Positions 1 through 64,000 of a stretch of 64,000 nucleotides of DNA are shown in pieces. The first letter of the stretch is position 1. The number at the start of each line of letters is the position of its first letter. Under the pieces are notes generated by a model. That model saw only the letters and a list, made by a program, of their open reading frames with translations. It had not been told where the DNA came from and ran no database searches. The translations under genes were made by a program, and so were the position numbers. Location: contig CAIKCJ010000049.1 in NCBI GenBank assembly GCA_903825945.1, positions 1-64,000 of the forward strand. Direction: 5' to 3'. The DNA comes from an uncultured Actinomycetes bacterium. GTDB taxonomy: Bacteria; Actinomycetota; Actinomycetes; Nanopelagicales; Nanopelagicaceae.

Positions 1-1
1 A

Positions 2-352
2 TATGCGGCCCTAGGACCTGCTCAACAAAATGCCATCGGCGATGGATACCAGAACTCACTTGATATTGTTGCCCAAACTCGCGGTTTTGCCGTTGGTTCT
101 GCAGCATTTGCTGCGCTTGCATACACAGGTGGATCAAAGAACGATTGGTTCCTGCCATCTAAAGATGAACTCGCTCAACTTTACGCACAGCAATCAATAG
201 TTGGAGGGTTCGTGGATTTCAGCTACTGGTCCTCGTCTGAGGCCAATGCGGACCCCGCGGACCTCGCGTGGGACCAGGCCTTCAACGTTGGCTTCCAGGG
301 CAACGTCCCTAAGGACCTCGCCCTCTACGTCCGGCCAGTGCGGGCTTTTTAG
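2..352 (+). CDS. 3' end of a DUF1566/Lcl-type C-type-lectin-fold protein (partial)
   Basis: The gene enters from the left edge; about 116 C-terminal codons are present and the stop is TAG at 350-352. The visible part has the DUF1566 (Lcl) pattern: DWFLPSKDEL near the middle, then YWSSSE, AWDQAF, and the terminal VRPVRAF. This family adopts a C-type-lectin-like fold used for ligand binding and is often secreted or surface-exposed. The last ~40 codons differ sharply from the rest: they are GC-rich and dominated by codons ending in C (GCC, GAC, CTC, TTC, GGC, GTC). This is the pattern of a retroelement-diversified variable region (separate entry). The N-terminus, signal peptide and any partners lie outside the window. 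Seen: frame, motifs and codon shift. Inferred: ligand-binding role and diversification. Confidence 0.75.
   Translation, partial: YAALGPAQQNAIGDGYQNSLDIVAQTRGFAVGSAAFAALAYTGGSKNDWFLPSKDELAQLYAQQSIVGGFVDFSYWSSSEANADPADLAWDQAFNVGFQGNVPKDLALYVRPVRAF
224..349 (+). other. Candidate diversity-generating retroelement variable region (VR)
   Basis: This is the 3'-terminal segment of the lectin-fold gene. Between GAG (239-241) and TAC (326-328), 20 of 27 codons at 242-322 end in C or T. The invariant-looking positions are TGG, CAG, AAG and GCG, and adenine is scarce at the variable-looking positions. A template made of AAC/AAT codons at those positions, mutagenised at adenine, would give this pattern. 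The adenine-poor end (CTCTACGTCC then GGCCAGTGCGGG) would suit the initiation-of-homology segment. Known for the family: retroelement target proteins have C-terminal lectin folds with AAC-derived variable codons. The reverse transcriptase and template repeat are not in this window. Confidence 0.55.
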
Positions 353-362
353 CCCTTCATCT

Positions 363-415
363 ATTTACCTATTCACCTATCTAAAAATTTATTTTTTGAT
401 GGTGAATGGGTAAAT
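363..415 (+). terminator. 15-bp inverted repeat just 3' of the lectin-fold gene
   Basis: The arm ATTTACCTATTCACC (363-377) pairs with GGTGAATGGGTAAAT (401-415), with one G-T pair. The 23-nt loop is AT-rich and can pair a little further (ATC 379-381 with GAT 398-400). The stem starts 11 nt after the stop codon. No T-run follows, so it is a poor intrinsic terminator. Stem-loops just downstream of the variable region are known recognition elements in diversity-generating retroelements, so that role is the alternative. Confidence 0.5.
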
Positions 416-435
416 AATTGGGACTTAAAATCCCC

Positions 436-478
436 CGGCTCTGCCTTCGAAGGTTCTAATCCGCGCGCCAAGCCACCA
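436..478 (+). repeat. Cassette-boundary direct repeat, copy R1 (tRNA-3'-end-like)
   Basis: This is identical to 2528-2570 at 42 of 43 positions, with a perfect 36-nt core (436-471) and one mismatch at 472. It contains GGTTCTAATCC, which resembles a T-arm, and ends CCACCA, which resembles a tRNA or tmRNA 3' end. Just upstream, 421-433 reads as a tRNA anticodon arm (loop CTTAAAA, anticodon position UAA). The T-stem does not pair and no 5' half is present, so this is not a functional tRNA. A leftover integration site at a tRNA-like 3' end is the best explanation. Confidence 0.7.
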
Positions 479-544
479 CATAGTTGATCTATATATCAAG
501 CGGGCCCCTCCTTGGTTGGACGCTTTTTACTGCATACTGATCGA

Positions 545-706
545 GTGAAAACAACTGCAAACGCCATTTACCTTGGCCTGATGATTCTTGCAATTATTGG
601 GGTTGACATACTTTTCTTTAGAAATCACACCATGGGACGCTTGGTCGCCAACGTTGGAATAGTTCTCCTGTTTACTGCTTTTTACTATCGGTTCCTTAAA
701 AACTAG
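545..706 (+). CDS. Small two-helix membrane protein, function unknown
   Basis: From GTG at 545 this reads as a 53-residue protein with two hydrophobic segments (about residues 6-21 and 32-47) separated by a short polar loop (FFRNHTMGR). A TTG at 512 would add 11 residues, but neither start has a convincing ribosome-binding site. GTG was chosen because the protein then begins just before the first helix. It lies 62 bp upstream of the DipZ-like gene on the same strand and inside the segment bounded by the 43-bp direct repeats, so it would travel with that cassette. I do not recognise a family. Small Phe-rich membrane proteins of this kind occur in actinobacteria. Confidence 0.5.
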   Translation: MKTTANAIYLGLMILAIIGVDILFFRNHTMGRLVANVGIVLLFTAFYYRFLKN

Positions 707-768
707 CGTAGGTCTGACCGTAGCAATTACCATGAAGAAAATGTAGGACAAGCGAGGGTAAAGTAAAC

Positions 769-2511
769 ATGATCGTTCTCTACTGCGTGGCATTCATCTC
801 TGGCCTTTTCACAATTCTTGCGCCCTGTATCTGGCCGTTGCTTCCGATCGTGCTCGCCGATGTCACGCAATCTAAATCAAAGCGTCGCCCACTTGGTATC
901 ACCGCCGGTGTCGCGCTCTCCTTCGCCTTCTTCACCCTCGCAATCTCCGCTCTGGAGAGTTCGATCGGTTTTAGTCCTAACGTGCTTCGTAAGCTGGCAG
1001 TTGTAGTTCTCCTCGTAATCGGATTTTCGATGGTCGTCCCTGCGCTCTCTCGCCGAATGGAATCTTCCATCTCCCGGCTCGCTGGCCGCTTTGGTGGCAT
1101 GGGCCGCAATCAGCGCAGCGATTTTAGCGGGGGATTTATCACCGGTTTAGCTCTCGGTGTGGTTTGGACTCCATGCAGTGGACCGATCTTGGCTTCGGTT
1201 GCAACCTTGGCGGCCACCAATAAAGTTTCACTGCAAGTGATTTTTGTGACGCTCATCTATGTCGCAGGAGTATCAATCCCGCTCTTCGGCTTTGCGGTCG
1301 GTGGTCAGAAGCTACTTGCGAAGTCTCGCCGCCTCTCTAAGCACACGGCCAGAATTCAAATAGCCTCCGGAGTTGTCATGATCTTGACTGCCGTTGCGAT
1401 CTACACCAACTACGACAAGACCATCGAGACAAAACTCCTCAATTCCATCCCTTCATATTCCAGCGCCCTGACCAAGATTGAAAGTGGCTCGGGCGTGGCC
1501 AAAGCGCTTGCCAAACTTAAGGGAACGAAAGAGATTCCCGGATCAATCACGGGAGATCAGTCAGGTCTATTTAATGCCAACTCCACAGCTCCGGAGTTCA
1601 AGGGTATTACCCAGTGGCTTAATGCGACCGGTGCCCAGACGCTAGCCTCCCTTAAAGGTAAGGTCGTGCTGATTGATTTTTGGACCTACAGTTGTATCAA
1701 CTGCATCCGCACTCTGCCGCACGTGATTGCTTGGTACAACAAGTATCACTCCTCTGGCTTTGAAGTTATTGGAGTGAGCACGCCAGAGTTCGCATTCGAG
1801 AAACAGGCGAGCAATGTCACTAATGCTATCAAGCAATTTAAGATCCCATACCCAGTCGCACTCGATAATAATTACGACACCTGGAACGCCTATAACAATC
1901 AATACTGGCCGGCTGAGTATTTGATCGATGCTAACGGGCAGATCCGCCGTACCGAATTTGGCGAAGGAAATTATCCAGAGAGTGAACAAGCGATCCGCAC
2001 TTTGCTAGCAAACGCTGGCCATACGGTGACTGTTGCTCCAACTGATCTTCCAGATACAACCCCACAGACTCAACTCACCCCGGAGACCTATTTCGGAAGT
2101 AACCGATCACAATTTGGCTATCCGACTCCCAACTATCCAAACGGCACATTCACAATCCCAGTGCAAAAAAGCGTCCCGCTTGATCAATTCGCTCTGGGTG
2201 GAAAGTGGTTGATCCAACCGGATTTCATCCAATCTAGTGCTGGGTCCACCGTGAGCGAACATTTTGATGCAAGTAAAGTCTTTATGATTCTCAATCCCGG
2301 CAAGAGTAGATCGGGTCGGGTCACGGTCACTTACAACGGCAAGCCTCTGATCGGAGCCCTGGCGGGAAGTGATCTCATTAATGGTGTGATTACCGTTAAT
2401 TCAGATCGTCTCTATAACATCTTCGATAGTGGGGCTGCGATGAGCGACGGAACGTTGCAATTCACCTTCCAAGACCACGGAATTCAGGCCTTCACGTTCA
2501 CCTTTGGCTAG
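769..2511 (+). CDS. dipZ: DipZ-like CcdA-thioredoxin fusion protein
   Basis: This 580-residue membrane protein probably moves reducing equivalents across the membrane to thiols outside the cytoplasm. The N-terminal ~220 residues form a CcdA/DsbD-type membrane domain with both family cysteines (LAPCIWPLLP and VWTPCSGPI). Residues ~285-420 are a TlpA-like thioredoxin domain with the redox motif SCINC and an extracytoplasmic LIDFWTYS strand. The final ~120 residues are the beta-rich domain typical of DipZ proteins. The order matches mycobacterial DipZ, which is somewhat longer. ATG is preceded by a purine-rich stretch (GCGAGGGTAAAG). The gene stands alone with one small membrane ORF between direct repeats R1 and R2, so it looks like a mobile or exchangeable cassette. 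Known roles in the family are cytochrome c maturation support or oxidative protection; which applies here is open. Confidence 0.85.
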   Translation: MIVLYCVAFISGLFTILAPCIWPLLPIVLADVTQSKSKRRPLGITAGVALSFAFFTLAISALESSIGFSPNVLRKLAVVVLLVIGFSMVVPALSRRMESSISRLAGRFGGMGRNQRSDFSGGFITGLALGVVWTPCSGPILASVATLAATNKVSLQVIFVTLIYVAGVSIPLFGFAVGGQKLLAKSRRLSKHTARIQIASGVVMILTAVAIYTNYDKTIETKLLNSIPSYSSALTKIESGSGVAKALAKLKGTKEIPGSITGDQSGLFNANSTAPEFKGITQWLNATGAQTLASLKGKVVLIDFWTYSCINCIRTLPHVIAWYNKYHSSGFEVIGVSTPEFAFEKQASNVTNAIKQFKIPYPVALDNNYDTWNAYNNQYWPAEYLIDANGQIRRTEFGEGNYPESEQAIRTLLANAGHTVTVAPTDLPDTTPQTQLTPETYFGSNRSQFGYPTPNYPNGTFTIPVQKSVPLDQFALGGKWLIQPDFIQSSAGSTVSEHFDASKVFMILNPGKSRSGRVTVTYNGKPLIGALAGSDLINGVITVNSDRLYNIFDSGAAMSDGTLQFTFQDHGIQAFTFTFG

Positions 2512-2527
2512 AGGGCTGCAAATTCCA

Positions 2528-2570
2528 CGGCTCTGCCTTCGAAGGTTCTAATCCGCGCGCCAATCCACCA
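2528..2570 (+). repeat. Cassette-boundary direct repeat, copy R2
   Basis: This is the second copy of the 43-bp repeat (42 of 43 identical to 436-478), beginning 16 nt after the DipZ-like stop. Upstream, 2513-2525 reads GGGCTGCAAATTC, similar to an anticodon arm with GCA, but the stem pairs poorly. It continues into ATCCACCAGTATTA (2563-2576), which is nearly repeated at 4905-4918 beyond katG. Confidence 0.75.
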
Positions 2571-2580
2571 GTATTAAAAA

Positions 2581-2614
2581 AGCCACCCAGTGACTACACC
2601 GGGTGGCTTTCTCT
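2581..2614. terminator. Bidirectional intrinsic terminator between dipZ and katG
   Basis: AGCCACCC (2581-2588) pairs with GGGTGGCT (2601-2608) around a 12-nt loop. TTTCTCTT follows on the plus strand, and the minus strand has a run of Ts from 2575-2580. It serves the convergent dipZ-like and katG genes. Confidence 0.8.
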
Positions 2615-2624
2615 TAGATAGTTC

Positions 2625-4823
<2,199 letters not shown>

Positions 4824-4874
4824 CTAATCTAACTAATTAAACGAATATAGTGAGAAGAATAGCCAAATAAGGCA

Positions 4875-4918
4875 GAGGGCTGCACGGCGAAGGAATGAGG
4901 GCAGATCAACCAGTATTA
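4875..4918 (+). repeat. Degenerate cassette-boundary repeat R3
   Basis: Blocks of R2 recur here in the same order: GAGGGCTGCA (4875-4884, identical to 2511-2520), CGGC and GAAGG (4885-4893), then ATCAACCAGTATTA (4905-4918, 13 of 14 identical to 2563-2576). The middle is deleted. The last block overlaps the 3' end of ppc. Together with R2 it brackets katG. Confidence 0.45.
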
Positions 4919-7527
4919 CGAAGTCCCGCCGCCACACCATTAATTGTGAGCAACAAAGCTCGACGAATCGTTGGGTCAGAATCCCCAGCGCGGACTCGCT
5001 CTAGGAGTGAAACCTGCAAGAGGTGCAGCGGTGCAAGGTATGCATCGCGGATGCCCAATGTGCGCGAAAGTATTGGTTGGTCGCTCAAGATGTCTGTCTT
5101 CTTGGTGAGAAGCAAAATCTCCTCCTTCGTGAGCGCAAATTCCGCTTCAATCTGATCCAAGAAGTGGTGGAGAGATGAATCGGCAAGCTTGGTGACATAT
5201 TTGCGTGCCATTCCGAGGTCCGTCTTGGCCATGGTCATCTCGACATTGGAGATAAAGGTGCGGAAGAAATGCCATTCCGAGAGCATCTGCTCGAGTGAGC
5301 CACTCTTGCCAGCTTCGCGCGCAGCTTTGAGCCCTGAACCAACTCCGAACCAGCCCGGAACGATCTGTCGGGATTGTGTCCATCCAAATACCCATGGAAT
5401 CGCGCGCAGACTACCTAGCCCACCAGAAGCATCGGGGCGGCGAGATGGACGAGAACCCAAGAACATATCGCCTAGCTGTTCGACCGGAGTTGAGGCATAG
5501 AAATATGCAGGCAGATCCGGGTGATCAATAAGTGTGCGATATGCAGCAAAAGAGTTGTCGCTCACGAGATCCATGCATGCCGACCATGCCTCGAGATCTG
5601 CAGGGGATTGACGTGGTGCTCGATTCAGAACAGTCGCTTCTAAAGCGGCTGCAAGTGTGAGTTCAACATTCTCGCGCGCTAACGCAGGCAGCGCGTACTT
5701 ATCACTGATGACTTCACCTTGCTCTGTCATCTTCACTTGGCCATCAATTGATCCCCAAGGAAGTGCAATAAGGGCATCGTAGGTTGGTCCGCCACCGCGA
5801 CCAACAGAACCACCGCGACCATGGAACAAACGAAGTTTCACGCCGTGCTTGATTGCGATGTCACGGAGTTTGCGTTGAGCCTTATGAATTTCCCATTGAG
5901 ATGTCGCAATACCGGCATCTTTATTGGAGTCAGAATAACCAAGCATCACTTCTTGAATATCACCACGAGATCGTACGAGCTCGCGATATTCCGGAGTACT
6001 TAATAGTGAATCAAGGATGAGATCAGCCCCACGTAATTCTGCGACAGTCTCCAAAAGCGGAGCGAATCCGATCTTGGAAGAGTTACCTTGAATGAGACCG
6101 GTGTGCTTAGCAAGTTCAACTGCTGCTAAAACATCGAGGTGAGACTTGGTCATTGAAATGATGTAAGTCTCGATGACTTCTGGTCCAAATTTTTCGATGA
6201 GTTCATTGATGGCGCTAAATGTTGCCAACGTTGCGCTCGCTTGATTATCGAGTGCGTCAGGATTCTTTGCTAGTTCCGCGAGGGCATGGTGATGAGCATC
6301 GGAGTGCTCACGTACATCCATAGTTGCATGGGTAAGTCCAACGCTCGAAACGGCACGGATGGTGCGCTCTAGGAGTCCGTGAGCGATGAGCTCGCCCTTG
6401 TGGGACATGAGTGATTCATGCATGAGCATCAGATCGGCAATGATTTCTGCTGTGTTGTCATAATCGCGACCGGGCACGTGTTCAGCGCCTGCTGCATGAC
6501 GACGCTGAGTCAAAATCAAGCGATGTCGAATAGCGGTTGCTTTCATGCGGTAAGGCTCTTCGACATTGAGGCGTTTGAAACGATCTTCAATCTCGGGAAT
6601 CATCTCTAGATCGCGTGCGACAGATGCTTCAAGCTCTGGCGATGCGCCAGCGATACGAGTAGAGACTGAAAGCGCTTTTCGGAGTTCGTCCAAGCAGGCA
6701 ACCATCCCGCGAATGAAGTGGCCAATCTGCAAAGTGATCGCCTGGCGCGTGATATCTGCGGTGATGTTTGGATTGCCATCACGGTCACCACCAATCCACG
6801 TTCCAAATGAGAGTGGGCGAGATGTGGGAGAAATGGTGACTCCCACACGTGTGAGTTCGCGGGCAAAGTTATCGAGAACATTCGGGATAGTCATAGAGAA
6901 GAGATCATCAAGGTAATACAGCGCATTGACCGCTTCATCTAGTGGTTCAGGTCGACCTAAACGCAACTCATCTGTCTGCCACAGAAGGTCCACTGCTTCA
7001 GCTAAGCGTCGTTCGCGAGTGGCATCTTTTCTATCATCAAGAAGATCAGCAATCGTGCCAAGTTTTGACAGTACTGAACGTCGAGCAGCTTCAGTCGGGT
7101 GAGCCGTGAACACTGGTCGAACAGAGAATTCATTCATCCACTCTTGAAGATCGGCTTGCGTAAAGTCGCCATGGTTCTTTTGAGCTTCAATAATTCGATC
7201 CACTGCGCGTGAAATCCATGAACCGCTGAGTTCGCGCTCTTCTTCTAATACTCGAGCACGGTGTACTTGCTCAGCAACGTTTGCCAGATAGAAATATGTA
7301 CTAAATGCGCGAACTAGTTGGACGCTATCTTCAACGGAAAGGTTGGCGAGAATATCTTCGCCCCCGCCTTCGCGGACTGCCTTGCGTACATTTTCTACAA
7401 GTGCGAGTAGCTCAGCACCTTCTTGGCGAACCAAGCTCTGTCCAAGAAGTTCACCGAGTACGCGTACATCGCTACGCAGTTCTTGGTCATCTCGAGCCAA
7501 CTGGGCGCTAGAACCTGAAGTCGTCAT
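4906..7527 (-). CDS. ppc: Phosphoenolpyruvate carboxylase
   Basis: This 873-residue anaplerotic enzyme makes oxaloacetate from phosphoenolpyruvate and bicarbonate. Signatures seen in order: FTAHPTEAARR with catalytic His143, GYSDSNKDAGIATSQW with the substrate Lys, FHGRGGSVGRGGGPTY (the mobile glycine-rich loop), FGWTQSRQ, and the C-terminal RNTG that closes the active site. Length is slightly below the ~900-930 typical of the family, mainly at the N-terminus. The ATG lies behind GAGGTGGCAGG. The gene is transcribed divergently from mfd across a 128-bp gap. Its last codons overlap repeat R3, so the 3' end of ppc may have been the site where the katG/dipZ cassettes entered. Confidence 0.97.
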   Translation of the reverse strand: MTTSGSSAQLARDDQELRSDVRVLGELLGQSLVRQEGAELLALVENVRKAVREGGGEDILANLSVEDSVQLVRAFSTYFYLANVAEQVHRARVLEEERELSGSWISRAVDRIIEAQKNHGDFTQADLQEWMNEFSVRPVFTAHPTEAARRSVLSKLGTIADLLDDRKDATRERRLAEAVDLLWQTDELRLGRPEPLDEAVNALYYLDDLFSMTIPNVLDNFARELTRVGVTISPTSRPLSFGTWIGGDRDGNPNITADITRQAITLQIGHFIRGMVACLDELRKALSVSTRIAGASPELEASVARDLEMIPEIEDRFKRLNVEEPYRMKATAIRHRLILTQRRHAAGAEHVPGRDYDNTAEIIADLMLMHESLMSHKGELIAHGLLERTIRAVSSVGLTHATMDVREHSDAHHHALAELAKNPDALDNQASATLATFSAINELIEKFGPEVIETYIISMTKSHLDVLAAVELAKHTGLIQGNSSKIGFAPLLETVAELRGADLILDSLLSTPEYRELVRSRGDIQEVMLGYSDSNKDAGIATSQWEIHKAQRKLRDIAIKHGVKLRLFHGRGGSVGRGGGPTYDALIALPWGSIDGQVKMTEQGEVISDKYALPALARENVELTLAAALEATVLNRAPRQSPADLEAWSACMDLVSDNSFAAYRTLIDHPDLPAYFYASTPVEQLGDMFLGSRPSRRPDASGGLGSLRAIPWVFGWTQSRQIVPGWFGVGSGLKAAREAGKSGSLEQMLSEWHFFRTFISNVEMTMAKTDLGMARKYVTKLADSSLHHFLDQIEAEFALTKEEILLLTKKTDILSDQPILSRTLGIRDAYLAPLHLLQVSLLERVRAGDSDPTIRRALLLTINGVAAGLRNTG

Positions 7528-7583
7528 GGGCTAATCCTGCCACCTCTTCGAGGGCCTTTTACGCGTTAGAATTGCATCCATCA

Positions 7584-7608
7584 CCCCCGCCCATTTTGGG
7601 AACGGGGG
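7584..7608 (+). promoter_or_regulatory. GC-rich stem-loop in the mfd leader
   Basis: CCCCCG (7584-7589) pairs with CGGGGG (7603-7608), and inside it CCC (7590-7592) pairs with GGG (7598-7600) around ATTTT. It lies 48 bp before the mfd start in the ppc-mfd divergent gap. No T-run follows, so it is not a standard terminator; an RNA leader structure or binding site is possible. Confidence 0.4.
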
Positions 7609-7655
7609 CTTAGGTCGTTATATGACCACGTACATAGTGAGGAGGTAGTCGTCTG

Positions 7656-10600
7656 ATGAGCAGATTAATTGATGCTTTCTCAAACATTGAGATAGATCAG
7701 AGCACTGAGCACTGCCAAGCCCCCACTTTTGTTACCGGGATGTTTCTGGCCAAGAGAGCGCTGCACACGCCACTCCTGATCGTCACTTCTTCTTCACGAA
7801 AAGCATCAGAAATCAAAGATGAGTTGGTGACATACCATGGCGACGATGCAGCCGTTGAGTTCCCGCCATGGGAGACCTTGCCTCATGAGAAGTTGAGCCC
7901 GAAGAGCGACACGGTGGCCGCTCGTGCCAAGGTCCTAACCGGAATTGCAGATCGGTCAATTGTTATTACGTCGGTGCGCGCACTTATTCAGCCGATCTCG
8001 CAGCAGATTGCACACTTTCAAGCGATTGAGTTAGAGCTTGGTCTTGAAATTTCCATGGATAAGTTGCTTACGACCCTCACACTGCTTGGCTATAACCGAA
8101 CCGATCTCGTTGAGAAACGTGGTGATTACGCAGTACGCGGCGGAATTGTTGATCTCTTTCTTCCTGATCAAGACCACCCATTCCGTATTGATTTCTTCGG
8201 AGATGAGATTGAAGAATTGGCTTGGTTCACTGTTGCAGATCAGCGCACCTATGCGCCGGTGGTTGGAGCAATAGCCATCTATCCATGTCGCGAACTCCTC
8301 ATTACTGAAAAGGTCAGGAATAAAGCACGTCATCTGGCAGTTCGATATCCTCAGGTAGCCGAGATGGCTGCCAAGATCTCTGAAGGAATCTATGTCGATG
8401 GCATGGAATCCCTTATGGGGTTGCTCGAGGATGACCTCACCTCGTTGATTGACTTGCTTCCAAAGAATTTCGAAGTAGTGCTGATTGATGAGCAGCGCAT
8501 TGCTTCACGTGGCCTGGACCTTATAAACACAAATAAAGAATTTCTTACAGCATCGTGGTCAAGTGCCGCCATGGGTGGGGAAGCGCCGATCGATCTCTCG
8601 ATGGCCCTAGAGGCCGGGGGCTATTACAGCTTGCCAGCCTTGCGAGATAAGGCGCTTACATGGAGTTCAATCGACCCCTACGCCAGCGGAGTTGATTCAC
8701 ATCAGAGCACAGAAATCTTTGGCGCCGTACCGGAGTATCGAGGCAAGCTCGATCTTTTATCGTCAGATATTGGCAAATGGATAAACGAGGGGTATCTCGT
8801 TATTTTCACGGCTGCCGGCAAAGGCATTGTGGAGCGATTCGCAAAACTCTTTCAAGCCGCTGATCTGCCTGTTCGACTACTTAAGAACGTCTCATCAAAC
8901 CTAACCCGAGATGCCGTTTACGTATTGGCCACCCCTATCGAGCATGGCTTTGTCTGTGATGAATTTAAGGCAATTCTTATTACAGAGAAAGATGTCTCTG
9001 GTGTTCGATCATCTAATAAAGATCAGGTGCGAATGCCATCGCGTCGCAAGAAGGCCATTGATCCTCTCGAACTAAAGCCAGGCGATTATGTTGTGCATGA
9101 GCAGCATGGTGTAGGTAAATATGTTGAGTTAGTACAGCGAACTGTTGCTGGCGTCGCTCGCGAATATCTTGTTATCGAATACGCGGCGTCAAAGCGAGGA
9201 CAATCTGGTGATCGACTTTTTGTTCCTACTGACACTCTTGAACAAGTCACTCGTTATGTTGGTGGTGAAGCACCAGCAGTTCATCGAATTGGTGGTGCCG
9301 ATTGGCAAAATGCCAAGAAGCGAGCACGCAAAGCAGTCAAACAAATTGCAGGAGAACTAATCCAACTGTATGCAGCGAGAATGAGTGCGCCAGGTTTTGC
9401 CTTCTCGCAAGACACTCCATGGCAGCGGGAGTTAGAAGCGGCATTTAGATATGTCGAAACTATCGATCAGCAATCTACGATCGATGAGGTCAAGCGCGAT
9501 ATGGAGCGCTCATATCCAATGGATCGCGTGATCTGTGGCGATGTTGGATATGGCAAGACAGAGATTGCGATTCGCGCGGCCTTTAAAGCAGTTCAAGATG
9601 CAAAACAGGTAGCTGTTCTTGTTCCAACGACGCTTCTGGTCCAGCAACACTTCAAGACTTTCGAAGACCGCTATGCCGGATTTCCGGTTCGATTAGCAGG
9701 GCTTTCACGATTTAGTACAGCTAAAGAGTCGAAAGAGATTCTTGAAGGCTTAGCTAATGGTTCGATTGACGTAGTTATCGGTACCCACAGATTGCTATCC
9801 AAAGATGTGAATTTCAAGGACTTGGGCCTCGTAATTGTGGACGAAGAGCAGCGCTTTGGTGTCGAGCATAAAGAAGAGCTGAAAAAGACTCGCACAAATG
9901 TCGATGTGCTCTCTATGTCGGCCACGCCTATTCCACGCACGTTAGAGATGGCTATTACCGGCATTCGCGAAATGTCTAACATCACAACACCGCCGGAAGA
10001 ACGCCACCCAGTTCTTACCTACGTCGGTCCATACGATGAGAAGCAGGTAACCGCTGCGATTCACCGAGAATTGCTCCGTGATGGTCAGATATTTTTCATT
10101 CACAACAGAGTCGAGAGCATCGACAAAGTCGTTATTAGACTTAAAGAACTTGTCCCAGAAGCGCGCATTCGAGTTGCTCATGGCCAAATGGGTGAGCGCG
10201 AACTCGAAGATGTCATCTTAGGTTTCTGGGAGAGAGAATTCGATATCCTGGTCTGTACAACAATTATCGAATCAGGAATTGATATTCCAAATGCTAATAC
10301 GTTGATCGTTGATCGCTCTGAGAATTTCGGACTCTCGCAATTGCATCAGCTACGCGGCCGAGTTGGACGTGCACGCGAACGCGCTTATGCATATTTCCTC
10401 TACTCACCCGATAAGCCGCTCACCGAAGTTGCGCATGATCGCCTCACGACGATTGCAACCAACACCGACCTTGGTTCCGGTATGCAAGTTGCACTCAAGG
10501 ATCTTGAAATCCGTGGAGCCGGAAATCTTCTTGGCGGCGAGCAGTCTGGGCATATTGCTGAAGTCGGCTTTGATTTGTATATGCGCATGGTTGGAGAAGC

Positions 10601-11105
10601 AGTCGAGGATTACAAGAAGGGCTACATCGACAGTGAACCTCGCGTGAAAGAGTGCAAAGTCGAATTGCCAATCACGGCTCACCTGCCTATCGAATATGTA
10701 CCCTCCGAACGATTGCGTCTTGATCTCTATCGACGCATGGCGGATTGCAACGATGAGACATCCCTCGATGCCATCGTCGAAGAATTAGTGGATCGCTTCG
10801 GCGCCTTGCCTGAAGAGGCTGAAAATCTGATTGCGGTGGCAAAACTGCGTATCTACGCCAAATCCAAGGGGCTCACCGAGGTCGTCCTGCAAGGCAAATT
10901 CCTCAAGATTTCACCGATTGTGCTGCCAGAGTCTGCTCAATTACGCCTGAGCCGCCTCTATCCAGGAACTCAGATTAAAACTGCGACAAAAAGCCTCTTG
11001 GTTGCCCAAAAAGCGACCCCAAATTGGCTTGGTAGCGCTCCCGTAGGTGATACTTCACCTCTGGCATCGCTTAAATGGGCTGATGCAGTCCTTCACAACC
11101 TCTAG
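7656..11105 (+). CDS. mfd: Transcription-repair coupling factor Mfd
   Basis: This 1149-residue DNA translocase removes RNA polymerase stalled at lesions and recruits UvrA. The N-terminal UvrB-like module is followed by the RNA-polymerase-interacting domain (LKPGDYVVHEQHGVGKYVEL, from residue ~472). The RecG-like motor follows, with Walker A GDVGYGKTE (~628), DEEQRFG (~728), SATPIPRTL, and QLRGRVGRARE in motif VI. The TRCF domain closes the protein. Length is normal. ATG follows GTGAGGAGGTAG, a strong ribosome-binding site. It is followed after 11 bp by the SurA-like gene and then mazG and eno, the same order as in mycobacteria and streptomycetes, so the genes are probably cotranscribed. Confidence 0.97.
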   Translation: MSRLIDAFSNIEIDQSTEHCQAPTFVTGMFLAKRALHTPLLIVTSSSRKASEIKDELVTYHGDDAAVEFPPWETLPHEKLSPKSDTVAARAKVLTGIADRSIVITSVRALIQPISQQIAHFQAIELELGLEISMDKLLTTLTLLGYNRTDLVEKRGDYAVRGGIVDLFLPDQDHPFRIDFFGDEIEELAWFTVADQRTYAPVVGAIAIYPCRELLITEKVRNKARHLAVRYPQVAEMAAKISEGIYVDGMESLMGLLEDDLTSLIDLLPKNFEVVLIDEQRIASRGLDLINTNKEFLTASWSSAAMGGEAPIDLSMALEAGGYYSLPALRDKALTWSSIDPYASGVDSHQSTEIFGAVPEYRGKLDLLSSDIGKWINEGYLVIFTAAGKGIVERFAKLFQAADLPVRLLKNVSSNLTRDAVYVLATPIEHGFVCDEFKAILITEKDVSGVRSSNKDQVRMPSRRKKAIDPLELKPGDYVVHEQHGVGKYVELVQRTVAGVAREYLVIEYAASKRGQSGDRLFVPTDTLEQVTRYVGGEAPAVHRIGGADWQNAKKRARKAVKQIAGELIQLYAARMSAPGFAFSQDTPWQRELEAAFRYVETIDQQSTIDEVKRDMERSYPMDRVICGDVGYGKTEIAIRAAFKAVQDAKQVAVLVPTTLLVQQHFKTFEDRYAGFPVRLAGLSRFSTAKESKEILEGLANGSIDVVIGTHRLLSKDVNFKDLGLVIVDEEQRFGVEHKEELKKTRTNVDVLSMSATPIPRTLEMAITGIREMSNITTPPEERHPVLTYVGPYDEKQVTAAIHRELLRDGQIFFIHNRVESIDKVVIRLKELVPEARIRVAHGQMGERELEDVILGFWEREFDILVCTTIIESGIDIPNANTLIVDRSENFGLSQLHQLRGRVGRARERAYAYFLYSPDKPLTEVAHDRLTTIATNTDLGSGMQVALKDLEIRGAGNLLGGEQSGHIAEVGFDLYMRMVGEAVEDYKKGYIDSEPRVKECKVELPITAHLPIEYVPSERLRLDLYRRMADCNDETSLDAIVEELVDRFGALPEEAENLIAVAKLRIYAKSKGLTEVVLQGKFLKISPIVLPESAQLRLSRLYPGTQIKTATKSLLVAQKATPNWLGSAPVGDTSPLASLKWADAVLHNL

Positions 11106-11116
11106 GAGTAGAGCAC

Positions 11117-11884
11117 ATGGATTCGAACGAGTCTTCAACCGAGAACGCTGAAAACGCTGAGAACACCGACCACGCTACAGATTCAGCGCCAGAAAGCGTT
11201 GATGAGATAGCTGTGAACGAGGAAATTACGATCGCTGACCTCAGCTCAAACGAATCAGAAGCGCCATCATCTCGTAATCGCCTTGTCGCAATTATTGCTG
11301 GAGTGGTTGTAGTCGCGGTTGCTGTTGGCCTCACACTTGCAGTCACTGTCTTTAAATCTCCTGCTGTTGAAGCGCATGTTGGCAAAGATGTCGTGACTGT
11401 TAAAGATGTAACAAACAGCGTAAATGAAATTCTTGCTGAGCGTAAAGGCGTTGATACAACTGGAATGCAGATTGCAACCGGCGCTCAACTTAGCCTGGCC
11501 GAACTTAACTTCCACCTGATCTCATATCTCCTTGCAGACACTGCAGCAGCGAATAACATCAAGATCACCGACGGTGATGTCACTGGTCGCAAGGCAGCGA
11601 TTATCAGCCAAGTTGGTAGCCCATCCAAGTTGCCTCAGGCTCTTGTCGCAGCCAATATCGCATCAGAAGATCTCGATCTTTACATCCGCAGCTTGCTTTA
11701 TGACGAGCAGCTTGCAACCCTCCTAGAAAAGTCTGGAGTTTCACAGGCAAATGCAGGAACAGCTTTGGAGCAGGAAGTCGCAGCAGAAGCAGCGAAAGTC
11801 GGCGTCAAAGTTAACTCTAAGTACGGAACATGGGATTCAACCCAAGCCATTGTTGCTGCACCAGCAGCTGCTCCAGCTAAGTAA
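11117..11884 (+). CDS. Membrane-anchored SurA N-terminal-like protein
   Basis: This 255-residue protein has a ~50-residue acidic, Ser/Glu/Asn-rich cytoplasmic tail, one transmembrane helix (about residues 54-79) and an external helical domain resembling the N-terminal part of SurA/PrsA-type chaperones. No PPIase domain follows. The C-terminus is Ala/Pro-rich (VAAPAAAPAK). It sits between mfd and mazG, where mycobacteria carry a SurA-like or LpqU-type secreted protein, which supports a conserved envelope-folding role. Unlike many relatives it has an uncleaved anchor rather than a lipobox. GGAGTAGAGCAC precedes the ATG. The stop lies inside an 11-nt tandem repeat (11879-11900). Confidence 0.7.
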   Translation: MDSNESSTENAENAENTDHATDSAPESVDEIAVNEEITIADLSSNESEAPSSRNRLVAIIAGVVVVAVAVGLTLAVTVFKSPAVEAHVGKDVVTVKDVTNSVNEILAERKGVDTTGMQIATGAQLSLAELNFHLISYLLADTAAANNIKITDGDVTGRKAAIISQVGSPSKLPQALVAANIASEDLDLYIRSLLYDEQLATLLEKSGVSQANAGTALEQEVAAEAAKVGVKVNSKYGTWDSTQAIVAAPAAAPAK

Positions 11885-11900
11885 CAACCAAGTAACAACC
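11879..11900 (+). repeat. 11-nt tandem repeat carrying the stop codon
   Basis: AAGTAACAACC occurs twice in tandem; the first TAA is the stop of the SurA-like gene. It is one of several such stop-bearing short repeats at gene ends in this window. Confidence 0.8.
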
Positions 11901-11924
11901 AAGCAATTAACACTAAGTAGGTAA

Positions 11925-11971
11925 CGGTCCATGACTTCGGAGCTACAACGACTTCGAGAAGTCATGGACCG
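11925..11971 (+). promoter_or_regulatory. 14-bp perfect inverted repeat across the mazG start codon
   Basis: CGGTCCATGACTTC (11925-11938) and GAAGTCATGGACCG (11958-11971) are exact reverse complements with a 19-nt loop. The first arm contains the mazG ATG (11931). In mRNA the stem would bury the start codon; in DNA it could be an operator. Confidence 0.6.
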
Positions 11972-12587
11972 ACTTCGTTCACCGGGCGGTTGTGAGTGGG
12001 ATGCAGAGCAGACTCATGAAAGTTTGCTCAAATACCTACTGGAAGAGTCGTACGAGTTTGTTGAAGCTGTCGAGGAAAACGACAGAACGGCGATGCAAGA
12101 AGAGCTAGGCGACATTTTGCTTCAGGTCTATTTCCACTCCCGCATGGCAGAGGATGACCACACTGCACCATTTGATATTGAAGATGTGGCTCGTGGGGTA
12201 GCCGACAAATTGATCCATCGCCACCCCCATGTATTTACTGATTCAGATGTCACCTACGACGATGTACTTGAGAATTGGGAAGCCCAGAAGGCGATCGAAA
12301 AGGGTCGAACTTCGGCAACCGATGGTGTGCCTCTGGGGCAACCAGCCATGCTCCTGGCTAATAAGATGATTTACAGAGCTGAGAAATCCCGCTATTCCAT
12401 ACCAGTGGAACATCCGGTGAAACTTGGAGCAAATCCCACTGAATTGGATGTGGGAGCAGCAATTTTTGGGATAATTGACCAGGCCCAGGCGGCCGGGATC
12501 GATCCCGAAGCAGCACTACGAGCGACGACAAAGATGTACATCGCTCGAATCAAAGAGTTTGAAGCTCAAAAGAGCCGAGATAGCTAA
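11931..12587 (+). CDS. mazG: MazG nucleoside triphosphate pyrophosphohydrolase
   Basis: This 218-residue all-alpha NTP pyrophosphatase hydrolyses NTPs/dNTPs to monophosphates and is implicated in sanitising oxidised nucleotides and in stress survival. The Mg-binding EExxE...ExxD arrangement is clear (EESYEFVEA at ~residue 37 and EELGDILLQV at ~61), preceded by the typical GCEWDAEQTHESL. The C-terminal half is shorter and more divergent than in the two-domain E. coli enzyme, as in other actinobacteria. The N-terminus MTSELQRLREVMDRLRSPGG matches the family well, so the first ATG is preferred over ATG 11964. The start codon lies in an exact 14-bp inverted repeat, which could control translation. 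Confidence 0.92.
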   Translation: MTSELQRLREVMDRLRSPGGCEWDAEQTHESLLKYLLEESYEFVEAVEENDRTAMQEELGDILLQVYFHSRMAEDDHTAPFDIEDVARGVADKLIHRHPHVFTDSDVTYDDVLENWEAQKAIEKGRTSATDGVPLGQPAMLLANKMIYRAEKSRYSIPVEHPVKLGANPTELDVGAAIFGIIDQAQAAGIDPEAALRATTKMYIARIKEFEAQKSRDS

Positions 12588-12613
12588 TTTCAATTAGCGA
12601 TAAATACAGATAA

Positions 12614-13903
<1,290 letters not shown>

Positions 13904-13923
13904 GTTAAAAGAATAATAAGAAT

Positions 13924-14313
13924 ATGTTTAAGAGCATCAGTGGCAGAAGCCTTGCTTTTGCCACGGTGCTCTTAGTTCTTGCAATCACCTTAGCTCCACC
14001 GCTACAAAGATTTTTTGCCCAACGCGCACAGATCAATGCTTATCGAGTTCAACTTGCAAGCGCTCAAGCAACTCTTACAGCAGCTCAACATGAGCTAGAG
14101 CAATGGAACGATCCAGCATATGTCGAACAACAGGCTCGCACACGATTGCACTACGTATTTCCAGGTGAGCGCCAATATGTAGTTCTTGGGGCAGGAAGTT
14201 CTGCCTCCACAACTGCTCAACCCGCAGCTCCCGTATCCAATCAAATTCCGGCAGGTCTTCCTTGGTATAGCGAAGTCATTGCATCCATCACTAGTACGAA
14301 TGTGAATCAATAA
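13924..14313 (+). CDS. FtsB/DivIC-type septum formation initiator
   Basis: This 129-residue bitopic protein has a short cytoplasmic N-terminus, one transmembrane helix (about residues 9-28) and an external coiled coil (~32-62). The family motif WNDPAYVEQQARTRLHYVFP follows, then a low-complexity Ser/Ala/Pro tail. It would act in the divisome as the partner of FtsL/FtsQ. The location directly after eno is conserved in actinobacteria. The next gene starts on the base after its stop. Confidence 0.88.
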   Translation: MFKSISGRSLAFATVLLVLAITLAPPLQRFFAQRAQINAYRVQLASAQATLTAAQHELEQWNDPAYVEQQARTRLHYVFPGERQYVVLGAGSSASTTAQPAAPVSNQIPAGLPWYSEVIASITSTNVNQ

Positions 14314-14802
14314 TTGGAAAAACCAACACAAGCTGACCTTGATGCGATTGAATCCCAACTGGGTCGCACCCCGCGTGATGTGCATGCAATTGCCCACCGT
14401 TGCCCATGCGGAAAACCTGATGTCGTAGAGACTCCACCACGTCTCTCCGACGGGACACCATTCCCAACCTTTTATTACGCGACCTGTCCCAAGCTGACCG
14501 GTGCTATCTCAACTCTTGAAGGCTCTGGGATGATGGCTGCAATGCAGGCCAGACTCGCTACAGATCCTGAGTTGGCTGGTGCATATCGCGCAGCACATGA
14601 TGACTATCTAGCAGCTCGCGCAGCTTTAGGAATGGATGTTGCTGAAGTCGAAGGAATTAGCGCTGGCGGAATGCCAGATCGAGTTAAATGCTTACACTCA
14701 CTTGTGGCTCATTCACTTGGTGCCGGTCCAGGAGTGAATCCCTTCGGAGATGAAGCACTTGCTGCGCTTGCCGAATGGTGGAAGGACTCTCCGTGCGAGT
14801 AG
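14314..14802 (+). CDS. DUF501 family protein
   Basis: This 162-residue protein belongs to a small conserved actinobacterial family found between the FtsB-like gene and ppx; the biochemical role is unknown. Cys and His residues that might bind metal are visible (IAHRCPCGKPDV, YYATCPKL, VKCLHSLVAHSLG). The GAGPGVNPFGDE block near the end is typical of the family. Translation appears to start at TTG 14314 directly after the preceding TAA, implying coupling. Its 3' end overlaps the ppx start by 10 bp. Confidence 0.85.
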   Translation: MEKPTQADLDAIESQLGRTPRDVHAIAHRCPCGKPDVVETPPRLSDGTPFPTFYYATCPKLTGAISTLEGSGMMAAMQARLATDPELAGAYRAAHDDYLAARAALGMDVAEVEGISAGGMPDRVKCLHSLVAHSLGAGPGVNPFGDEALAALAEWWKDSPCE

Positions 14803-15710
14803 CCGCCATTGATTGTGGAACGAACTCAATCCGCCTATTAGTAGCAGACATTGATGGCAACAACTTCCGTGAAGTAGTACGTGAAATGCGCGTAGTGCGT
14901 CTAGGTGCCGGTGTGGATAAGACTCATGCTTTTGATCCAGCTGCGATCGAGCGGACACTTGCTGCAACAAAAGAATATTCATCAATCATCGCAAGTAAAG
15001 GCGTAGAGAAAATTCGTTTCTGTGCTACCAGCGCAACTCGCGATGCCACCAATCGCAATCTTTTTATCGATGGCGTGCGAGAAATATTAGGACTTGAACC
15101 CGAAGTAATTCCGGGAACAGAAGAAGCTGCACTCTCATTTAGTGGCGCGACTAAAGAGTTGGATCTAGCACTCGCCCCATATCTGGTAGTTGATATTGGC
15201 GGCGGCTCAACGGAGTTTGTTCTTGGTAGCCAGAAAGTTGATTTCGCTCGTAGCGTCAATATTGGCTGCGTGCGCATGTCGGAGCGTCATCTGACTACGC
15301 AACCACCGAGCGCGCAGTCGCTAGCTGCAGCTATCGAAGACATTGATACGGCTATCGGCGAGGCCGCCGAAACGGTTCCCTTTAGTAAAGCTAAGACACT
15401 GATTGCAGTGGCAGGAACTGCCACAACTGTTGCGGCGTCAGCGCTGCAACTTAGCCATTATGATCGGTATTCAATTCATTTAGCACGTATTCCAGCTCAG
15501 AAAGTGCATGAAGTAGCTTCGATGTTTGCGGCAATGACGAGAGAAGAAATTACCGCACTGCCATATATGCACCCAGGCCGGATCGATGTTATTACTGCTG
15601 GATCCCTTGTCCTATCTCGCGTCATGCTTGCAACAGGGGCTGATGAATTTATCACAAGCGAGTCAGATATTTTGGATGGAATGGCCTGGAGCCTTGGTAG
15701 CCAAAAGTAA
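14793..15710 (+). CDS. ppx: Ppx/GppA family exopolyphosphatase
   Basis: This protein of ~305 residues has an actin-like ATPase fold and hydrolyses polyphosphate or pppGpp. The phosphate-1 loop is DCGTNSIRLLVADI, the phosphate-2 loop is VVDIGGGSTEFVLG, and GAGVDKT follows the first strand pair. GTG at 14793 is chosen over ATG 14775 because it gives MRVAAIDCGTNSI, the usual N-terminus, and GGAAGG lies 10 bp upstream. It is the short single-module form, without the long C-terminal HD-like domain, as in the mycobacterial paralogues. Two overlaps (with DUF501 upstream and the UDG gene downstream) point to one operon. Confidence 0.92.
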   Translation: MRVAAIDCGTNSIRLLVADIDGNNFREVVREMRVVRLGAGVDKTHAFDPAAIERTLAATKEYSSIIASKGVEKIRFCATSATRDATNRNLFIDGVREILGLEPEVIPGTEEAALSFSGATKELDLALAPYLVVDIGGGSTEFVLGSQKVDFARSVNIGCVRMSERHLTTQPPSAQSLAAAIEDIDTAIGEAAETVPFSKAKTLIAVAGTATTVAASALQLSHYDRYSIHLARIPAQKVHEVASMFAAMTREEITALPYMHPGRIDVITAGSLVLSRVMLATGADEFITSESDILDGMAWSLGSQK

Positions 15711-16407
15711 GAAATACCTCACTATCGAGGCGCTTGATAAAGCGATCATCGGATGCACATTGTGCCCACGGCTCGTTGAGTGGCGTGAAGAAGTAGCGAT
15801 TGTTAAACGCAAGTCCTATGCCGAAGAAGATTATTGGGGGAGGCCCGTTCCAGGATTCGGTGACTCGAAAGCCGAGATTGTGATTGTGGGTCTAGCACCA
15901 GGAGCACACGGCGCTAATCGAACAGGAAGAATATTTACTGGCGATTCTTCGGGAGACTTTCTTTACTCATCACTTTACCGTGTTGGGCTGGCAAAGATTC
16001 CAACCAGCGAGAACGCCGATGATGGACAGGAACTTTATAAGACACGAATTCTCTGTGCCGTGCGTTGCGCGCCGCCAGATAACAAACCGACGGTGGAAGA
16101 GAAAGCCATCTGCGCACCATTTATGGCTGCAGAAATTAATCTCCTTATGCCAACAGCAAAGTCATTTGTGGCACTGGGTAATTTCGCATGGACTGGACTC
16201 TTGGCGCAGCTTGTGATTATGGGTTTTGATATTCCAAGCCCACGGCCCAAGTTCGGTCATGGCGTCAGTTTCAGTACTCAATCCCCAGATGGCAAAGTGG
16301 TGTGTGTCATTGGAAGTTATCATCCAAGTCAGCAGAACACTTTCACAGGCAAGCTCACTCCAGCCATGTTGGATGGGATCTTTAAGCTCGCTCTGAAAAA
16401 AGCCTAA
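15676..16407 (+). CDS. Family 5-type (UDGb) uracil-DNA glycosylase
   Basis: This protein of ~243 residues excises uracil, and possibly hypoxanthine, from DNA to start base-excision repair. Seen: iron-sulphur-type cysteines (GCTLCPRL near the N-terminus and later CAVRCAPP), motif 1 VGLAPGAHGANRTGRIFTGD, and motif 2 GSYHPSQQNTFTGK near the end. Family 5 enzymes lack the usual catalytic Asp/Asn in motif 1, as here (GLAPGAHG). The start is ambiguous: ATG 15676 overlaps ppx by 35 bp and is behind GGATGG; TTG 15694 is possible. It closes the mfd-to-ppx transcription block and abuts the convergent YczE-like gene with a 3-bp gap. Confidence 0.85.
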   Translation: MEWPGALVAKSKKYLTIEALDKAIIGCTLCPRLVEWREEVAIVKRKSYAEEDYWGRPVPGFGDSKAEIVIVGLAPGAHGANRTGRIFTGDSSGDFLYSSLYRVGLAKIPTSENADDGQELYKTRILCAVRCAPPDNKPTVEEKAICAPFMAAEINLLMPTAKSFVALGNFAWTGLLAQLVIMGFDIPSPRPKFGHGVSFSTQSPDGKVVCVIGSYHPSQQNTFTGKLTPAMLDGIFKLALKKA

Positions 16408-16410
16408 AAG

Positions 16411-17079
16411 TTATGCCCAGGTGAGTTTTCGTACCATATTTAGAGCAATTGCAAAAGCATTACCAATAAATAGTGCAAACATGAGCGTGCCAAGACCTAC
16501 ACGACCACCAAGCAACCATCCAATAGTCATCACAATAATTTCAAGAGTCAGCCGCACTCGTCCGACTCTGATACCAGTTACTCGATGAAGTCCTGTCATT
16601 AAGCCATCGCGAGGCCCAGGTCCGAGTCCACACGTGATGTACAGGGAAGAACCAATGCCGATGATGGCTATACCAGCAACGGCGTAGAGGAATCGAACGA
16701 GAAAATTATGATGTTGAATGGGGAACCAGTCGGTGCCAATCTGTAATGCAAATGCGATCACAATGATATTTGCGACCGTACCGAACCCAGGCCACTGCTT
16801 GAGTGGAATCCAAACGAGCAATACAACTAAGCTGATGAGAAAAGTCGACCATCCCAGAGATAGTGGTGTGTGTTTGGAGAGTCCCTGCGAAAGCACGGCC
16901 CAAGGTGAATTACCCAGGGTTGATTGAATTAACAGGGCTTCGCCAAAACCAAAAATCGTCAGTCCGAAGATAAGAATAAAGAATCGAATTGGATTAAGAG
17001 ACCAACGCGACGGTGCAGTCCACGGAGTGAGCGGAACGACCTTGGATGGCTTGAAGAATTGAATGAATTTATTATCCAT
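16411..17079 (-). CDS. YczE/YitT-like integral membrane protein
   Basis: This 222-residue protein has about five or six transmembrane helices. The pattern FGEALLIQSTLGNSPWAVLSQG and GLGPGPRDGLMTGL is typical of YczE-family proteins, whose substrate is unknown. A basic C-terminal end (NMVRKLTWA) follows the last helix. The start overlaps the end of the upstream aminotransferase gene by 8 bp, so the two are translationally coupled. Confidence 0.8.
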   Translation of the reverse strand: MDNKFIQFFKPSKVVPLTPWTAPSRWSLNPIRFFILIFGLTIFGFGEALLIQSTLGNSPWAVLSQGLSKHTPLSLGWSTFLISLVVLLVWIPLKQWPGFGTVANIIVIAFALQIGTDWFPIQHHNFLVRFLYAVAGIAIIGIGSSLYITCGLGPGPRDGLMTGLHRVTGIRVGRVRLTLEIIVMTIGWLLGGRVGLGTLMFALFIGNAFAIALNMVRKLTWA

Positions 17080-18430
17080 TTACGAGATCTTTGCACATTG
17101 CTCTAAACGCATGGGTATGTGCATCAATGTCAGCGGCAGTGGTTTCTGGAGAAACGAGAGCCATATTGTGGAATGGAGTAATCAAGAATCCGTCGTTGAG
17201 CATCCGTAGGTGAATATATTGCTCAAGTTCAAAATCGCCAGCGTTTGCGGCTTCGAGCCCAGTACGTGGGGCGGTAGCTTGGAACAGGTATTCACCGCGC
17301 GCACCCAGGCGAGAGCAATACCAAGGTAAGTCGAATTGCGCGATAGCGGCATCGACGCCATCGCACCATTGGCCACCCAAGCTAACCATGCGCTCAAATG
17401 CTTGATCTGTAAGGACTTCAGTGAGGGTGGCTCGCATGGCTGCCAAGCTCAGCGCATTGCCTGCCAGCGTGCTTCCGATGCCGCCGGTATCAATGAGTTC
17501 TCGCTCAACCTTCGCCTTTATTTGAGCAGCGATCTCGCTGCGCATTCCGAATGTCCCGGTTGGAATTCCACCCGCAATCGCTTTTCCGATCGTCAAAATA
17601 TCCGGATTGAGGTTATGCAACGCGGTCATTCCACCAGGCCCCACAGAAATTGTGTGGGTCTCATCGATGATCCATACAGCCCCATATTTCTTTGCGAGTT
17701 CGCCAACCGCTTGAAGATACCCATCATCTGGAAGCACGATGCCGATATTGGTCATCGCTGGCTCCATCAAAATGGCAGCTACATCACCATGAGCGAGTGC
17801 AGATTCCATGGCGGCTAGGTCATTGAACTCAACAACACGTGTAGTTTCTGCTAGCTCTACCGGAGCTCCAAGATTTCCGGGGCGCTTAACGGTGTTTCCA
17901 TCAGAATCTAAAGTCGCGAATGTTTCATCGACAGAGCCGTGGTAACACTTATCAATCACAATAATTTTCGAACGACCCGTGATCAGGCGCGAGTAGCGGA
18001 TGACATGGCGATTGGCATCAGTAGCAGTGACTGTGTACTGCCAGAGAGGAAGTCCAAACCGACGTGCCAATTCGCGCGAGACAGTAACGGCATCTTCTGT
18101 TGGCAACATCGCAGTGAGGCCTCGCTTAAGCTGTGCCTTGATTGCCTCGACAGTTGGGGCAGGCGAGTGGCCGGTCATCGAACCGGTATCACCTAAACAG
18201 AGATCGATATATTCATTGCCATCAACGTCGGTAAATCGTGCACCTTGCGCGCGATCGACAAAGACGGGATATGCCCCTGGCCACTTGGCCATCCATGACA
18301 TAGGGACGCCACCCGGCATGACCTTCGAAGCCTCTTGGAAGAGTGAACCAGACTTTGGATGAAGCGCTAGGAAGCGATTTTCTTCAATTTCTGTGAGCTT
18401 TTTTAGGTGGTTACGATCTATTTTCGTCAT
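17072..18430 (-). CDS. Class III aminotransferase, glutamate-1-semialdehyde aminomutase-like
   Basis: This 452-residue fold type I PLP enzyme has the GSA-aminomutase layout. Seen: a lid region with FTDVDGNEYIDLCLGDTGSM, the cofactor-binding CYHGSVDETFATL, the Asp contacting the PLP nitrogen in WIIDETHTI, and the Schiff-base Lys in LTIGKAIAGGIPTGTFGM (about residue 280). It differs from HemL in the substrate loop and is probably a transaminase of unknown substrate, not the tetrapyrrole enzyme. It sits 9 bp downstream of the M3 peptidase gene and overlaps a YczE-like transporter gene. Uptake and catabolism of a peptide-derived or amino-acid substrate is a reasonable guess, no more. Confidence 0.8.
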   Translation of the reverse strand: MTKIDRNHLKKLTEIEENRFLALHPKSGSLFQEASKVMPGGVPMSWMAKWPGAYPVFVDRAQGARFTDVDGNEYIDLCLGDTGSMTGHSPAPTVEAIKAQLKRGLTAMLPTEDAVTVSRELARRFGLPLWQYTVTATDANRHVIRYSRLITGRSKIIVIDKCYHGSVDETFATLDSDGNTVKRPGNLGAPVELAETTRVVEFNDLAAMESALAHGDVAAILMEPAMTNIGIVLPDDGYLQAVGELAKKYGAVWIIDETHTISVGPGGMTALHNLNPDILTIGKAIAGGIPTGTFGMRSEIAAQIKAKVERELIDTGGIGSTLAGNALSLAAMRATLTEVLTDQAFERMVSLGGQWCDGVDAAIAQFDLPWYCSRLGARGEYLFQATAPRTGLEAANAGDFELEQYIHLRMLNDGFLITPFHNMALVSPETTAADIDAHTHAFRAMCKDLVNG

Positions 18431-18439
18431 ATCGCGATC

Positions 18440-20497
18440 TTAGCTGAGCAACCCCCTTCGGCGGAGTAGTGGCTCAATAACTGCATCTCGGCCGCGGAAA
18501 TTTCGATACATCTCCATCGAATCTAGAGAACCGCCTCGACTCAATAACTCTGCACGGAAGTGATCTCCCAGAGCTCTTTTGAGACCACCATTTTCCTTAA
18601 ACCATTCGACAGTATCTGCATCAAAAACTTCAGACCAGATATATCCGTAGTATCCCGCAGAATAACCACCAGCAAAAATATGTGAGAAGTAGGTAGTGCG
18701 ATAACGTGTTGGCACAGGAGGGTAGGTGAGCCCATAGGCCTCGATCGCTGCAGCTTCGAAGGCTTCAACATCTTTCACATCTTGTCCGTCGGCAATCTCA
18801 TGCCATGCAAGATCGAGAATTGCAGCCTGCATATATGAGGTGGTCGCATAGCCTTGATCAAAAGTTGAGGATAAATTAATGCGCTCGATAATTTCAGGTG
18901 AGAGTTTCTCACCAGTCTTGTAATGGTAGGCATAGTTATTGACTACCTCCGGCCAGAGCATCCACATCTCATTTACTTGTGATGGGAACTCGACAAAGTC
19001 ACGTTCGACGCTAGTGCCAGATACGCGCGGATACTTCACGTGCGAGAGCAGTCCATGGAGTGCATGGCCGAATTCATGGAAGAGCGTTGTGAGGAAATCA
19101 AAACTAATCAGCGTTGGCTCGCCCGCGGGTGGCTTTGGAATGTTGAGGTTGTTGCACACCACCGGGAGCTGCCCGAGCAGAAAATTCTGGTCAACAAGAT
19201 TGTTCATCCAGGCCCCACCGCGCTTTGAATCGCGAGTATAGAAATCGCCAATGAAGAGTCCGACTTTCTGGCCATCTTCGCCAAAGACCTCGAAGGCGCG
19301 GGCTTCTGGGTGATAAGTAACTAAATCCGGCCGTTCAACAAAAGAGAGTCCAAAGAGTTTATTTGCGGCAAAAAAGACGCCATCTGTGAGTACGCGCTCG
19401 AGTTCAAAGTACGGGGCTAGGGCGGCGGTATCTACGTCGTAACGTGCCTTACGTACCTTCTCTGCGTAATAGGCCCAGTCCCAACTTGCTAATTCAAAAT
19501 CTCCACCATCAGCAGCTATGGCTGCCTGCAAATCGGCGCCTTCACGCTTGGCGTTAGCGACCGCTGGAGCTGCAATTTTGCGCATCATCTCGTGAACTTT
19601 AGCGGGGGTAGCCGCGTTACGTTCCCAGAGCACATATTCAGCGTGGTTTGTTGCGCCAAAGAGTGCGGCACGGCGGGCACGTAACTTGGCCATTGCCACC
19701 AGAGTTGTCTTGTTGTCATGTTCATTGCCACGAGCACCCTTGAGGATCGAAGCCTTCATGATTTTCTCTCGCAAGCCACGGTTGGTGAGAGAAGTAAGAA
19801 GTGGATGCCCCGTGAAGTTGACCATCGTGATCAGCCACTTGTCATCGAGCCCGCGACTCATTGCCGCACTCTTTGCGGTGGCGATCTCGTTCTCGGTGAG
19901 ACCATCGAGTTCAGCTAGATCATCGACAATAATTGCCAGGTCATTGGTATCGGCAAGCGTCTGACGTGAGAAGGTTGCTTCAAGTACAGAGAGCTCCTCG
20001 TTGATCACCTTGAGTTCATCGCGTTGAGGTTGTGTGAGATGGGCGCCTGCGAAATGGAAATCTCGGTAGTAGCGCTCTAAAAGCCAAGCATCTTCGCTAT
20101 TGAGTTGAAGTGATGGTGCCGCATCGCGAAGTGCGACGATGCGCGCGAAGAGTTCAGGATTGAGCTTGATAGCATCGCTATGGGCCGCCAGTTTTGGCGC
20201 GATCTCTGCTTCGATCTCATCTAAGAAGTCAGAGGTATCGCTCGAAGACTTGTTAAAAAAGACAAGCGCTACTCGATTGAGTAATTGCCCACTTTTCTCT
20301 AAGCCAACGATGGTGTTCTCAAAGGTGGGGGCACCCGTTGCCAAGATTGCATCAACTTCTTGTAGTTGCTCCGCCATCCCGGCGTAGAACGCAGGCAGGT
20401 AGTGGGCATCGGTGATCTCGGCAAAGGGTGGCAGCTCGTATTCAAGTGTGCTGCGCTTTGCGAAAGGATAAGCGGAATCAAATGATTGGGTAGACAT
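18440..20497 (-). CDS. M3 family metallopeptidase (Dcp/oligopeptidase A type)
   Basis: This 685-residue cytosolic zinc oligopeptidase degrades short peptides. The zinc motif is FHEFGHALHG, with a downstream glutamate ligand in SGTSVERDFVEFPSQVNEMW. The N-terminal helical region and total length fit peptidyl-dipeptidase Dcp. No signal peptide is visible. It is the first gene of a three-gene minus-strand operon with the aminotransferase and YczE-like genes. A perfect 12-bp hairpin lies 28 bp upstream of the start and would be in its leader. Confidence 0.93.
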   Translation of the reverse strand: MSTQSFDSAYPFAKRSTLEYELPPFAEITDAHYLPAFYAGMAEQLQEVDAILATGAPTFENTIVGLEKSGQLLNRVALVFFNKSSSDTSDFLDEIEAEIAPKLAAHSDAIKLNPELFARIVALRDAAPSLQLNSEDAWLLERYYRDFHFAGAHLTQPQRDELKVINEELSVLEATFSRQTLADTNDLAIIVDDLAELDGLTENEIATAKSAAMSRGLDDKWLITMVNFTGHPLLTSLTNRGLREKIMKASILKGARGNEHDNKTTLVAMAKLRARRAALFGATNHAEYVLWERNAATPAKVHEMMRKIAAPAVANAKREGADLQAAIAADGGDFELASWDWAYYAEKVRKARYDVDTAALAPYFELERVLTDGVFFAANKLFGLSFVERPDLVTYHPEARAFEVFGEDGQKVGLFIGDFYTRDSKRGGAWMNNLVDQNFLLGQLPVVCNNLNIPKPPAGEPTLISFDFLTTLFHEFGHALHGLLSHVKYPRVSGTSVERDFVEFPSQVNEMWMLWPEVVNNYAYHYKTGEKLSPEIIERINLSSTFDQGYATTSYMQAAILDLAWHEIADGQDVKDVEAFEAAAIEAYGLTYPPVPTRYRTTYFSHIFAGGYSAGYYGYIWSEVFDADTVEWFKENGGLKRALGDHFRAELLSRGGSLDSMEMYRNFRGRDAVIEPLLRRRGLLS

Positions 20498-20524
20498 TCC
20501 AACATTCTATTCTTGATCTGGCTC

Positions 20525-20552
20525 AAACGGTCGGGATCTATCCCGACCGTTT
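20525..20552. promoter_or_regulatory. Perfect 12-bp hairpin upstream of the M3 peptidase gene
   Basis: AAACGGTCGGGA (20525-20536) and TCCCGACCGTTT (20541-20552) pair exactly around TCTA. It lies in the 270-bp gap between the divergent M3 peptidase and WxL-like genes. There is no T-run on either side beyond the stem itself, so a leader structure, operator or weak terminator are all open. The rest of the gap (20553-20767) shows no gene and no clear promoter. Confidence 0.55.
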
Positions 20553-20767
20553 CTGTGCTCATTTGGAGAACATAATTGGACTACTAGGGCGCCCTTGGAT
20601 TGGTGTGATCGTGGCCATAGACCTGCTACTCTGAAAATAGTTCCTGATGAGTTAGTCAAGACTCTTACGGGAATAATAAGGGAAGCGCTCGTACGACAGT
20701 GAGTCGGTTTTGAGCGTATTAAATGGTTGAAAAACCTCTCTTTTAATGAAAATAAAGATAAAAACAT

Positions 20768-21313
20768 ATGCCAGTTCGGATCGTAGTTTTGATCTCCATC
20801 ACCTCACTCTTCATTCCAAACATTGTCGCGGATCTGGCTCATGCCGAAATAACCTCGACATCACTAACCATTTCAGCCAGTTGTGTCCCAGGCCCACTCT
20901 CAATCTCGGTCCCCGGAGCACTTGTCTTCCCTACTGTGAACGCTCCATCAATGGTGACTACAGGCTCATCAATTTCGACGGCGACCATGGGCACGGTCCT
21001 TGTGACTGACGCTCGTTGTGATGCACCAAATACAGCATGGACTGCTTCAGCGATTGCGACGGCACTTACTCCGACGGCGGGTCCCACAATTGCCGCATCG
21101 CTCATTGGCTATACCTCAGGGTCAATAGCAGTAACTGGAACGGTAGCTTGCGTTGCGGTCGATCAGATCAATCTCACTGGTGTCGTACCAGTTGTCAGAG
21201 CTGTCGCGACTGGTAGCAATACTGCATGGTGGACTCCTACGATTACGGTAACTGTCCCATCAGGACAAGCAGTCGGGACGTACACTGGTTCGATCACTCA
21301 ATCGGTTGCTTAA
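20768..21313 (+). CDS. Secreted WxL-like surface protein
   Basis: This 181-residue protein has an N-terminal signal peptide (about residues 1-26, cleavage after LAHA). The mature part is a beta-rich, Thr/Ser/Ala/Val-rich domain with four cysteines. The ending PSGQAVGTYTGSITQSVA is the usual last strand of WxL-type and spore-coat-U-like domains. In Gram-positives these are non-covalently wall-bound proteins that work with DUF916 partners, and the next gene is DUF916-like. The true WxL tryptophan motif is not clear (only AWW at ~residue 156), so the assignment rests on fold pattern and neighbour. No strong ribosome-binding site is visible; AAAGATAAAAAC precedes ATG. Confidence 0.6.
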   Translation: MPVRIVVLISITSLFIPNIVADLAHAEITSTSLTISASCVPGPLSISVPGALVFPTVNAPSMVTTGSSISTATMGTVLVTDARCDAPNTAWTASAIATALTPTAGPTIAASLIGYTSGSIAVTGTVACVAVDQINLTGVVPVVRAVATGSNTAWWTPTITVTVPSGQAVGTYTGSITQSVA

Positions 21314-21948
21314 TGCCCACAAGTAATTCGCAAGTAGGACTTGGCATTAGGATTATTGAAATTCCGAGCGCTGTTCAAAATGATCCACAATCTGGAATAT
21401 ACATTGTTGATCGATTACTTCCTTCTACCGTTGTTTCAGAGCGGATTGAAGTTTCTAACTCAACTAACGCACCGATGATGGTCTCGCTCTACCCAAGTGC
21501 TGCTACAAATATCAATGGAGTGTTTACCCCCTCTTCTGGCGAGATTGCAAATGAGTTGACGTCGTGGACAAGCATCTTGCCATCCTCTGGGGTCATTGCT
21601 GCACATGGCACTTTGGATGCAATAGTGACTATTTCCGTTCCAGCTAACGTGATCTCCGGCGAGCAGTATGGAGTTATTTGGGCCTCGGCCAGTACCCCAA
21701 CTCACGCCTTCGGCATTGTGAGTGTCAGCCGTGTTGGCATTCGCATGTACGATCCAATTGGTGCAGATCTTGAGACTGCATCTAGCACCACAACAACTTT
21801 AGGTACTTCTCACCCGTCCTGGACGCTCGATGTCCAATGGACCGCAATCGGTCTTCTGTTTATTGCAGTTGCAGCACTCGCGGCCAAAGAGAACTCTCGG
21901 AGTCGCAGAAAGCGCAAGAAGAGCAAGAAGCCCCGCAAAGGGAGTTAA
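21313..21948 (+). CDS. DUF916-like WxL-interacting protein, C-terminal anchor
   Basis: ATG 21313 overlaps the previous stop (TAATG), giving 211 residues. The N-terminal ~140 residues match the DUF916 beta-sandwich pattern: GLGIRIIEIP, YIVDRLLPSTVVSERIEVSN, ANELTSWTS, and GEQYGVIWASAS. A C-terminal transmembrane helix (about 170-188) and a strongly basic cytoplasmic tail (RSRRKRKKSKKPRKGS) follow. Known relatives carry an N-terminal signal peptide; none is visible here, and the in-frame sequence upstream (21226-21312) does not supply one. Either the leader has been lost or export depends on the C-terminal helix. The pair would tether the upstream WxL-like protein to the cell surface. Confidence 0.65.
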   Translation: MPTSNSQVGLGIRIIEIPSAVQNDPQSGIYIVDRLLPSTVVSERIEVSNSTNAPMMVSLYPSAATNINGVFTPSSGEIANELTSWTSILPSSGVIAAHGTLDAIVTISVPANVISGEQYGVIWASASTPTHAFGIVSVSRVGIRMYDPIGADLETASSTTTTLGTSHPSWTLDVQWTAIGLLFIAVAALAAKENSRSRRKRKKSKKPRKGS

Positions 21949-22446
21949 TCGGCGAGAGGTATTCCAAAGCTCGGCATGAAGCGACCAAGCTTCAGGTCGA
22001 ATTCCGTAGAGGACCTCACATCAGTCATGGATGGAAGTTTCTTCCAGAATCAGAAGTTCGATTCGAACTTGGCTTACGGTCAAGTTAAGTTGGTTGGCGC
22101 ATTATGGATGGCACATCTTGCACGAACCTATCCAGAACTACGCTTCATCACCGTTAGTCCGGGAAATACAACGGGAACTAATGCCGCAGAGAACGTCGCC
22201 TTGCCACTGCGCCTCGCGGCTAAATACATCATGCCCATATTAGGCCTCTCACATGGGCTTGAGGATGGCGCAAAGAGATTTTTGGATGGAGCGACGAATC
22301 CACGTTTCTCAAGTGGCGTCTTTTACGCCAGTCCAGCAGGAAAGATGAAGGGGGCAATGGTGGATCAAACTCCTATATTTCCGGAGTTGGCTAGCCAATC
22401 CTTTCAAGAGAATGCCAACGAGGCTATCCACCGCTTCCTCGCTTAA
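21949..22446 (+). pseudogene. Short-chain dehydrogenase, 5'-truncated remnant
   Basis: The readable frame continues in the same phase directly after the DUF916-like stop and encodes the C-terminal half of an SDR. AYGQVK holds the YxxxK active site, ITVSPGNTTGTN follows, and it runs to EAIHRFLA. The Rossmann half with the glycine-rich motif is absent. ATG 21976 gives 156 residues without a cofactor site, so a working enzyme is unlikely. The surface-protein pair may have inserted into, or deleted, the 5' half. Confidence 0.7.
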
Positions 22447-22521
22447 AACTATTTTCACACTCACGGTCGCAATATTGATTCGATCGGATTTGTCCAATAT
22501 GTGCGTGTGTTTGACTGACGA

Positions 22522-22590
22522 TTGCAAAAACACTTTGCAAGATGTAATCACAAAACTGGAGCCTGAGTTATCTAACTCAGGCTCCAGTTT
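22522..22590 (+). terminator. Two consecutive perfect hairpins after the SDR remnant
   Basis: TTGCAAA (22522-22528) pairs with TTTGCAA (22534-22540). An 18-bp perfect stem then follows, AAACTGGAGCCTGAGTTA (22553-22570) with 22573-22590, and a two-base loop. No T-run is present, but the second stem is very stable. The rest of the 22447-22736 gap shows no ORF worth calling. Confidence 0.5.
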
Positions 22591-22736
22591 GTCGTTCAAA
22601 CTTCTCAAACCTAGATGCTGCCGAATATAAGCACATCGTTCAAGGGTTGGCCTTCCTTAAATATATCTCTGACTCCTTCAGATAAAGAAGTGAAAATATG
22701 GAATTTACCCGTAATTAGCCTAAGATTTCCTCAGAC

Positions 22737-22809
22737 GCCCCGGTATCCCAATGGTAGAGGAAGAGGACTTAAAATCCTTTCAGTGTCGGTTCGAGTCCGA
22801 CCCGGGGCA
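22737..22809 (+). tRNA. tRNA with anticodon UAA and short variable loop (nominally Leu)
   Basis: A full cloverleaf is readable. The acceptor GCCCCGG pairs with CCGGGGC; the D-arm holds GG at the loop; the anticodon stem GAGGA pairs with TCCTT around CTTAAAA; the T-stem GTCGG pairs with CCGAC around TTCGAGT. The discriminator is A and CCA is not encoded. The anticodon at 34-36 is UAA, which would read UUA (Leu). The variable region is only 5 nt (TCAGT), so this is class I, whereas bacterial leucine tRNAs normally have a long variable arm. The structure is sound; the charging identity is not. Confidence 0.85.
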
Positions 22810-22871
22810 CTTACTGACCACAACATTTCACATAGTCGATTCTGCATGAAGCCAGTAAAATTCTGACTCCC

Positions 22872-23702
22872 ATGCCTGAGCTGCCAGAAGTCGAAACAGT
22901 CCGTAACGGACTCCTTGCGCATGTTGTTGGTCGCAAAATTTCCTCTGCTACGCAACTGCATGCACGGGCACTAAACCCTAGAAGTATCGCACCCATCGAA
23001 GATCTTGCAGGTTCTACCGTCCTAGATATTAAGCGTCGTGGCAAATTCCTCTGGTTTGAGTTAGATCGTCCTGAAGTATTGGTTGCACATTTAGGAATGT
23101 CCGGGCAGTTCCTGATTGACCCACGTGAAACCAAGCACACGCGAGCAATCTTCACTCTTAATAAAGGTAGAAGCCACACTGCACTGCACTTTAATGATCA
23201 AAGAACATTTGGCTGGGTCTCAGTCGAGCGCAAGAGCAGTGGAGTACCTACCTCGGTGTCCAGCATAGCCCCGGACATATTCGAGCCAAGCTTTGATCGA
23301 GCTGATGTGATTGCCAATATCAAACGCCGTAAGGTGAAGATCAAAACAGCGATTCTTAATCAAAACATTGTCTCCGGAATTGGCAACATTTACGCAGACG
23401 AATCGCTCTGGCTAGCGCGAGTCCATCCGGAAAGCGTCACCCACGAGATGAGCGCTGCGCAGATTGGTCGAACACTTGATTGCGCTAAGGAAGTGATGTC
23501 TCAAGCTATCAAGGTCGGTGGAACTTCGTTTGATGATTTATATATCAACGTCAATGGTGAGAGTGGCTATTTTGCAATCTCGCTAAATGCCTATGGCCGC
23601 GAGAATGAACCGTGCGGCCGTTGTGGCGCGCTCATTAAGCGGATCTCGTTTGCCAATCGATCCTCACATTTCTGCCCGCGATGTCAGAAAAAGAGAGGTT
23701 GA
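22872..23702 (+). CDS. mutM: Formamidopyrimidine-DNA glycosylase
   Basis: This 276-residue bifunctional glycosylase/AP lyase excises 8-oxoguanine and formamidopyrimidines. The N-terminal MPELPEVETV supplies the catalytic Pro and Glu. The central lysine and helix-two-turn-helix region (LNQNIVSGIGNIYADESLW) are present, and the C-terminal zinc finger is intact (CGRCGAL, then CPRCQ). Length is normal. It starts 62 bp after the UAA-anticodon tRNA and may be expressed through it. Confidence 0.97.
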   Translation: MPELPEVETVRNGLLAHVVGRKISSATQLHARALNPRSIAPIEDLAGSTVLDIKRRGKFLWFELDRPEVLVAHLGMSGQFLIDPRETKHTRAIFTLNKGRSHTALHFNDQRTFGWVSVERKSSGVPTSVSSIAPDIFEPSFDRADVIANIKRRKVKIKTAILNQNIVSGIGNIYADESLWLARVHPESVTHEMSAAQIGRTLDCAKEVMSQAIKVGGTSFDDLYINVNGESGYFAISLNAYGRENEPCGRCGALIKRISFANRSSHFCPRCQKKRG

Positions 23703-23750
23703 GGAAGGTTTCAGCAAGCACGATTCCCGCAAGGGGATTAGCCTTTGGGA

Positions 23751-23921
23751 ATGCTAGGCGGAGTAAATAACGGCCTATTTTTTCAAGGCTTCGGTGGTTT
23801 CTTTGCCATGCTGATATTTATCCCAATTCTTATTTGGATGTCATCTTCAAAAAGACGCAAAGCAAGCCGCAAACACCGTCGAGATATTCGTCGCTCCTTG
23901 CGCGCTCTTAACAGAAAGTAG
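23751..23921 (+). CDS. Small membrane protein with basic C-terminal tail
   Basis: The protein has 56 residues: a Gly/Phe-rich start, a hydrophobic helix (about 11-30, ending PILIWM), and a very basic cytoplasmic tail of 26 residues (SSSKRRKASRKHRRDIRRS). GGGGA and TTTGGGA lie upstream of the ATG. It is 6 bp upstream of the SDR gene and 48 bp after mutM, in a same-strand run. The function is unknown; the tail could bind nucleic acid or lipids. Confidence 0.6.
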   Translation: MLGGVNNGLFFQGFGGFFAMLIFIPILIWMSSSKRRKASRKHRRDIRRSLRALNRK

Positions 23922-23927
23922 CGCCAT

Positions 23928-24626
23928 ATGTTGGCTGTTGTCACTGGTGGATCTCGCGGGCTTGGTCTCCAAAACGCCAAGGACTTACGTGCGCTCGGTT
24001 ATGACGTTGTTCTTGTCGCCAGCAACGAGGCGTTGCTTGCCCGGGTGGCCGAAGAAATTGGCGCAGATTACCGCGCAGTTGATCTCTCAAACCTAGAGAA
24101 AACTCGTCATACTTTTTCGGAGATAGTTCAGAGCTATGGTGCACCTGACGTACTCCTGCTGGCGCACGGAGTCATGAGCGAGAAGATGTCCAAGACCCTG
24201 CGCACGACAACTGAAGAATGGCGTCGCGTGATGGCGATTAATTTGGATTCGACTTTTGTCATTGTGAATACAGTCGTCCCAACCATGACTGAACTTAGAA
24301 GTGGTCGAGTGATTGTGTATTCAGCATGCCTCGGCCGCATGAGTGGGCCCGGAAATGCAGGGGGGTTGGCTCCATACCGAATTTCAAAAGCTGGAGTGAA
24401 TGCGTTGGTGCGCAACTTGGCTCACGAAACCGGTTTGGGTGGACGCGGCATATTGGTGGACGCGCTCTGCCCCAATCACACACGCACAGATATGGGCGGA
24501 CCGGATGCTCCACGATCTGTTGAGGAAGGTGCCGCCACGGCGCTCTGGCTTGCTACGCGATCATTTACTCCTGGAAGTGATACAACTGGTGTTTTGTGGG
24601 AGGACCAGGAAGTTATCGACTGGTAG
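23928..24626 (+). CDS. Short-chain dehydrogenase/reductase
   Basis: This 232-residue classical SDR has the cofactor motif TGGSRGLG (residues 6-13), LLAHG in place of NNAG, a catalytic Ser in YSACLGRM and YRISK as the YxxxK site (Tyr ~149). The acidic/neutral residue after strand 2 (VASNE) does not clearly favour NAD or NADP. It resembles 3-ketoacyl-ACP reductase-like SDRs; the substrate cannot be told. It shares a run with two small membrane-protein genes. Confidence 0.85.
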   Translation: MLAVVTGGSRGLGLQNAKDLRALGYDVVLVASNEALLARVAEEIGADYRAVDLSNLEKTRHTFSEIVQSYGAPDVLLLAHGVMSEKMSKTLRTTTEEWRRVMAINLDSTFVIVNTVVPTMTELRSGRVIVYSACLGRMSGPGNAGGLAPYRISKAGVNALVRNLAHETGLGGRGILVDALCPNHTRTDMGGPDAPRSVEEGAATALWLATRSFTPGSDTTGVLWEDQEVIDW

Positions 24627-24635
24627 CCTCGTTAC

Positions 24636-25013
24636 ATGAACGAAAAAGAATTAATCCGTACGTGGAACGAACTCCGTGCTGTGCGCGTAAGAGCGCAGTT
24701 GGCACCAACACTTCTCCTTGCAGTGATTCTTGCTCTTGGAGCAACTGGCCACCTCAGTAATTCAACCGATATGGCCCTTCGTATTTTCACTATGGGACTT
24801 GTCGTTGCTGGTGGGGTTTTCGCAACTACATCCATGCTCTCTGCAACTCGAGATGCTGTGTGGGTGAGTGATTCGCTGAAGGCCACAAAGGAGTTGTCAT
24901 TAATCGGTAAGAAGATTTCAGGAGAACGTCAGACAACTGTGTTGAGCGGCGGATTGATTGCTCTGCTCACTAGTTTTAATCTGATTGTGCTCTGGATTTA
25001 CCTCTTCCGCTAG
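24636..25013 (+). CDS. Three-helix membrane protein, unknown function
   Basis: This 125-residue protein has a charged N-terminal segment (~20 residues), two hydrophobic helices (about 22-38 and 46-65), an amphipathic linker and a third helix (about 103-123). No catalytic motif is seen. It lies 9 bp after the SDR gene and 10 bp before the TauE-like gene, so it is part of the same transcript. Confidence 0.6.
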   Translation: MNEKELIRTWNELRAVRVRAQLAPTLLLAVILALGATGHLSNSTDMALRIFTMGLVVAGGVFATTSMLSATRDAVWVSDSLKATKELSLIGKKISGERQTTVLSGGLIALLTSFNLIVLWIYLFR

Positions 25014-25023
25014 CATTCCTATT

Positions 25024-25395
25024 ATGTCGCCGCTAATTTCAATACTTGCAGGGCTAGGGATTGGCTCCATTGCGGGTCTGCTCTCTGGTTTATTTGGAAT
25101 CGGTGGCGGAATTGTCATTGTGCCAATGTTGGCATTTCTCCTGAAATTTCCAACCTCTAAAGCTGTTGGAACTTCACTGGCAGCCATGTTGCTACCAGTG
25201 GGAATTCTTGCCGTAGTTCGCTATGCAAAAGCTGGCGAAGTCGATTTCAAGGTTTCTACAGCGATCGGCGTGGCAATTTTTGTAATGGCCGGAGTCGGTG
25301 CAGCAGTTGGATTAAATGTAGGAAGCGTCTGGATTAACAGAGGATTTGGAGTTTTACTGCTCCTTGTAGGAATTAAATTTTTGGTCACAGCTTGA
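25024..25395 (+). CDS. TauE/SafE-family permease, half-size
   Basis: This 123-residue protein has about four helices. GLLSGLFGIGGGIVIVPML and SKAVGTSLAAMLLPVG are the N-terminal signature of TauE/SafE sulphite/sulphonate exporters. Normal members have two such repeats (~250 residues); here only one is present and the stop is clean, with an intrinsic terminator 27 bp later. It could act as a homodimer, a known state for half-size members. ATG 25024 is preferred because it gives the usual short N-terminus before helix 1. Confidence 0.78.
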   Translation: MSPLISILAGLGIGSIAGLLSGLFGIGGGIVIVPMLAFLLKFPTSKAVGTSLAAMLLPVGILAVVRYAKAGEVDFKVSTAIGVAIFVMAGVGAAVGLNVGSVWINRGFGVLLLLVGIKFLVTA

Positions 25396-25422
25396 TTTGT
25401 GAATAAAAGAGGATAGAAAAAA

Positions 25423-25448
25423 GCCCCGGCGAATTGCCGGGGCCTTTT
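25423..25448. terminator. Bidirectional intrinsic terminator
   Basis: GCCCCGGC (25423-25430) pairs with GCCGGGGC (25436-25443) around GAATT. CTTTTTA follows on the plus strand and a run of Ts on the minus strand (25417-25422). It ends both the TauE-like transcript and the convergent MFS gene. Confidence 0.9.
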
Positions 25449-25472
25449 TATTACTACTTACGATTAATTGGC

Positions 25473-27092
25473 TTAACCAAGTGCCTCGCCGGCAGCTTCC
25501 TTCATGGCTTGTGCATGTTGTGCACCAGTCTTGAGTGGAGTTGCCTTGAGCATGATTGCCACAAGAATTCCGATCAGCGTTACAGGAGCCGCTGCGAAGA
25601 AGACAATGTGGAATGACTGCACATATGAGTGATCAATTGTTGCTTGCAATGGCTTTGTGAAGCCAGCTGCGATAGCAGGATTGTTCTGCAATTGACCAAG
25701 AGATTGTGGTGTCGCACCAGCAAGCGCTGCTGGGTTGGTTGCACCCAGCTTGGCGATGTTGCCAGTGATGTAATGGCTCAACTTACTTGCGTAGATCGAA
25801 CCAAAGATTGCTACGCCAAGAGTTCCGCCGATTGAACGCCAGAAAGTATTGAGCGAAGTACCGATACCCATATCGCGAATCTCAAGTGAGTTCTGGAGCG
25901 CAATTACAAGGTTCTGTAGGCACATTCCAAGTCCAGCACCAAGCATGATCGCAAAGATTGATAGACGCCAGTAAGGTGTTGTCTCAGTCAAAGTTCCCAT
26001 AAGAATTAGAGCTGCAGTCATGAGGACCATGCCAACAACTGGGAATGCCTTGTACTTACCGTGCTTAGTGATCCACTTACCCGAGAAGATCGATGTGGTG
26101 ACAATTCCGAACATCAATGGCAAGAGCTTGAGGCCAGAGAGAGTTGCAGAGTTGCCTTTTACTAGCTGGAAGTAGAGAGGCAACATAACGATCGCACCGA
26201 ACATCGCTGCACCAACAAGGAATGCAAGGATCGATGTGATCGAGAATGTGTGGTTCTTAAATAGGCGTAGGGGAAGAATTGGCTCCGAGGCCTTGGCTTG
26301 ATTCCAGAGGAATATAGCGAAGAGCACAAGACCGCCACCGATCCAACTCATTGTTTTAGCCTTAAGCCATCCGTTCTCCGGAGCATAAACAGAGATTCCG
26401 AGAAGAAGAACTGATACAGCAACGATAAGAAGTAGTGCGCCGATGTAGTCGATCTTGTGTTGGCGAACAACTTTAGGAATGTGCAGAACTGCTGATGTAA
26501 CAACAAGCGCGATCATTCCGAATGGAAGGTTGATGTAGAAAATCCAACGCCATCCAGTTACGCCAAGAACGTGGTGATGATCTGAGAAGAATCCACCAAG
26601 GAGTGGACCAGCAACAGTTGCTAGACCCCAGACGGCACCAAAGTAGCCCTGGTAGCGACCGCGTTCACGTGGAGAAACGACATCTCCAATGATTACGAAG
26701 GTGAGTGACATCAAGCCACCAGCACCCAAACCTTGGAATGCGCGAGATGCGATCAATTCATTCATGTTGTGCGCGATACCAGAAGCGAAAGATCCAAGTA
26801 GGAAGACAACAATCGCGAACTGGAAGACCTGACGACGACCGTAGAGGTCTGAGATCTTTCCGTACAGCGGTGTTGATGCGGTAGAAGTAAGAAGGTAAGC
26901 AGTGACGACCCATGTGTAGTGCTTGAGTCCACCGAGATCTACGGTGATTGTCTTAAGAGCAGTTGAAACGATCGACTGATCGAGCGCTGCAAGGAGCAGG
27001 CCGGTCATCAGCCCGATCATGACTGCCACGATTTGCTTGTGGCTCATTTGTGCATGCTCGGCGTGAGCAGCAGACGTTTTTTCAGACATCAT
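25473..27092 (-). CDS. MFS drug:H+ antiporter, DHA2 (EmrB/QacA) family
   Basis: This 539-residue protein has 14 predicted helices. Motif A reads GKISDLYGRRQVF and the antiporter motif C is present in AGPLLGGFFSD. The N-terminal helix 1 holds LDQSIVSTAL, typical of DHA2 multidrug pumps. It probably exports hydrophobic or cationic drugs. It is divergent from the DrrAB-like operon, with an inverted repeat GGTGAA/TTCACC in the shared region; no regulator gene is adjacent. A second ATG at 27089 is equally possible as the start. Confidence 0.93.
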   Translation of the reverse strand: MMSEKTSAAHAEHAQMSHKQIVAVMIGLMTGLLLAALDQSIVSTALKTITVDLGGLKHYTWVVTAYLLTSTASTPLYGKISDLYGRRQVFQFAIVVFLLGSFASGIAHNMNELIASRAFQGLGAGGLMSLTFVIIGDVVSPRERGRYQGYFGAVWGLATVAGPLLGGFFSDHHHVLGVTGWRWIFYINLPFGMIALVVTSAVLHIPKVVRQHKIDYIGALLLIVAVSVLLLGISVYAPENGWLKAKTMSWIGGGLVLFAIFLWNQAKASEPILPLRLFKNHTFSITSILAFLVGAAMFGAIVMLPLYFQLVKGNSATLSGLKLLPLMFGIVTTSIFSGKWITKHGKYKAFPVVGMVLMTAALILMGTLTETTPYWRLSIFAIMLGAGLGMCLQNLVIALQNSLEIRDMGIGTSLNTFWRSIGGTLGVAIFGSIYASKLSHYITGNIAKLGATNPAALAGATPQSLGQLQNNPAIAAGFTKPLQATIDHSYVQSFHIVFFAAAPVTLIGILVAIMLKATPLKTGAQHAQAMKEAAGEALG

Positions 27093-27133
27093 GTCCCTAT
27101 CTATGTGAAGCGTTCGTGGAGTAGCTGGATAAA

Positions 27134-27155
27134 GGTGAAAAATGAGTTGTTCACC
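27134..27155. promoter_or_regulatory. Inverted repeat in the divergent efflux promoter region
   Basis: GGTGAA (27134-27139) and TTCACC (27150-27155) are separated by 10 bp, a spacing of about one and a half turns between half-site centres. The position between two divergent exporters suits an operator, but the arms are short. Confidence 0.3.
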
Positions 27156-27222
27156 AAATTTATTTAACTTTCAACCTAATTGTACCGAGTGAGTGATCGC
27201 CCCGCTCGCTTATGATGGTGCT

Positions 27223-28221
27223 ATGAAGAGCGTCATAGCCGAAAATCTCGTAAAGACCTACCGAAATGGCCAGGTCAAAGCACTGGATAACCTGAGCTTG
27301 GATGTGGAAGAGGGCACCGTTCTAGGCGTACTCGGCCCTAATGGTGCGGGCAAGACGACCACTGTGCGAGTTCTATCCACACTCCTTAAGCCAGATTCTG
27401 GTCACGCCACTGTCGGGGGAATCGATGTGGTCAAGGACCCAAAGGCGGTCCGCGAAATTATTGGTCTCTCTGGCCAGTACGCGGCTCTGGATGAGACTCT
27501 CACCGGCTGGGATAACTTGGTGATGTTCGGACGCCTCTATCACTTGAGTGGTGAGCAAGCTCGGGTTCGGGCTAAAGAGCTCCTAGAACAATTTTCATTG
27601 ACCGACTCGGCCCATCGTCCGATCAAAACCTTTTCTGGTGGAATGCGTCGCCGACTAGATCTAGCGGCTTCACTCATTGTCAGGCCGAAGGTCCTCTTCT
27701 TAGACGAACCAACAACGGGTCTTGATCCTCGAGGCCGAATGGAAATGTGGGAGGTCATCCAAAGCCTTGTTAAAGATGGCGTGACCCTGCTGCTCACCAC
27801 TCAGTATTTAGAAGAAGCCGATCAATTAGCGGATGACATTGTTGTGATCGATCGCGGCCAAGTTATTGCACGTGGCTCTTCTGATCAGCTTAAAGCTGAG
27901 GTCGGTGGAGAGCGACTGGAGATTGTTGTAGACGAATCCGATATCGATGCAGCGCGCGCGGTCATTGAACGAATCGCGGGTGCATCGAGTGTTGTGGATC
28001 AAGGTTTGCGCAAAATTTCTGCTCCTGTTCGCGCAGGCACTGATTCGCTGATCGAAGTTGTGCGCGAACTAGATGCGCTCAAGATTCATCCGCTCGATCT
28101 AGCCCTTAAGCGCCCATCACTCGATGATGTATTTATGTCAATCACAGGACATGCTGCAGAAGAAGCCGTTGATGACTCGGCGGCAGAGCCCACCAAGAAG
28201 AAGAAAGGCGGCCGCAAATGA
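27223..28221 (+). CDS. ABC exporter ATP-binding protein, DrrA-like
   Basis: From ATG 27223 this gives 332 residues; an upstream GTG at 27193 would add ten unlikely residues. Walker A is GPNGAGKTTT, the signature FSGGMRRRLDLAASL, Walker B VLFLDEPTTGLDP, and the switch region TTQYLEEADQLADD. The C-terminal ~100 residues match the DrrA regulatory extension (HPLDLALKRPSLDDVFMSIT), and the protein ends in a Lys-rich tail. It pairs with the overlapping ABC-2 permease gene (ATGA overlap at 28218). Substrate by family: drugs or amphipathic lipids. Confidence 0.92.
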   Translation: MKSVIAENLVKTYRNGQVKALDNLSLDVEEGTVLGVLGPNGAGKTTTVRVLSTLLKPDSGHATVGGIDVVKDPKAVREIIGLSGQYAALDETLTGWDNLVMFGRLYHLSGEQARVRAKELLEQFSLTDSAHRPIKTFSGGMRRRLDLAASLIVRPKVLFLDEPTTGLDPRGRMEMWEVIQSLVKDGVTLLLTTQYLEEADQLADDIVVIDRGQVIARGSSDQLKAEVGGERLEIVVDESDIDAARAVIERIAGASSVVDQGLRKISAPVRAGTDSLIEVVRELDALKIHPLDLALKRPSLDDVFMSITGHAAEEAVDDSAAEPTKKKKGGRK

Positions 28222-29021
28222 GTTCCGTGAAGCACTCTGTGAGTGATGCTCTTGTCATTACAAAACGCCAACTTCAGCAGTTGGTACGAGTCCCAGAAGT
28301 CCTGATTTTTAACACGATTCAACCCGTAATGTTTGTTCTACTTTTCCGCTACGTGTTCGGTGGTCTAGGTGTGGGGATTCCTGGTGGCTATGTCCAACTT
28401 CTTATGCCTGGAATCTTTGTACAAACAGTCACATTTACCCTCGCCGCAACAGCTCAAGGGCTTGCCCAAGATATGGAAAAGGGCCTGATTGATCGATTCC
28501 GCTCGCTGCCTATCTCTCGTTCAGCAGTAGTAATGGGTCGAACACTTGGAGATGGCTTGCTCAATATTGTCGTGCTAGTAGTGATGGGAGTTGCGGGTTA
28601 TATAGTCGGTTGGCGCCCTACATCGAGCCTGCTTCATATCGCAGCGGGCTTCATCTTGCTGCTCTTCTTCGGATATGCGCTCTCATGGTGTGGTGTCTTT
28701 GCTGGACTGATCTCTAAAGATGCTCGAGTCGTAGCTAACGTCTCGTTCCTCTTTACATTTCCGCTGACATTTCTCTCAAACGCATTCGCTTCCACGACGA
28801 CGATGCCAAAACCGCTTCAATATTTTGCTGAGTGGAATCCGGTCTCAACGATGGTCGCAGCTACTCGCCAGCTCTTTGGTTTTCACAATACTTTTGGAGT
28901 GACGGCCCATTCCTATCCAAGTGAGCATCCGATCGTGACTTCGCTCTTTTATATGGTTGTCTTGATGGCAATATTTATGCCGCTGAGTGTTCGACGATAT
29001 AAGAGTGCAAACCGTCGCTAA
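28218..29021 (+). CDS. ABC-2 type permease, DrrB-like
   Basis: This 267-residue protein has six predicted helices. It contains the conserved ABC-2 signature DRFRSLPISRSAVVMGR and the family block TFPLTFLSNAFASTTTMPKPLQ before the last helices. It overlaps the ATPase gene by 4 bp. Together they form a homodimeric exporter of the daunorubicin-resistance type. Its stop lies in a 10-nt tandem repeat. Confidence 0.92.
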   Translation: MSSVKHSVSDALVITKRQLQQLVRVPEVLIFNTIQPVMFVLLFRYVFGGLGVGIPGGYVQLLMPGIFVQTVTFTLAATAQGLAQDMEKGLIDRFRSLPISRSAVVMGRTLGDGLLNIVVLVVMGVAGYIVGWRPTSSLLHIAAGFILLLFFGYALSWCGVFAGLISKDARVVANVSFLFTFPLTFLSNAFASTTTMPKPLQYFAEWNPVSTMVAATRQLFGFHNTFGVTAHSYPSEHPIVTSLFYMVVLMAIFMPLSVRRYKSANRR

Positions 29022-29047
29022 CAACGACTAACAACATCTAACGACAA
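29018..29047 (+). repeat. 10-nt tandem repeat carrying the stop codon
   Basis: CTAACAACGA, CTAACAACAT and CTAACGACAA lie in tandem. TAA in the first unit is the stop of the ABC permease. Confidence 0.75.
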
Positions 29048-29060
29048 GTAAGGAACTTGC

Positions 29061-29534
29061 TTAGTAAGGTCTAGCGTCAATTATTCTGACAGGAAATTCC
29101 TTCTTGTTCGGCGCGATGTAACTGACGGTATCGCCAACTTTGGCACCGTGAATCGCAGCCCCAAGAGGGGATTTCTCTGAGTACACATCCATATCACCGT
29201 TGGAAATTTCACGAGAACCAAGTAGGAAGATCATCTCCTCGCCCGCCATATCGATGGTGACGACCATGCCTAGCCCCACTGCTCCAGATTCACTCGCCGG
29301 TGGAGTGCCAATGTGTGCGTTATCGAGCATATGCTTGAGTTGGCGAATGCGACCAACAATCTTGCCCTGCTCTTCTCTAGCAGCGTGGTAGCCACCATTC
29401 TCTTTGAGGTCACCCTCGGCTCGAGCAGCTTCAATCTTTTTGACGATATCTGAAAAGCGTGGACCTTCGAGCTCTGCAAGCTCCGCGCGTAGGCGAGCTG
29501 CAGCCTCTTCAGTAAGCCAGGTCTGGTTAGTCAT
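29061..29534 (-). CDS. greA: Transcript cleavage factor GreA
   Basis: This 157-residue protein stimulates RNA cleavage in backtracked RNA polymerase. The N-terminal coiled coil carries the acidic tip in RAEGDLKENGGYHAAREEQG (Asp and Glu for catalysis). The C-terminal FKBP-like domain has the usual GTVVTI-like start (GLGMVVTIDMAG) and SPLGAAIHGAKVGD. It is followed on the minus strand only by the convergent ABC operon. The DUF4307 gene lies 17 bp upstream on the same strand. Confidence 0.95.
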   Translation of the reverse strand: MTNQTWLTEEAAARLRAELAELEGPRFSDIVKKIEAARAEGDLKENGGYHAAREEQGKIVGRIRQLKHMLDNAHIGTPPASESGAVGLGMVVTIDMAGEEMIFLLGSREISNGDMDVYSEKSPLGAAIHGAKVGDTVSYIAPNKKEFPVRIIDARPY

Positions 29535-29551
29535 AAGAAGCCAAGTTTAAC

Positions 29552-29953
29552 TTACGAACAGTGATCGATGCTCGCCGCGACCGCTGGAGCGCGGGTGGGA
29601 ATCGTGATATTTCGGGTGTAGCTATTGGCTCCCGCGGGGATGAGATCGGTTACTTGACCCACCGTGTTGGCTTGATAATCACTGGCAATCAGAACGCATT
29701 GATGGGTCTTAGAGGCTGTTCGGACATTGATGTAATAACGAATCGAAATCTGCCTTTCGTTATCGGCATGAAAAGAGATGAGAGTGCTTGAAATCTCTGG
29801 TTTTGCGAAATGGTCAGCCGACCAGATCAACCACGCTCCGCCAATAAGGAGCAGCGCCACCGCAGCAATAACCCAGCTCTTCACTCGACGAGCAAATGTG
29901 CGCTCAGCAATCCCATAGCGCGCTCGCAGGTAAGGCGTTGAGTGGCGGTCCAT
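29552..29953 (-). CDS. DUF4307 membrane protein
   Basis: This 133-residue protein has a short Arg-rich cytoplasmic N-terminus (RARYGIAER), one transmembrane helix (about residues 27-46) and an external immunoglobulin-like beta domain with two cysteines (THQCVL and the penultimate DHCS). The family is confined to actinobacteria and usually lies next to greA, as here. Function unknown. Confidence 0.8.
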   Translation of the reverse strand: MDRHSTPYLRARYGIAERTFARRVKSWVIAAVALLLIGGAWLIWSADHFAKPEISSTLISFHADNERQISIRYYINVRTASKTHQCVLIASDYQANTVGQVTDLIPAGANSYTRNITIPTRAPAVAASIDHCS

Positions 29954-29978
29954 TAGCTAAGCATAGGATAATAAAGCA

Positions 29979-30128
29979 ATGAGCGACTCAACTGATATTA
30001 GCACCGGCCTTGCAGGCTCTCTGGTGATGACCTTTCTTTGCATTGGTATCACCGTCTTGCTGATCAGTTTTTATCGTCGTTACAAGCGAGCATCAAAGAA
30101 CGCCAAAAACGACTCAACTCAAGGCTAA
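29979..30128 (+). CDS. Small single-helix membrane protein
   Basis: The protein has 49 residues: a polar Ser/Thr-rich start, a hydrophobic helix (about 12-30, LAGSLVMTFLCIGITVLLI) and a basic tail RRYKRASKNAKN. It starts 25 bp from the divergent DUF4307 gene and ends 18 bp before the SURF1 gene, so it leads that operon. A similar small protein sits at this place in other actinobacteria by my recollection; function unknown. Confidence 0.5.
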   Translation: MSDSTDISTGLAGSLVMTFLCIGITVLLISFYRRYKRASKNAKNDSTQG

Positions 30129-30146
30129 TGGGAAGCGACACTAGCC

Positions 30147-30917
30147 ATGAATAACAAAAGCAAGTTTGTAAAAACGATCGCAACAGGCCTGCTCATGATT
30201 CTTGTATCTGGAGTCTTTGTGGAGCTGGGCATTTGGCAATGGCACCGCGCCCAAGCGACGTCGCGTCAAGGTAAATATGTTCCACCATCTACCCCAATAT
30301 CACTCACCAGCGTTGATCAAGCCGGGCACAATCTCTCTAATGAAGCGCTCAATCGTGTAGTCACCTTTACTGGTCACTACGTCGGAAATTATGATGCCCC
30401 GTCTCAGCAAGTTCCTAATGATGGATATAAAGATTTAAGTGTTGGGCTCTTTGAGATCAGCGATAACCGCGCACTGCTCGTTGTTCGCGGACTCAATGAC
30501 GGGACTATTAAGCCAACGAAAGAAGCTCTCACTATTGAGGGACGCATGTATCCGCGCCAGCAAGAAGACCACGGCCTCAATAGCGACACTTCGCTCGGTC
30601 GACTCGATCCCGGCTTAGTTGCCGGAGTTGGTGGTTACAACTTATTTGATGGATATGTGGTGGCATCAAGTGAGACAACTGCTTCTGGCCAATTGCTTCC
30701 TGGCGATCGAATTCCAGACCCAGTACTTGTTCAATCGATTTCGGGTTTCTATTGGCAACATATTTCGTACGTCGTCATCTGGTGGTTCATGGCGATCTTG
30801 ACGCTCTGCGCGCCAATAATTGCCAAGCGAAGTAATCGAGAGAGCGCGGAAAAAGAAGCGCTAGCGGCCCAATATGCACGCGCCGATGAGATTAACCATA
30901 TTGACAGAAGTAGATAG
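30147..30917 (+). CDS. SURF1 family cytochrome oxidase assembly protein
   Basis: This 256-residue protein has two transmembrane helices, at about residues 11-27 and 208-226, around an external domain. ELGIWQWHRA after helix 1 is the SURF1 signature, and the pre-helix-2 segment FYWQHISYVVIWW is also typical. It assists haem a insertion into aa3 oxidase. No cox genes are nearby. It precedes DUF3817 and the cis-prenyl transferase gene in one run. Confidence 0.85.
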   Translation: MNNKSKFVKTIATGLLMILVSGVFVELGIWQWHRAQATSRQGKYVPPSTPISLTSVDQAGHNLSNEALNRVVTFTGHYVGNYDAPSQQVPNDGYKDLSVGLFEISDNRALLVVRGLNDGTIKPTKEALTIEGRMYPRQQEDHGLNSDTSLGRLDPGLVAGVGGYNLFDGYVVASSETTASGQLLPGDRIPDPVLVQSISGFYWQHISYVVIWWFMAILTLCAPIIAKRSNRESAEKEALAAQYARADEINHIDRSR

Positions 30918-30926
30918 GATAAAGAA

Positions 30927-31238
30927 ATGAAAAAAGGACTTGAGGGCGCATTGCAACGCTATAAAATTATGGCTCTCTGGTCAGGTTGCTGGTCCCTACT
31001 TCTGTGGCTTGTAGCGGTACCGGCCAATATCTTCTTCCACAATAAGGCATGGCCTTTTGTCGCTATTGCAATTATCCATGGATTTACCTACCCGCTCTAT
31101 GTTCTCAGCGCCTTTGAGTACAGCCTTAAGGCTCGCAAAAACCTCTTCACTACTTTGATTTACATCGCAGCTGGCACGTTGCCGATTGCATCTTTTGTAG
31201 CCGAGAAGAAGGCAACGGCTGATTTCCTTAAGCGGTGA
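30927..31238 (+). CDS. DUF3817 integral membrane protein
   Basis: This 103-residue protein has three predicted helices and the family pattern LQRYKIMALWSGCWSLLL and HGFTYPLYVL. A basic ending (AEKKATADFLKR) follows the last helix. Function unknown. The stop overlaps a GTG (31235) that may start the cis-prenyl transferase. Confidence 0.75.
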   Translation: MKKGLEGALQRYKIMALWSGCWSLLLWLVAVPANIFFHNKAWPFVAIAIIHGFTYPLYVLSAFEYSLKARKNLFTTLIYIAAGTLPIASFVAEKKATADFLKR

Positions 31239-32047
31239 AAAGCCAAGGTGGCCTCGTGAGGTCAATCAAATCGGCAATTAAGTCGGCAATTAAGGCACTG
31301 CTCTATCCGCTCTATGAGCGACGACTTCTCTCTCAACTCGACTTCACTCAGACACCGCATCACGTCGGCGTTATATTGGATGGAAATCGCCGGTGGGCAA
31401 AGTCAAACTACGGCATAAGTGCTGAAGCTGGACATCGTGCCGGCGCCGAAAAAATTGTGGAGCTTTTGGATTGGTGTGCTCAAGCTGACGTCACCATCAT
31501 CACCCTATGGTTGCTATCCACGGATAATCTCAACCGCGATCCATCCGAACTCGATGCGCTCTTACGGATCATCGCATCCGCAGTTGATCGCCTAGATGAG
31601 TTGGGTCGCTGGGAGATCAAACCGCTAGGTGCCTTAGAGCTCCTGCCGATGTGGCTGCAGGATAAGTTGCGAGGGATCGAAAGTCGTAGCAAAGGTCGTG
31701 CTGCGAGCGTGGTCAATGTCGCGATCGGTTATGGCGGACGCCGCGAAATCGTCGATGCCGTGCGCAACTACATTAAAGATGGAATCGCCCACGGAGAATC
31801 TGCTGACCAGATTGCCGAAGGTTTGAGTGTTGATGAAATTAGTAAGCACCTTTATACAGCTGGAATCCCAGATCCTGAACTCGTCATCAGAACCTCGGGG
31901 GAGCAGCGGTTATCGGGATTTCTTCTATGGCAATCTGCCCACTCCGAGTTCTATTTCTGTGAGGCGTATTGGCCAGACTTTAGGCGGGTGGATTTTCTGA
32001 GAGCGCTTCGCGCTTATGCCCAGCGCCACCGCCGATTCGGCCGCTAG
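31235..32047 (+). CDS. Short-chain cis-prenyl transferase (UppS family)
   Basis: This protein of up to 270 residues makes polyprenyl diphosphate from FPP/IPP for cell-wall lipid carriers. GVILDGNRRWAK holds the catalytic Asp; TLWLLSTDNLNRDPSEL, AIGYGGRREIVDA and RTSGEQRLSGFLLWQS are the other conserved regions. It resembles the second actinobacterial paralogue that makes short products (Rv1086-like). The start is unclear: GTG 31235 overlaps the previous stop, while GTG 31256 has AAGGTGG upstream. The N-terminus contains a 12-nt tandem repeat giving SAIKSAIK. Confidence 0.88.
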   Translation: MKSQGGLVRSIKSAIKSAIKALLYPLYERRLLSQLDFTQTPHHVGVILDGNRRWAKSNYGISAEAGHRAGAEKIVELLDWCAQADVTIITLWLLSTDNLNRDPSELDALLRIIASAVDRLDELGRWEIKPLGALELLPMWLQDKLRGIESRSKGRAASVVNVAIGYGGRREIVDAVRNYIKDGIAHGESADQIAEGLSVDEISKHLYTAGIPDPELVIRTSGEQRLSGFLLWQSAHSEFYFCEAYWPDFRRVDFLRALRAYAQRHRRFGR

Positions 32048-32143
32048 TAAGCCCTAAAAACCATCTAGAAAGTCACCTGAATGTAACTTTGGCACTCCGC
32101 GTGTCGCCGAACAACGGGGTCGGGCGAGTTTTAGGTTTGAGAT

Positions 32144-33448
32144 ATGGCACCCAAGATTTACGTCCTCGACACCAGCGTCCTTCTTGCAGATCCAACCGCG
32201 TTAGCTCGCTTTGCCGAGCATGAGGTGATCATCCCAATAACGGTGATCTCCGAACTCGAGACTAAACGGGACCACCCAGAGCTGGGTTTCTTCGCTCGCC
32301 AGGCGCTACGCAGTCTCGATGACTTGCGTATTCACAATGGCCGCCTGGATGAAGCCATCGTCATTAATGAGGCTGGTGGAACAGTCAGGGTAGAGCTCAA
32401 CCACTCAGATACCTCGAAACTTCCAAGCGGCTTTCTTCGCGACTCATCTAATGACACTCGCATCTTGGCCATCGCCCACAACTTGATGCGCGAATCTCGC
32501 GACGTTGTCCTTGTGACTAAGGATCTGCCGCTGAGAGTAAAAGCATCTTCCTTGGGCGTGACTGCCGAGGAGTATCGCCATGAGTTGGCTGCAACCTCCG
32601 GCTGGACAGGAATGATTGAGGCAGATGTGTCAGGTTCGGTCATCGATTCTTTGTATGAAGGTGATCGAGTCGAGCACGCTCTCGGAAAAGAGAATCCTTG
32701 CCACACCGGAATTGTGCTCCACTCCGAAAAAGGGAGCGCGCTAGCTCGGGTTACTCCTGACAAGAAGATCACTCTGGTACGCGGAGATCGCACAGCCTTT
32801 GGGCTTCACGGTCGCAGCGCAGAACAAAGAGTCGCTCTCGATATATTGCTTGATAATGAGATCGGCATCGTCTCACTTGGTGGTCGTGCCGGAACTGGTA
32901 AATCAGCTATCGCACTATGCGCTGGACTCGAAGCAGTCTTGGAACGTCGCCACCATAAGAAAGTTGTGATCTTCCGTCCGCTCTATGCCGTCGGCGGTCA
33001 AGAGCTGGGCTACCTACCTGGCAGTGAGAACGAGAAGATGTCGCCTTGGGCCCAAGCAGTGTTCGATACTTTGGGTGCGCTGGTGAGTCAGACTGTCATC
33101 GATGAGATTATTGACCGTGGATTGATTGAGGTGCTGCCACTCACTCACATCCGTGGTCGCTCACTTCACGACTCTTTTGTCATCGTTGATGAAGCACAGT
33201 CGCTAGAGCGGGGCGTTCTGCTCACTGTTCTCTCGCGAATTGGTCAAGGTTCGCGCGTTGTTCTCACTCACGACATTGCCCAGCGAGATAACTTGCGGGT
33301 TGGCCGTCATGATGGAGTCGTCGCTGTTGTGGAATCCCTCAAGGGGCACCCACTTTTCGCGCACGTCACCTTGACTCGCTCCGAGCGCTCGCCAATTGCG
33401 GCACTGGTCACTGAAATGTTGGAAGAGCCACTCAATTTCACTGCCTAG
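32144..33448 (+). CDS. PIN-PhoH fusion protein (PhoH2-like)
   Basis: This 434-residue protein combines an N-terminal PIN-type RNase domain ([16 protein letters not shown], acidic residues again in [10 protein letters not shown]) with a C-terminal PhoH ATPase. Walker A is [12 protein letters not shown] (~residue 248), Walker [12 protein letters not shown] (~344), and an Arg finger region TLTRSERSP lies near the end. Mycobacterial PhoH2 is an ATP-dependent RNA helicase and RNase, so RNA turnover is the likely job. It follows a 96-bp gap with weak inverted CCTAAAA/TTTTAGG blocks. Confidence 0.93.
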
Positions 33449-33788
33449 ACGCTCAATAGCCATTTTTAATAGCTATTAGAAAATTGCGTTAAAGCATTAT
33501 TTTATACTGCTTTTGGCCTCGCGCGGACATTTCGGACATTTCGGATTCTATGCTTATTGACCTGCACTTTTAATTTTGCACTTTTCTGTGAATTAAATTT
33601 TTTTTCCGACTTACGCGGGTCCTAATTTGCCCCTTGTTCATCTCTCTGTAACTCTCTAACCCTGATCAATCACCCAAAGGTGGTTGGCGAGAGTAAAACG
33701 AGAGCAAGATCTGCAACCAGGTCTGCCGGTAGCTAGATACCTCTAGAGGTATCTAGAGGTATCTAGAGGGAAGGGAGGGTTCGATCAG
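33449..33788 (+). promoter_or_regulatory. Structured 340-bp leader of the muralytic gene; candidate riboswitch
   Basis: No ORF is supported here. The 5' part is AT-rich, with CGGACATTT twice in tandem near 33525-33542. From about 33648 the RNA can fold. ACTCTC pairs with GAGAGT enclosing a CAATCACC/GGTGGTTG hairpin, then AGATC/GGTCT, then GCCGGTAGCTAGATACC. The 3' block loosely resembles the conserved end of c-di-AMP (ydaO) riboswitches, which often precede secreted wall hydrolases in actinobacteria. The match is by eye and partial. Confidence 0.35.
33733..33766 (+). repeat. 24-nt perfect palindrome plus tandem decamer before the start
   Basis: 33733-33756 is a perfect palindrome with half-site CTAGATACCTCT. 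Its 3' ten bases (AGGTATCTAG) are repeated directly at 33757-33766. It ends 22 bp before ATG 33789 and just ahead of the ribosome-binding site (AAGGGAGGG), so folding could expose or hide that site. Confidence 0.75.
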
Positions 33789-34382
33789 ATGAAGCGTCAT
33801 CCAAAAGTGTTCAATCGACGAGTACTTTCCCTGGGCGCAGCTTTCACCTTCACCATTTTTGCATCAATCAATACAACCTACGCCCAGACAAGTTTTGGCC
33901 AAGAGGTCGCAATCCCAAATAACACGAATGTAGTTTCCGTGTCGGCCCCGCTCACTCCATCTGCTGCCCTGACCATCGAGTCTGGCGCGGTCAGTTTGGG
34001 CGATGGCGCTGCTGCTGATGCCAGCGAAATGGCCTTGGTCTCACTAGAGGCTCGCCAAGTTCAATTGGCCAAGACTCCAAGTGGCGCCCAACAGGTGGCA
34101 GACCAACTCATCGGAACGACCTATCACTGGTCGAGCGCGCAGGTCTCATGCCTCAACGCTTTGTGGGGCGGAGAGAGTCACTGGAACTATAAGGCTCACA
34201 ACTACTACAGCGGCGCTACAGGCATTGCCCAAGCCATGCCAGCTGACAAGATGGATGTCGTCGCAACAGATTGGCGCACCAATCCGGTTACTCAGATTAA
34301 ATGGGGAATCCGTTACATCTACATCCGCTACGGAACTCCATGCAAGGCGCTAGCCCGAGAGCACTGGGCCGGTAACTACTAA
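33789..34382 (+). CDS. Secreted lysozyme/transglycosylase-like protein
   Basis: The protein has 197 residues: a signal peptide (about 1-32, ending TTYAQ), a Ser/Ala-rich linker, and a C-terminal lysozyme-like domain of ~85 residues. That domain has ALWGGESHWNYKA (with the catalytic-type Glu), YSGATGIAQAMPADKM and DWRTNPVTQIKWGIRYIYIRYGTPCKA. This is the aggregation-promoting-factor C-terminal type. It should cut or remodel peptidoglycan outside the cell. It is monocistronic behind a structured leader, which suggests control by a signal molecule. Confidence 0.82.
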   Translation: MKRHPKVFNRRVLSLGAAFTFTIFASINTTYAQTSFGQEVAIPNNTNVVSVSAPLTPSAALTIESGAVSLGDGAAADASEMALVSLEARQVQLAKTPSGAQQVADQLIGTTYHWSSAQVSCLNALWGGESHWNYKAHNYYSGATGIAQAMPADKMDVVATDWRTNPVTQIKWGIRYIYIRYGTPCKALAREHWAGNY

Positions 34383-34390
34383 CTGCTGGT

Positions 34391-34420
34391 TAGGTCTAGT
34401 TAGGTCTAGTTAGGTCTAGA
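34391..34420. repeat. Three 10-nt tandem repeats at convergent gene ends
   Basis: TAGGTCTAGT, TAGGTCTAGT and TAGGTCTAGA lie in tandem. On the minus strand the first-read unit encodes the last residues of fumarase (SRPN) and its TAG stop (34406-34408). Confidence 0.85.
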
Positions 34421-36058
34421 GCCGATCATGATTGGGTTACTCGTTTCAGCAAAGAAATCATTTCCCTTGTCGTCGACCACGATGAAGGCAGGGAAGTTCT
34501 CAACCTCAATCTTCCAGACCGCTTCCATTCCCAGCTCCGGGTAATCCAGTACTTCGACCTTTTTGATGCAATCCTGAGCCAGGCGAGCCGCCGGGCCACC
34601 AATCGAACCAAGGTAGAAGCCGCCATGAGCATTACATGAGTCAGTCACCTGCTTGGAGCGATTGCCCTTTGCCAACATGATCATTGAACCGCCAAGGGAC
34701 TGGAACTGCTCGACATAAGAATCCATGCGACCAGCGGTTGTCGGACCGAAAGAGCCTGAGGCATAACCTTCTGGAGTCTTTGCGGGGCCCGCGTAGTAGA
34801 CGGCGTGATCTTTAAAATATTGAGGCAATGGTTGCCCGGCATCGACGAGCTCTTTTAATTTGGCATGAGCCAGATCGCGGGCAACGATCAAAGTGCCATT
34901 GAGTTCGACCCGTGTCTTAATCGGGTGCTTAGAGAGAGTCGCTAGGACCTGCGCCATTGGTGCATTGAGATCAATCTGAACCGCCTGGCCTTGGAGGTGC
35001 TCATCGGTGGTCTCAGGCAAGAAATGCGCAGGCTCGCGCTCGAGCTTTTCAAGGAAGACACCCTCTTTGGTGATCTTGCCCTTGGCCTGGCGGTCAGCCG
35101 AGCAAGAGACTGCGATCGCAATAGGAAGTGAAGCGCCGTGGCGAGGCAGGCGAACTACCCGGACATCGTGACAGAAGTACTTGCCGCCAAATTGGGCACC
35201 GATTCCAAGCGTGCGAGTGAGTTTGAGGACTTCCTCTTCAAGCTCTATATCTCTAAATGCATGGCCAGTTTTGGCATCGCCGGAAGTAGGGAGTGCGTCA
35301 AGGTATTTGGTGCTGGCTAGTTTTGCAGTCTTCACAGTGTGCTCGGCACTGGTGCCACCGATGACAATTGCCAAGTGATAAGGCGGACAGGCGGCTGTTC
35401 CGATCGAACGCAATTTTTCATCCAACCACTTCATAAATGAGGTTGGGTTGAGGACCGCTTTGGTCTCTTGGTACAAAAATGATTTGTTTGCAGAGCCGCC
35501 GCCTTTTGCAATGAATAAGAAGTTGTATTCATTGGCGTGATCGCTATCAGAGTAGATCTCGATCTGGGCTGGCAAGTTGTTGCCGGTGTTCTTCTCATCC
35601 CAGGTAGTGACTGGGGCCATTTGTGAATAACGAAGATTGAGTTTTGTGTAGGCGTTGTAGACACCTTGTGAAATGCTGACCTCATCTTTTTGCGAGGTCA
35701 ACGTGTGTTGACCCTTCTTGCCCATCACCAGCGCAGTGCCTGTGTCTTGGCACATTGGCAGAACCCCGCCAGCTGCAATGTTGGCGTTCTTGAGGAGATC
35801 TAACGCAACGAATCGATCGTTGGGAGAACTCTCTGGATCGCTCAAAATATTAGTCAGTTGTTGCAAGTGCGCTGGGCGAAGATAGTGCGAGATATCGTGA
35901 ATTGCTTCTTCAGTGAGTCGAGTCAAAGCTTCTGGGGCAACTGTGAGAAATTCAATGCCGTTAGCGTCGAACGTGCTTACGCCTTCGGTAGTCACCAGGC
36001 GATATTCGGTTGTATCTTCGCCGACAGGAAGTAGATCGCTATATGTGAACTCAGGCAT
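34406..36058 (-). CDS. Class I fumarate hydratase (iron-sulphur, single chain)
   Basis: From ATG 36058 (behind AAGGGTGCGGCAG) this gives 550 residues; the upstream in-frame ATG at 36130 would run through the xseB coding region. The alpha part has [15 protein letters not shown] and [17 protein letters not shown]. The beta part has [18 protein letters not shown] and [14 protein letters not shown]. The three [4Fe-4S] cysteines appear to be those in [16 protein letters not shown] and AVSCSADRQ. It interconverts fumarate and malate in the TCA cycle. It overlaps the end of xseB by 8 bp. Its last codons lie in a tandem decamer repeat. Confidence 0.93.
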
Positions 36059-36278
36059 CTGCCGCACCCTTCTCATTTTTTTCAGCTTTTTTCTTTGCAA
36101 ACTCAGAGAGAGATGCGGTTGCGCCATCAAGCCATTCTTGGCAGATCTGAGCTAATTCCTCGCCGCGCTCCCACAATTTCATGGATTCACCCAAAGTGGC
36201 TTGGCCACTTTCTAATTCGCTAATTACTTCTGCTAAAGCCTCGCGGGCTTCTTCATATGTGAGTTTTGCGGCAGCCAT
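36051..36278 (-). CDS. xseB: Exodeoxyribonuclease VII small subunit
   Basis: This 75-residue protein is chosen from ATG 36278 ([15 protein letters not shown]), the standard N-terminus; the longer frame to 36383 lies inside xseA. The family pattern [28 protein letters not shown] is complete. It forms the helical handles of the XseA-XseB single-strand nuclease. It starts 10 bp after xseA and overlaps the fumarase gene. Confidence 0.93.
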
Positions 36279-36288
36279 GAAGGTAAAT

Positions 36289-37440
36289 CTACTCGCCTTG
36301 TAAAGCCCCATTAACAGTCGCAGCGATTGTGCCGTGCGCCACTCGGATCGCGATCTTTTCATTGCTGGCAACCGCGGAGGCATCCATCACCAACGTGCCG
36401 TCGCTTTTTAGGACGACCGCATAGCCTCGATCGAGAGTGCCTTGGGGGGAGAGGGCGGTGAGATGTGAGGTCAAAGAGTCGAGCTCTTCTTGTCGATCAC
36501 TCACCATCGCCATTGGGTCTGCCATGGTCGGGCGGGAGAGGATTGCGGTGAGCCATGAGCGTTCTCGTTCGATGCGATGGGTCAATGTTCGAAGCGCTCG
36601 GTCTTGGAGCTGGGCAATTTTGCGAAACTCTTCATCGACGTCGGGTACTACTCGCTTGCCAGCATCGGTTGGCGTGGATGCGCGCCAATCTGCAACGAGA
36701 TCGAGAAGTGGAGAATCTTTCTCATGCCCAATTGCACTGACGATTGGCGTCATCGATTCTGCAACTAATCGAATCAGACTCTCATCGCTAAATGGCAAGA
36801 GATCTTCGAATGAGCCGCCGCCACGAGTAATGATGATGACATCGACATCGGGATTGCTATCTAATTCGCGCAAGGCGGCCGACACTTCAACGACTGCAGC
36901 AGATCCTTGGACTGCTACTTCACGAATCGCGAATTGAACCGATGGCCATCGTCGCTTTGCGTTTTCGATGACATCTTTCTCGGCATCGCTATTGCGACCA
37001 CAGATAAGTCCAACGACTTTAGGAAGAAATGGCAGCTCGCGTTTACGGGATGCGGCGAAGAGGCCTTCAGAAGCTAAGGTGTTCTTAAGTGCTTCAAGTC
37101 TGGCCAGCAATTCTCCGAGCCCGACTTGGCGAATCTCCTTGAAGCTCATGGAGAGCGAACCATTTTTGGAGTACCACGAAGCTTTGGCATTAATGATGAC
37201 GCGTGCATTTTCTGAAAGTTCACCCGCAGCAGCAAAGGTGCTCTTGTGGCACATAATCGAAAGACTCATATCTGCGCTGGTGTCACGCAGGCGCATGTAG
37301 ACCATAGAGCTACCAGGTCTAACCTTCACCTCGGAGAGTTCGCCTTCGATCCAGACAGGGCCAAGTCGAGATATGTAATCTCCGATGGCCTCAGAGATGA
37401 CCCGGACGGGTAGGGGCTTCTCGGATGAATTTTCCAGCAT
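36289..37440 (-). CDS. xseA: Exodeoxyribonuclease VII large subunit
   Basis: This 383-residue protein has an N-terminal OB-fold (PVRVISEAIGDYISRLGPVWIEGE) and a catalytic domain with GLICGRNSDAEKDVIENAKRR, IITRGGGSFEDLLPFSDE and SAIGHEKDSPLLDLVADWRASTP. The coiled-coil region is shorter than in E. coli (about 456 residues), as is usual in actinobacteria. The C-terminus has the family GYAVVLKSDGTLV. It is divergent from ispH with a 33-bp gap. Confidence 0.95.
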   Translation of the reverse strand: MLENSSEKPLPVRVISEAIGDYISRLGPVWIEGELSEVKVRPGSSMVYMRLRDTSADMSLSIMCHKSTFAAAGELSENARVIINAKASWYSKNGSLSMSFKEIRQVGLGELLARLEALKNTLASEGLFAASRKRELPFLPKVVGLICGRNSDAEKDVIENAKRRWPSVQFAIREVAVQGSAAVVEVSAALRELDSNPDVDVIIITRGGGSFEDLLPFSDESLIRLVAESMTPIVSAIGHEKDSPLLDLVADWRASTPTDAGKRVVPDVDEEFRKIAQLQDRALRTLTHRIERERSWLTAILSRPTMADPMAMVSDRQEELDSLTSHLTALSPQGTLDRGYAVVLKSDGTLVMDASAVASNEKIAIRVAHGTIAATVNGALQGE

Positions 37441-37473
37441 GATCCTTATCCTAACTTTAGGTAGGCTTCATGC

Positions 37474-38427
37474 ATGTCTAAAAAGGTTCTCTTGGCTGCC
37501 CCTCGTGGATATTGCGCAGGTGTGGATCGTGCTGTGATCACAGTTGAAAAAGCCCTAGATCTTTATGGCGCTCCCGTTTACGTTCGCAAACAGATCGTTC
37601 ACAACAAGCATGTGGTCGCCACTTTGGAAGCTCGCGGAGCGATCTTTGTCTCCGAAACCGATGAAGTTCCAGAAGGCGCAACAGTTATCTTTTCGGCCCA
37701 CGGAGTATCCCCAGCGGTTCACGCTGATGCCGCCGCTCGAAATCTTAAGACAATCGATGCGACCTGCCCGTTGGTGACAAAAGTGCACCACGAGGTGAAG
37801 CGATTTGCGAGTGAGGATTACGACATTCTTCTCGTTGGCCACAAGGGACATGAAGAAGTTGAGGGAACTGCAGGTGAAGCCCCAGCAAATGTCCACGTGA
37901 TTGACACGATGGCTGATGTCGAAGGAATCCATATCCGCGATGAGAAGAAGTTGATCTGGCTCTCACAAACAACGTTGAGTGTGGATGAAACTATCGCGAC
38001 AGTTCGTTCACTCAAGGAAAGATTCCCGCACCTTATCGACCCTCCAAGCGATGACATCTGCTACGCGACACAAAATCGTCAGACTGCAATTAAAGAGATT
38101 GCTCCTCGTACAGATTTAGTGCTGGTTGTGGGATCCGTGAACTCGTCCAACTCGGTCCGTCTTGTGGAAGTTTCAAAAGAGTATGGCGCAAAGAATGCGT
38201 ATCTCATTGACTACGCCGCAGAAGCAAAAGATGAGTGGCTTGAAGGTGTCGAGACCGTAGGTGTCTCAAGCGGAGCATCTGTACCAGAGATTTTGGTTAA
38301 AGATTTATTGTTATGGCTTGCAGAGCGCGGCTTCAGCGATGTTGAAACTATCACCGCGTCTGAAGAGCATCTACTCTTCGCAATCCCGCCAGAGCTTCGA
38401 AAGGATTTACGCGCCGCTGGAAAGTGA
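37474..38427 (+). CDS. ispH: 4-hydroxy-3-methylbut-2-enyl diphosphate reductase
   Basis: This 317-residue iron-sulphur enzyme performs the last step of the MEP isoprenoid pathway, producing IPP and DMAPP. Cluster cysteines are in [24 protein letters not shown] and [13 protein letters not shown]. The substrate histidines (HNKHVV, FSAHG) and the active-site Glu (EGTAGE) are visible. It is the only MEP gene here; it feeds the cis-prenyl transferase at 31.2 kb. Its 3' end overlaps the convergent DUF6542 gene by 21 bp. Confidence 0.97.
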
Positions 38428-38832
38428 GCGCTTGTTCCAGAAGTAGTAGCCCCAACCGCAGAGCGTTGCTAATACCAAATATGGAGCACCAGCTCCGAGT
38501 GAGGTAACAAGATCTAATCCAAAGCGGGCAACGTGCAACCCTGCTCCACCAACGGTAGCGATCAAGGTCAGGGTAGATACGAAGAATGCGATAGGTGGGT
38601 TAACAACCGCGGCGAAGGAAGTGCCTTCGCGACCAAGGTAGATGCCACCAGCGACCGAGATGATGATTGCAAGACCGGTAATTATTCCTACCTTTGAGAT
38701 TGAGTATTCGAAGGTCTCAATCAGCAAAATAAGCAAAAATTGAATAAGGATGACGCCAGCATTAGTAAGCCCTGGGCCTTTAATAGGGTTTGGGAGGGCA
38801 CGTGTAGGGGTGGCTGTATTACTCATCGTCAT
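38407..38832 (-). CDS. DUF6542-like four-helix membrane protein
   Basis: This 141-residue protein has a short polar N-terminus and four hydrophobic helices, with [23 protein letters not shown] between helices 2 and 3 as the most distinctive block. This type of protein accompanies ispH/xseA/ychF in many actinobacteria. Function unknown. ATG 38832 overlaps the end of rmuC; ATG 38826 is an alternative. Confidence 0.6.
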
Positions 38833-40024
38833 CCAATTCTAGTGCGAGTTCAATCTCTTCACCATCGATGTAATCGTCAGCGGGGCTCAATTTCGAGTGC
38901 AGCTGGCGAACATTTTCAGAGAGTTCTGGGATTGCTTTAGGGGCCTTGCCTGCAACATCTAGCGCCTTCATCTTCTTGGCGGCAGAGAGCACTGTGGTCT
39001 CGGCAGTTGGAATTAATTCGTTGTAGGCCTTAAGAGTGCTCTTCAAGCGCTCGCCAACTGTGACGATCTTGTCATGTAGCGATGAGACATCTTTGAGGAA
39101 TTTTGCTGCGAGCTCTTGGATCTCGGCCGCGTTTGTGGCCACTCGATTGCGACTAAAAAGGTATCCGACGGTGCGAAGCAGAGCCATCATCGATGTAGGA
39201 GTTGCGATCGTGACATTCATAGCGAAGGCACGCTCAAGAATTCCTGGGTCAGATTTAAGCGCCTCAGTGAAGATCGATTCAACTGGTGCATAGAGCACCA
39301 CGAAATCCGGGGAGGCTCCGCGCTCGGCATATTTGCGCTTGGAGAGAGCATCTACATGCTTCATCAAATCCTTGGTGTGGGCAGCAATTAATTCTTTGCG
39401 CTCATCGCTATCTTCCGTTTCGAATGCTTCGTAGAAACGCTCGAACGGGAATTTAGAATCGATGTAGATCACCGAACCACCTGGCATGTTGATGGTGATA
39501 TCTGGAATCGCACCCGATTCGTCGTTGCGGCTAGCGGCACGCTGTCTTGTGAAGTGCTCACCCTCGATCAGCCCGGCTCCTTCAAGGAGTTGTTCAAGAT
39601 GGGCTTCGCCAAATTTTCCACGTGTCTGCGAGCTCGCAAGAGCGCCAGCAATGGCGCGAGTCTGGTTGACCAGATTTTCATTGTGGGCAGCCATCTGGAG
39701 AATCTGACTCTTGATCTCCGCCTCCGCACCCACGCGTCGACGATCGGCATCTGCCGAGAGGCGACTGAGCTCTTCAACTCGGGTTTTCATGGCATCGAGC
39801 TCCGTGGAGAGCTTGACGGCCCCCTCGCTCTTGGCGCGCTCAGCCTCGAGTTGGGCTCGGTAGTCGGCCAGAAGCACTTTGTTGGTCGCCAACTCGTTAT
39901 CGAGGGCCGAGGTGTCGATATTCTGGCTCCGAGAGCCGAAAATCAGCTTTCCGAGGCCAACTCCGATGAAAAGTCCGATCACAAGGGCACCTATAGCGAG
40001 AATTGCTCCAGTTGTTGCGTTCAT
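38819..40024 (-). CDS. rmuC: RmuC family DNA recombination limiting protein
   Basis: This 401-residue protein has an N-terminal membrane helix (about 6-27), a coiled coil (about 40-110) and an endonuclease-like RmuC domain. Markers are FGEAHLEQLLEGAGLIEGEHF, IPDITINMPGGSVIYIDSKFPFERF, and VLYAPVESIFTEAL. It limits recombination at inverted repeats and broken ends. The acidic C-terminal tail ([13 protein letters not shown]) is notable. It is divergent from ychF with 51 bp between the genes. Confidence 0.93.
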   Translation of the reverse strand: MNATTGAILAIGALVIGLFIGVGLGKLIFGSRSQNIDTSALDNELATNKVLLADYRAQLEAERAKSEGAVKLSTELDAMKTRVEELSRLSADADRRRVGAEAEIKSQILQMAAHNENLVNQTRAIAGALASSQTRGKFGEAHLEQLLEGAGLIEGEHFTRQRAASRNDESGAIPDITINMPGGSVIYIDSKFPFERFYEAFETEDSDERKELIAAHTKDLMKHVDALSKRKYAERGASPDFVVLYAPVESIFTEALKSDPGILERAFAMNVTIATPTSMMALLRTVGYLFSRNRVATNAAEIQELAAKFLKDVSSLHDKIVTVGERLKSTLKAYNELIPTAETTVLSAAKKMKALDVAGKAPKAIPELSENVRQLHSKLSPADDYIDGEEIELALELDDDE

Positions 40025-40075
40025 GGACCTATGGTGGCATTAAGCACCGACAAACCCCCGTAGGCTCTACTCCTC

Positions 40076-41149
40076 GTGAGCCTATCTATCGGAATTGTCG
40101 GACTGCCCAATGTGGGAAAGTCGACCCTGTTTAATGCCCTGACCAAGAACAACGTCCTGGCTGCCAACTACCCATTCGCCACAATCGAACCCAATGTAGG
40201 CATCGTGGGCGTTCCAGATAGTCGATTGGTAAAACTTGCCGAAATTTTCGGCTCAGAAAAAATCTTGCCTGCATCGGTCTCCTTCGTCGATATCGCCGGA
40301 ATTGTTAAAGGTGCTTCCGAAGGCGCTGGACTCGGCAATAAATTTCTCGCAAATATTCGTGAGTCAGATGCGATCTGTCAGGTCATTCGAGTTTTCAATG
40401 ATGGCGATGTGGTGCACGTCGATGGTCGAGTAGATCCAGCCGAAGATATTTTGACGATCAATACCGAGCTCTGTCTTGCTGATCTTCAGACAATTGAAAA
40501 AGCAATTCCACGTCTTGAAAAAGAAGCTCGCACCAACAAGGAGCGCGCGCCACTTTTGGCGGCAGCACTCGAAGCGCAGAAAGTTTTAGATGCAGGAACT
40601 TTGCTTGCTGCCTCAAAAATTGACCTAGAAGCAATTAAAGAACTTCAGCTGATGACGGCTAAGCCATTCCTTTACGTCTTCAATGTTGATGCAGGCGAAC
40701 TGAGCGATGGAGAATTGCGCAAGAAGTTGGCAGCGATCGTTGCTCCCGCTGAAGCAATTTTCTTAGATGCCAAGACAGAAGCAGAACTTGCCGAGCTTGA
40801 TGAAGCAGATGCCCAAGAACTTCTTGAATCAATTGGTTTAACAGAGCCAGGACTCGCAACGCTTGCACGCGTTGGTTTCGACACTCTTGGATTGCAGACT
40901 TATCTCACAGCAGGTCCGAAGGAAGCGCGCGCGTGGACCATCCATAAGGGCGATACCGCTCCAATGGCCGCCGGTGTTATTCACACCGATTTCCAAAAAG
41001 GTTTCATCAAGGCGGAGATTGTCGCCTTCGATGATTTAGTTGATGCGGGGTCGATGGCAATCGCTAGAGCACGCGGAAAAGTACGCATGGAAGGCAAGGA
41101 ATACATAATGGCCGACGGAGATGTAGTGGAGTTTAGGTTCAACGTATGA
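40076..41149 (+). CDS. ychF: Obg-like ATPase YchF (OLA1)
   Basis: This 357-residue protein is a ribosome-associated ATPase of the TRAFAC class, involved in stress and translation. G1 is [15 protein letters not shown], the [18 protein letters not shown] switch follows, and G3 is [21 protein letters not shown] replaces the canonical NKxD, which accounts for ATP over GTP preference. The C-terminal TGS domain ends in [15 protein letters not shown]. The start is GTG 40076 after CTACTCCTC. The stop overlaps the typA ATG by 4 bp (ATGA). Confidence 0.97.
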
Positions 41150-43059
41150 CAAACAAAGTTAAGTATGAGAAGAGTCCTTACATCACTGGCGAACTAAAAA
41201 AGCGTGATGACCTACGTAACGTGGCGATTATCGCCCACGTTGACCATGGCAAGACCACATTGGTCGATGCCATGCTCACTCAGTCTGGCGCTTTTGCTGA
41301 GCACCAGAAAGAAGGCGAAAACCGTGATCGCGTTATGGATTCCATGGATCTAGAACGTGAAAAGGGAATTACGATTCTCGCAAAGAACACATCGATTCGA
41401 CGCGGTGCACAGACTGTCAACATCATTGACACTCCAGGCCACGCCGATTTCGGCGGTGAAGTAGAGCGCGGACTTGAAATGGTCGATGGCGTCATCTTGC
41501 TCGTCGATGCATCTGAAGGCCCACTTCCTCAAACACGTTTCGTTTTGCGCAAAGCGCTTGAGAAGAACCTCCCTGTAATTTTGGTGATCAACAAAGTTGA
41601 TCGTCCTGACTCACGTATTCCTGAGGTAGTCGATGAGGCTTATGGTCTCTTCCTTGATCTCGATGCGAATGAAGATCAGATCGAATTCCCAATCGTCTAT
41701 GCATCTGCAAAGGCTGGTCGCGCATCACTCAATCGCCCAGGCAATGGTGAGATGCCAGACCTTGAGAATCTCGATGCCCTCTTCGAAGTTATCTTCAATA
41801 CGATTCCAGCTCCGGTTTATCACGAGAACGCGCCGTTGCAAGCGCACGTCACAAACCTTGACTCATCTCCTTACCTCGGTCGCCTAGCGCTCTGTCGTAT
41901 TCGCGAAGGCGTCATCAAAAAGGGCGAGAACGTCATGTGGATGAAGACTGATGGCACAAGTGAGCGAGTAAAGATCTCCGAGCTGCTCATCACTGATGGC
42001 CTAGAGCGTGTTCCTACTGCCGAAGCCGGCCCTGGTGACATTGTTGCTATTGCAGGTATCCCAACAATTACCTTGGGTGAGACCTTGGCAGATCTCGAGA
42101 AGCCGCATGCGCTTCCATTGATCATTGTTGATGAGCCATCGATCTCGATGACCATTGGTATCAATACCTCACCTATCGCTGGTCAAGAAGGAAAGCTTCT
42201 AACAGCGCGTCAGGTAAAGAACCGTCTCGATGCTGAATTGATCGGTAACGTCTCACTTCGCGTGGTCAATACAGATCGTCCAGATACATGGGAAGTTCAA
42301 GGCCGTGGAGAGCTACAGCTTGCTGTACTTGTAGAAATCATGCGCCGTGAAGGTTTTGAATTGACTGTCGGAAAGCCACAAGTCGTTGTGAAGACTGTTA
42401 ACGGAAAGCTGCAAGAGCCAATGGAGCGTTTGACTGTCGATATTCCTGAGGAGTTCCTCGGAGTTGTGACACAGTTGATGGCGCTTCGTAAGGGTCGCAT
42501 GGAGCAGATGGTGAACCACGGAACAGGCTGGATCCGTATGGATTACAAGGTTCCTTCACGTGGCCTCATCGGATTCCGTACCGAATTCCTTACAGAAACT
42601 CGTGGAACTGGATTGATCCACCACGTCTTTGATGGATACGAGAACTGGAACGGTGAAATCCGTACCCGTTTGAGCGGTTCACTCGTTGCAGATCGCCGTG
42701 GAATTGTGACTGCTTATGCAGTTGATGGCGTGCAAGAGCGTGGAGTCATCTTCCTCGAAGTTGGTACAGAAGTGTACGAAGGCATGATTGTCGGCGAAAA
42801 CTCTCGTACCGAAGATATGGATGTCAACATTGTTCGTGAGAAGAAGTTGACCAATATGCGTTCTTCGGGTGCAGATGATGCCAACCGCATCATTCCTCCA
42901 CGCCTGCTCAATCTTGAGCAAGCACTTGAGTTCTGTCGCGAAGATGAGTGCATTGAGGTAACTCCAAAGCACGTCCGTATTCGCAAGACCATCCTTGATC
43001 AAAATGAGCGCGCCCGTAACGTCGGTCGTAACAAAAAGGTCAACCAGAACGCTGAATAA
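41146..43059 (+). CDS. typA: Ribosome-associated GTPase TypA/BipA
   Basis: This 637-residue translational GTPase is involved in ribosome assembly and stress adaptation. G-domain motifs are [32 protein letters not shown] and [14 protein letters not shown]-like domains follow, and the BipA-specific C-terminus is present ([30 protein letters not shown]-like [14 protein letters not shown]). Codon use is highly biased to C-ending or preferred codons, consistent with strong expression. It is coupled to ychF. Confidence 0.97.
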
Positions 43060-43113
43060 GGCAGATTAAGCAAGAAGTGCGCAATTGTCAGTCCTATTGG
43101 GTTAGATAAGCAC

Positions 43114-46100
43114 ATGAGTAAAGAGTTGAAGCTGGTCAGGCGCACAAGCGCTCGGCCAGCTTTTTCTTTCTCTCCAGAGCAGAAAAAAGTGATCGCTCAT
43201 CGCGGTTCACCTCTCACCATTTATGGCGGTCCCGGCACCGGAAAAACAACAGCCCTGATTCACTCTGTGATCTCGCGTGTTCAGGATGGCGTGGATCCCA
43301 ATTCACTTTTGATTCTTACCTACGGCCGCGAGAGCGCATCACTTCTTCGCGACCAGATTGCCGTCTTAGCTGGCTCTACCTCCTTCGAACCGCTTGCTCG
43401 AACTTTTCACGCGCTCGCATTCTCGATTCTCAATGAGAAGCTCAGCGAAGATGATCTTCGTTATGTATTGATCAGTGGCGCCGAACAGGATGCTGCGATC
43501 AAAGAGATGCTAACTAATCCGCTGGTTACTATTCCGTGGGATCCGGAGTTAGAGCGAGCCCTCATAACTCGAGGCTTTGTACGAGAAGTGCGTGATCTTA
43601 TTTTGCGCGCAACCGAGTTAGGGCTTACCCCTCGCGATCTACAAGCTATGGGAGTGCGGCTAGGTGAGAAATACTGGGATGGTGCTGCCAAATTCTGGGC
43701 TTCCTATCACGGAGCACAAGAGCTCGCTAGTGCCACAGTTGGTGAGCGCTTAGTAAAAATTGATCCCAGCGCAATAATTTTTGAAGCGATCGAACTCCTG
43801 CGCCACAATCCGGCGCGACTCTCGTATTTTCGTAACCGATTCACCACAATAATTGTCGATGAGTTTCAAGAAAGCGATCCATCTCATCGTGTGCTTCTTG
43901 AGCTTCTCGCAGGAAACGAGCTCCTTCTCTTCACTGATCCTGATTCGGCGATCGGTCGATTTAGAGGCGCAGATCCCGACGGGGTAGTAAAAGCCTGCAC
44001 TGCCTTAGCGCCTAACTCGATCACCTTAGATCGTGACTATCGCTCTCTTCCTGCCATTAGTAACCTAGGCGTTGCGGTTGCCTCTCAATTTAGATCCACC
44101 TCTCCTACTCGACAACGCACGAGCGCTTTTACCGAGTCGGGCAATTGCATCGAATTCGCAAAGCTTGCAGGGGGCACGGAGTCTGCAGATTTCATTGCTT
44201 ATAGCCTACGTCACGCTCACCTTCACGATGGCATTGCGTGGTCGCAGATGGCGGTCTTGGTTCGCAATTCTGGCGCTGAAGTCTCGGCGCTTACTCGAGC
44301 TTTTGCACGTAATGCGATTCCTCTTAATGTGGACTCAACAGCGCTGGCGCTAGCCGAGAATCCAGCAGTTATTCCTCTTCTTGGATTAGCAGAGCTTGCT
44401 CTCAAACGAGGAGAACTCACAACTCAGGATTGGCCGTTGATCGAATCCTTATTGCTATCGGAGTTCGGTGGCGCCGATGCGCTTGCCCTACGACATATTC
44501 GAATAGCTCTCACCAAAGTTCGAACCGATCTGCGCAGTACCACCTCGATGCTCATCGAAGCGATTACCGAGAGCGTGCCAGAGATTCCTTGGGAGCAGAT
44601 GCTTCCCGTTAAAAGAATCCATGATCTCTTGCTCAAAGCAGATGCCGCTCTGAGAAAAACTCCAACTATCTCTGATCTGCTTTGGGCAATTTGGGAGAAC
44701 GCGCTTGATTACGAAGGTCGATCGATTGCTGCAGTCTGGCGCGAGCGTGCTTTAGCGGGTGGCAATAAGGGTGCTCAAGCAGATCGTGATCTAGATGCAG
44801 TCATTACCCTCTTTGAATCAGCACGTAGATTTACTGAGCGTAACCCTGGCGCCAAACCAGAACTCTTCCTTGACCAACTTCGTAATGAACGAATTCTCTC
44901 CGACAGTATTACGCAAAGTGCACAACGCGAAGAGGTCGTATCCCTACTCACGGTTCACTCCGCAAAAGGTGGTGAGTGGGAGTATGTAGTTGTTACAGGA
45001 CTACAAGAAGGATCATGGCCCAATCTCAAAGAGCGCGGATCGCTCTTAGGTAGTGAGCGTCTCGTGGAATCAGTGCGCACTGGGTTAACTGTTGCTACAG
45101 AGATTTCGGCGGCAGCCGCTGCTGGTCTCGTTGAGGATGAGCGACGTTTACTTCACGTTGCCCTTACCAGGGCTAAAAAACGCTTATTAATAGCAGCTTA
45201 TACCAATGACGACACGGTTACCTCACGCTACTTCGATGAACTCTATGAAGCGGTGCACGGTGAGAACGCTCTCTCACTTCACACCGAGAATAAACGTTCG
45301 CTCACTTCGCAGGGATTGGTTGCAGAGTTGCGCCGCCAAGTTCAGGATGGTTCAGAGTTCTCTGCTTCGCTACTTGCTTCACTCGCTGCCAAAGGGATTA
45401 GAAGCGCTGATCCTGCCCAATGGTTGGGCATGCGTGAACTCAGCACCGATGAGCCCGTCATATCGCCAGAGGCTACGATCTCCGTCTCTCCAAGTTCACT
45501 CGGATCCTTCGATGAATGTCAGCTCAAATGGTTTGTCGAAAAATCTGGCGCACAAGACGCAGATTCAACAGCCCAACTACTTGGAGTTGCGATTCACTTC
45601 ATCGCATCCCAAGTTTCTACAAACCCGAATCTCACTATTGAGGCTGGTGTTGATCAGCTTGTTGCAGCTTGGCCAGTAGTTGACCAAAATGTGGGCTGGT
45701 ATAAGGAGGCACAATTAGAAACAGCCAAGAGAATGCTTACGCGATTCTTTCAATGGCACCAGAAAAATCCTCGCGACCTTGTATTCACTGAAACGAAGTT
45801 TGAAGTGGAGTTTGGTCGAGTTGTGCTGCGCGGAACTGTGGATCGACTCGAAATTGATCCGGGAACCGGAAAGTATTTTGTCGTTGATCTCAAGACCGGC
45901 TCTCCAATGACAGCAAAGGAGGCGTTGGAAAACAAACAACTCAAGGCATACCAACTTGGAGTTGTAGCAAAAGGTTTCGATGATCTACCAACGGGTGCAC
46001 AGAGCGACGGTGCGGGACTGCTCTATGTGGCTAAAGAGACTCAGAAGAATGAGACGCTCGATCAAGGCCCGATCGATGAAGCAGAATTTAGGGAGACGGT

Positions 46101-46224
46101 AGAGATCACCGCAGAGGCAATGGCAGGCTCCACCTTTACCGCTGTCATCAACAGTCGCTGCCGAAGCTGCCAAGTCAAAGCTTTATGCCCACTTCAGAGC
46201 CAAGGACGGAGTGTGCTGGAATGA
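43114..46224 (+). CDS. adnA: AdnA-like helicase-nuclease subunit
   Basis: This 1036-residue UvrD-family protein has a C-terminal PD-(D/E)XK nuclease. Walker A is GGPGTGKTTA (~residue 40), Walker B VDEFQES (~248), and motif VI VALTRAKKRLL is present. The nuclease core VVDLKTGS lies near residue 923. Four cysteines fit an AddB-like iron-sulphur staple: one in FDECQLKWF (~803) and three in SRCRSCQVKALCP at the end. With AdnB it resects double-strand breaks for recombination, the actinobacterial counterpart of RecBCD/AddAB. It starts 54 bp after typA and overlaps adnB by 4 bp. Confidence 0.9.
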   Translation: MSKELKLVRRTSARPAFSFSPEQKKVIAHRGSPLTIYGGPGTGKTTALIHSVISRVQDGVDPNSLLILTYGRESASLLRDQIAVLAGSTSFEPLARTFHALAFSILNEKLSEDDLRYVLISGAEQDAAIKEMLTNPLVTIPWDPELERALITRGFVREVRDLILRATELGLTPRDLQAMGVRLGEKYWDGAAKFWASYHGAQELASATVGERLVKIDPSAIIFEAIELLRHNPARLSYFRNRFTTIIVDEFQESDPSHRVLLELLAGNELLLFTDPDSAIGRFRGADPDGVVKACTALAPNSITLDRDYRSLPAISNLGVAVASQFRSTSPTRQRTSAFTESGNCIEFAKLAGGTESADFIAYSLRHAHLHDGIAWSQMAVLVRNSGAEVSALTRAFARNAIPLNVDSTALALAENPAVIPLLGLAELALKRGELTTQDWPLIESLLLSEFGGADALALRHIRIALTKVRTDLRSTTSMLIEAITESVPEIPWEQMLPVKRIHDLLLKADAALRKTPTISDLLWAIWENALDYEGRSIAAVWRERALAGGNKGAQADRDLDAVITLFESARRFTERNPGAKPELFLDQLRNERILSDSITQSAQREEVVSLLTVHSAKGGEWEYVVVTGLQEGSWPNLKERGSLLGSERLVESVRTGLTVATEISAAAAAGLVEDERRLLHVALTRAKKRLLIAAYTNDDTVTSRYFDELYEAVHGENALSLHTENKRSLTSQGLVAELRRQVQDGSEFSASLLASLAAKGIRSADPAQWLGMRELSTDEPVISPEATISVSPSSLGSFDECQLKWFVEKSGAQDADSTAQLLGVAIHFIASQVSTNPNLTIEAGVDQLVAAWPVVDQNVGWYKEAQLETAKRMLTRFFQWHQKNPRDLVFTETKFEVEFGRVVLRGTVDRLEIDPGTGKYFVVDLKTGSPMTAKEALENKQLKAYQLGVVAKGFDDLPTGAQSDGAGLLYVAKETQKNETLDQGPIDEAEFRETVEITAEAMAGSTFTAVINSRCRSCQVKALCPLQSQGRSVLE

Positions 46225-49200
46225 GTCATCAACTAAAAACCCAGGGGTCTCGGGTAGTGAGCTCGCTTGAGATTGCCGAAGCTCTCCATCGCGCTGGTAA
46301 CGCTCTTATCTTGCCCACAGATGAACAACAAGCAATTATTGAGTCGACACACTTTGGCCCCACTGTCATTATTGCGGGAGCAGGATCGGGCAAGACCGAA
46401 ACTATGTCGCAACGCGTGCTCTGGTTGGTCGCTAATGGTGTGGTTACTCCAGATCAGATTCTGGGTCTTACCTTTACGCGCAAGGCCGCTGGTGAATTAG
46501 CTACTCGCATAAGAATGCGACTGCGCCAACTACGCGCAGCAGGGCTTTTACCTGTTGATGACCGCACTGGCATTGCTCCTCATATTGCTGTCGACGTCTC
46601 TACCTATCATTCCTACGCCGGTCGCACGCTGAGCACCCATGGAATTCGCATAGGAATAGATACTGATGGCGATCCGCTCGGTGAAGCAGCCTCCTGGCAG
46701 ATGAGCGCTGCGATTGTGAACTCTTTCACTGAACTGCCTCGTCCTATATTCCATAAACCCAACCATGTGATTGATGCAGTCATTAATCTCTCAGCCGAAC
46801 TGGGGGAGCACAACCAGAGCGTTGAGACGCTTCGCACATATCTAGAAGTACTTGAATCAAAATTTTTGTCGGTATCGCACCCCAAGAAAAATGAAGAGTT
46901 TAAAAAGGCGCTTGAGGTAATTCAAGAGCGGTTGGCGCTCTTGCCGATGATTGAGAAGATCGACCAGAGCCGTTTAGAGCTCGGTCAGCTCACCTTTAAT
47001 GATCAGATGTCCTACGCTGCCAAGTTAGTTGAAGAGATTCCAGAGATCGGAGACATTGAGCGAGCGAAGTATCCAGTTGTATTGCTTGATGAGTATCAAG
47101 ATACTTCATATTCTCAAGTTCGCTTCCTCTCTTCCCTCTTTGGTTCAGCAGGCAGCACCCACCATGTCACAGCTGTAGGCGATCCAAACCAAGCTATTTA
47201 TGGGTGGCGTGGAGCTTCAGCGGCCACACTCGAAACCTTTAGTTCTCATTTTGGTTCCGATACTAAGAACTTCGATTTGCTGACAACGTGGCGCAATGAC
47301 CGCAGGATTTTGGAGATCGCCAACCGCGTAGTCGAGCACAACGCTGAGCTATCTGGAAGTCGCAACGGAGTGCATGCTCTCATGCCTCGTGGCGCCGCAG
47401 GCCAAGGCGATGTTCGTTGCTCACTCTTCACAACGCTGAGCGAAGAAGCAGCAGGAATTGCTGATTATTTTTATACGCTCTGGAATGACCCAGCGCGGTT
47501 GGCCCTTCCACCCGAGAAGCGTCCAACATTTGCTGTTCTTCTACGAGTAAAGAGTTATATCCCGGAGATTGAAGCAGCGCTTCGTGGACGAGGGCTGAAG
47601 ACTGATGTTGTTGGTATGAGCGGACTCATACATGTGCCTGAAATAGCGGAGATAATCGCACTACTGCGCACAATTATCTTTCCAGATTCCGGAACGGCGC
47701 TAGCTCGACTACTGCTTGGACCTCGGTTAGCGCTTGGTCCGAAAGATTTAGCAGCTCTCGGAAAGTATTCGCGTGCACTTGCTCTTGCTTCGGGGCTCAA
47801 TCGCTCTACAAAACTAGAGGAGATAATTGAGAGTGGAGATGAGTCAGTGATGGAGTCTGATGACTTCGCCACTGGATCAATCATCGAAGCTCTCGAGGAG
47901 ATTGCGCAAGCACACCAATCTGATTTCTCTCGAGAGGGTTATAAGCGTCTCATTGAGTTTAGGGATGAATTAGCTTCTTTTAAACGAGAGGCTCACGGAT
48001 CGCTCACCGATATCGTTATCGCTGCAGAAAGATTTTTGCGTCTTGATACCGAGTTATTAGTGCGAGATGGCGCTTCACTTGGTCGTCGTCATATTGAGAA
48101 GTTCTTAGACGAAGCTGCTGCCTTTTCACGTACAGGTGCAAGTCTCTCTGCTTTTCTGCAGTGGCTAGATACAGCCGAGGATCGTGAAGGTGGCCTAAAA
48201 CCTGCGCAAGTAAGCGTTTCTCACGATGCCGTCCAAATTCTCACCATCCATAACTCAAAAGGTGCTGAGTGGGACGTTGTCGCAGTGCCTGGATTGATCG
48301 ACGATGTCTTCCCAAACAAGGGGCGTTCGAACTCCTGGATGAAATACTCAGGGTCATTGCCAATTGCGCTTCGCGGCGATCACCTCCAATTTCATGATTT
48401 CCATTTCCCTGGTTCAGATGATCCATCACCAACAGAGATTAAAAAATCACTCGAAGCGTTTGAAGTCGAATGGGCTCTAAAAAAGCGATACGAAGAATTA
48501 CGACTGGGTTATGTCGCTTTTACTCGCGCTAAATCTCATCTCTACCTAAGCGCGTCATACTTCCGCGATGGCGCGAAAGCACAAGATCAGAGCGAGCTAT
48601 TCACGATCGCCCATAACTACCTTTCTGAGGTAGCGCCGGATACAGTTCATTTCGTTACCGAAGTCCCTGCCGAAAATCCGGATGTAACCAATCCCAGAAC
48701 TGCAATCTGGCCCGTACCTAATCCTCGAACGAGGGATATTCACGCAAGTGCTGAGCGCGTGCGGCGTGCGACGCCACTAGCTCTTGATCACAATCCGTCT
48801 TCGTTATCCACGTTCGAGCGCTCACTTCTGGAGGATGCTCGCGCTCTTGTCACTGAATTGGAGCAATGGAGTGAGAAAACTCTGGTCTATCTTCCGGATC
48901 GACTTTCAGTCTCGACTCTGATTGCACTCAAAGAGAACCCCGATGAGCTTGCTCTTGCTTTGAGACGGCCAATGCCACGCCATACCGATCGATATGCGCA
49001 GCGAGGAACAGAGTTCCATCTGTGGCTGGAGCGACACTTTGATTCCCAGACCCTGTTCGATGACGACATTTTTGAACCAGAGCCATTGATTGATGTAACG
49101 CTCAAGGAACTACAAGATAAGTGGTTGGCCAGCTCATGGGCCACGTTAACCCCGCACGAGGTTGAGGCAGGCTTTGAAACTGTTATAGATGGCTTAGTTT

Positions 49201-49481
49201 TGAAGGGTCGCATCGATGCAATTTATAAAGATGGTGATCAGTACGTGGTTGTCGATTGGAAAACTGGTCGCGTAAAAGAAGGCGAAGATCTTGAGAGCGC
49301 ATCAATCCAGTTGGCTATGTACAGGTTGGCATACGCATCCCTACATAACATTGCCTTAGAAAATGTTAAGGCAGCTTTTTATTATGTTGCCGACAATAAA
49401 ACAATCTATCGTGACGGTTTACCAGAACAGGAAGAGATCGCAGCAATTATTCGATCAATCGAGGTTAAAGCCGATCGGTAA
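46221..49481 (+). CDS. adnB: AdnB-like helicase-nuclease subunit
   Basis: ATG 46221 overlaps the adnA stop (ATGA), giving 1086 residues. Walker A is AGAGSGKTETM (~residue 53), Walker B LLDEYQDTSYS (~289), GYVAFTRAKSHLYL is motif VI, and a C-terminal nuclease has GRIDAIY and VVDWKTGR. Only one cysteine was noticed (GDVRCSLF), so no iron-sulphur staple is expected, matching the asymmetric pair known from mycobacteria. It forms the lead motor/nuclease of the AdnAB complex. The 3' end overlaps a convergent EEP gene by 27 bp. Confidence 0.9.
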   Translation: MSHQLKTQGSRVVSSLEIAEALHRAGNALILPTDEQQAIIESTHFGPTVIIAGAGSGKTETMSQRVLWLVANGVVTPDQILGLTFTRKAAGELATRIRMRLRQLRAAGLLPVDDRTGIAPHIAVDVSTYHSYAGRTLSTHGIRIGIDTDGDPLGEAASWQMSAAIVNSFTELPRPIFHKPNHVIDAVINLSAELGEHNQSVETLRTYLEVLESKFLSVSHPKKNEEFKKALEVIQERLALLPMIEKIDQSRLELGQLTFNDQMSYAAKLVEEIPEIGDIERAKYPVVLLDEYQDTSYSQVRFLSSLFGSAGSTHHVTAVGDPNQAIYGWRGASAATLETFSSHFGSDTKNFDLLTTWRNDRRILEIANRVVEHNAELSGSRNGVHALMPRGAAGQGDVRCSLFTTLSEEAAGIADYFYTLWNDPARLALPPEKRPTFAVLLRVKSYIPEIEAALRGRGLKTDVVGMSGLIHVPEIAEIIALLRTIIFPDSGTALARLLLGPRLALGPKDLAALGKYSRALALASGLNRSTKLEEIIESGDESVMESDDFATGSIIEALEEIAQAHQSDFSREGYKRLIEFRDELASFKREAHGSLTDIVIAAERFLRLDTELLVRDGASLGRRHIEKFLDEAAAFSRTGASLSAFLQWLDTAEDREGGLKPAQVSVSHDAVQILTIHNSKGAEWDVVAVPGLIDDVFPNKGRSNSWMKYSGSLPIALRGDHLQFHDFHFPGSDDPSPTEIKKSLEAFEVEWALKKRYEELRLGYVAFTRAKSHLYLSASYFRDGAKAQDQSELFTIAHNYLSEVAPDTVHFVTEVPAENPDVTNPRTAIWPVPNPRTRDIHASAERVRRATPLALDHNPSSLSTFERSLLEDARALVTELEQWSEKTLVYLPDRLSVSTLIALKENPDELALALRRPMPRHTDRYAQRGTEFHLWLERHFDSQTLFDDDIFEPEPLIDVTLKELQDKWLASSWATLTPHEVEAGFETVIDGLVLKGRIDAIYKDGDQYVVVDWKTGRVKEGEDLESASIQLAMYRLAYASLHNIALENVKAAFYYVADNKTIYRDGLPEQEEIAAIIRSIEVKADR

Positions 49482-50222
49482 ATGATCGCTCAGCGGAGTT
49501 TGCTTGATTTCTAATTCGTCTCCCTGAACGCTCTCTGGTGACAAAATGTAATCAAATTGAATCGCTGGCTTCCATGAGGGATATGTATTTTTCTTCACGA
49601 GAGAGTGCCACGGACTCCATGAGTGAGGTATACCAAAAGGAAGATTGAGATCTCCAATGATGAGTTTTTTTCCGGGGAGTCCTTTCATCACACGCTGTAG
49701 TTTGCGAAGTTGCAGATAATTGACGATCGGAACAAATGAGAGATGAGTAACCGCAATTGTGTAGCCATTACTCAATTCCGCAATTAGCGCCACACGCGGT
49801 TCATCTTTTATGTAGGCGATTCGATTTCCTTTAGCACTACCCACTAAGAGTGGAAGTCCTATAAGCGAGCGACCTAACTCAACGCGTTGCCAACGCAGGA
49901 CGGGTATCTTAGAAATTAATCCGATTCCGTACGATGGTTGATCAAAGTGTGCGTGCAAAACTGCTTCGTGGGCGTCGGGCTTTCGCCATTTCACCCCCGG
50001 GGTCCCAATCACCGAGCGCGCGTAAGCCCAATGGGTGGTCTGGAGAGCGGCAGCGATCTGCGCGACCTGTTTGACGCCACCTGACCGTGGCTGATTCTCA
50101 TCCACCTCTTGGATGCCTAGAACATCGACATCTAGTCCCGCGAAAATCTCGTCCAGATCCGGGGTCGGGTTTCCGGGCAAGGGTGCGCTGCCGTGCAGCA
50201 GATTCCACGAGATGACCCTCAT
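49455..50222 (-). CDS. Endonuclease/exonuclease/phosphatase family protein
   Basis: This 255-residue protein has the EEP fold: ISWNLLHG at the start, GIQEVDEN with the metal Glu, the IIGDLNLPFG catalytic pair and the terminal LSDHLPIGFNL. No signal peptide or membrane segment is seen, so a cytosolic DNA-repair nuclease or phosphodiesterase is plausible. It interrupts the otherwise plus-strand adnB-nudC-uvrD2 run, being divergent from nudC with 28 bp between starts. Confidence 0.88.
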   Translation of the reverse strand: MRVISWNLLHGSAPLPGNPTPDLDEIFAGLDVDVLGIQEVDENQPRSGGVKQVAQIAAALQTTHWAYARSVIGTPGVKWRKPDAHEAVLHAHFDQPSYGIGLISKIPVLRWQRVELGRSLIGLPLLVGSAKGNRIAYIKDEPRVALIAELSNGYTIAVTHLSFVPIVNYLQLRKLQRVMKGLPGKKLIIGDLNLPFGIPHSWSPWHSLVKKNTYPSWKPAIQFDYILSPESVQGDELEIKQTPLSDHLPIGFNLD

Positions 50223-50250
50223 AAGGGCAGGCTAGTAGGGTCGCCTCCTA

Positions 50251-51153
50251 ATGAAAATTCTTAATTTGCCCCTGTCCCGTTCGGTCGTAGACCGCGCCGC
50301 CCATGTGCGCACAGATCCTGCCGCCTTGGAGGCTGCCTGGAGTAAGGCCAAGATCATTCATTTCAACGGAGAGGGATTCCTCCTTGAAAGTGGAGCGCTG
50401 CGTTATCTAAGTGCGCAAGAGATCGCGGGTAGCGGCGAGCGAATCTTCCTTGGCGAACATGCCGGAGATTCATATTTCATGTGGTGTGCGGCTCTCAACA
50501 TCGGGGCCGAAGATCAATATCAAACTCTCCGCGCCATTGGTCATACTCTCAGTGATTTGGATATCGGTCTTGCAGTTCATGGACAGGCGATTGCGCTTTG
50601 GCACCATCAGACACCGCTATGTTCGAGCTGTGGGTCTGCTCTTGTTCCTGCCCAAGGTGGCGCAACACGAAAGTGTGTTGGCGAAGGTCATGAACATTTT
50701 CCACGAACCGATCCAGCAATTATCGTTTTAATAAAAGATCACAGCGATCGAATTCTCTTAGGTCGCCAGAAAGTATGGCCCGAACATCGCTTCTCGACAT
50801 TCGCTGGCTTTGTCGAATCAGGCGAATCGATCGAGCAGTGTGTTGTTCGAGAAGTCTTTGAAGAAGCTGGTGTTGCTGTAGATGGAATCAATTACTTGGG
50901 ATCTCAACCGTGGCCATTCCCGCGCTCATTAATGATCGCATGTGAAGCGAGCATTGTTGATCCCGCAAATGCTCGGCCTGACGGTGAAGAGATAGAAGAG
51001 ATTCGTTGGTTCGACCGTGACTCAATCTATGCAGCAGTCCAAGAAGAAACCTTGTTATTGCCGCCAGCGATGAGCGTTGCGCGCGCAATGATCCAAGCCT
51101 GGTACGGAGAAGATCGTCCAGAGTTATCGACCGCCGAAACCTGGCGCAACTAA
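50251..51153 (+). CDS. nudC: NADH pyrophosphatase NudC
   Basis: This 300-residue Nudix enzyme cleaves NAD(H) and removes NAD caps from RNA. The Nudix box is GFVESGESIEQCVVREVFEEAG and the NudC-specific SQPWPFPRSLM follows. The zinc ribbon begins CSSCGSA and continues TRKCVGEGHEHFPR, so the fourth ligand would be His rather than Cys. Its placement between adnAB and uvrD2 matches mycobacteria. uvrD2 starts 4 bp after its stop. Confidence 0.95.
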   Translation: MKILNLPLSRSVVDRAAHVRTDPAALEAAWSKAKIIHFNGEGFLLESGALRYLSAQEIAGSGERIFLGEHAGDSYFMWCAALNIGAEDQYQTLRAIGHTLSDLDIGLAVHGQAIALWHHQTPLCSSCGSALVPAQGGATRKCVGEGHEHFPRTDPAIIVLIKDHSDRILLGRQKVWPEHRFSTFAGFVESGESIEQCVVREVFEEAGVAVDGINYLGSQPWPFPRSLMIACEASIVDPANARPDGEEIEEIRWFDRDSIYAAVQEETLLLPPAMSVARAMIQAWYGEDRPELSTAETWRN

Positions 51154-51157
51154 GCCA

Positions 51158-52807
51158 ATGAACGCCGAATCCATTCTTGGTGGCTTAGATCCGGAGCAGC
51201 TTGAAGTCGTTACCAATGTTCGTGGCCCGGTATGTGTCATTGCGGGCGCCGGAACCGGAAAAACACGAGTCATTACTCATCGAATCGCGTATGCAATTGC
51301 CACGGGTGTTGCAGATCCCAACAAGACCCTTGCGCTGACTTTTACAGCTCGCGCAGCGGGGGAGATGAGGGCTCGACTTCGCACACTTGGCGTCCCAAAT
51401 GCAGCCGCGCGTACCTTTCACAGCGCTGCCCTCAAGCAGCTGATGTACTTCTGGCCTTATTCATTTGGAGGATCATTTCCGAAGTTATTGACTTCCAAAG
51501 CTGGATTTATGTCAGAGGCTATGGGCCGAAGCGACACAACTTTGGTTCCTGGGGTCGCAACGCTTCGCGAGATTAGTAGTGAAATCGAGTGGGCTAAATC
51601 CATGGAGACCTCTCCATCAGATTATGTAGAGGCTGCACTTGCGGCGAATAGGTCACTACGCATCCCTAATGGCCGTTCTAATAAAGATAATTATTTTGAG
51701 ATAGCCAAGGTTTATCAATCTTACGAAACCCTCAAACATCAAGAGCGCGTCATTGATTTTGAAGATGTGCTTCTCCTAACAGTTGGCATGCTTGAAGAGG
51801 ATAGGGATGTACGGGAGCGCGTACGAGATCAGTACCGTTACTTCACAGTCGATGAGTATCAAGACGTTTCACCGCTGCAACAACGTTTACTCAATCTATG
51901 GCTAGGTAATCGTGACGACATTTGCGTAGTTGGAGATGCGGCCCAGACAATTTACTCATTCGCTGGCGCTACATCATCGTTCCTACTTGGCTTCACTCAT
52001 AGATTTCCAAAATCTGCTGTGATCAGACTTAATCGCGGATATCGCTCCACCCCCGAAATTATCCGGATGGCCAACTCGGTGCTCAAGCTTTCTCGCGAAG
52101 ATTCGCACCAGGAATTAATTTCGATGAATGAGCGCGGTGAAGAACTCGACTTACGCGGCTTTACTGATTCGCGCGCCGAAGTCGCTGCAGTTGTCGAACG
52201 TATCGCGGTGCTCAATAACTCACATTCAGATATCGCAATTTTGGCTCGCACTAATGCACAACTTGATTCATTTGAACAGGCTCTCAAAGTGCGCAACATC
52301 GAAACCCAGCTCAAGAGCTCAGAGAGATTCTTTGATCGAGTCGAGGTTAAAGATGCGATGCGCACGATCCGTAGCGCTTCGGTCCTGCCGTGTGAGGGTG
52401 ATTGGGTTATCGAACTGAGCTCAGTACTGCGGCCTTTTGGCGATGGTGACTATGTCCGAGCATTTATCTCACTGGCGCAGGAGATGAAGTCCAACGGGAC
52501 CGACGGGCCCAACGCCTTACGCGCCTTCCTGCGCGAGCTTGAGGATCGAGCCGAACAGAACAATCCTCCGACTCTGCCTGGAGTAGTGCTGAGCACCCTT
52601 CACGCTGCCAAAGGCCTTGAATGGGACCAGGTCTTTTTGGTCGGAATTAATGAGGGATCTCTGCCGTACGGGGGAGCAGATATCTCAAGCACTGCGCTTG
52701 AAGAGGAACGGCGCCTTTTTTACGTCGGAATCACACGCGCCAAGTCCGCGGCACACCTCTCGTACTCGGGAACCCCGAGTGTGTTTCTGGAAGGGCTCTT
52801 GAAGTAG
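51158..52807 (+). CDS. uvrD2: UvrD2-like superfamily I helicase, short form
   Basis: This 549-residue 3'-5' DNA helicase has Walker A AGAGTGKTRV (~residue 28), motif Ia FTARAAGEM, Walker B VDEYQDVSPLQ (~230), DAAQTIYSFAGA, LHAAKGLEWDQVFLVG and VGITRAKSAA. Mycobacterial UvrD2 is ~700 residues with an HRDC domain and a tetracysteine motif; here the protein stops soon after motif VI, so both are absent. The gene order nudC-uvrD2-whiB7 supports the name. Relative to PcrA the 2B domain is also reduced. Confidence 0.9.
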   Translation: MNAESILGGLDPEQLEVVTNVRGPVCVIAGAGTGKTRVITHRIAYAIATGVADPNKTLALTFTARAAGEMRARLRTLGVPNAAARTFHSAALKQLMYFWPYSFGGSFPKLLTSKAGFMSEAMGRSDTTLVPGVATLREISSEIEWAKSMETSPSDYVEAALAANRSLRIPNGRSNKDNYFEIAKVYQSYETLKHQERVIDFEDVLLLTVGMLEEDRDVRERVRDQYRYFTVDEYQDVSPLQQRLLNLWLGNRDDICVVGDAAQTIYSFAGATSSFLLGFTHRFPKSAVIRLNRGYRSTPEIIRMANSVLKLSREDSHQELISMNERGEELDLRGFTDSRAEVAAVVERIAVLNNSHSDIAILARTNAQLDSFEQALKVRNIETQLKSSERFFDRVEVKDAMRTIRSASVLPCEGDWVIELSSVLRPFGDGDYVRAFISLAQEMKSNGTDGPNALRAFLRELEDRAEQNNPPTLPGVVLSTLHAAKGLEWDQVFLVGINEGSLPYGGADISSTALEEERRLFYVGITRAKSAAHLSYSGTPSVFLEGLLK

Positions 52808-52821
52808 GACTGGTCTTTGGC

Positions 52822-52843
52822 CCCATATGGGATCCCATATGGG
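52822..52843. promoter_or_regulatory. 22-nt perfect palindrome upstream of the whiB7 promoter
   Basis: The palindrome is CCCATATGG, GATC, CCATATGGG, centred between 52832 and 52833. It starts 15 bp after the uvrD2 stop and 22 bp before the proposed -35. It may terminate uvrD2 transcription (no T-run) or be a protein-binding site. Confidence 0.5.
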
Positions 52844-52864
52844 CTTAAGAAAGAATTAATTAGG

Positions 52865-52894
52865 TTGCGCCCAGGAATTCGGATCCCTTACCAT
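52865..52894 (+). promoter_or_regulatory. Candidate whiB7 promoter
   Basis: TTGCGC (52865-52870), an 18-bp spacer, then TACCAT (52889-52894). An AT-rich stretch (AAGAAAGAATTAATTA, 52847-52862) lies just before the -35. WhiB7 autoregulation through its AT-hook uses such AT-rich sites beside the -35 in mycobacteria. The reading here is by eye. Confidence 0.4.
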
Positions 52895-52937
52895 TAATCA
52901 ATTCGTCGACCTGACGAAATTCTTACAGGAGGCTCAC

Positions 52938-53117
52938 GTGTCACAGACACTCGTAAGTGCGGGTACATCACGTACCTCTACTTCGCGTACCTCTACTTCG
53001 CGCGCCTCACGTACTGCAGCTCATTCACATACCGCCACATCCCACGCCGCTTATTCATGGTCAGCCAAGAATTTTGCAGCCTATGGAGGGTGCGGAGCCT
53101 GGAGATCAATTCGGTAA
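52938..53117 (+). CDS. Upstream ORF in the whiB7 leader, 59 codons
   Basis: GTG 52938 has a perfect AGGAGG (52927-52932) five bases upstream. The 59-residue product is of very low complexity: 13 Ser, 11 Ala, 9 Thr and 6 Arg, with a 15-nt tandem repeat giving RTSTS twice. It ends ACGAWRSIR-like (GGCGAWRSIR) at TAA 53115-53117. The stop codon lies in the loop of a TTCGG/CCGAA hairpin and an intrinsic terminator follows 19 bp later. This is the layout of a leader peptide whose translation speed controls read-through into whiB7, as established in mycobacteria and streptomycetes. It may have no function as a protein. Confidence 0.75.
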   Translation: MSQTLVSAGTSRTSTSRTSTSRASRTAAHSHTATSHAAYSWSAKNFAAYGGCGAWRSIR

Positions 53118-53136
53118 AACCGAAAAGACCCACCAG

Positions 53137-53175
53137 GGGCCGCACATCCAATCGGATGAGCGGTCCTTTTTCTTT
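53137..53175 (+). terminator. Intrinsic terminator/attenuator in the whiB7 leader
   Basis: GGGCCGCACATCC (53137-53149) pairs with GGATGAGCGGTCC (53154-53166) with one mismatch and one G-T pair, loop AATC, followed by TTTTTCTTTT. A competing small hairpin TTCGG/CCGAA at 53110-53124 lies at the upstream-ORF stop. Termination here would keep whiB7 off until the leader ribosome stalls. Confidence 0.85.
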
Positions 53176-53257
53176 TATCCGCAAAAATAAAACAAAAATA
53201 AAACAAAGTTAAAAACAGAAACGTCAGATACGAAGTCGAGATATGGAGGTGAGAACG

Positions 53258-53602
53258 GTGAGCGTTCTCTTCAGTGAATTGTTGGTCCCTGGGTGGGCTG
53301 ATGGCGAGATGATCGGATTGGGCGATGTGACAGGTGAAGTCGCGCTGCCTTGTCACAGTGCTGATCCAGAGATCTTTTTCGCAGAGGACCTTCCAGGCGT
53401 TGCAGCTGCGAAAGCGCTCTGTGCTGGGTGTCCCATGGCTAGCGCATGCTTACAAGGCGCGCTTTCTCGCAACGAGCCGTGTGGTGTCTGGGGCGGTGAG
53501 CTCTTTGTCGATGGCCGAGTCGTTGCTGCTAAGCGCACTGTTGGTCGTCCACGTCGAATAGTTGAGTCTGAGCCAGTTCGTGAGGTTGCGCTCGCAAGCT
53601 AA
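53258..53602 (+). CDS. whiB7: WhiB7 redox-sensitive transcriptional activator
   Basis: This 114-residue protein is read from GTG 53258, chosen over ATG 53243 because that ATG lies within the ribosome-binding site (GGAGGTGA, 53245-53252). Four cluster cysteines occur in ALPCHSADP and LCAGCPMASAC. The GVWGG turn is present (CGVWGGELF). The C-terminal AT-hook VGRPRR identifies the WhiB7 subgroup, which binds sigma-A and activates drug-resistance genes. Its place next to uvrD2 matches mycobacteria. Control by an upstream ORF and terminator is visible in the leader. Its 3' end overlaps the convergent E1-like gene by 4 bp. Confidence 0.93.
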   Translation: MSVLFSELLVPGWADGEMIGLGDVTGEVALPCHSADPEIFFAEDLPGVAAAKALCAGCPMASACLQGALSRNEPCGVWGGELFVDGRVVAAKRTVGRPRRIVESEPVREVALAS

Positions 53603-54633
53603 CGTGCTGCCTCATCAGCGCATCCGCACTCGCTATGCATAGACCAGTACCTTCTCTCAACGCCCGCAAACGGATACAAGAGATCGAGCCAGGCTGATGC
53701 ACCAAGGAGCGGACTTGCTCCTGTCGTGATGAATTCGGCGACGGCACTGCTCACCAGTCCCGCGACCAGAGCGATATTTGCACTTAGCAGCTCGCTGCGC
53801 ACACTCTCATATTCGACAGGAAGTCCGGCATCGCGTTTAGCCAGAGCTACGCAACGTAAACAGGGAGTTGAGCCTGGAATAACCAGCGGTCCTAACTCCA
53901 TATTTCGCCCAATAAGCGGATTAATGTGGAGATGCGCAGAACCTTCACTCATCCATCTCTGCACGTAATCCCACTCAATTGGGATAGTAGAAATTATTAA
54001 ATCGGGGTGAGATTTAGCCACACTTTCGCCGTTGGGCATCTGAGCTTCACGAATGATCTCTTGATGAAATTCACTACGCAGTTTTCCAACATCGCTCATC
54101 CTGGTAGTCGTGCCGCATACATCGTGAGCGGTAATTCGATGGGAGAGATGGCCGCGAGTAATTATTCGAGTGTGGACAACCCCCATTGAGTGAAAGAGCG
54201 CCAACAAGGTGCGCGCTAGTCGATTCTCACCTGAAATTAAAATTGTGTATGTAGATCGTTGCGATAGTTCGCGGAGCCCGCCATCACTTCTTCCGGGGCG
54301 ATGAGTAATTAGCGCGCTCTCCATGCTGTGCTGCTCGGCACGATATTTGTTGCTGTCTCCTAGTGGAGCAGGCACGAGGGGAGCGGAGGCAATATCGAGT
54401 AGGGCATGCTCGCTCAGAATTGTTTGCAGATGCATGACATCTGCGGGGTCGATCACCAAGCCCGTTGCGATCTCGGAGATCTCATGTGCGCCATCGAAGT
54501 AGCGGAGTATCTGGCGAGCATGAGGAGAGTTGAGCTTGACCCCATGTGTTGGTAACCCAATAAACACTTCAGTCTGGCCCTGACCAAGGGGGCGACTATG
54601 GACTCCAGTTTTTAATCGGGGATAGGCGCTCAT
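53599..54633 (-). CDS. E1-like (ThiF/TOMM cyclodehydratase-type) protein
   Basis: This 344-residue protein resembles the E1-like partner of YcaO enzymes. The N-terminal ~90 residues look like a peptide-clamp (winged-helix) domain. The middle is a Rossmann-like segment (YTILISGENRLARTLLALF) with no clear ATP-binding arginines. The end carries zinc cysteines (PGSTPCLRCVALAKRDAGLP and the final SECGCADE). A solitary copy near whiB7 is common in actinobacteria. No YcaO, dehydrogenase or precursor peptide gene is in the window, so a ribosomally made peptide product cannot be inferred. Confidence 0.7.
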   Translation of the reverse strand: MSAYPRLKTGVHSRPLGQGQTEVFIGLPTHGVKLNSPHARQILRYFDGAHEISEIATGLVIDPADVMHLQTILSEHALLDIASAPLVPAPLGDSNKYRAEQHSMESALITHRPGRSDGGLRELSQRSTYTILISGENRLARTLLALFHSMGVVHTRIITRGHLSHRITAHDVCGTTTRMSDVGKLRSEFHQEIIREAQMPNGESVAKSHPDLIISTIPIEWDYVQRWMSEGSAHLHINPLIGRNMELGPLVIPGSTPCLRCVALAKRDAGLPVEYESVRSELLSANIALVAGLVSSAVAEFITTGASPLLGASAWLDLLYPFAGVERRYWSMHSECGCADEAAR

Positions 54634-54690
54634 GCATGAAGGATGACTGCTTTCTAGTCAGCCCGCTTGGGCCCTATGCATTTCTGTGGA

Positions 54691-54747
54691 CAAAAAAATC
54701 GACCCCCGCTTTGCACATCATTCGATGTACAGCGCAGAGGTCGATCT
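54691..54747 (-). terminator. Intrinsic terminator downstream of the DUF5679 gene
   Basis: On the minus strand AGATCGACC pairs with GGTCGAT, enclosing a second arm pair (TGTACATC with GATGTGCA), followed by seven Ts (54691-54697). It is a long, bulged stem with a clear T-run. It ends the short DUF5679 transcript. Confidence 0.75.
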
Positions 54748-54801
54748 AATTATTTTAGGCTAGATGCCTATCTCGGCTTTAAGCCTCAGCTTTAAGCTTG
54801 A

Positions 54802-54960
54802 TTACGCCTTGCCCAAGATACGGTTGACCTTGGTGCCACACACTGGGCAGATGCCCTGTGCCATACGGCGACCAGATTCAGAAACCTTGACGTGACCTTC
54901 GAAGGCACGCTTCTCTTTGCACTTAACGCAGTAGGCCTCGCCTTTGTATTCCTCAGCCAT
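54802..54960 (-). CDS. DUF5679 zinc-ribbon-like small protein
   Basis: The protein has 52 residues, read from ATG 54960 behind AGGAGGGTCATC; longer frames to 55071 lack conservation. Two CxxC knuckles (YCVKCKEKR and ICPVCGTK) are separated by ~30 residues with FEGHVKVSESGRRMAQG between, as in the actinobacterial DUF5679 family. The C-terminus NRILGKA resembles the end of small ribosome- or topoisomerase-associated zinc proteins, but function is unknown. It is monocistronic. Confidence 0.85.
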   Translation of the reverse strand: MAEEYKGEAYCVKCKEKRAFEGHVKVSESGRRMAQGICPVCGTKVNRILGKA

Positions 54961-55192
54961 GATGACCCTCCTATCGCCACACACTTCATTGTGTGAGATG
55001 ACCACCTGACTCTCAGGCGAACCATCTCGGGCTCCGGGAAGTTCCCAGAACGAGCGTGCGTACGAGAACACAGTACCCCCGTTTACGCTCAGATTAGGGG
55101 ATTTCGCCCTCAGGCTGTGGGTGAAAAATCACCCTCAAAAAGGCAGATTTTTCTGAAGCAGGGGCAGATAAGGGGCACATTGGGGTAAGCGG

Positions 55193-55834
55193 TTAGATCT
55201 GCTCCGGAGTAGCCGCTAAACCAGCCTCAAAGCCTTCAAGGAAGGCCTCGGCTCGATCTTTCTCAGGATATCGATCCATGTAGCCGTGGAATTCGGCCCC
55301 ATGACCAGGCACGCGCAGGTGAACGAGCTCATGGAAGAGAACGCATTCGACCGCATAGGTTGGTGCCCCGTTGAGTCGAAGTGAGATGCGAATTGTTCCA
55401 TCGCTCGTCGTGCACGAGCCCCAGCGCTCGCGCATAGAGCGCCAGGTGATGGATGTAGGGCGTTCATGAAAATCTGGAAGATACAGGTTTAGCAGGCGCC
55501 CCGCCATCTCCTGGAGTTCTAGGTCGCTACTTCTGTTCTTGGCCTCACGGCGCAGCACGCTGGCGATCATCTCAGGAATCAGCGCATACTCATCTTTGCG
55601 TGAGAGCCGATCTGGAATATGGATTTCAATCACGCCATTTTGGCGGTATGCGCTAATGCTTCGGGTCCGCCTAGAGCTTCGGACTACTCGAAACTCTGGG
55701 AGATTGTCCGGAAGCTGGAGAGCATCGCGTTTGCGGGTGGAGGGAGTTTTTTGGCGTTGGAATTGTTCGCTTTTCACAGGCGCGAAGGTATCTCCGAAGA
55801 TCGATTCCTGGATAAAACTATCCACCGATTCCAC
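55193..55834 (-). CDS. YgjP/M48-like zinc metalloprotease
   Basis: This 213-residue protein has the zinc motif FHELVHLRVPGHGAEFH (HExxH plus downstream His) and the preceding SITWRSMRERWGSCTTSDGTI, typical of the YgjP-like DUF45 family. No membrane helix is present. The N-terminal ~45 residues are low in conservation, so a later start is possible. In actinobacteria such genes lie near whiB7/UPF0182, as here. Substrate unknown. Confidence 0.85.
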   Translation of the reverse strand: MESVDSFIQESIFGDTFAPVKSEQFQRQKTPSTRKRDALQLPDNLPEFRVVRSSRRTRSISAYRQNGVIEIHIPDRLSRKDEYALIPEMIASVLRREAKNRSSDLELQEMAGRLLNLYLPDFHERPTSITWRSMRERWGSCTTSDGTIRISLRLNGAPTYAVECVLFHELVHLRVPGHGAEFHGYMDRYPEKDRAEAFLEGFEAGLAATPEQI

Positions 55835-55980
55835 GAGTTATCCCCCAGTTCTCCACAGCTTTATCAACAAGCTGGAGAAAGTCGCTCTCACTTTTGTTGA
55901 GAGAAGTCTGGCATTTCTTTTTGATTATCGAGCGAACTTGGCATAGGTTTCACGCACCAAGTCCTCGGATAACCGTTTCT

Positions 55981-56005
55981 ATATCAGCAAGGGGAAGGCT
56001 GATAT
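55981..56005. terminator. Hairpin between the two zincin-like genes
   Basis: ATATCAGC (55981-55988) pairs with GCTGATAT (55998-56005). It lies in the 239-bp gap 55835-56073, downstream of the DUF2342 gene on the minus strand. No T-run; weak evidence for termination. No gene was found in this gap. Confidence 0.4.
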
Positions 56006-56043
56006 CGAATTGAGCGCCCGGGGATTTGGCTTTTTATTTCTAG

Positions 56044-56070
56044 CTAATTCACCTAATTCACCTAATTCGC
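56044..56070. repeat. 9-nt tandem repeat after the DUF2342 stop
   Basis: CTAATTCAC twice, then CTAATTCGC. Read on the minus strand each unit carries TAG at the same phase, 3-30 bp after the gene's own stop. Confidence 0.8.
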
Positions 56071-56073
56071 AGT

Positions 56074-57297
56074 CTAAAGAAGTCCCGAGAGATCATCGGG
56101 AACCGTGGTGCTTGCTAAAAATCCAACCGGGTCAGCCAAATCCTCTGCCGTAGGTAGAAGCGTCGGATCTTCCCAACGGTGATCACGGATAGCTACTGCA
56201 CTCTCTGCATCACTATCGGCCGAGAGGATGTAAATCTCTCGCCAAAAATTCGCACATTCACGCATCTTCCGCGGTGAAACTTCCAAGCCGAGCAGTGAAG
56301 CAAAGAGTTGTTGCGTAGGTGAGCTGGTGATACGCGCACGGCGATGAGTTTCTTGCAGTGCGCTCAGTGACGGAAGTCGATCTGTCGCGCTGAGTTCGGT
56401 GACGTGATCGATCCAACCTTCAATCAACGCAAGTGCCATTTCGAGTTTTGAAAGTGCCGCAGCTTGCGCTGGACTTTGTTCGGGTTGGAACATTCCATTA
56501 TTAATTGCCAAAGTAATTGAATCTGGATTGTTTATATCTAATTCACCAGAACTTAATGCGTCTTCGGCTTGATTTTGGATCGCAGCAATATCGACAGTAA
56601 TTCCCTTGCCGTATGCGGTGATGAGATCGCGTAGATAGTCGCTGAGCCATGGTGTATGAGCAAATAGGCGATTTGCAGCTACTTCACGCAAGGCAAGATA
56701 AATCAGCACTTCTTGCTCTGGTAAATCAAGCCCTTCGCTCCATGTCGCAATATTCTGTGGAATGAGGTGTGTTCCATTTTTTGCAAAGAGTGGAAGTGCA
56801 ACATCGTTTGCACTTGTGACGTTAATTGCTAACGCACCAATAGATTGACCAAGTTGACCTGCGATGAGTGATCCCATGAAGCCTCGCATCACAGGTAGAA
56901 AACTTTCGATATTAAATGAGGCGCGCATCTCTTCAGGAATATCAGGTGAAATCTGACCCATAACTTTGACAAGAGCTTGAGCCATCCCTTGCGCAAGCGG
57001 CTCTACAAGTTTTTGCCAACCCGGAATTGAAGACTCCATCCATTCGCGTCTTGTCCAAGCAAGATCCGAGTTGAAAGTGCTCATTGGAAATTGAGTCTTA
57101 TCTTCAATCCATGTATTGGCGATGGTGCATGCTTCTGAAATCCTGGCTAAATCTAAAGTGCCAACTGGAAGATCATTGTGAGTAGCGAGAAATTTGCGAG
57201 CTCCCTCGCGCAAGGCGGAAGTGGCCAGCATGGGCGAACCTTCATTTATCGGGCCGCCAAAAACTCCCTCATTAGGAGTAAATCCAAAACCACTCAT
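56074..57297 (-). CDS. DUF2342 zincin-like metalloprotease family protein
   Basis: This 407-residue protein matches the actinobacterial family that neighbours UPF0182. Seen: GFMGSLIAGQLGQSIGALA, LPEQEVLIYLALREVAANRLFAHTPWL, and LGLEVSPRKMRECANFW near the end. The helix LREVAANRLFAH is where the family normally shows a histidine-containing zinc-like motif (from memory, REAAHxRLF). Here that His appears replaced by Ala or Asn, so catalysis may be lost. No signal peptide. It is divergent from the small membrane protein and UPF0182 genes. Confidence 0.8.
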   Translation of the reverse strand: MSGFGFTPNEGVFGGPINEGSPMLATSALREGARKFLATHNDLPVGTLDLARISEACTIANTWIEDKTQFPMSTFNSDLAWTRREWMESSIPGWQKLVEPLAQGMAQALVKVMGQISPDIPEEMRASFNIESFLPVMRGFMGSLIAGQLGQSIGALAINVTSANDVALPLFAKNGTHLIPQNIATWSEGLDLPEQEVLIYLALREVAANRLFAHTPWLSDYLRDLITAYGKGITVDIAAIQNQAEDALSSGELDINNPDSITLAINNGMFQPEQSPAQAAALSKLEMALALIEGWIDHVTELSATDRLPSLSALQETHRRARITSSPTQQLFASLLGLEVSPRKMRECANFWREIYILSADSDAESAVAIRDHRWEDPTLLPTAEDLADPVGFLASTTVPDDLSGLL

Positions 57298-57464
57298 CGA
57301 TTCACCGCACTTTCCGTAATTACTCTACTTGCGTCAACAAGGAAATCCCTGAGAATCTTCCCGGGGACAGGAAGCCATTTCGGGTGGGCCTTGGTGGCCA
57401 GGCTCACTGCTTTTTAGTTTTCTCTTCTTTTGTGGGGAGATCGCGCCATCGCTAGGCTACGCGT

Positions 57465-57713
57465 ATGTCGCATTCAACCGCCTTTGCCGCCCTTATTTGG
57501 TGGATCATCCCCCTCATTGGCGTCACGGGTGCAATCGGCTACGTTATTTGGACTTCCAAATACAAAGATAAGTTCGATAATGAGACCAATCGGTCTGTCA
57601 GTAAATTCCAGCTCTTCCAGGAGACGCTCCGTGAGCCTGCCACACCGGCAGATGCCCCCGCCCAGGGTTCGGTTCACCCCTCCGCAGCTCCCCAAAATAC
57701 GCCGCAGAGCTAG
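57465..57713 (+). CDS. Small single-pass membrane protein upstream of UPF0182
   Basis: The protein has 82 residues: one transmembrane helix (about residues 7-29, with WWIIPLIGVTGAIGYVIW), a charged helix (SKYKDKFDNETNRSVSKFQLFQE) and a Pro/Ala-rich tail. It lies 28 bp before the UPF0182 gene on the same strand. A similar small protein precedes UPF0182 in other actinobacteria by my recollection. Function unknown. Confidence 0.65.
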   Translation: MSHSTAFAALIWWIIPLIGVTGAIGYVIWTSKYKDKFDNETNRSVSKFQLFQETLREPATPADAPAQGSVHPSAAPQNTPQS

Positions 57714-57741
57714 GACTCTAACCCCTTAGTAGAGTGGGGGC

Positions 57742-60642
57742 ATGAGTTCATTCCAGTTCCCAAATAACCCTTTCGGCAATCGCGGACCTAATGGTCCTTC
57801 CGGTCAGAGTTCTGGTGCAGGACGCCGTCGGGGACCAAGCACACTCGGATATGTCCTTATCGCGCTGGCAGTCATTGTTGCGATTCTGGTTTCACTCACT
57901 GGTTTCTACACCAACCTTCTCTGGTTCCGTTCAGTCAACTTCACAACTGTCTGGAAAACCACGCTCTTTACTAAGGCCGAACTCTTTGTGGTTTTTGGAG
58001 CTTTAACTGCAGCAATCGTTGCCTCAAACATATTCATTGCATATCGCAAGCGTCCAATTTATGTGCCTATGAGCGCAGAGCCAGATAATCTCGAACATTA
58101 TCGCGGCCAACTCGATCCATTCCGTCGTTATGCACTCGCCGCGATTGCACTTGTCACTTTCTACTTCGCAGGCAACACTGGTGCTCGACTATGGAGCACA
58201 TGGTTGCAGTTTAAGAATGCAACAAGTTTTGGTGTAAAAGATCCACAGTTCCACCTTGATATTTCATTCTTCGTATTTAAGTTACCGATGTGGGAAGCGC
58301 TGATCTCTTGGGCGATTTCCACTCTTGCGATCACACTTCTTGCAACAGTGGCAGTTCATTACCTGTACGGTGGAATCCGCCCACAAGTTCGCCAGGATCG
58401 CACAACAGTCTCTGCTCGCGTACAAATTTCAGTACTTCTCGGAGTCCTTGTACTTATCAAGGCATTCGCATACTGGTTCGACCGCTATGACCTAGCACTT
58501 CATACCGGAAGTCTCTTTACTGGACTTTCATATACCGATGTCAACGCAGTGCTCCCTGCTAAATCAATTCTGACTGGCATCGCAGTTATCTGTTCATTGC
58601 TCTTCTTTGCCAACATTATTCGTCGCTCGTGGGTTCTGCCTGCTGCAGGTGTTGTCCTAATGGTGGTCTCTTCAGTATTGATCGCAGGACTGTATCCCGC
58701 ATTCATTCAGACATTTACTGTTAAGCCAAGTGAATCAAATAAGGAAGCCCCTTACATTCAGCGCAATATCAATGCCACTCGCGCTGCATATGGACTGACA
58801 AATGTGAGCACAAAAGACTATGCCGCAGTGATTTCGGCTGCCCCTGGTCAGCTCGCTAAAGACACATCAAATATCGCCAATGCACGACTGCTAGATCCAG
58901 ATGTATTGTCATCAACTTTCCGTCAGCTACAACAGATCAAGCCGTACTACACATTCCCTGATGCCCTTGATGTCGATCGATATACAGTCAACGGTAAGAA
59001 GCAGGACATGGTCGTTGCTGTACGCGAACTCAATATTGCTGGCAGCCCGGCACAGAATTGGATCAACGACCACCTTGTTTATACACATGGATTTGGATTT
59101 GTTGCTGCGCCAACGAATGTAGTGGATGCAGATGGAAAGCCAAGTTTTACAGTTGGCAACATTCCACCTTCAAATGGACTCGGTGCATTTGAGCCTCGCA
59201 TCTACTTCGGCGAGAACGTTCCTGGATATTCGATCGTCGGAGGAACAGCCAAGAGCACCCCTAACGAACTTGATTACCCAGATGATTCGCAAGCATCAGG
59301 CCAACAGAACTACACATACATGGGCAAGGGCGGTGTCCCAATGGGCAGCGCATTTACCCGTTTGCTCTTTGCGATCAAGTATAAAGATCAGCAGATTTTG
59401 CTCTCTAACCTCATTAATAAAGATTCAAAGATCCTATTCGATCGCTCACCGCTTGTGCGCGTGCAAAAAGTAGCGCCATGGTTGACCCTAGACGGCAATG
59501 CATACCCTGCTGTTGTTAATGGTCACGTGCTTTGGATTGTTGATGGCTATACAACCAGTTCTGGTTACCCATATTCCGCAAATGAAAATCTTGCGACAGC
59601 AACAACTGATTCTGTAACAGACAATATGAGCTCAGTTACAACGCTTCCTAATCAGACTGTTAATTACATTCGCAACTCAGTGAAGGCAACAGTCGATGCT
59701 TATGATGGAACTGTCACCTTGTATCAGTGGGATGCAAATGATCCGGTCCTCAAGACCTGGAGCAAGGCTTACCCAGGAACTGTTCTTCCTAAGAGCGCAA
59801 TGTCTGCGCAACTCTTGCAGCATATTCGCTACCCAGAAGGACTCTTCGAAGTGCAGCGTGATGTACTAAGTACCTATCACGTTGATAGCGCGGCTGCCTA
59901 CTACGGCGGACAAGACTTCTGGCGCGTTCCTTCGGATCCATCATCCAATGGCGCTAACGCTGGCAGCCAGCCACCGACGTACCAGACGCTCCAATTGCCT
60001 GGTGCACACACCTCTAACTTCTCGCTCTCGACATCTTTCGTGCCACGTGGTGGCCGACAGAACCTCACAGCATTTGCTGTTGTGAACTCAGATAATGGTC
60101 CGGACTACGGCAAGATCACTGTCCTGCAGCTTCCTCGCTCAACCAATATTTCTGGTCCTTCACAAGTTGCATCTAACTTCGAAGCTAACCCAACGGTTGC
60201 TCAGACGCTCTCGCTATTACGCCAAGGTGGTTCTGATGTAGTACTTGGAAATATGTTGACTCAACCAGTAGGTGGCGGACTTCTTTATATCCAGCCTGTT
60301 TATGTTCGAGCGACTGCGAACTCCTCCTCGTTCCCGCTCTTGCAAAAAGTTTTGGTCTCTTTCGGAGATCAGATCGGTTTTGGAAACACGCTGCAGGATG
60401 CTCTCAACCAGGTCTTTGGCGGAAGTTCAGGAGCGATTGTTAATAGTTCGACAGGTGCAGTATCAGGTGGAACAACGGCAACTGTCGGAAGTTCTACATT
60501 GAAGCAAGCACTTGCAGATGCGCAATCAGCTCTCACGGCAGCAAACCAAGCACTGAAAAATGGCGACTTTGCTGCATATGGTCAGGCTCAAAATCAATTG
60601 AGGGTCGCGATTGCAGCAGCTATTGCCGCGCAAGCTAAGTAG
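57742..60642 (+). CDS. UPF0182 family membrane protein
   Basis: This 966-residue protein has a Gly/Pro/Ser-rich cytoplasmic start and seven predicted N-terminal helices (about residues 30-330). A large external domain follows with the family blocks EAPYIQRNINATRAAYGL, YTHGFGFVAAPTNVV, PNELDYP and RLLFAIKYKDQQILLSN, and an Ala-rich coiled end. Relatives occur in actinobacteria and cyanobacteria; the role is unknown but probably envelope-related. ATG follows GTGGGGGC. A two-tier hairpin lies after the stop. Confidence 0.92.
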   Translation: MSSFQFPNNPFGNRGPNGPSGQSSGAGRRRGPSTLGYVLIALAVIVAILVSLTGFYTNLLWFRSVNFTTVWKTTLFTKAELFVVFGALTAAIVASNIFIAYRKRPIYVPMSAEPDNLEHYRGQLDPFRRYALAAIALVTFYFAGNTGARLWSTWLQFKNATSFGVKDPQFHLDISFFVFKLPMWEALISWAISTLAITLLATVAVHYLYGGIRPQVRQDRTTVSARVQISVLLGVLVLIKAFAYWFDRYDLALHTGSLFTGLSYTDVNAVLPAKSILTGIAVICSLLFFANIIRRSWVLPAAGVVLMVVSSVLIAGLYPAFIQTFTVKPSESNKEAPYIQRNINATRAAYGLTNVSTKDYAAVISAAPGQLAKDTSNIANARLLDPDVLSSTFRQLQQIKPYYTFPDALDVDRYTVNGKKQDMVVAVRELNIAGSPAQNWINDHLVYTHGFGFVAAPTNVVDADGKPSFTVGNIPPSNGLGAFEPRIYFGENVPGYSIVGGTAKSTPNELDYPDDSQASGQQNYTYMGKGGVPMGSAFTRLLFAIKYKDQQILLSNLINKDSKILFDRSPLVRVQKVAPWLTLDGNAYPAVVNGHVLWIVDGYTTSSGYPYSANENLATATTDSVTDNMSSVTTLPNQTVNYIRNSVKATVDAYDGTVTLYQWDANDPVLKTWSKAYPGTVLPKSAMSAQLLQHIRYPEGLFEVQRDVLSTYHVDSAAAYYGGQDFWRVPSDPSSNGANAGSQPPTYQTLQLPGAHTSNFSLSTSFVPRGGRQNLTAFAVVNSDNGPDYGKITVLQLPRSTNISGPSQVASNFEANPTVAQTLSLLRQGGSDVVLGNMLTQPVGGGLLYIQPVYVRATANSSSFPLLQKVLVSFGDQIGFGNTLQDALNQVFGGSSGAIVNSSTGAVSGGTTATVGSSTLKQALADAQSALTAANQALKNGDFAAYGQAQNQLRVAIAAAIAAQAK

Positions 60643-60666
60643 CTACTAATTAGCTCATCAGTAGTT

Positions 60667-60711
60667 GAGATAAGCGTACATAACTCAGTTTGGGTTATTG
60701 GCGCTTATCTC
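60667..60711 (+). terminator. Two-tier hairpin after UPF0182
   Basis: GAGATAAGCG (60667-60676) pairs with CGCTTATCTC (60702-60711), enclosing ATAAC/GTTAT. It ends 18 bp before the initiator tRNA. There is no T-run, so it may end transcription weakly or mark the tRNA 5' leader. Confidence 0.5.
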
Positions 60712-60729
60712 GTAGTATTGGGCTACCGA

Positions 60730-60803
60730 CGCGGGGTGGAGCAGCTCGGTAGCTCGCTGGGCTCATAACCCAGAGGTCATAGGTTCAAATCCTGTCCCCG
60801 CTA
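60730..60803 (+). tRNA. Initiator tRNA-Met (CAU)
   Basis: A full class I cloverleaf of 74 nt is readable. The first pair C1-U72 is mismatched, a mark of bacterial initiators. The anticodon stem has the three consecutive G-C pairs (TGGGCTCATAACCCA). The T-arm ATAGGTTCAAATCCTGT is intact. The discriminator is A; CCA is not encoded. The pgl ATG begins two bases after the discriminator. Confidence 0.95.
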
Positions 60804-60805
60804 CT

Positions 60806-61510
60806 ATGAAATACCTTTACGACCCATCAGCCGACGCGCTGGTTGCGTTGTGTGCAGAGAAAACTGTTGAAGCTATCGCCGACGCTTGGCGTGATCTTCG
60901 ACGTGCACAGATTGTCATCACAGGTGGCCGCACCGGCTATGCAAGCGCCAAGGCAATCGATTCAGCCCTCTTTCGTCTCATTAGAGAGAACGAAAGCTTT
61001 GAAGGTTCTGTTGTCCATATCTGGTTTAGCGATGAGCGGTTTGTCCCACAAGGTGACCCTCTTCGCAATGATCAATCTCTGATCGAAGCCTTCTCACTCT
61101 CAAAATCCCATTGTGTCTTTCACGTTGTTGAAGGCGAGGGGGAGTTGGCTGCGGCCGCGTCCCGCTATGCCAGAGATCTAGAGCTCGAAATCGGTAGCAA
61201 GGCCTTTGATGCGGTAGTTCTTAGCATGGGCGAAGATGGCCATATTGCATCGCTCTTCCCTGGGCTACTAGATGCCCAAGAGCCTCGCGCGGCTATTAGC
61301 GTTGAGAATTCACCGAAAGAACCACCACTTCGAGTATCGCTCTCACTAGCCAGACTTGCTCATGCACATTCGATTTACATATTTTGCCTCGGAGAAGGCA
61401 AAATAGAGGCATTGAAAGCCGTTCAGAGTGGACCGGTTGGCTTATTAGACAAGAGTTCACCGAGTGGACAGATCTATATCCTCACGGATCTGCACCCAGA
61501 GCCGCTTTAA
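60806..61510 (+). CDS. pgl: 6-phosphogluconolactonase
   Basis: This 234-residue protein is the second step of the oxidative pentose phosphate pathway. Signatures: GGRTGYASAKAI, IWFSDERFVPQGDP, and VLSMGEDGHIASLFPG with the catalytic Asp/His. The ATG is only two bases after the initiator tRNA, leaving no room for a ribosome-binding site outside the tRNA. After tRNA 3' processing the message would begin almost at the ATG, as in leaderless mRNAs common in actinobacteria. It precedes gnd and zwf, which complete the pathway. Confidence 0.93.
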   Translation: MKYLYDPSADALVALCAEKTVEAIADAWRDLRRAQIVITGGRTGYASAKAIDSALFRLIRENESFEGSVVHIWFSDERFVPQGDPLRNDQSLIEAFSLSKSHCVFHVVEGEGELAAAASRYARDLELEIGSKAFDAVVLSMGEDGHIASLFPGLLDAQEPRAAISVENSPKEPPLRVSLSLARLAHAHSIYIFCLGEGKIEALKAVQSGPVGLLDKSSPSGQIYILTDLHPEPL

Positions 61511-61561
61511 AATTTAGACTATTTATCGTAACTGGCTTCAACAATTACAGGAGAGACAAAG

Positions 61562-62581
61562 ATGACCGTGCAAATTACAATCGTTGGACTTGGACGGATG
61601 GGTGCAAATATCGCACGCCGCATCAAGACACATGCGACAACCCCAATCAACATCAGCGTCTTCGATGTAAATCCAGAGACAGTAAAGAGCGTTGCAGCAG
61701 AAGGTTTTACCCCACTTGCATCTCTCGCAGATCTTGCTCAATACAACGATCCAGCTAACCCACAATTTGTTTGGGTCATGGTTCCTGCAGAAGTTACACA
61801 GCAGACAATTCATGCTGTTGCAGAACATCTAGCTGCTGGCGCAACAATCATCGATGGTGGAAACACTTTCTATCGTGACGATATTGCAAATGCAGAATGG
61901 CTCGCCACCAAAGGAATCAACTTTGTTGATGTCGGAACAAGCGGCGGCGTTTACGGACTCGAGCGTGGTTACTCGCTGATGATTGGCGGAGATAAGGCAA
62001 TCGTTGAGCGTCTTGATCCTATTTTCAAGGCTATGTGCCCAGGAATTGAATCGGCAGAGCGCACACCAGGTAAAGATGGGACTCCATCACAGGCTGAGTA
62101 TGGCTACTACCACTGTGGCCCAATTGGTTCTGGTCACTTCATCAAAATGGTTCACAACGGAATTGAATACGGCGCAATGGCTGCTTACGCAGAAGGTCTG
62201 AACTTGATCCATGCAGCAGCCCAAGGAATTAAGCATCCAACAGCAGTTGGAACTCACACAGAGACCAAGTACGACTTCGACATGGCTGAAGTAACAGAAG
62301 TCTGGCGCCGTGGATCAGTCGTTGCCTCATGGCTGCTTGACCTCACCGCCACTGCATATGGCGAAGATCCAGAGCTTGCTTCCTACGAAGGTTCGGTCTC
62401 CGATTCGGGCGAAGGCCGATGGACAGTCCAGACAGCAATTGATGCTGGCGTGCCTGCCAATGTTTTGAGCGCATCACTCATGGGTCGCTTCACATCTCGT
62501 GGCAATGATCTCTATGCAAACAAGGTTTTGTCAGCAATGCGTAAGAAGTTCGGTGGACACGTGGAAGCGAAGAAGAAGTAA
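61562..62581 (+). CDS. gnd: 6-phosphogluconate dehydrogenase, short (GndA-like) form
   Basis: This 339-residue protein performs the oxidative decarboxylation of 6-phosphogluconate to ribulose 5-phosphate. The cofactor fold is VGLGRMGANIARRI. The substrate motif is DVGTSGGVYGLERGYSLMIGG and the catalytic Lys/Glu region is GSGHFIKMVHNGIEYG. Length is that of the short, tetrameric type rather than the ~470-residue type. AGGAGAGAC precedes the ATG. The stop overlaps the zwf ATG by one base (TAATG). Confidence 0.95.
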   Translation: MTVQITIVGLGRMGANIARRIKTHATTPINISVFDVNPETVKSVAAEGFTPLASLADLAQYNDPANPQFVWVMVPAEVTQQTIHAVAEHLAAGATIIDGGNTFYRDDIANAEWLATKGINFVDVGTSGGVYGLERGYSLMIGGDKAIVERLDPIFKAMCPGIESAERTPGKDGTPSQAEYGYYHCGPIGSGHFIKMVHNGIEYGAMAAYAEGLNLIHAAAQGIKHPTAVGTHTETKYDFDMAEVTEVWRRGSVVASWLLDLTATAYGEDPELASYEGSVSDSGEGRWTVQTAIDAGVPANVLSASLMGRFTSRGNDLYANKVLSAMRKKFGGHVEAKKK

Positions 62582-63966
62582 TGAGCGCACGTAAACGCAC
62601 AGTTGAAGAAGCAGATGTTCTCGTCCTATTTGGAGCAACTGGCGATCTTGCGAAGAAGAAACTCTTCCCCGCTCTTTATAGTATGGCAAAGCACAATTCA
62701 CTTAATTGTGATGTTGTAGGCGTTGCTTCGACTAAATGGGATCACGAGCAATTTGTTGCGCACGCAGTTGAAGCCATTGGCAAGGTATTTCCAAATCCTG
62801 ATCCAAAAATTATTGCAGAGCTGGATGCAGAGCTCAGTCTTGTAGTCGGAGATTACTCACAAGATAAGCTTTATGAAGATTTGGCAGAGGTTCTAAAAGA
62901 CAAGAAGAATCCTGTTATTTATCTTGCAATTCCACCTGCATTCTTTGGAAATGTCACCAAAGGCTTGGCCCGCGTAGGTCTAACTGAGCGTTGTCGCCTA
63001 GTGGTTGAGAAGCCATTTGGTCGCGATCTTCAATCTGCAATTGGGCTTCAAGATGAGCTCGAAGAAGTCCTTTCAGAAGATCGTATCTTCCGCATTGACC
63101 ACTACCTCGGTAAAGAATCTGTTGAAGATATCTTGGTATTCCGCTTTGCTAACTCCATCTGGGAGCCGCTCTGGAATCACCGCTACATTAACAGCATTCA
63201 AATCACGATGGCTGAAGATTTTGGCGTAGAAGGCCGCGGAGCTTTCTATGATGGCGTTGGCGCAACCCGCGATGTACTACAGAACCACCTCCTTCAAGTG
63301 TTAGCCCTCATCGCAATGGAGCCACCTGCTGATCTCTCGTCGCAGAATATGGAAGATGAGAAACTCAAAGTCTTCCGCGCTATTTCTGCGCTACATCCAG
63401 AAAATGTTGTCCGAGGCCAATACGTAGGCTACTTGGATGAGGCAGGCGTTGCTCCAGAATCAACAACCGAGACATACACCGCCGCAACACTGCATGTAGA
63501 TAACTGGCGTTGGGCTGGCGTTCCGTTCTATGTTCGCACTGGTAAAGCTCTCGCTGAATCAACACTGGAAGTTATCGTTGAATTCAAACAACCACCACGG
63601 ATGCTCTTTGCGGAATCACAAGCTGGTTCACCAAACTTGCTCCGCTTCCGTCTAGGCAAGCGCGATGGTGTGGATATTGAGCTCCAGGCTAAGTCGCCAG
63701 GAGATTCTCTCAGCACAGAGCCAGTGAAGTTGACCGTAGAGTTCTCTGCAGCACTTGGCGAACGTCAAGAAGCGTACGAGCGACTACTTCGCGCAGCGAT
63801 TGCAGGCGACCATATGCGCTTTACTCGCATTGACTCGGTCCTAGAAACATGGCGCATTGTTGAAGGCGTGATTAATAACGAAGCTCGCCTCTTCCCTTAC
63901 TTCAAGGGTTCCTGGGGTCCAGATCGCGCTGAAGAGCTCACGCCAAATGGCTGGCTCGAACTCTAA
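62581..63966 (+). CDS. zwf: Glucose-6-phosphate 1-dehydrogenase
   Basis: This 461-residue protein is the first step of the oxidative pentose phosphate pathway, producing NADPH. The cofactor motif is FGATGDLAKKKLFPAL. EKPFGRDLQSA and RIDHYLGKESVEDILVFRFAN hold the substrate Lys and catalytic His. It is slightly shorter than the usual ~490-510 residues. The order pgl-gnd-zwf is the reverse of the reaction sequence. 34 bases follow to the window end with no further gene readable. Confidence 0.97.
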   Translation: MSARKRTVEEADVLVLFGATGDLAKKKLFPALYSMAKHNSLNCDVVGVASTKWDHEQFVAHAVEAIGKVFPNPDPKIIAELDAELSLVVGDYSQDKLYEDLAEVLKDKKNPVIYLAIPPAFFGNVTKGLARVGLTERCRLVVEKPFGRDLQSAIGLQDELEEVLSEDRIFRIDHYLGKESVEDILVFRFANSIWEPLWNHRYINSIQITMAEDFGVEGRGAFYDGVGATRDVLQNHLLQVLALIAMEPPADLSSQNMEDEKLKVFRAISALHPENVVRGQYVGYLDEAGVAPESTTETYTAATLHVDNWRWAGVPFYVRTGKALAESTLEVIVEFKQPPRMLFAESQAGSPNLLRFRLGKRDGVDIELQAKSPGDSLSTEPVKLTVEFSAALGERQEAYERLLRAAIAGDHMRFTRIDSVLETWRIVEGVINNEARLFPYFKGSWGPDRAEELTPNGWLEL

Positions 63967-64000
63967 CTATTCGGTAGTGCTATCGATGGAAAACGCCGCA

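Follow-up and report, generated by a model that had tools for sequence, protein, structure and literature searches.

The stretch of DNA analysed here (the window) is 64,000 nt long and corresponds to bases 1-64000 of contig C49, which totals 107,260 bp in a draft assembly of 1.26 Mb, 51 contigs and 94.8% completeness. As the window starts at base 1 of C49, its left edge is a contig end. The small genome size and the one named relative found, Actinobacteria bacterium IMCC26103, point to a streamlined actinobacterium. Comparisons were made within a family set of 296 genomes labelled with G-numbers, this genome being G000. G093 belongs to the same genus as this genome and G212 to another, and G212 and G114 are of different genera. 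The features of the left edge are listed in Table 1.

Table 1. Features at the left end of the window (VR, variable region; TR, template repeat)
Feature	Positions	Strand	Basis or remark
Target gene 3' part, Lcl_C / DUF1566	2..352	+	ORF open at contig edge; Pfam, phmmer
VR homologous to TRs of G212, G114 and G139	200..352	+	adenine-restricted mismatches
Span of adenine-derived substitutions (28 positions)	208..324	+	alignment to template
9 bp absent from known templates, extra AACAACGCG-like unit	248..256	+	placement ambiguous within repeat
IMH-like conserved VR 3' end	326..349	+	G>C vs IMH* of template
VR 3' flank, conserved	353..418	+	88% identical to G010, 80% to G212; ends where G010 avd starts
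Long inverted repeat / hairpin after VR	362..416	+	-16.2 kcal/mol, z=-7.2
tRNA-Tyr(GTA) 3'-end remnant, att-like junction 1	420..478	+	43 bp at 93% to tRNA-Tyr
DsbD-like / TlpA-like thioredoxin gene between remnants	769..2511	+	Pfam DsbD_TM, Redoxin, Thioredoxin_10
Second tRNA-Tyr 3' remnant, att-like junction 2	2510..2570	+	exact 34-bp repeat of junction 1

The target gene

The first open frame encodes the last 116 codons of an Lcl_C protein (PF07603, formerly DUF1566); its 5' part, coding for the N-terminal half, lies off the contig. The Pfam Lcl_C score is 36.4 bits (cut-off 34.9), and phmmer matches the domain to the structure 8q4e (E=3.6e-4), which belongs to Lcl (PMC11162425). Both matches agree with the original prediction, which had read the left edge as the end of a lectin-fold DUF1566 gene, and they show that the VR forms the C-terminal end of a binding domain with a C-type-lectin fold. 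A single-sequence structure model of the domain, built with no alignment, reached a pLDDT of 38 (very low confidence) and was left out of the evidence.

The collagen-like adhesin Lcl of Legionella (PDB 8q4e/8qk8; PMC11162425) has a C-terminal domain of the same family. Like Lcl, the target protein of G212 carries a collagen repeat before its Lcl_C domain; it also matches NF046116, below the cut-off. A difference is that the main text of PMC11162425 mentions no diversity-generating elements. The target protein is most likely a surface or secreted stalk protein that displays a variable tip for ligand binding.

Comparison of the variable region with templates of relatives

The end of the gene differs in composition from what precedes it. 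The predicted GC-rich switch is seen as a rise in GC content from about 0.47 to 0.66 at 251-350. The other compositional argument, that 20 of 27 codons end in C or T at 242-322, was counted correctly. Set beside 46 of 80 such codons in 2-241 and 58-62% in neighbouring genes, it is mildly unusual and weak taken alone. Chance or composition was rejected as an explanation, the codon-ending bias by itself being weak and the template match strong.

The prediction also anticipated an AAC-rich template from which the VR would differ at adenines. Such templates, with 18 AAY codons, are present in G212, G114 and G139. In a plain alignment of the G212 TR to positions 200-349 of the window (141 bp compared), changes were found at 28 of 48 template adenines and at 1 of 93 other bases (Fisher p=1.4e-15); 28 of the 29 mismatches (97%) thus lie at template adenines, with the template taken from relatives. 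The VR of G212 itself differs from its TR at 23/48 adenines and 1/93 other bases, and that of G010 from the G212 TR at 27/48 and 1/93. The lone change outside adenines, G>C, is common to the three VRs and represents the IMH/IMH* difference. In the window it lies at 345, and the sole other non-adenine difference is C>T at 350.

The 28 adenine-derived changes are distributed over first (15), second (12) and third (1) codon positions. By the genetic code, an AAY codon mutated at its adenines keeps its third base; stop codons would require a change of that base, and codons of the TAY type are sense codons. In nearly all DGRs (diversity-generating retroelements), at least 75% of the mismatches are at template adenines (PMC8144416), a share that the 97% of the window exceeds, and the 3' end of the window VR is slightly different from the IMH* of the TR. 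On sequence grounds, the original prediction was right that the left edge holds the VR of a DGR, here placed at 200-352. Its extent needs correcting, however: the region matches the template as proposed, but it begins at about 200 rather than 224, with changes at 208-324.

The similarity to the template has a sharp edge. All 45 comparable third codon positions that are not adenine in the template are identical to it, and positions 1-199, upstream of the VR, are 66.7% identical to the best relative, G010. Third-position identity with such an edge points to copying from a template, and selection on the protein does not explain the pattern. Ordinary diversifying selection on exposed lectin-like loops in a GC-rich patch, with no retroelement involved, could draw on the Lcl_C homologues present in 73 of the 296 family genomes, several of which show a weak adenine bias relative to this TR (e.g. 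G193 and G135, 27/48 vs 25/92). Nevertheless, it could not fix 45 of 45 third positions beside a 67%-identical upstream region, nor does it fit the adenine restriction. We regard this explanation as refuted by the template match and give it hardly any credence.

Cassettes in relatives and the tRNA-Tyr islands

A search of the family detected an RT (reverse transcriptase) domain in five genomes, three of which (G212, G114 and G139) have a DGR-type cassette. The RTs of these three genomes are 394 aa long, score above the RVT_1 cut-off and contain YVDD and IGNLSSQ, which we take to be the DGR form of RT motif 4. Upstream of the RT gene lies a template-like repeat; read in the VR frame, it gives an NN-rich peptide. 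The Avd proteins of the relatives have 127 aa and score 82 bits with bAvd (cut-off 40) and 63.8 bits with NF033474, below its cut-off of 80. The order target-Avd-TR-RT was found on one contig in G139 and across two contigs in G212, where target, Avd and TR end one contig, TR and RT start another, and the TR is exactly shared. In G114 the cassette is on a 3.3-kb contig, and the target is unassembled there. Taken together, a DGR-type RT motif 4, Avd, TR and VR in one cassette characterize G212, G114 and G139. RT matches in G275:C63 (L043) and G214:C140 (L044) lie in ORFs of more than 1,000 aa, the latter with a retroviral/gag-type zinc knuckle; these domains are probably eukaryotic retrotransposon contamination of the bins.

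Among the Pfam domains of DGR targets, DUF1566 is the most frequent (PMC6642488), and DUF1566 targets as well as remote VRs are already known (PMC6642488, PMC8144416). The present system resembles the described DUF1566-target DGRs (PMC6642488, PMC4159848) in its adenine-restricted VR/TR mismatches, IMH/IMH* difference, Avd, RT and C-terminal VR in the DUF1566 domain. It differs from them in three respects: VR and cassette are apart, tRNA-Tyr 3' repeats delimit the cassette in two relatives, and the template of the relatives is nearly the same across genera. Our literature search, whose coverage was incomplete, especially for subscription journals, turned up no DGR reported from this lineage and no description of either a tRNA-Tyr-bounded cassette or a near-identical template in different genera.

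A viral origin was rejected: the target protein and the core VR motif have no match in IMG/VR or the phage collection, and phage relatives of the RT are at most 45% identical. A single IMG/VR provirus RT reaches 58%. That provirus, UViG_2582580686 (L070), also resembles our system in having an Avd-like protein of 124 aa and a DUF1566-type target with YWSSSE...VRAVRAF; it differs in its phage-like gene neighbourhood, where no tRNA-Tyr-bounded cassette was seen. Its target is fused to a long repeat region.

Att-like tRNA-Tyr repeats are present in the window, G212, G114 and G010, and more than one copy of the tRNA-Tyr 3' sequence occurs in this genome and in a minority of the other family genomes. 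The intact tRNA-Tyr(GTA) gene of this genome is at C18:99674-99758 of 99,805, 47 bp from the contig end. In G093, tRNA-Tyr is followed by an MMPL gene, with KatG 4 kb further on. KatG also follows the second remnant of the window, which supports C18 and C49 as neighbours; their adjacency is inferred from this synteny, the join not being sequenced. The DsbD/TlpA-like gene and the two remnants around it look like a further unit of the island type, stacked at the same place.

Downstream of its RT gene, G114 has a perfect tRNA-Tyr repeat of 56 bp and, after it, the MMPL gene seen in G093, so that G093 shows the site in its unoccupied state and G114 shows where the island ends on the right. The similarity between G212 and G114 stops at the end of the tRNA repeat, and an intact tRNA-Tyr lies upstream of the target gene in G212. 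In G010, tRNA-Tyr is followed by an fn3-Lcl_C gene and the VR gene, and then by an avd that the tRNA repeat cuts short near codon 49. Direct repeats of the tRNA 3' end and an unoccupied site in a relative, the usual marks of a tRNA island, are thus both found. Cassettes ending in the tRNA-Tyr repeat in G212 and G114, together with the empty site of G093, indicate that the DGR travels as a tRNA-Tyr-bounded island. The G139 cassette has no adjoining tRNA-Tyr repeat in the contig examined, so the link with the tRNA is frequent and not universal. No integrase was seen in the island parts examined, including the genes checked in G014 and G111.

Other arrangements were noted at the same tRNA. G014:C45 (L127) has, at 5212-8064, tRNA-Tyr, a 904-aa glycine-rich repeat protein (List_Bact_rpt) and a tRNA-Tyr 3' repeat, i.e. 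a single-gene cassette at this site with no integrase. In G010:C51 (L071), positions 9465-9605 exactly repeat the 141 bp of 5740-5880, starting at the tRNA-Tyr 3' end and extending into what lies downstream; this repeat sits at a contig end and is either a tandem island unit or an assembly artefact. The hairpin downstream of the window VR is near-perfect there and weaker in G010. A role as a conserved DGR recognition hairpin was rejected, as it is absent in G212 (z=0.4) and G139 (z=-1.0).

Nucleotide identity between G212 and G114 is 90.7% for RT and 95.8% for avd, against 67.3% for the core gene PEPC, the sole pair aligned over enough length to serve as a yardstick. The cassette has moved between genera. 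A broader proposal, covering this family of small-genome actinobacteria, is that an integrase-less module at tRNA-Tyr with a near-invariant template moves between genera and rewrites resident Lcl_C tips in trans, refreshing cassette-less targets, such as the one in the window, each time it passes; we consider it rather doubtful.

A target separated from its cassette

Downstream of the VR come the tRNA-Tyr remnant and then the DsbD-like gene, and the upstream side is off the contig. No complete DGR, with RT, Avd and TR adjoining the VR, is present on the downstream side within the window. The VR 3' flank matches G010 up to the start of avd, where the window has the tRNA-Tyr remnant instead; this copy of the island therefore has no avd-TR-RT downstream of the VR. 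At this locus, then, a DGR target stands apart from its cassette. The search for RT, Avd and template suggested with the original prediction succeeded in G212, G114 and G139, and yielded none of them in the 51 contigs of this genome.

In DGRs, the RT and Avd copy the TR RNA and put random bases opposite its adenines; the resulting cDNA then takes the place of the VR beside the IMH. Here, a G212-type cassette (Avd, TR and RT) would have reverse-transcribed its AAC-rich template, inserting random bases wherever the template has an adenine. The mutated cDNA would then have replaced the 3' end of the Lcl_C (C-type-lectin-like) binding domain, giving a protein with a variable Lcl_C tip, and the target gene would lie in an island between the intact tRNA-Tyr at the end of C18 and the degenerate tRNA-Tyr 3' repeat at 420-478. 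From the sequence comparisons, we put at about 93% the probability that this is a DGR VR written from a G212-type template, with its gene in a tRNA-Tyr island and its cassette lost or unassembled. The extra 9-bp unit, unmatched by known templates, counts against copying from a G212-type template.

From the missing avd-TR-RT after the VR, we infer that the cassette was either lost recently or is in unassembled DNA and acts in trans, with about equal odds that slightly favour loss. In the case of loss, which we hold to be an even bet, recombination at tRNA-Tyr would have cut the cassette away and left the VR frozen. The position of the tRNA repeat fits such an event, as it truncates avd in G010 and starts where avd would start in the window. 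Furthermore, VR-like DNA is found in 15 family genomes versus an RT-TR cassette in 3 and Avd in 4, and one of the 15, the closed genome G133, has a VR-like gene and no RT. On the other hand, unassembled DNA could still contain the cassette, and a frozen VR should collect non-adenine changes, of which the window has none outside the IMH.

The VR-like sequence of G133 (L078) differs from the template at 25/47 adenines versus 15/87 other bases, and its gene is followed by the 3' fragment of a different tRNA, tRNA-Leu. It is likely an old orphan target.

The absence of non-adenine differences outside the IMH suggests recent writing, which would suit a target that is remote and still active, rewritten in trans by an RT, Avd and TR that the species has in the C18-C49 gap or on a short contig that was lost. 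The completeness of 94.8% leaves room for them, cassette loci break assemblies (as with the TR on two contig ends in G212 and the 3.3-kb contig of G114), and the extra AACAACGCG unit could mean that the species has a template of its own. Against this stand the search of the 51 contigs, in which no cassette part turned up, and the tRNA-Tyr remnant that occupies the usual place of the cassette right after the VR. We judge continued activity plausible, at somewhat less than even chances. Ongoing diversification in this genome is unproven, since the searches for RT, Avd and TR turned up none of them.

Alternatively, horizontal transfer of the island might have brought in a VR gene that was mutated beforehand and has never been rewritten in this lineage, which the identities of RT and avd between genera would allow. 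The positions that vary in this VR are not those of the other aligned VRs, and the upstream sequence has diverged; these observations argue against such an arrival and are not decisive, and we find it unlikely. Our preferred reading remains that of a VR written from a G212-type template, whose cassette was lost or is unassembled.

DGRs introduce random changes on purpose, confined to one selected part of a selected protein. Were such a system, with a shared template, to be found in small-genome actinobacteria, even streamlined bacteria would be paying for a hypervariable binding protein. The authors of PMC8144416 state that their own search near the RT misses separated targets, and surveys based on RT proximity miss targets such as the VR of the window. 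As for how DGRs may move between genera and leave targets behind, the tRNA-Tyr boundaries suggest one route.
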